Below, piece by piece: positions 1 through 17,048 of a stretch of DNA of 17,048 nt (position 1 is the stretch's first letter; every line of letters starts with the position of its first letter). Both the position numbers and the translations under genes were made by a program. Source of the stretch: Isotricha intestinalis (Eukaryota > Ciliophora > Litostomatea > Vestibuliferida > Isotrichidae). The stretch is taken from NCBI GenBank assembly GCA_023807065.1, contig JAJJLU010004182.1, forward strand, positions 1 through 17,048, given 5' to 3'. The notes beneath the pieces were generated by a model. That model ran no database searches, had not been told where the DNA came from, and saw only the letters and a list, made by a program, of their open reading frames with translations.

Positions 1-1098
1 ATTCATTTCATAACATCAAATTTATAATATTTATTATTATATTTTTATTATTTAATTAATTTTTAATAAAAATATTTGAATTATACAATTTATATAATAT
101 GAGTTTGTTGAATTATGAACTAAATGAAAAGATTTCATCTTTATCAGTATTTTATATAATTTTTTTTTTAATATTTTATCACTTTTTTTTAATATTATGT
201 GAAATACAATTATTATTTTTTAAATTTGCATAAATAATTTTGTTGTATTTTTAAAATTATTTTTAAATTTTGTTTATCAGTATTTTTATCAGTATTTTAA
301 TAATCTTTTACTCCTGATCTCTCCAATATTTTTTGATTTGATTTTTAGGTCCTTATTAATTTTCTGGAAAACTATTTGATCTATAATATCTTTGTAAATT
401 ATTCATATAGTTTTTCATTTTTTTGATTGTATTCTATTTTTATTTTTTGAGTTTTGTTTTTAGTATTGTTAGTCAAATATTCTTTAAAATTTAAAAATTT
501 AAGATTTTAAAACCTTTTATATTCTTTATTATATCTTTTTGATTTTTATTTTTAATCAAAAATAATTTTTAAAAATGTAAAAAAATCAATGACTTTGGAA
601 TAATATATTTAAAAACCTCGTATAAATATCAAATCATTAATCATTATATTTGAAAAATTATTTTTATTTTTATCATATATTTTAACTTTCTTTAAAATTA
701 TCATTCATTAATTTAATCACTGACAGAAGTGTTAAAATATTGTAATCTTGAATTAGATATTTTAGGTTTTATTAATAAAATAAATTTCTATTAGATATAA
801 CCCAATAAAATTTATTGTTTTTAAATTATGGTAATAAAAAATGGTTAAATTCTAGAGGAAGAACGGACACGGAAAAAAGTTTAATTTTCATATAAAAAAA
901 TATTTATTATTTTCAAATATAGGAGAAACCATAAAAATGGTTTTAAAATGAATATTTTTTGAAAACAAAGAATTAAAATTTTTCTATATTTTACATATTT
1001 TTGTAATTGTAATGTTTACTTTTATTTTTTTGTTAGAATGAACTATTTCATAAGAATTAAAAGTGTAAAATCTATTTCATTGATTTATTCTGAAATAC

Positions 1099-1256
1099 TT
1101 ATTTTTTTTTTATAAAAGACAAGTTTAATCCTTCTTCTCCATATTTATTATAAATTTTTTTTATTTTTTGAGCATTTATTTCATTTTAAATTTTTATAAT
1201 TTTCTTTTGATTGTGTTTATTTTATCCCATAATAATTTTTTAAAGAAGCAAGAATT
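1099..1256 (-). pseudogene. Decayed J-domain (DnaJ-like) fragment
   Basis: On the minus strand 1126-1155 reads IYNKYGEEGL, almost the textbook end of a J-domain (consensus YDKYGEEGL). The same frame upstream reads NEINAQKI (helix III-like, with an apparent deletion of several residues) and NKHNQKK. Further upstream, one base out of frame, it reads WDK (1221-1229), where HPDK would be expected. Stops interrupt the frame and it ends at TAA (1099-1101). The missing base, the stops and the loss of His-Pro from HPD mark it as non-functional. J-domains normally stimulate Hsp70 ATPase through HPD. Farther left, minus-strand frames still look partly coding (for example NKKIKVNITITK near 1010), so the relic may be longer. 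A real gene with unrecognised splicing is possible but less likely. Confidence 0.5.
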
Positions 1257-1764
1257 TGTTTTTTTGTTTAATCAAAAAAATTGGAAAGATAATATTATGA
1301 TATATGTATTATTTATTTAATGAATTTTATTTTAAATAAAGAATTAAATGTTGTTTATTATTTTAGATGATGTTGTTTAGTTGCTGATTATTTTAAAATT
1401 CTTCTCAAAATATAACTTCAATGAATCAAAATATAAAAAAATTCATTAATATTTTATTTTAATAAAGAATTGTTTATTTTTTTCATCATTCCTTTAAAAG
1501 TTTATTCTTTGCTTTAGATATAGAATTTATTTTAATTATTTTTCTATAATAAATTCTATTTATCAATTATTATTTTTCTTCTCATTAAAAAATCACAATT
1601 ATTTTTATTTGAATCTTAAAATAGTATATTCAAAATAAAATTATAAACCATTTTAACATTTTTATTTAATCTAATTAGGATATAATTTATTTAATTGTAT
1701 TAAAATAAAGAACTTTTTTGTAATTTGAGCTTAACAAAAATCTTAAAAACTTTCAAACATTAAA

Positions 1765-1820
1765 AAGAGTTATATATCAAAAGATAGATTAAACATCTAT
1801 TTATGCAATTAATAACTCTT
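1765..1820. repeat. Nested inverted repeat (hairpin within hairpin)
   Basis: An outer 9-bp perfect stem pairs AAGAGTTAT (1765-1773) with ATAACTCTT (1812-1820). It encloses an inner stem, ATAGAT (1784-1789) with ATCTAT (1795-1800), around the 5-nt loop TAAAC. It lies about 110 nt before the zinc-finger start codon. It could be a structured leader, a small RNA, or chance in AT-rich DNA. It lacks the D and T arms of a tRNA. Confidence 0.35.
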
Positions 1821-1929
1821 CACCAAAATACTTACAATCTATTTGTTATATATTTCTAATAATTTTCAAACATTTTTAAATAATTAATTTAATTAATTTC
1901 TTCATTTTTAAACTTATTTTTTAAATATA

Positions 1930-4106
1930 ATGGAAGAAAAGGATAATAAATTTTCTCTTATTGACTCAGAACAAAATTATAATAATAATATTACAGTAGA
2001 AGATATGATAAGATGCCCTGAATGTTATTTAATTCCATTTATTTCAACTTATCAATCGAATGATGATACAATTATTATGTTAAAATGTTTAAATGATCAT
2101 ATAATAAATAAACCATTAAAAGAATTCTATTGGGAAATTAAAAATAATCAAAAGAATTCTATTAAATGTGAAAATTGTAATGAAAGAGAAATTGTAAAGT
2201 TAAATTATTGTGTTAAATGTTTAAAATTTTATTGTAATAATGAAAATCATTCTTTAAAAGAAAATCATAATATATTAATTCCTTTTAACAAAATAGACTC
2301 TTTTTGTTATGAAGAAAATCATAATAATTATAAAGTTAATAAATTTTGTTTTTCTCATAAGAGAAATATTTGTGATTATTGTGAAAATAATAATCATAAA
2401 GGAGATCAAATAGAAAAATTTTTTATAGGAGAAAAACAATTAGAAATTCTGGAAAATAATATAAAAAAAGCAAAAGATAATTTAATTAAAATGTCTAATT
2501 ATATAGATTTATATATATCAAGATTATTAATTTTAATTGACGAAATAAAAATAGAATTTAATATTTTTAAAAACAACAATGAATCAGAAATTAAATTATG
2601 TCAAGATTTAATTAACATTTATAAGTTAAAAAAAGAAAAAAAAGAACTTAATTATCAAATTATTCAAAATATTAAAAATATTTCTTTGAATCAACAAGAT
2701 TTTTCTGAGTTTAATACAAATATACTTTTAGAAATTAAAACTCAAATTATAAAACAGTTTAAAAAAATATCAATTAATATTAAAGAAAATGTTTTGAAAA
2801 GAGACAAAAATTTGACAATCAAAAATGATTTTAAAAGAGTAAAGGATGAAAAAAAAAAATGGGAATTAAAGTAAAAACATATTATTATTTCAGAGTATTG
2901 TTATTTTTAATCTAGTGTGTAAAATAATTTCATAAAATTTTGTCTGTAAGCAATAAAAAATAATTTTAAGAAAGTAAATATAAATTAAAAAATGAGTGTG
3001 TAAATAATAATAAATATATTAAAAGGATGTATTATTATTAATAATGTGAAGTATGTAATTTAAATATTAGAAAAAAGAAAGTAAAATAAAAATAAAAAAT
3101 AAAGTTTGTAAAAATAAATATTAAATCCAGTATGTAAAAGAATGAATTAAAAATAGGAAGTAAGAAACTTATAAAAACAAAGGGAGTTAAATAAATTAAA
3201 TAAAAAAAGAATGTAAAAATAAAAAATATTAAAAACAGTATGTATAAAAAAATAATCTTTTAGGAAGTAAAAAATTAATATAATGTTTAGCCTATAAGAT
3301 TATTTTATTAATTAATTATAAAATGAAAGAAAATATTAATTCATTATAGAATGTAAAATAATATGATTAATTTATAAAAGAATGTAATTAAAAAAATTAA
3401 TCAATAGTGGGTAGAAAATAATATTAATAATATTAGTGGGTAAGCAATTATTTTTTAATTATAGTATGTAATATATATATTATAATGAATTATTAGAAAG
3501 TCATAAATTAATATTTATTAATTATAGGAAGTAATAAATTATATTTGAAAGTGATATAGTGGGTATAATAATAATAATAATAATTATAGTATGTAAAATA
3601 ATTAATTATTAATAATATTTAGGCAGTAAAATAATAATTTTATAAACTTAAGGATGTAAATTTATATTAATACACATTTAGGATGTAATATATATTTTTG
3701 TAAAAAAAATACAGGCAGAAAGATAATATTTTAAATTTATTAGATTGTATGACTTTTATTTTATTATTGTAGTGTCATGAAGTATTCTTATTTAATATTT
3801 TAGAATGAATAATTTATTCTTTAATTTTATTAGGATGTAATTATATTTTAATATTAGCCTGTATTTAATTATTTAAAAATAATAGTGTGTATTTTTGATA
3901 ATTAAAACATTAGCCTGTAAAATTGAAAATAATAAAAGAAAGTAAATGATATTTAGATAAAGTCAGTGTGTAAATATTTATTTTCATTTAAGGGAGTAGA
4001 TAAATTAATATAATGATTAAAGAATGTATACAAATTAAATTAACTTTTAAGAAAGAAGTATTTTAATTGTAAATAATAAAAGAAAAAAAAAGCAAAAAAA
4101 GTTTAA
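1930..4106 (+). CDS. TRIM-like RING/B-box protein with micro-exon C-terminus
   Basis: The long first exon (1930-2870) encodes 313 residues plus two bases. A RING-like Cys/His cluster lies at residues 29-57 (C29, C32, C53, H57). A first B-box is at 80-113 (C80, C83, C94, C97, C102, H107, H113) and a second at 126-156 (C126, H131, C140, H143, C148, C151, H156). A coiled coil follows at about 165-290. This RING/B-box/coiled-coil order is that of TRIM proteins, usually ubiquitin E3 ligases or scaffolds; that role is inferred. Unspliced, the frame stops at once (TAA 2872-2874). A GT-AG intron begins at 2871, and the frame then continues through about 40 one-codon exons to TAA at 4104-4106, giving 364 residues. 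The added tail has CSKC after WELK, a W/Y-rich middle, then CPKCGNKE and a Lys-rich end, resembling a zinc ribbon. The start is the first ATG after an A/T-rich leader. No paralogue is visible here. Confidence 0.82.
2871..4106 (+). other. Array of about 40 single-codon exons and ~25-nt introns
   Basis: AG-NNN-GTA recurs about every 28 nt. First bases and codons: 2894 A (single base), 2916 TGT, 2943 TCT, 2971 AAA, 2997 TGT, 3026 GAT, 3052 TAT, 3078 AAA, 3105 TTT, 3131 TAT, 3157 GAA, 3183 GGA, 3210 AAT, 3239 TAT, 3264 GAA, 3291 CCT, 3350 AAT, 3381 AAT, 3408 TGG, 3437 TGG, 3465 TAT, 3497 AAA, 3528 GAA, 3560 TGG, 3590 TAT, 3623 GCA, 3653 GAT, 3682 GAT, 3715 GCA, 3744 ATT, 3773 TGT-CAT-GAA, 3804 AAT, 3834 GAT, 3858 CCT, 3886 TGT, 3914 CCT, 3939 AAA, 3967 TGT, 3993 GGA, 4023 AAT, 4052 AAA-GAA, 4083 final exon. 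The 42 introns are 21-30 nt except one of 56 (3294-3349). All but three begin GT (37 begin GTA) and all but one end AG. No triplet is a stop. Every codon ends in A or T except TGG. By my count the triplets are about 28% GC, far above the introns. Read-out by splicing, DNA excision or translational hopping is not decided by sequence. Confidence 0.9.
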
Positions 4107-4369
4107 AAGAGAAGAAAGAAAATTTAATCAAATTTTAATGATTTTTCTGATAAATAATTTATTTATTCAATATTATTTTTTTCTTTAAATATATTATTTT
4201 TTGAGTTTATAAAAGATATGATAAGCATTATTTTAAGAGTCACATATAAAATATATATAAATAAAAATAAAAGTTTTTCAAATGAAATAAAAATAAATAA
4301 AAAAAAATTAATATTTTAATAAACAAAAAATAAATCCAAAAAAAAAAAAAAAAAAACATAATTCAAAAA
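4107..4369. other. Intergenic spacer with long A-run before the PX gene
   Basis: No gene is seen. The micro-exon gene stops at 4106 and the next start is 4370. The AG-NNN-GTA pattern ends abruptly here. The last 100 nt are almost pure A/T with an uninterrupted A-run of about 18 (roughly 4339-4356), followed by an A-rich start context (CAAAAAATGG). An A-rich run before the ATG recurs at other genes of the window (10337, 14396, 15099). Confidence 0.5.
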
Positions 4370-5944
4370 ATGGAAGAAGAAATCGAAGCAAAGAAGGAGC
4401 TTTTACAGAAGGAAATCTTAGACAAGAATTATGACCAAAACAAATTTATAGAATTTTGTACAAGTAAAAAGGAAAATGGAGATGATTTGACACAATGGAC
4501 ATTAGAAGAGCTTCAAGAAATAGTAAAAGAATTTATAAAAACTCAAGAAGAAACATCTGAAAATACAAATAAAAATGTAGAAGAAAAAACTAATTCAGAA
4601 GAAAAGAAAGAAGGAGAAAATATAGAAGGTGATATAAACAATATGCAACAAGGTGAAAAAATGGAGAAAAAAATTCGTAAGACTCAAACAATAAATTGTA
4701 GAAAATTAGAAAAATCATCTCTTAATGATAAACAAATTGAAGTAATAGTTCAAAATCCAAAAATTGTAGAAACTTCATTTATATCTTCAAATTATGTTAA
4801 TTATGAAGTTTTCACAAAAGAAATGGATTGGAAAGTTTTTAGAAGATATTCAGATTTTATTTGGTTAAGAACTGTTCTTTGTAAATTTTTCATAGGTCAA
4901 GTTGTTCCTCCTATTCCTAATAAAAAAACAGGAGGAAGAAGATTTGAACAAGATTTTATTGAAAAAAGAATGAAATTTTTACAAAAATTTATTTCTGCTG
5001 TTATGGAAAATGAAAATTTTAAAGCAAGTGAACCTTTAAATGCATTTTTATCTATGACTGATCATAATCAATTTGAAGCAAAAATGAAAGAATTAAGTTC
5101 TTATCAACCTTCTCCTTATATTGAAGAATATAAAACTTTTTCTGGAAATGTTGTTATTACTTCACCTGAAGAAGATAATGAAAAATATTTTAAAAATATT
5201 GAAAAATATATGAAAATTCAAAATCAAATTTATGAAAGATTAAATTATAATTTAAAGGACTTTTATAATAATTTATATACTACTCAAAAAAGTATGGAAA
5301 ATGTTCAAAAAGATTTTGAAATTTTACATTTATTAAACAGTAGAGTTGATAATAAAGAACCAATAACAAAAACTTTTGAACAATTTGGTATTTTTTTTAA
5401 AAATTGGAGTCGAATATTATATAAACAAAATATAACAGTGAAAACATATATAAAAGAATTTTATAAATACCAAAGAATGGAAGGAACATCATATGAAGAA
5501 TTAATTCAAAAAAGAAATGAAATGAGAGATAGATATTTAAACTTTAAAAATAAATTAATTGGAAAAAAAGAAAAAAATTGGTTAAATAAAGATATAACAA
5601 AATGGGAAATTGATGATCAATATGGAAAAGTAGATAAAGCTAAATTAACTCAAGATAAAGAATATGCTTTTTCTCAAATGTGTACTAAAGAAACTTTATT
5701 GTTAGATGGTTATCAAAAACAATTAGGTTATGCTAATAAAACTAATATTGATGAATTGAAAAAAATGATTAAAATTCATTGTACTAAATATATTGAAAAT
5801 GATAATAAGTTTTGCACTGAATTTTATCCTACTTTAACTGATTCTTTTAATGTTTATTCTACTTTCCAAATGTTTATTGCTACCAGTCAAATGAATTTGC
5901 AAATGCAAATGACTGAAACTCAAAAGGAAGAAAAGAAAGAATAA
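4370..5944 (+). CDS. PX-domain sorting nexin (SNX, PX-BAR type)
   Basis: This 524-residue protein is predicted to bind phosphoinositides on endosomal membranes and help sort cargo. A PX domain spans about residues 120-230: the RRYSDF motif at 158-163 (Arg and Tyr of the PI3P pocket), the proline loop VPPIPNK at 179-185, a basic GRRF at 189-192 and the closing helix FIEKRMKFLQKF. The C-terminal ~270 residues are helical and charged, as in the BAR region of SNX1/2/4/7 relatives. An N-terminal segment (about 15-60) with WTLEELQEIVKEF is predicted helical, followed by an acidic E/K/N-rich linker to about 100. The frame is intact and uninterrupted by introns, next door to the micro-exon gene. It starts at the first ATG in an AAAAAATGG context and ends TAA. 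PX is certain; the SNX subclass is not. Confidence 0.88.
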   Translation: MEEEIEAKKELLQKEILDKNYDQNKFIEFCTSKKENGDDLTQWTLEELQEIVKEFIKTQEETSENTNKNVEEKTNSEEKKEGENIEGDINNMQQGEKMEKKIRKTQTINCRKLEKSSLNDKQIEVIVQNPKIVETSFISSNYVNYEVFTKEMDWKVFRRYSDFIWLRTVLCKFFIGQVVPPIPNKKTGGRRFEQDFIEKRMKFLQKFISAVMENENFKASEPLNAFLSMTDHNQFEAKMKELSSYQPSPYIEEYKTFSGNVVITSPEEDNEKYFKNIEKYMKIQNQIYERLNYNLKDFYNNLYTTQKSMENVQKDFEILHLLNSRVDNKEPITKTFEQFGIFFKNWSRILYKQNITVKTYIKEFYKYQRMEGTSYEELIQKRNEMRDRYLNFKNKLIGKKEKNWLNKDITKWEIDDQYGKVDKAKLTQDKEYAFSQMCTKETLLLDGYQKQLGYANKTNIDELKKMIKIHCTKYIENDNKFCTEFYPTLTDSFNVYSTFQMFIATSQMNLQMQMTETQKEEKKE

Positions 5945-6719
5945 TTATTTAAATGAAATTTTTTGATTTTTATATTTGGGTATTTTGATTAGAATTTAAA
6001 AAAATTTCTAAAAATTTAACAGGAATTTTATTTTTTTTTTATTTTTCTTAATGATTTAATTAAAGAAATAAATACCCATTTTTAATATTCATATCTCCAT
6101 AAAATGAATATTAGAAAAAGAAACAATTAATTTTTTTTTTATTTTTTTTAATGCATTTTTCTTGACAAAAAACCAAATTTATTTTAATTTATAAATAAAG
6201 AAGATTAATAAAGTTATTCACCTATGTAATAAAAAATAAAATTATATATTCTCGAAAATAACAGTAATAGAAAATTTAGACTAAGCATCTTTAAAAATCT
6301 ATGAAAATAATAGAAAGTAAATAATTTAATAATTTTAGAATGATTTTTTGAAAGAAATAGTATTTCAAAGCATTTCAAAAGGAAATAAAAATGAAAAAAG
6401 TGAAAAAAAAATGAAATGAAAAATCAAAAAAAACTCAACCTAAAAACATAAAATTTAAATTATTTGATTGTAAAATAAGTGAATAGTTTATTTATTTTTT
6501 TTATTTTTTATATTGATATAGAATTTAAACTTTTTAAAAAATAAATATGATTTTATTATAATAATCTAACTAATTATTTTTTAAAGTCATAATTTATTAT
6601 AATTGATTATTATTTATTAAATGGTTTAAAAGAAATAATATATTACTTTAAAAAGTGTTTTTGATAAAGGAAATCTATTATCAAAAAAAATTGTTTAAAT
6701 TATTATTATTCAAAAAAAT
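5945..6719. other. Intergenic region without a recognisable gene
   Basis: I see no coding frame on either strand, only the converging 3' flanks of the PX gene and the minus-strand coiled-coil gene. It contains a 10-bp hairpin at 6083-6113. GGGTATTT (5978-5985) and AAATACCC (6070-6077) are complementary but far apart. One isolated intron-like piece occurs around 6314-6341 (AG-AAA-GTAAAT...TTTTAG-AAT), without a flanking frame to join. Confidence 0.5.
6083..6113. repeat. 10-bp hairpin downstream of the PX gene
   Basis: TAATATTCAT (6083-6092) is a perfect inverted repeat of ATGAATATTA (6104-6113) around an 11-nt loop. It lies 139 nt after the stop codon of the PX gene. It could be a 3' UTR stem-loop. 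The stem is very AT-rich, so chance is a real alternative. Confidence 0.3.
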
Positions 6720-7124
6720 TTATTTTGTATAATTAAAGATAAAATTAGGATTATCTTTTCCAATTTTTAATTCCATAACTCTAATTTGTTCTTTTAACTT
6801 TTGAATTTGTTCAATAATTTCATTATTTTCTCTATTTAAATTAATAACTTCACTTTTATATTTAATAACATCTGTTAAAATTTTATCTTTAGAATTACAC
6901 ATTAAGGAACAAATTCCTTTTAATTTATTATTCATTTCATTTTGAATAATTAGAAATTCAGCTCTTATTGAATCATCTACCTCATCAATATAAGTTGAAA
7001 TTTCAGAAACAGCTGATTGATATTTTCTAACAATATCATAAAATTTTTCCACTAAATTATCATACTTTACCATTTGATTTAATATTGAATTTTCATCCAT
7101 AAATTCAGTTTCTGTCTTATTCAT
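6720..7124 (-). CDS. Small coiled-coil protein, function unknown
   Basis: A 134-residue protein that I do not recognise. It is predicted to be nearly all helix. Heptad-like spacing of I, L and V runs through about residues 20-65 and again through about 85-122 (INLNRENNEIIEQIQKLKEQ), joined by a short Cys-containing stretch (CSLMC, near 72-76). There is no signal peptide or membrane segment, so it is probably cytosolic and works by oligomerising or by binding another coiled coil. It is transcribed divergently from the AP-1 sigma gene with about 120-170 nt between starts, so the two may share a promoter; no functional link follows. The start is the first ATG after an AT-rich leader, and the Q codons are CAA as in neighbouring genes. 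Confidence 0.7.
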   Translation of the reverse strand: MNKTETEFMDENSILNQMVKYDNLVEKFYDIVRKYQSAVSEISTYIDEVDDSIRAEFLIIQNEMNNKLKGICSLMCNSKDKILTDVIKYKSEVINLNRENNEIIEQIQKLKEQIRVMELKIGKDNPNFIFNYTK

Positions 7125-7291
7125 TTTTTTATATTTTTTTTAATCTTAATATTTTATTTTAAAACATTTTATACTTTAATATATTTTAATTGAATAAATT
7201 TTAATACATATTATATTTTTTTATACTTAAATATTCTCTAATTATGAATATTTTTAAATTAATTATTTCTTTGAAAATAATTATATTAAAT

Positions 7292-7753
7292 ATGATTCAC
7301 TTAATGCTTTTAGTTAATAGACAAGGAAAAATAAGATTAATGAAATGGTATGATTCATATTTAGTATCTGAAAGGCAAAAATATATAAAAGAATTAAGTA
7401 TAATGGTAATAGGAAGATCTCAAAGATTAAGTAATGTAATTGAATGGAATAATTATAAAGTAATATATAAAAGATTTGCATCATTATATTTTATAACTTT
7501 ATGTGATAAAGAAGAAAATGAGTTAATTATTTTAGAATTATTACAACATTTTGTTGAATGTTTAGATAGATATTTTGGTAATGTTTGTGAATTAGATATT
7601 ATTTTTAATTTCCATAAAGCTTATTATATTATTGAAGAAATTTTATCAGGAGGAAATATTCAAGAAAGTGATAGAAAGGAAATTCAAAAAATTTTAACAG
7701 AACAAGATACTAAACTTAATGAAGAAAAAGAAGAAGATTATCAAAATAATTAA
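7292..7753 (+). CDS. AP1S: AP-1 clathrin adaptor complex, sigma subunit
   Basis: This is the small (sigma) chain of the adaptor that selects cargo into clathrin coats at the trans-Golgi and endosomes. Using ATG 7292 the protein is 153 residues, close to the usual ~158, and begins MIHLMLLVNRQGKIRL, the conserved start of the longin-like fold. Further hallmarks are YKRFASLYF, the helix FVECLDRYFGNVCELDIIFNFHKAYYI, and GGNIQES. FGNVCELD with KAYYI matches AP-1 better than AP-2 sigma. An ATG at 7244 is in frame but would add 16 hydrophobic residues (IFKLIISLKIIILN) ahead of the canonical start, so I prefer 7292. The acidic tail after about residue 135 is variable in the family. No introns are evident. 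Confidence 0.92.
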   Translation: MIHLMLLVNRQGKIRLMKWYDSYLVSERQKYIKELSIMVIGRSQRLSNVIEWNNYKVIYKRFASLYFITLCDKEENELIILELLQHFVECLDRYFGNVCELDIIFNFHKAYYIIEEILSGGNIQESDRKEIQKILTEQDTKLNEEKEEDYQNN

Positions 7754-8199
7754 TTTTAAAAATATACTATAAAATATTTTAGATATTTTTTTAATATTTT
7801 TTATAAAAGAAATACAATTAATACTAATAAAATAATTAAAAACATTACTTTTGAACAATATTATTTTTTTACTTTCTTTTTTAACAGGATAATAAGCATT
7901 TTAAACTTGAAAACCTAAAATTAAAATAACTAAAAAATAAATTCAGTTTTTAAGATATTTCATCCATATGATTTAAACAAATTTTATATTAGATTTAAAT
8001 TTATAAATTTTTAATAAAATTTATTTTAAAATTTTACCATTTTTCTATACCTTAAAAACAAATTAATATCTATAAATGTTTTTAAAAACACATTTTTTTT
8101 AATTAAATAACATAATTACTTAAAAAATAAAGAAGTAAAATTGTTTTTGAGAAAACACCTACTAAATAAAAAATAAATTATAATAATTTATTATTTCAT
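7754..8199. other. Intergenic region between converging genes
   Basis: The AP-1 sigma gene and the minus-strand Lys-rich gene converge here, so this should hold two 3' UTRs. I see no coding frame. A 14-nt perfect palindrome, TGTTTTTAAAAACA, sits at 8077-8090 and may be trivial in this base composition. Confidence 0.5.
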
Positions 8200-9015
8200 T
8201 TATAAATTATTTTGAAAATTAAATTTAATAGTTTTCTCTTCATTATTTGAAAAAATTATATTATAACTTTTATGACGGGAATTTTTTGTAGTTTGAGATA
8301 GATTTCTAGTGTCTTCATTTTCACTATCTAAACTATTTAAATCAATATTTGGTTTTGATTTTTTTTTTTTTTTTTTTATACTTTCTTGTCTAATTTCAGG
8401 AACTTCTTTCACTGAATAAAATTTTGATTTAAATTTATGATCAGCATTTTCTTTTATAATAACACTCTTCTGTCTTTTATAATTTTCTTTTTTTCTTTTT
8501 TTATTTGTAGAATAATTAATAAAAGTTTTTGCTAATTGTCTTAAAGAAAGAATATAATTTTTTTGAATTTCTATTGTTTTTTGTTTTTCTATTCTTATCA
8601 GTTTTTTTTTTTTCTTTTTTTCTTTAAAACTTTTTAATTTAAATTCAGAAATTTTTCTCTTTGATTTTATTTTTATTGATTCTAAATCTTTTGTAAATTC
8701 AAAAGCAAAAATTGCATTTTTTCTTTTAATATATTTTAAGTTTTCATTTTTTTTATTATTATTATTATTTTTTATATTCTTTGTTTCATCTTTTGAAGAA
8801 AAACTCATACATAAATTTTTTCCTCCATTTATTATTTTATCATCTAAAGTTATTTTAAAATTTTTTAAATGATATTGTGAATTTATTTCCTCTAATGGAA
8901 TACTATTTAACATTTTTAAATTTTTTTTTTCTTTTTTTTCAGTTTGTTCATTTGATATTAATAATAATAATTTTGTTCTTATTATATTTGCTTTTTTATT
9001 TTTCAAATCTGACAT
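8200..9015 (-). CDS. Lys/Asn-rich basic protein, function unknown
   Basis: A 271-residue protein that I do not recognise. It is strongly basic and low in complexity, with poly-Lys clusters at about 133-139 (KKKKKK), 172-176 (KKRKK) and 214-219, any of which could act as a nuclear localisation signal. An Asn run lies near residue 83. There is no signal peptide, membrane segment or Cys/His cluster. A Ser-rich acidic patch (DLNSLDSENEDTRNLSQ) near 225-241 could be phosphorylated. Its start codon is 79 nt from the start of the divergent BspA-like gene, suggesting a shared bidirectional promoter. The long uninterrupted frame in such AT-rich DNA supports a real gene, but no homology is evident by eye. 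Confidence 0.65.
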   Translation of the reverse strand: MSDLKNKKANIIRTKLLLLISNEQTEKKEKKNLKMLNSIPLEEINSQYHLKNFKITLDDKIINGGKNLCMSFSSKDETKNIKNNNNNKKNENLKYIKRKNAIFAFEFTKDLESIKIKSKRKISEFKLKSFKEKKKKKKLIRIEKQKTIEIQKNYILSLRQLAKTFINYSTNKKRKKENYKRQKSVIIKENADHKFKSKFYSVKEVPEIRQESIKKKKKKSKPNIDLNSLDSENEDTRNLSQTTKNSRHKSYNIIFSNNEEKTIKFNFQNNL

Positions 9016-9094
9016 TTTTTTTATTTTTTTTTAAATAAAAAAGATTTATTTTATTGTAAAATTAAGAAATAAAATAAATTTTTATTTGATTGAA

Positions 9095-10256
9095 ATGGGA
9101 AATGTAAATTTTAATATAAAATAATTTTAGTGTCAAGAACAATATGATAATTTAAAAAAAAATTATTTTGAATTTAAAGAAAAATTAAATACTGAATCAG
9201 AAAAAAACAATTCAGAAGATTTTTATAAATTTCAAAATACAGAAACAGAAACTTCGTTATTTCATTCACATAGACAAAAAGTAAATAAAAATAATATTTT
9301 AGTCATCATCAGATTTTTCTTCAAAATTAAGAAAGTATAATAATTATATTACAGCAAAATATTATTCAGAAGAAAATTTAGTTCAAATTTTAAATTGTTT
9401 TGAATTAAGTAAAAATACAATAAAAACAGAAGTTGGAATTAAGAATTTAAATGAAATAAAAGAATCATGTACTTTATATATAAATGGAATAAATAAAGAA
9501 TTTTGTTTAAAATATATTTTTAAAAAAAAAGAAAATAAAATAATATTAAAATTTAATAAACCTTTAATCAATGCAAATTACCTTTTTTGTTCATGTTCAT
9601 CATTAATAAAATTAGATTTATCAAATTTTAATTCTTCAAATATAATAAATATGAATTATATGTTTTCAAATTGTAATTCTTTAAAAGAAATATATTTAAA
9701 AAATTTTAATACAAATAATGTAACAGATATGAGAAATATGTTTGAAAATTGTTCTTCTTTAAAAATTATAGATTTAACAAATTTTAATACAAATAATGTT
9801 ATTGATATGAGTTGGATGTTTTGTAATTGTTCTTCTTTAATTAATTTAAATTTAAGTAATTTTATTACTGATAATGTAATTGATATGAGATGGATGTTTT
9901 GTTATTGTTCTTCTTTAAAAATATTAAATTTAAACTCTTTTAATACTCAAAATGTTAAAAATATGAGTTTTATGTTTTCTAATTGTTCAAATTTAATTTC
10001 TCTATATGTAAATAATTTTAATACTAATAATGTTTTAAATATGAGTAATATGTTTTATAATTGTTCTTCTTTGAAAAGTTTAGATTTATCTAATTTTTAT
10101 ACTTTTAATGTTATTAATATGAATGATATGTTTAGAAAATGTAGTTCATTAATGTTTTTAGATTTGTCAAATTTTACTTACAAAAAAGTTAAAGATAAAG
10201 GCTATTCAATTTCAGATTTTCATAAAGGATGTGATATAATCACGAATGAAATATAA
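9095..10256 (+). CDS. BspA/DUF285 repeat protein with MGNC lipidation signal, three exons
   Basis: A 370-residue protein assembled from exons 9095-9103, 9131-9280 and 9303-10256. The introns, 9104-9130 (27 nt) and 9281-9302 (22 nt), both start GTAAAT, end TTTTAG and keep the frame exactly. Exon 1 encodes only MGN and exon 2 starts with Cys, so the mature N-terminus is MGNC, a classic N-myristoylation (Gly2) plus palmitoylation (Cys4) signal. The middle (about 54-146) is polar. Residues 147-354 are eight consecutive 26-residue DUF285 repeats of the type MFxNCSSLxxLDLSNFNTxNVxxM; the eighth is degenerate. Such repeats occur in Mycoplasma and gut bacteria and in anaerobic protists, usually as surface or adhesion proteins. 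Here there is no signal peptide, so an inner membrane-face location is predicted. Any function, such as ligand binding, is inference. Confidence 0.85.
9582..10205 (+). repeat. Eight tandem 78-bp units (DUF285 repeats)
   Basis: The units repeat with an exact 78-bp period, starting at 9582, 9660, 9738 and so on to 10128, with no indels. Each encodes one 26-residue repeat beginning Met/Leu-Phe and carrying C-SSL and NF-T-NV signatures. Unit 1 begins LF and unit 8 loses the NVxxM end. The units differ in many bases, so this is an old expansion held to a strict length rather than a recent duplication. Confidence 0.88.
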
Positions 10257-10336
10257 ATTTATATATTTAGATTATATATTATTTATTATTAAATATAAGT
10301 AATTATTTAAATTAAAATACTTAAAAAAAGAAAAAA

Positions 10337-11224
10337 ATGAATTTTCTTTTCACATTTCTATTTCTCCTTTTTCCAATTATAAATTCATCAGAAACTAATG
10401 AAAAAATAATAACTCCATCTCCGCAGAAACCATCAAATTCATCATTTTACATATTATATCAATCATTTATATTTAACAGTGGATGGTCAGTTTGGTCAAA
10501 AGAAAATCAAATAAATGGATTATTTAATATTCCAATATTAACATTTAGAATAATATCAAAAATAAATATAAAGTATAGAGCATATAAACCTAATTTTTGG
10601 TCGAATTGGATTCAAAATGGAAATACAATTTTTGGTGAATTTGAAGGAGGCTTTTTAAAAGGAATTCAAATTAAAATAAATGAAAATGATATTGATAATG
10701 AACAATATATTCCTTATTATAGAGTACATAATCCAAACAATGATAAATGGTTAGATTGGAATATTAACGGTGATACAGCAGGTAATTTAAGTTCTAGTTT
10801 TTTAGGTTTTGATCAAATGCAAATTTTATTTATTGAAAAAAAAGATATTTATTATAAAGTTAAAGATAAATTTAATGAATGGTCTGATTGGGTATTAAAT
10901 AATGAAATATGTGGTAATCTAAAAGATGAAATTTATGGAATTATTATTCATGTTGAAAATCAAAATTTTAAAGATTTAAGTTATGATGTTTACTTTAGTA
11001 ATAATTTTATTAATTGTAAAAACGGAGAAAAATGTGAAAACAAAAATAATAATAATGAATATTTAAAAAAAATTCAAATGGTAAACAAGAAAAAGAATAA
11101 TTTTAATTCTTCTTTTCAGTTTAGAATTTATATTCAAAATCACAATTGGACTAATTGGACTTCTTATGATATTGAATTAGGAAGTCAAAATGGATTTACT
11201 GCAATTCAAATTAAATTAAATTAA
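10337..11224 (+). CDS. Secreted ChW-repeat protein
   Basis: A 295-residue protein with a clear signal peptide (hydrophobic residues 2-16, likely cut near residue 17-18) and no later membrane segment, so it is predicted to be secreted or luminal. It contains about five repeats resembling the clostridial hydrophobic-with-conserved-Trp (ChW) repeat: Y/F-R-x-H/Y...W-x2-W-x3-G...G...I-x-I. They lie at about 37-76, 79-115, 128-166, 172-206 and 262-294. The best are repeat 2 (FWSNWIQNG...GFLKGIQIKI) and repeat 5 (NWTNWTSYDIELGSQNG). ChW repeats are known mainly from Clostridia and some actinobacteria, as cell-surface modules. Their presence in a eukaryotic gene with local codon usage suggests old gene transfer or convergence. 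CKNGEKC at 227-233 may form a disulphide. The carbohydrate or peptidoglycan-binding role is inference. Confidence 0.8.
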   Translation: MNFLFTFLFLLFPIINSSETNEKIITPSPQKPSNSSFYILYQSFIFNSGWSVWSKENQINGLFNIPILTFRIISKINIKYRAYKPNFWSNWIQNGNTIFGEFEGGFLKGIQIKINENDIDNEQYIPYYRVHNPNNDKWLDWNINGDTAGNLSSSFLGFDQMQILFIEKKDIYYKVKDKFNEWSDWVLNNEICGNLKDEIYGIIIHVENQNFKDLSYDVYFSNNFINCKNGEKCENKNNNNEYLKKIQMVNKKKNNFNSSFQFRIYIQNHNWTNWTSYDIELGSQNGFTAIQIKLN

Positions 11225-11294
11225 AAATAAATATTTTATTAGTTTTCTATAAAATATAAAAGAAATTAATTTATGTTTTATTTTATAATTAATT

Positions 11295-12146
11295 ATGAAA
11301 GAAATTGAAGAAAGTGAAATTTTAAGTAATTCAAATTTAAATTTTGAATTAAATAAAAACAGTAAAAAAAAGGAAAAAAATAAAGAAAATGAAAAAGAAA
11401 AAATTTTAGAAAAACAATTAAAATTAAATAACTTTTATTTTTTCAATGAAGGAATAATTCAATTAAAAATAATAATATTAGGAGATTTAAAAGTAGGAAA
11501 AACAACATTTTTTAAAAAAATTAAGGAATATTTAAATTTAACAAAACCACAAAATAATCAAAATCATAATACAGAAGATAGTTATTTATCAGAATTAGTA
11601 AAAATAGGAAATCATTATATTAATTTAGAAATATTTGATTCTCCAAATCAAGAAGAATATTTTTTTTTAATAGAAAATTTAATAAAAAAGGCAAATGGAA
11701 TTTTTTTATTATATGATATAACAAAAATTCAATCTTTTAAAAATTTAAAAAACTGGATTATTAATTTAAAAGAATTAATTGATTTAGAAAAAATTCCTGT
11801 TGTTTTTATTGGAAATAAATCTGATAAAGAAAATGAAAGATTAATTTCTCTTATTGATATTGTTGAATTAATTCAAAAATTAAATTCTTCTTTTTTAGAA
11901 ATTTCTTCTTTTAATATTAAACATATAAAAAATGCTATGGAAATTATTATTGGAAATATTTTTAATAAAATTAAAAAAGTAAAAAAAAATGGAAATGAAA
12001 TTTTAAAAAAAGAAAATTCCCAAAATTTTTTTCCCGATATTTCTTATAAATTAAGCTCTGAAAAAATTTATATTGAAAGGGATAAAGATAGTTTAATTCC
12101 TGTTTTACATAAAGAAGATTTTACTTATAATCATTTTTCTTGTTGA
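11295..12146 (+). CDS. Rab-like small GTPase with altered switch II
   Basis: A 283-residue protein: a 55-residue Lys/Glu/Asn-rich extension, then a Ras-superfamily G domain (about 56-225) and a 55-residue tail. Visible motifs are P-loop GDLKVGKT (63-70), probable switch I Thr93, G3 FDSPNQEE (114-121), G4 NKSD (174-177) and G5 EISS (202-205). These resemble Rab proteins (WDTAGQE, NKxD, ETSA). Unusually, the DxxG glycine that senses the GTP gamma-phosphate is Asn118, while the following Gln119 is kept. Hydrolysis or switching may therefore be abnormal. The chain ends HFSC, a single terminal Cys rather than CC, CxC or CaaX, so prenylation is possible but atypical. It would act on a membrane-trafficking step; which one cannot be told. 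This is the only gene here ending in TGA. Confidence 0.85.
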   Translation: MKEIEESEILSNSNLNFELNKNSKKKEKNKENEKEKILEKQLKLNNFYFFNEGIIQLKIIILGDLKVGKTTFFKKIKEYLNLTKPQNNQNHNTEDSYLSELVKIGNHYINLEIFDSPNQEEYFFLIENLIKKANGIFLLYDITKIQSFKNLKNWIINLKELIDLEKIPVVFIGNKSDKENERLISLIDIVELIQKLNSSFLEISSFNIKHIKNAMEIIIGNIFNKIKKVKKNGNEILKKENSQNFFPDISYKLSSEKIYIERDKDSLIPVLHKEDFTYNHFSC

Positions 12147-12377
12147 TTAAAAGAAATTGCTCATTAAAAAGATATTTATTAAGTTATTTATTTCAATAAT
12201 AATTTGATATTTAAAATATTTTTTTATTGATTTTTATTTATAAAGGAAATGTAAAATATATTTATCATTTAATTTTGTTTAGTAAAATTATCTGAGGAAA
12301 TTAATGTTTTTTAAATAATTATTTCAAGTAAATATTTTAAAAAATTTTTCAATAAAGTTTAAATTAATATAGATTAA

Positions 12378-12690
12378 ATGATGATTAATTATTATTAATT
12401 TGGAAGAAGAAGGAACAACTACTTTAAAATTAATTTATTTTCAAAAAAAGAAATATTTAAAACAATTGATAATGAATTTATTGTTGGAATAAATATAAAT
12501 GGAAATAAAACAGTATATTAGGAGGATTATAGTAAAGATAGAAGAATATATCATACTTATAATTATGAATAAATTTAAGAAATTGAAGGTGCTCATCATT
12601 ATGATATATTAAAGGATTTATAAAAAATGGTGTAATTGTTTCTTTTTTTGAAGATAATACTTTTTTATTTGAAGTTAATGATTAATTTTT
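12378..12690 (+). pseudogene. Probable decayed protein-coding gene, family unknown
   Basis: From ATG 12378 one frame reads like a protein (for example NEFIVGININGNKTVY and RRIYHTYNYE, then EIEGAHHYDILK) but is broken by TAA 12396, TAG 12519, TAA 12570 and TAA 12576. After a shift near 12601-12625 it continues as GFIKNGVIVSFFEDNTFLFEVND to about 12685. Stop density is lower than in true intergenic DNA here, and G/C content is higher. Every stop in the first frame is TAA or TAG, at places where Gln would fit, and that part contains no CAA. This is what CAA-to-TAA decay would give; a fragment from a TAR=Gln organism is the other reading. I do not recognise the family. Confidence 0.45.
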
Positions 12691-12767
12691 TTTTTTCTAA
12701 TGAATATATAAATATTAATATTATGAATTTTTAAATATTTTTAGATTATGATTTTATAAATAAAAAT

Positions 12768-14264
12768 ATGAAATTTATTTTTTTCCTAATATATCTTTTT
12801 CAAATATCAAAATCAGAAATATCAGAAATTGAAATAACAGAAAATAATTACATTCAGCATATTCAAATATGTTTAACACAGGAAAATCAATGTTTTAATA
12901 CAATAGTAGATATAAATTCACTTTATACTTGGATTCCTGGTTCAGAAAATAAAATAAATTTTCAAAAAGTTTTCTACGAAAAATCTTCTGATATAAATAT
13001 AATAAATGATAATATAACAGTAATGTATGAAGACAATAAAAGAAAAATAAATGGGAAAATTCTTTCATCAAAATGTTTAATTGCAAATAATAATTTCAAT
13101 AATTTTAATTTTATTAATGTTTATTCAACAGAATATATTTATGATAAAAAACTTGAAGGTTATTTTGGTTTAGGTTATCCTTTTACAAATGAAGGAAAAG
13201 TTTATTCTTCTTTAATGAATTTTGAAAAAAATAATTATATTAATAAAAAAGTTTTTTCTATTTATTATAAAGAAAATAAAGGGAAATTATTATTAGGAAG
13301 AATTCCAAACGAAATTAATAACGATAATAAAAATTTTGGTTTTTGTAATATTGAAAATAATTTTAAAAATGATTTTGGAATTTGGTTTTGTCAAATTAAA
13401 GGATTAATTTTAGGAAAAACTATGAAAGATACAATAATTGATTTTGAAGATAATAATAATAAAATTAGATTTGATTATAATTTAAATAAAACACTTTTTC
13501 CAATAAATTATATTTTAAAAATAGAACAAATTTATTTTCATAATTTAATTGAAAAGGGAGATTGTAATTTTGGAGTAAAAAAAAATTATTTTACTTTTAC
13601 TTGTTCAGAAAATAATTATAATGAATTAACAGATTTAACTTTATTATTAAATAATAATATTGGATTATTTATTTCTAAAAATGATTTATTTATTTATGAT
13701 GAAATTGATAAAGAATATGAATTTATATTTTATTCAAAAGATGGAGTTAATGATTTTAGTCTTGGAAGTGATTTATTAAAAAAATATTATATGGTTTTTA
13801 ATATGGATGATAATCAAATTGGATTTTATAATAATCAAAATAAATTGATTAATTTTAATAATGAAGAAGAAGAAAGAAAAAAAGAAGAAGAAGAAAAAAA
13901 GAAAAAAGAAGAAGAAGAAAAAAAGAAAAAAGAAGAAGAAGAAAAAAGAAAAAAAGAATATGAAGAAGAAAGAAAAAAAGAAGAAGAAGAAAAAAAGAAA
14001 AAAGAAGAAGAAGAAAAAAGAAAAAAAGAAGAAGAAGAAAAAAAAAAAGATAATCCTATTAATCCAAATAATAATGATAAAAAGAATGACAAAAATAATG
14101 ATGGTGGTTTTAGTTTTGGGAAATTTATTTTAATAATATTTATTTTTATTATTTTATTTATTGGGTTTAGATATTATAAAAGAAAAAAAAGTTCATCTGG
14201 ATATTATTATAAAGCTGCTAATGAATTATTTAATTCAGGTATTCAATTAGAAGACCAAGATTAA
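12768..14264 (+). CDS. Membrane-anchored pepsin-like (A1) protein, catalytic motifs lost
   Basis: A 498-residue type I membrane protein. It has a signal peptide (1-16), an aspartic-protease-like region (about 25-360), a Glu/Lys stalk (365-427), a polar Asn-rich linker, a membrane segment (451-468, FILIIFIFIILFIGF), a basic stop-transfer KRKK and a cytosolic tail of about 25 residues. The pepsin fold is suggested by YIQHIQICLTQENQCF then VDINSLYTWIPG (normally DTGSxxxW), GYFGLGYPF, and SLGSDLLKKYYMVFN then IGFYN near the end of the domain. The first DTG is DIN (D48) and the likely second is DYN (D236). The flap Tyr-Gly is not clear. So it is probably a pseudoprotease, perhaps a binding or surface protein. 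The EEEEKKKK periodic stalk fits a single alpha-helix. The fold assignment is by motif only. Confidence 0.78.
   Translation: MKFIFFLIYLFQISKSEISEIEITENNYIQHIQICLTQENQCFNTIVDINSLYTWIPGSENKINFQKVFYEKSSDINIINDNITVMYEDNKRKINGKILSSKCLIANNNFNNFNFINVYSTEYIYDKKLEGYFGLGYPFTNEGKVYSSLMNFEKNNYINKKVFSIYYKENKGKLLLGRIPNEINNDNKNFGFCNIENNFKNDFGIWFCQIKGLILGKTMKDTIIDFEDNNNKIRFDYNLNKTLFPINYILKIEQIYFHNLIEKGDCNFGVKKNYFTFTCSENNYNELTDLTLLLNNNIGLFISKNDLFIYDEIDKEYEFIFYSKDGVNDFSLGSDLLKKYYMVFNMDDNQIGFYNNQNKLINFNNEEEERKKEEEEKKKKEEEEKKKKEEEEKRKKEYEEERKKEEEEKKKKEEEEKRKKEEEEKKKDNPINPNNNDKKNDKNNDGGFSFGKFILIIFIFIILFIGFRYYKRKKSSSGYYYKAANELFNSGIQLEDQD
13863..14050 (+). repeat. 188-bp almost pure purine tract coding for the E/K stalk
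   Basis: The plus strand is purine-only over this tract except at 13959-13961 (within a TAT). It is built of roughly 24-nt units of GAA and AAA/AAG encoding EEEEKKKK-type octads, with some units having KRKK. The repeat makes a long low-complexity open frame on the opposite strand too, which is not a gene. Such purine/pyrimidine mirror tracts can form triplex DNA and vary in length by slippage. Confidence 0.9.
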
Positions 14265-14395
14265 AATTAAATTAATTAATATTTTGAAATTATTTTTTAA
14301 AATAATTTAAAAATTAATGAAATAATAAAAACATTGATTTATTAATAAAATATAATATATAAAAAATTAAATACAAAAATAAAACAACTCAAAAA

Positions 14396-14719
14396 ATGGA
14401 AACAGAAAATTTAAATTCAAGTGATACTTTAAAAACTATTTCAACAATAGATACAAATATAAGTTATATTTCTCCTTTAGATAATACTTTAGTAACTTTA
14501 TCAGATAATAAAAGACAAATAAGAAAAGTTTCTTTTGATTCATCAATTAATATTATTGAAATAAAAAATTTAAAAAAATTTAATTTACAAAATAGTGTGA
14601 GTAAAGAAGAAATTTATTACAATTTAAAAACTGTCAGAAAAAAAATTACTGATGAAAAAAAAGATTTTGAACTTTTTGAGTTAAATAATAAATCTTGTAT
14701 TCAATGTAATATTTTTTAA
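14396..14719 (+). CDS. Small protein with PP1-docking motif and CaaX box
   Basis: A 107-residue protein without a recognised fold. Residues 43-47 are RKVSF, a near-perfect protein phosphatase 1 docking (RVxF) motif, followed by acidic/hydrophobic residues. The chain ends CIQCNIF. The last four residues, CNIF, fit a CaaX box (X = Phe favours geranylgeranylation), and C101 could be palmitoylated. The N-terminal 40 residues are Ser/Thr-rich and probably disordered. Together these suggest a membrane-tethered regulator or targeting subunit of PP1. Both motifs are short, so this is a reasoned inference. It starts 131 nt after the pepsin-like gene on the same strand, in the context CAAAAAATGG, which supports the start. 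No introns are seen. Confidence 0.72.
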   Translation: METENLNSSDTLKTISTIDTNISYISPLDNTLVTLSDNKRQIRKVSFDSSINIIEIKNLKKFNLQNSVSKEEIYYNLKTVRKKITDEKKDFELFELNNKSCIQCNIF

Positions 14720-15098
14720 AAATTTTTACAAAGTTTTTCATTATTAATAAATATTTATTATCTTATGAATTTTATATTGTAAATTTTATTGCTATAAATG
14801 TTTGGAAATGAGTTAGAGTTTTAAAATTGTTTATTATTTAGAAAAAAATATTATTATTATTATAAAATAAATATAGTTTTAAATGCTCATAAAATATCTA
14901 TGAACATTTCTTTGGAAATAATTTTTTTACAAATTATAAAATAAATTGTTTTTTAATTTATTTTTTCTATGTTATTTAAATTAATTTGTTTAATACTTTT
15001 AAACTAAAAAATTCTTATTTTTAGGTATAATTTTTAAAATAAAAAATAATCTTATTTTATTAAATTTTTAAAATAATTTTTATTTTAATATATTAAAA
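14720..15098. other. Intergenic spacer
   Basis: This is the 3' flank of the small CaaX protein gene and the 5' flank of the nucleoside hydrolase gene. I see no coding frame, RNA gene or notable repeat in it. It is nearly pure A/T just before the ATG at 15099. Confidence 0.5.
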
Positions 15099-16430
15099 AT
15101 GGGTTCAAAACAAAAAAATTCCAATAAAAAAGAAAAACCAAAAAAATTATTAGATATAGTATATTTAGATGTACCAAACACAGAAAATTATAAATTTAAA
15201 AATAGAAAAGTACAATTTTATACTGAACAATGTGAAATATCACCTGAAGAACTTTCAAAAATAAATTCAATTAATAGTACAAAAGTAAATCCTATAGAAA
15301 TTCCAATAAAAGAAAGTCCAGTTAAAGTTATAATAGATACAGATATTGGGACAGATTTAGATGATGGATTAGCATTATTATATGCTCTTCATAATAAAAA
15401 TATAGAAATATTAGGTATAACAACAAATTATGGTCCAACAAAACTTAGAGCAGCAATAGTTTCAAAAATATGTGAAGCATATTGGAAAAATAATCCAAAT
15501 TCAAAAAAATTTCCAATTGTTCCAGGATGCTCTTTTCCAATGGGAACTCATAGAAATTTTTTTTTTGCAGGAAATGAAGGAGTTGGTATATTTAAAGATG
15601 AAAATGAAATATTAAATATTGCAGGTGATTGGTTTAAATATGATAAAAATAAAATATATAAGAATGATGCTTCTGATTTTATTATTAAAATGTGTTCAGA
15701 AAATAAAGATTTAACATTAATATCAATTGGAATTCCTACAAATATTGGAAATGCATTAAAAATAAATCCAAAAATTGCATATCAAATAAAAGAAATTGTG
15801 ATTATGGGAGTAGGTTCATATTTAACTCAATTACATAAACATAAATTTATAAAATATTCATTAAATTGGGATAATAAAATTGAAGATGATCCTCCATTTG
15901 AATTACCAAAAAATGAAAAAGAAGCAAATAATTTTTTATTTGAAGGAAAAAGAACAATTTTATTTCCAAATCATAATTTATCAGGAGATACTTTAGCATC
16001 TAAAATAATATTTGACACAAAAGATTTAAATATTAGAATAATTCCTCATTATGTAACTTCACAATTTTGGTTAAAAGGAGAAGCAATTGAATTTTTAAAG
16101 GAAAAAGCAAAAAATTTTGATGAAGATATGAAAAATAATAAAATTCAAAGTTCATCTTATGTTGGAAAATTATTAGAAGGGTGGTTTTATGTTAGAAGAG
16201 GAAATAGAGATGGACAATGCCCTCATGATCCTTTAACAATATATGAAGCTATTTATGGAGGAAATGATTCAAAAGTTATTTATATATCTGGAACTTTAAT
16301 TATTCATGAATGGGCTGCTTATTCTACTTTTATTCCTCATGAAAATGGAAAACATTTATTAGGAATTGATGCTAAAAATATACAAGAATATTTAGAACAT
16401 TTAAGTCAAGTACTTATGAAAGATGATTAA
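15099..16430 (+). CDS. Inosine-uridine-preferring nucleoside hydrolase family protein
   Basis: Enzymes of this family hydrolyse the N-glycosidic bond of ribonucleosides to free base and ribose, feeding purine and pyrimidine salvage. The signature DTDIGTDLDD is at residues 80-89 (the aspartates that hold Ca2+ and the ribose). ITTNYG is at 107-112, the IGIPTNIGNAL and VIMGVGS segments of the core follow at about 210-240, NHNLSGD at 291-297 replaces the usual EFN...D loop, and PHDPL (H376, D377) is the C-terminal active-site pair. All key acidic residues appear present, so it is probably active. Its 443 residues exceed the usual 310-350, mostly through a basic 75-residue N-terminal extension. 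MGSKQKN at the start is at best a weak myristoylation signal. The substrate cannot be told. No introns are evident. Confidence 0.9.
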   Translation: MGSKQKNSNKKEKPKKLLDIVYLDVPNTENYKFKNRKVQFYTEQCEISPEELSKINSINSTKVNPIEIPIKESPVKVIIDTDIGTDLDDGLALLYALHNKNIEILGITTNYGPTKLRAAIVSKICEAYWKNNPNSKKFPIVPGCSFPMGTHRNFFFAGNEGVGIFKDENEILNIAGDWFKYDKNKIYKNDASDFIIKMCSENKDLTLISIGIPTNIGNALKINPKIAYQIKEIVIMGVGSYLTQLHKHKFIKYSLNWDNKIEDDPPFELPKNEKEANNFLFEGKRTILFPNHNLSGDTLASKIIFDTKDLNIRIIPHYVTSQFWLKGEAIEFLKEKAKNFDEDMKNNKIQSSSYVGKLLEGWFYVRRGNRDGQCPHDPLTIYEAIYGGNDSKVIYISGTLIIHEWAAYSTFIPHENGKHLLGIDAKNIQEYLEHLSQVLMKDD

Positions 16431-17048
16431 TTTATTAATTATATTATTAATTAATTAATTAAAAATATAATAATTAATGAGAATTATTTGAAAAAAATTA
16501 TTAATTAATTAAATTACTTTTATTATTTAGTTTATTTTTTATTTTTGTTTGAAGAATATCTTTTTTACAAAATGATAATCCTTCTTTTGATTTGATGAAT
16601 ATAATTAATGTTAAATTAGATTTTTTCTCAACAAATTTCTAATTATAATTTATTCATATTTTATTTTTTTGGTTTTTTTGAAACTCTCATTGAGGTTTTT
16701 TCATTAATTAAGTATCTTATTTATTTTCCAAAAGATTTGAATCAATCTCCTTAAAAGGTATTTTTTTTTTTTGTTTTCTTTAATTATATTTGCCTTTCAA
16801 ATTTTATTGGATTCTATAAAAAAAAATTAAAAAAAAATTATTAGAAAATAATATTGTACTATAAAGGATGATTCTTAAAAGTTTGAAAGTGGGAAAAATT
16901 TCTTTTTATGAATAATTTATGAATTGAAAAAATAAATGGAGTATTTTTTTAAAAATATTAATGAAAAAACAAAAATCTAGAAAAAACGATTAAACATTAT
17001 ATGAGAAAAGATTAAAGAGAAAAATATAGAATGTAAATTAATGAATTC
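16431..17048. other. Right end, no intact gene; possible worn coding remnant on minus strand
   Basis: The first ~90 nt are palindrome-rich ATTAATTAAT sequence. On the minus strand a stop-free run of about 48 codons lies near 16505-16650 (for example IKSKEGLSFCKKDILQTKI) and ends in TAA. Another frame farther right reads KTSMRVSKKPKK, but stops interrupt it. This may be a decayed gene or chance, as I recognise no family. The window ends at 17048 without a clear gene crossing the edge. Confidence 0.35.

Follow-up and report, generated by a model that had tools for sequence, protein, structure and literature searches.

The 3′ part of one gene in the window (the whole stretch of DNA analysed here, 17,048 nt, contig C1618 of a 57.3-Mb assembly) raises the question of whether a protein domain can be encoded one codon at a time and, if so, how the codons are joined. 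A recurring AG-NNN-GTA array at 2871..4106 had been described in the original prediction, and this was borne out. Of the 38 occurrences of AGNNNGTA on the + strand of the window, 32 lie within 2865–4110; the - strand has only three, none of which is in that region. When the region was dinucleotide-shuffled 1000 times, the mean number of occurrences was 1.87 and the maximum was 8. Only a spacing of 3 between AG and GT was enriched (32 examples), with 0–2 examples for each of the spacings 0–2 and 4–12. A phase-aware parser gave the region a score of 185 with 42 introns, compared with no more than 1.2 for 300 shuffles and 0 for the reverse complement. The triplets were also richer in G/C than the spacers, as claimed (27% in the 3-nt exons, 6% in the intron interiors). 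No stop was present among them, either in the 39 3-nt exons or in the 35 raw AGNNNGT triplets, the latter giving a count independent of the parser, which forbids stops and favours 3-nt exons. In the window alone, this lack of stops is moderate evidence (P about 0.008 from intron composition), and the test is strong once other arrays are added.

The window gene extends on the + strand from an ATG at 1930 to a TAA at 4104–4106, and is predicted to encode 365 residues in 44 exons (941 nt, 1 nt, 39 of 3 nt, one each of 9 and 6 nt, and a last one of 24 nt) separated by 43 proposed introns of 21–30 nt. The joined tail is WELKCSKCDYKFYEGNYEPNNNWWYKEWYADDAICHENDPCPKCGNKEKKKAKKV. The predicted features, with a comparison gene from the same window, are as follows.

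1930..2870, + strand: exon 1, 941 nt; B-box-like N-terminal part of 313 residues, plus the first two bases of codon 314
2870, + strand: end of exon 1, TGG GAA TTA AA (WEL-K, phase 2)
2871..2893, + strand: intron 1, phase 2, GTAAA..TCAG; identical phase-2 site in 20 arrays including the window
2894..2894, + strand: one-nucleotide exon (A), base 3 of the Lys codon
2895..2915, + strand: intron 2; phase 0 from here onward
2916..3293, + strand: exons 3–17 and introns, 15 single codons C S K C D Y K F Y E G N Y E P
3294..3772, + strand: variable stretch, exons 18–32 and introns, single codons N N N W W Y K E W Y A D D A I
3773..3781, + strand: nine-nt exon, TGT CAT GAA (C H E)
3804..4025, + strand: exons 34–42 and introns, single codons N D P C P K C G N; second Cys knuckle
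4052..4057, + strand: six-nt exon, AAA GAA (K E)
4083..4106, + strand: last exon, 24 nt, KKKAKKV then the TAA stop
9095..10256, + strand: comparison gene, DUF285, 370 aa (Pfam DUF285, E 1.8e-36)

This structure differs in detail from the one first proposed, in which removal of 42 pieces left 38 lone codons, a 3-codon and a 2-codon exon and a final exon ending in TAA. The array and the general structure stood, with 43 introns in place of 42, a 1-nt exon at 2894 between introns 1 and 2, and 39 lone codons in place of 38. The long 5′ piece taken for a single intron consists of two introns around a TCT codon (2943–2945). The array opens with the phase-2 intron 1, which splits the last codon of WELK, and the 1-nt exon, so that the junction reads WELK-C, and every intron after the 1-nt exon is in phase 0. 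Exons 3–17 comprise the first Cys knuckle and an FWKGE-like motif, supported by the family alignment.

Five of the 43 introns have ends other than GT-AG. The Ser codon TCT, which yields CSKC, requires a GT..TG intron at 2919–2942, a further intron (3807–3833) has GA..AG ends, and the variable stretch contains the other non-canonical ends (3294–3321, AT..AA; 3325–3349 and 3718–3743, GA..AG). The first AAT codon (3322–3324), flanked by two of these, is the least certain. The N-terminal part of the protein matched Pfam zf-B_box with an E value of 4.7e-4 and 20.7 bits, under the cut-off of 24.1 bits. In the DUF285 gene, two tiny introns (9104–9130, 27 nt, and 9281–9302, 22 nt), picked by eye and then joined and translated, lie between ordinary exons.

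The genome search for further AG-N(3)-GTA arrays that had been suggested revealed a genome-wide gene class rather than a single gene, so that the initial observation was confirmed as real but had been understated. In the whole assembly, three consecutive AGDNNGTA units at array spacing gave 1161 matches, compared with 77 for the reversed pattern. An array pattern starting with a TGT codon gave 97 matches on 52 contigs and a Cys-Pro array pattern gave nine matches on nine contigs, both with none for the reversed control. Parser scores are valid in AT-rich DNA only, and the control used was composition-matched shuffles. The parser, tuned to 16% GC, also reported 79 arrays in 80 viral-contig loci among the matches listed, a count that is meaningless in higher-GC DNA; 79 of these 80 loci held one pattern match each, and the set was not used.

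Arrays of at least eight introns were present in 29 of the 31 stretches parsed, the window included. The stretches were chosen by triplet-pattern matches, some of which contained TGT, and the abundance of Cys therefore derives partly from selection. Of 1415 internal exons, 1333 (94%) were 3 nt long, 32 were 6 nt, 21 were 1 nt, 11 were 9 nt and 18 were of other lengths, and the GT-AG introns had a median length of 25 nt (5–95% range 22–30). The small exons make up only the tail of the window gene but most of the reading frame in L060, where 63 of the 93 codons from the Met codon (the assumed start) to the stop are separate exons, and in L069 (60 of 79, counted in the same way). L079 (contig C1364) encodes a different protein with several Cys pairs and 65 single-codon exons within 2 kb; its Met falls on base 1 of the stretch and what parses as its ‘stop’ is a truncated intron, so that both ends are provisional. 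In 24 of 30 parses the stop was 40 nt or more from the edge of the stretch, and in the remaining six it was within 40 nt of the end of the stretch or contig. The stops of L067, L068, L070, L072, L073 and L079 are, or may be, artefacts of the cut, and the final few residues of L070, L072 and L073 in the domain alignment are unsafe. The further 1-nt exon parsed at another site in L062 has a non-AG acceptor and is likely to be an artefact, and L057 has mixed phases.

When the triplets were joined, most of the phase-0 arrays gave one domain, WE[LI][KR]CxxCxYxFWKGExxP followed by a variable part and Cx5CPxCG, or, written more fully, WE[LI][KR]C..C.YQFWKGE.EP, a variable stretch and IC.....CP.CG. 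The C-x5-C[PS]xC spacing was present in 18 of 30 arrays, i.e. in the window gene and 17 others. The 12 arrays without it were the phase-2 set (L049, L050, L053, L055 and L057), L079, which encodes another protein, L067, L068 and L073, which are cut off, and L052, L064 and L076, where the first Cys is absent. Codon usage at invariant residues was examined in the 16 of 29 arrays selected by a W[EG][LI][RK]CxxC start. The invariant Gly was GGA in 12, GGG in two and GGT in two, and the invariant Pro was CCA in 11 and CCT in five, whereas introns at the same position in these 16 arrays were 61–69% identical, compared with 63% for introns at different positions. The 13 arrays outside this test were the phase-2 set, L061, L066, L077 and L078, where the start was not seen, and the deviating L052, L065, L067 and L071. 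In the near-identical pair L061/L062, codons differed at one of 39 sites while introns differed at 20 of 303.

The lack of stops also depended on the frame. Stop triplets made up three of 1042 raw AGNNNGT[AT] triplets in 25 mainly phase-0 arrays and 18 of 141 in five mainly phase-2 arrays, the phase label being derived from the parse and, in L050, L053 and L055, set by an upstream exon of 700–900 nt. In phase-2 arrays the AGNNNGT[AT] triplets are not read as codons. The 1-nt exon was found at the same place in 20 arrays, as A in 16 and G in four, which is synonymous for Lys or Arg. The reading of the triplets as coding exons of one codon each is thus supported by a domain conserved across paralogous arrays with diverged introns and by the frame dependence of the stop deficit, and further by the synonymous 1-nt exon and the finding of no contiguous FWKGE copy in the assembly. 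From these comparisons of sequence, the region is very probably the 3′ portion of a protein-coding gene, with nearly every codon as its own exon and with spliceosomal introns as the spacers.

The domain contains CxxC and CPxC. Its best Pfam match was Zn_Ribbon_1 (E 0.0081, 16.4 bits, under the 25-bit cut-off) and its best PDB match was ribosomal L37Ae (E 5.6e-4, short stretches only). With two Cys knuckles (CxxC ... CPxCG) around a variable loop, it is probably zinc-binding. Its N-terminal partners appear to vary, being B-box-like in the window gene and, as judged by eye, kinase-like or other elsewhere. The phase-2 arrays L050 and L055, again judged by eye, look as if they end proteins of trypsin-like appearance.

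Across the arrays, 1276 of 1442 proposed introns were GT-AG, with donors mostly GTAA or GTAT and acceptors mostly ATAG, TTAG or AAAG. The other 166 (11.5%) were chiefly AT-AG, GA-AG, GT-TG, TT-AG and AT-AA, and part of these may be over-reach by the parser. These 166 units bear on the possibility that the triplets code but that many exons, for example those at non-canonical units, are skipped in the mRNA to give a shorter or mixed protein, and exons of 3 nt leave no room for exon definition. However, the C-x5-C spacing, which is outside the parser's knowledge, was right in nine of the 18 arrays that have it only when non-canonical introns were included (the window, L051, L060, L065, L066, L071, L075, L077 and L078), the other nine having canonical introns there, and in eight of 16 arrays a non-canonical end directly follows the invariant Pro. 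This suggests that many of the non-GT-AG introns are in use and makes extensive skipping rather unlikely. Skipped non-canonical units would keep the frame, and only the length would change.

Alternatively, the whole array might form a single large intron, or an untranslated and decaying minisatellite, with triplets that arose by chance; some arrays do contain near-identical units of about 31 nt, and genomic relatives stop at WELK or WEIR. The relatives of the N-terminal part are P0121–P0135, and two of them, P0121 and P0134, stop at this point. P0121 is 99% identical over the aligned part and ends ...KKKWELK, where the genomic frame of the window runs into a TAA in intron 1. A homologue that stops at residue 314 had been named in advance as a case that would count against the coding interpretation. 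Such a protein does exist in P0121, but it is probably a genomic ORF and is not taken here as a refutation. A large intron or decaying minisatellite is very improbable given the domain conserved among paralogues, the synonymous codon changes, the frame-dependent lack of stops and the smaller number of codon than intron differences in the near-identical pair.

If the triplets are coding, they could be joined at the DNA level, with the spacers being internal eliminated sequences (IESs) removed at macronucleus formation and the triplets the retained segments. The host looks like a ciliate, about 11% of the proposed ends deviate from GT-AG, and short IESs of Paramecium are similar in length to the spacers of the arrays. 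The telomere repeat (CCCCAAT)n was found 1586 times, compared with none for the reversed control, and was at contig ends among the matches listed. Two array-bearing contigs, C2 of 90 kb and C21 of 45 kb, are telomeric at both ends and C18 at one end; among the array contigs capping is established for these three, and not for the others, the contig of the window among them. IESs are absent from macronuclear chromosomes, and the arrays on C2, C21 and C18 are present on such capped contigs. Judged from the sequence of their ends, C2 and C21 are short, finished chromosomes with the arrays inside them, and the genome sampled looks like that of the working nucleus. A eukaryotic SSU rRNA of 1642 nt is present, which looks ciliate and, in being so short, litostome-like. 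For the trichostome Muniziella cunhai, the CCCCAAT repeat, use of the standard code and an AT-rich genome of about 26% GC are described (PMC11316547).

Joined copies were also sought. An alignment search of 5.8 billion proteins (352 candidates) found the joined domain in none at E≤0.01, and the tail was absent from the 14 proteins examined among the 16 from a full-length search with the window protein. In the 57 Mb, the contiguous FWKGE codon pattern gave two matches, both in stop-broken frames with no Cys motif nearby; this is better evidence than the search for unsplit copies by protein query, which had no positive control. As at least three array contigs are telomere-capped and no joined FWKGE or protein copy was found, excision of DNA is very unlikely, and the spacer boundaries are mostly GT-AG, not TA. 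Joining should therefore occur at the RNA level or later. Translational bypassing, in which the spacers stay in the mRNA and ribosomes hop across them as in the mitochondrial byps of Magnusiomyces, would join the triplets equally well, and no cDNA was found, but it too is very unlikely, as the GT-AG ends and lengths of the spacers match the introns of the neighbouring gene, U6 snRNA is present (two copies, 108 bits, gathering score 44), and neither the phase-2 spacer followed by a 1-nt exon nor the whole arrays in phase 2 fit easily with hopping by codons.

Splicing at the RNA level is hence the favoured explanation. While the exon grammar, recurrence, protein-level conservation, frame dependence and location on telomere-capped contigs can be read from the assembly, we infer splicing itself, because no cDNA was found. 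Under this model the spacers of 21–30 nt would be spliceosomal introns comparable to the two tiny ones in the neighbouring DUF285 gene, and their removal from the pre-mRNA, presumably by the spliceosome, would join the 1-nt exon, the 39 lone codons and the exons of 9, 6 and 24 nt in one frame. Splicing would be sequential, most simply 5′ to 3′, because sites 1–3 nt apart can hardly be occupied together. Each step would add the following codon to the long upstream exon and so present the next donor. Recursive splicing regenerates a donor at the join with each step and leaves nothing behind, whereas here each step would leave one codon. As nearly all exons are 3 nt and in one phase, skipping would drop residues without a frameshift; frame-keeping selection on skipped exons would explain the multiples of three but not why 6 and 9 are rare. 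Introns of length 3n that would be stop-free if retained were weakly depleted (55 observed, 65.3 expected), and no clear branch-point consensus was seen in the position composition of the introns.

Clustering of introns by single linkage, which leaves cluster edges loose, identified a 28-nt family of 151 introns from 14 arrays, preceded by 23 different codons, a 27-nt family of 63 introns from four arrays, preceded by 24, and a third cluster of 25 introns, preceded by 10. Near-identical copies are thus present at many unrelated sites, as is characteristic of introners. However, 1091 of 1417 distinct introns were singletons and many arrays had no copies. Nucleotide identity of the codons was compared between pairs of introns at least 90% identical and other pairs. 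The values were 0.38 and 0.36, respectively, in L079 (369 pairs), 0.37 and 0.36 in L062 (333 pairs), 0.36 and 0.33 in L067 (273 pairs), 0.39 and 0.35 in L066 (198 pairs) and 0.45 and 0.34 in L060 (82 pairs), and in L073 (7 pairs) and L076 (5 pairs) codons beside near-identical introns were also alike. Identical codons were commoner in the pairs of similar introns (0.14 vs 0.07 in L062, 0.11 vs 0.07 in L079 and 0.16 vs 0.06 in L060), and L062 contains a repeated block of about 12 codons. In a test for target-site duplication, adjacent codons were 24–54% identical, depending on the array, like other pairs. Tandem duplication of a codon-plus-intron unit was rejected as the main origin, since near-identical introns precede unlike codons. 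The introns concerned would mostly have spread by copying or homogenisation that left out the triplets beside them, in the manner of introners, and the excess of identical codons indicates some duplication as well. This suggests that the introns in part of the arrays multiplied by introner-like copying, while most arrays, including that of the window, have few or no copies and may be older.

No gene structure as extreme as these arrays of one codon per exon is known to us. Single-codon-exon arrays were not found described in the open-licence PMC literature searched (preprints were outside its scope), in which the reports listed concerned ordinary micro-exons, tiny introns and other subjects. 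Several known systems share individual features. The coding region of the schistosome micro-exon genes (MEGs) is reported to consist mostly of very small symmetrical exons, so that variants differing by a few residues can be made (PMC4350168). The likeness lies in the share of the coding region, as exons of 3, 6 or 9 nt account for 1376 of the 1415 internal exons here. The arrays differ in the share of internal exons that measure exactly 3 nt (94%), in the 1-nt exons, in the introns of about 25 nt and in the host, which looks like a ciliate. A spliced 1-nt exon is described in Arabidopsis APC11, where 3 nt is given as the size of the smallest exon characterised previously (PMC4674806), and a 3-bp micro-exon in Drosophila homothorax (PMC7392893). 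These are lone tiny exons among normal ones, whereas here there are dozens in a row. Ciliate introns are reported to be 15–16 nt in Stentor, with medians of 15–72 bp across ciliates, and those of Stentor are described as AU-rich and very short with no strong branch-point consensus (PMC9505925, PMC10946202). Such introns lie between ordinary exons, whereas those of the arrays lie at nearly every codon boundary and some are without GT-AG. Introners are described as near-identical intron copies at many sites (PMC9860276), which the 28-nt and 27-nt families resemble, but the copies here are one codon apart and in constant phase, and adjacent codons gave no sign of a duplicated target site.

We tentatively propose, as a possibility about which doubt should outweigh confidence, a ciliate gene class with one codon per exon, in which introners at codon spacing and a sequential, ratchet-like spliceosome with relaxed ends and skipping of single codons might produce many versions of the variable loop from each gene. 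Models of splicing assume an exon large enough for recognition of the flanking sites. With dozens of consecutive 3-nt exons, one 1-nt exon and introns of about 25 nt, the splicing of the junctions should be ordered, and the codon itself is the only exonic sequence available at them. Gene finders can miss whole domains of this kind, as in the predicted relatives P0121 and P0134, which stop at the start of the array. If confirmed, the arrays would set a lower limit for exon definition and offer a natural system in which to test sequential splicing and, through the non-GT-AG ends, splice-site fidelity. They would also be a tractable case for studying intron multiplication, because near-identical introns follow unrelated codons in the same gene.

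An intron with a non-GT donor (AT, TT or GA) lies 3' of the invariant Pro codon in eight of the 16 arrays of single-codon exons that were selected by their WELRCxxC start. These are the array in the window (Pro codon and intron at 3291-3321) and the arrays L051, L059, L062, L063, L068, L073 and L076 from elsewhere in the genome. Most arrays are split mainly in phase 0; introns mainly in phase 2, after the second base of the codon, were instead found in five (L049, L050, L053, L055 and L057, the last being mixed). In L050 and L055 the array forms the end of a protein that, judged by eye, is trypsin-like in appearance, while that of L053 is located mid-gene and is followed by a last exon of 292 nt.

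Two further stretches of the window were noted:
9095-10256, a DUF285 gene with two ordinary tiny introns of 27 and 22 nt
12380-12700, + strand, third frame, a protein-like stretch reading GRRRNNYFKINLFSKKEIFKTIDNEFIVGININGNKTVY, then pieces interrupted by TAA/TAG

The DUF285 protein begins with MGNC, which we take to be a possible N-myristoylation start. The second stretch is perhaps a decayed gene.

Among the matches listed, C2, C4, C7, C11, C12, C14, C17, C19, C21, C24 and other contigs carry (CCCCAAT)n at both ends, and the assembly therefore includes complete, short, telomere-capped chromosomes.

Near-identical array pieces were found in three pairs, two of them each on a single contig:
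C1885, positions 126 and 8680
C1406, positions 12256 and 16084
C1318, position 22706, and C1541, position 17187

These pairs are possible recent duplications or alleles. Within L062 (1271-3399), a block of approximately 12 codons together with its introns (SWVKDLGDEE..) is present as a repeat, indicating that arrays also grow by block duplication.
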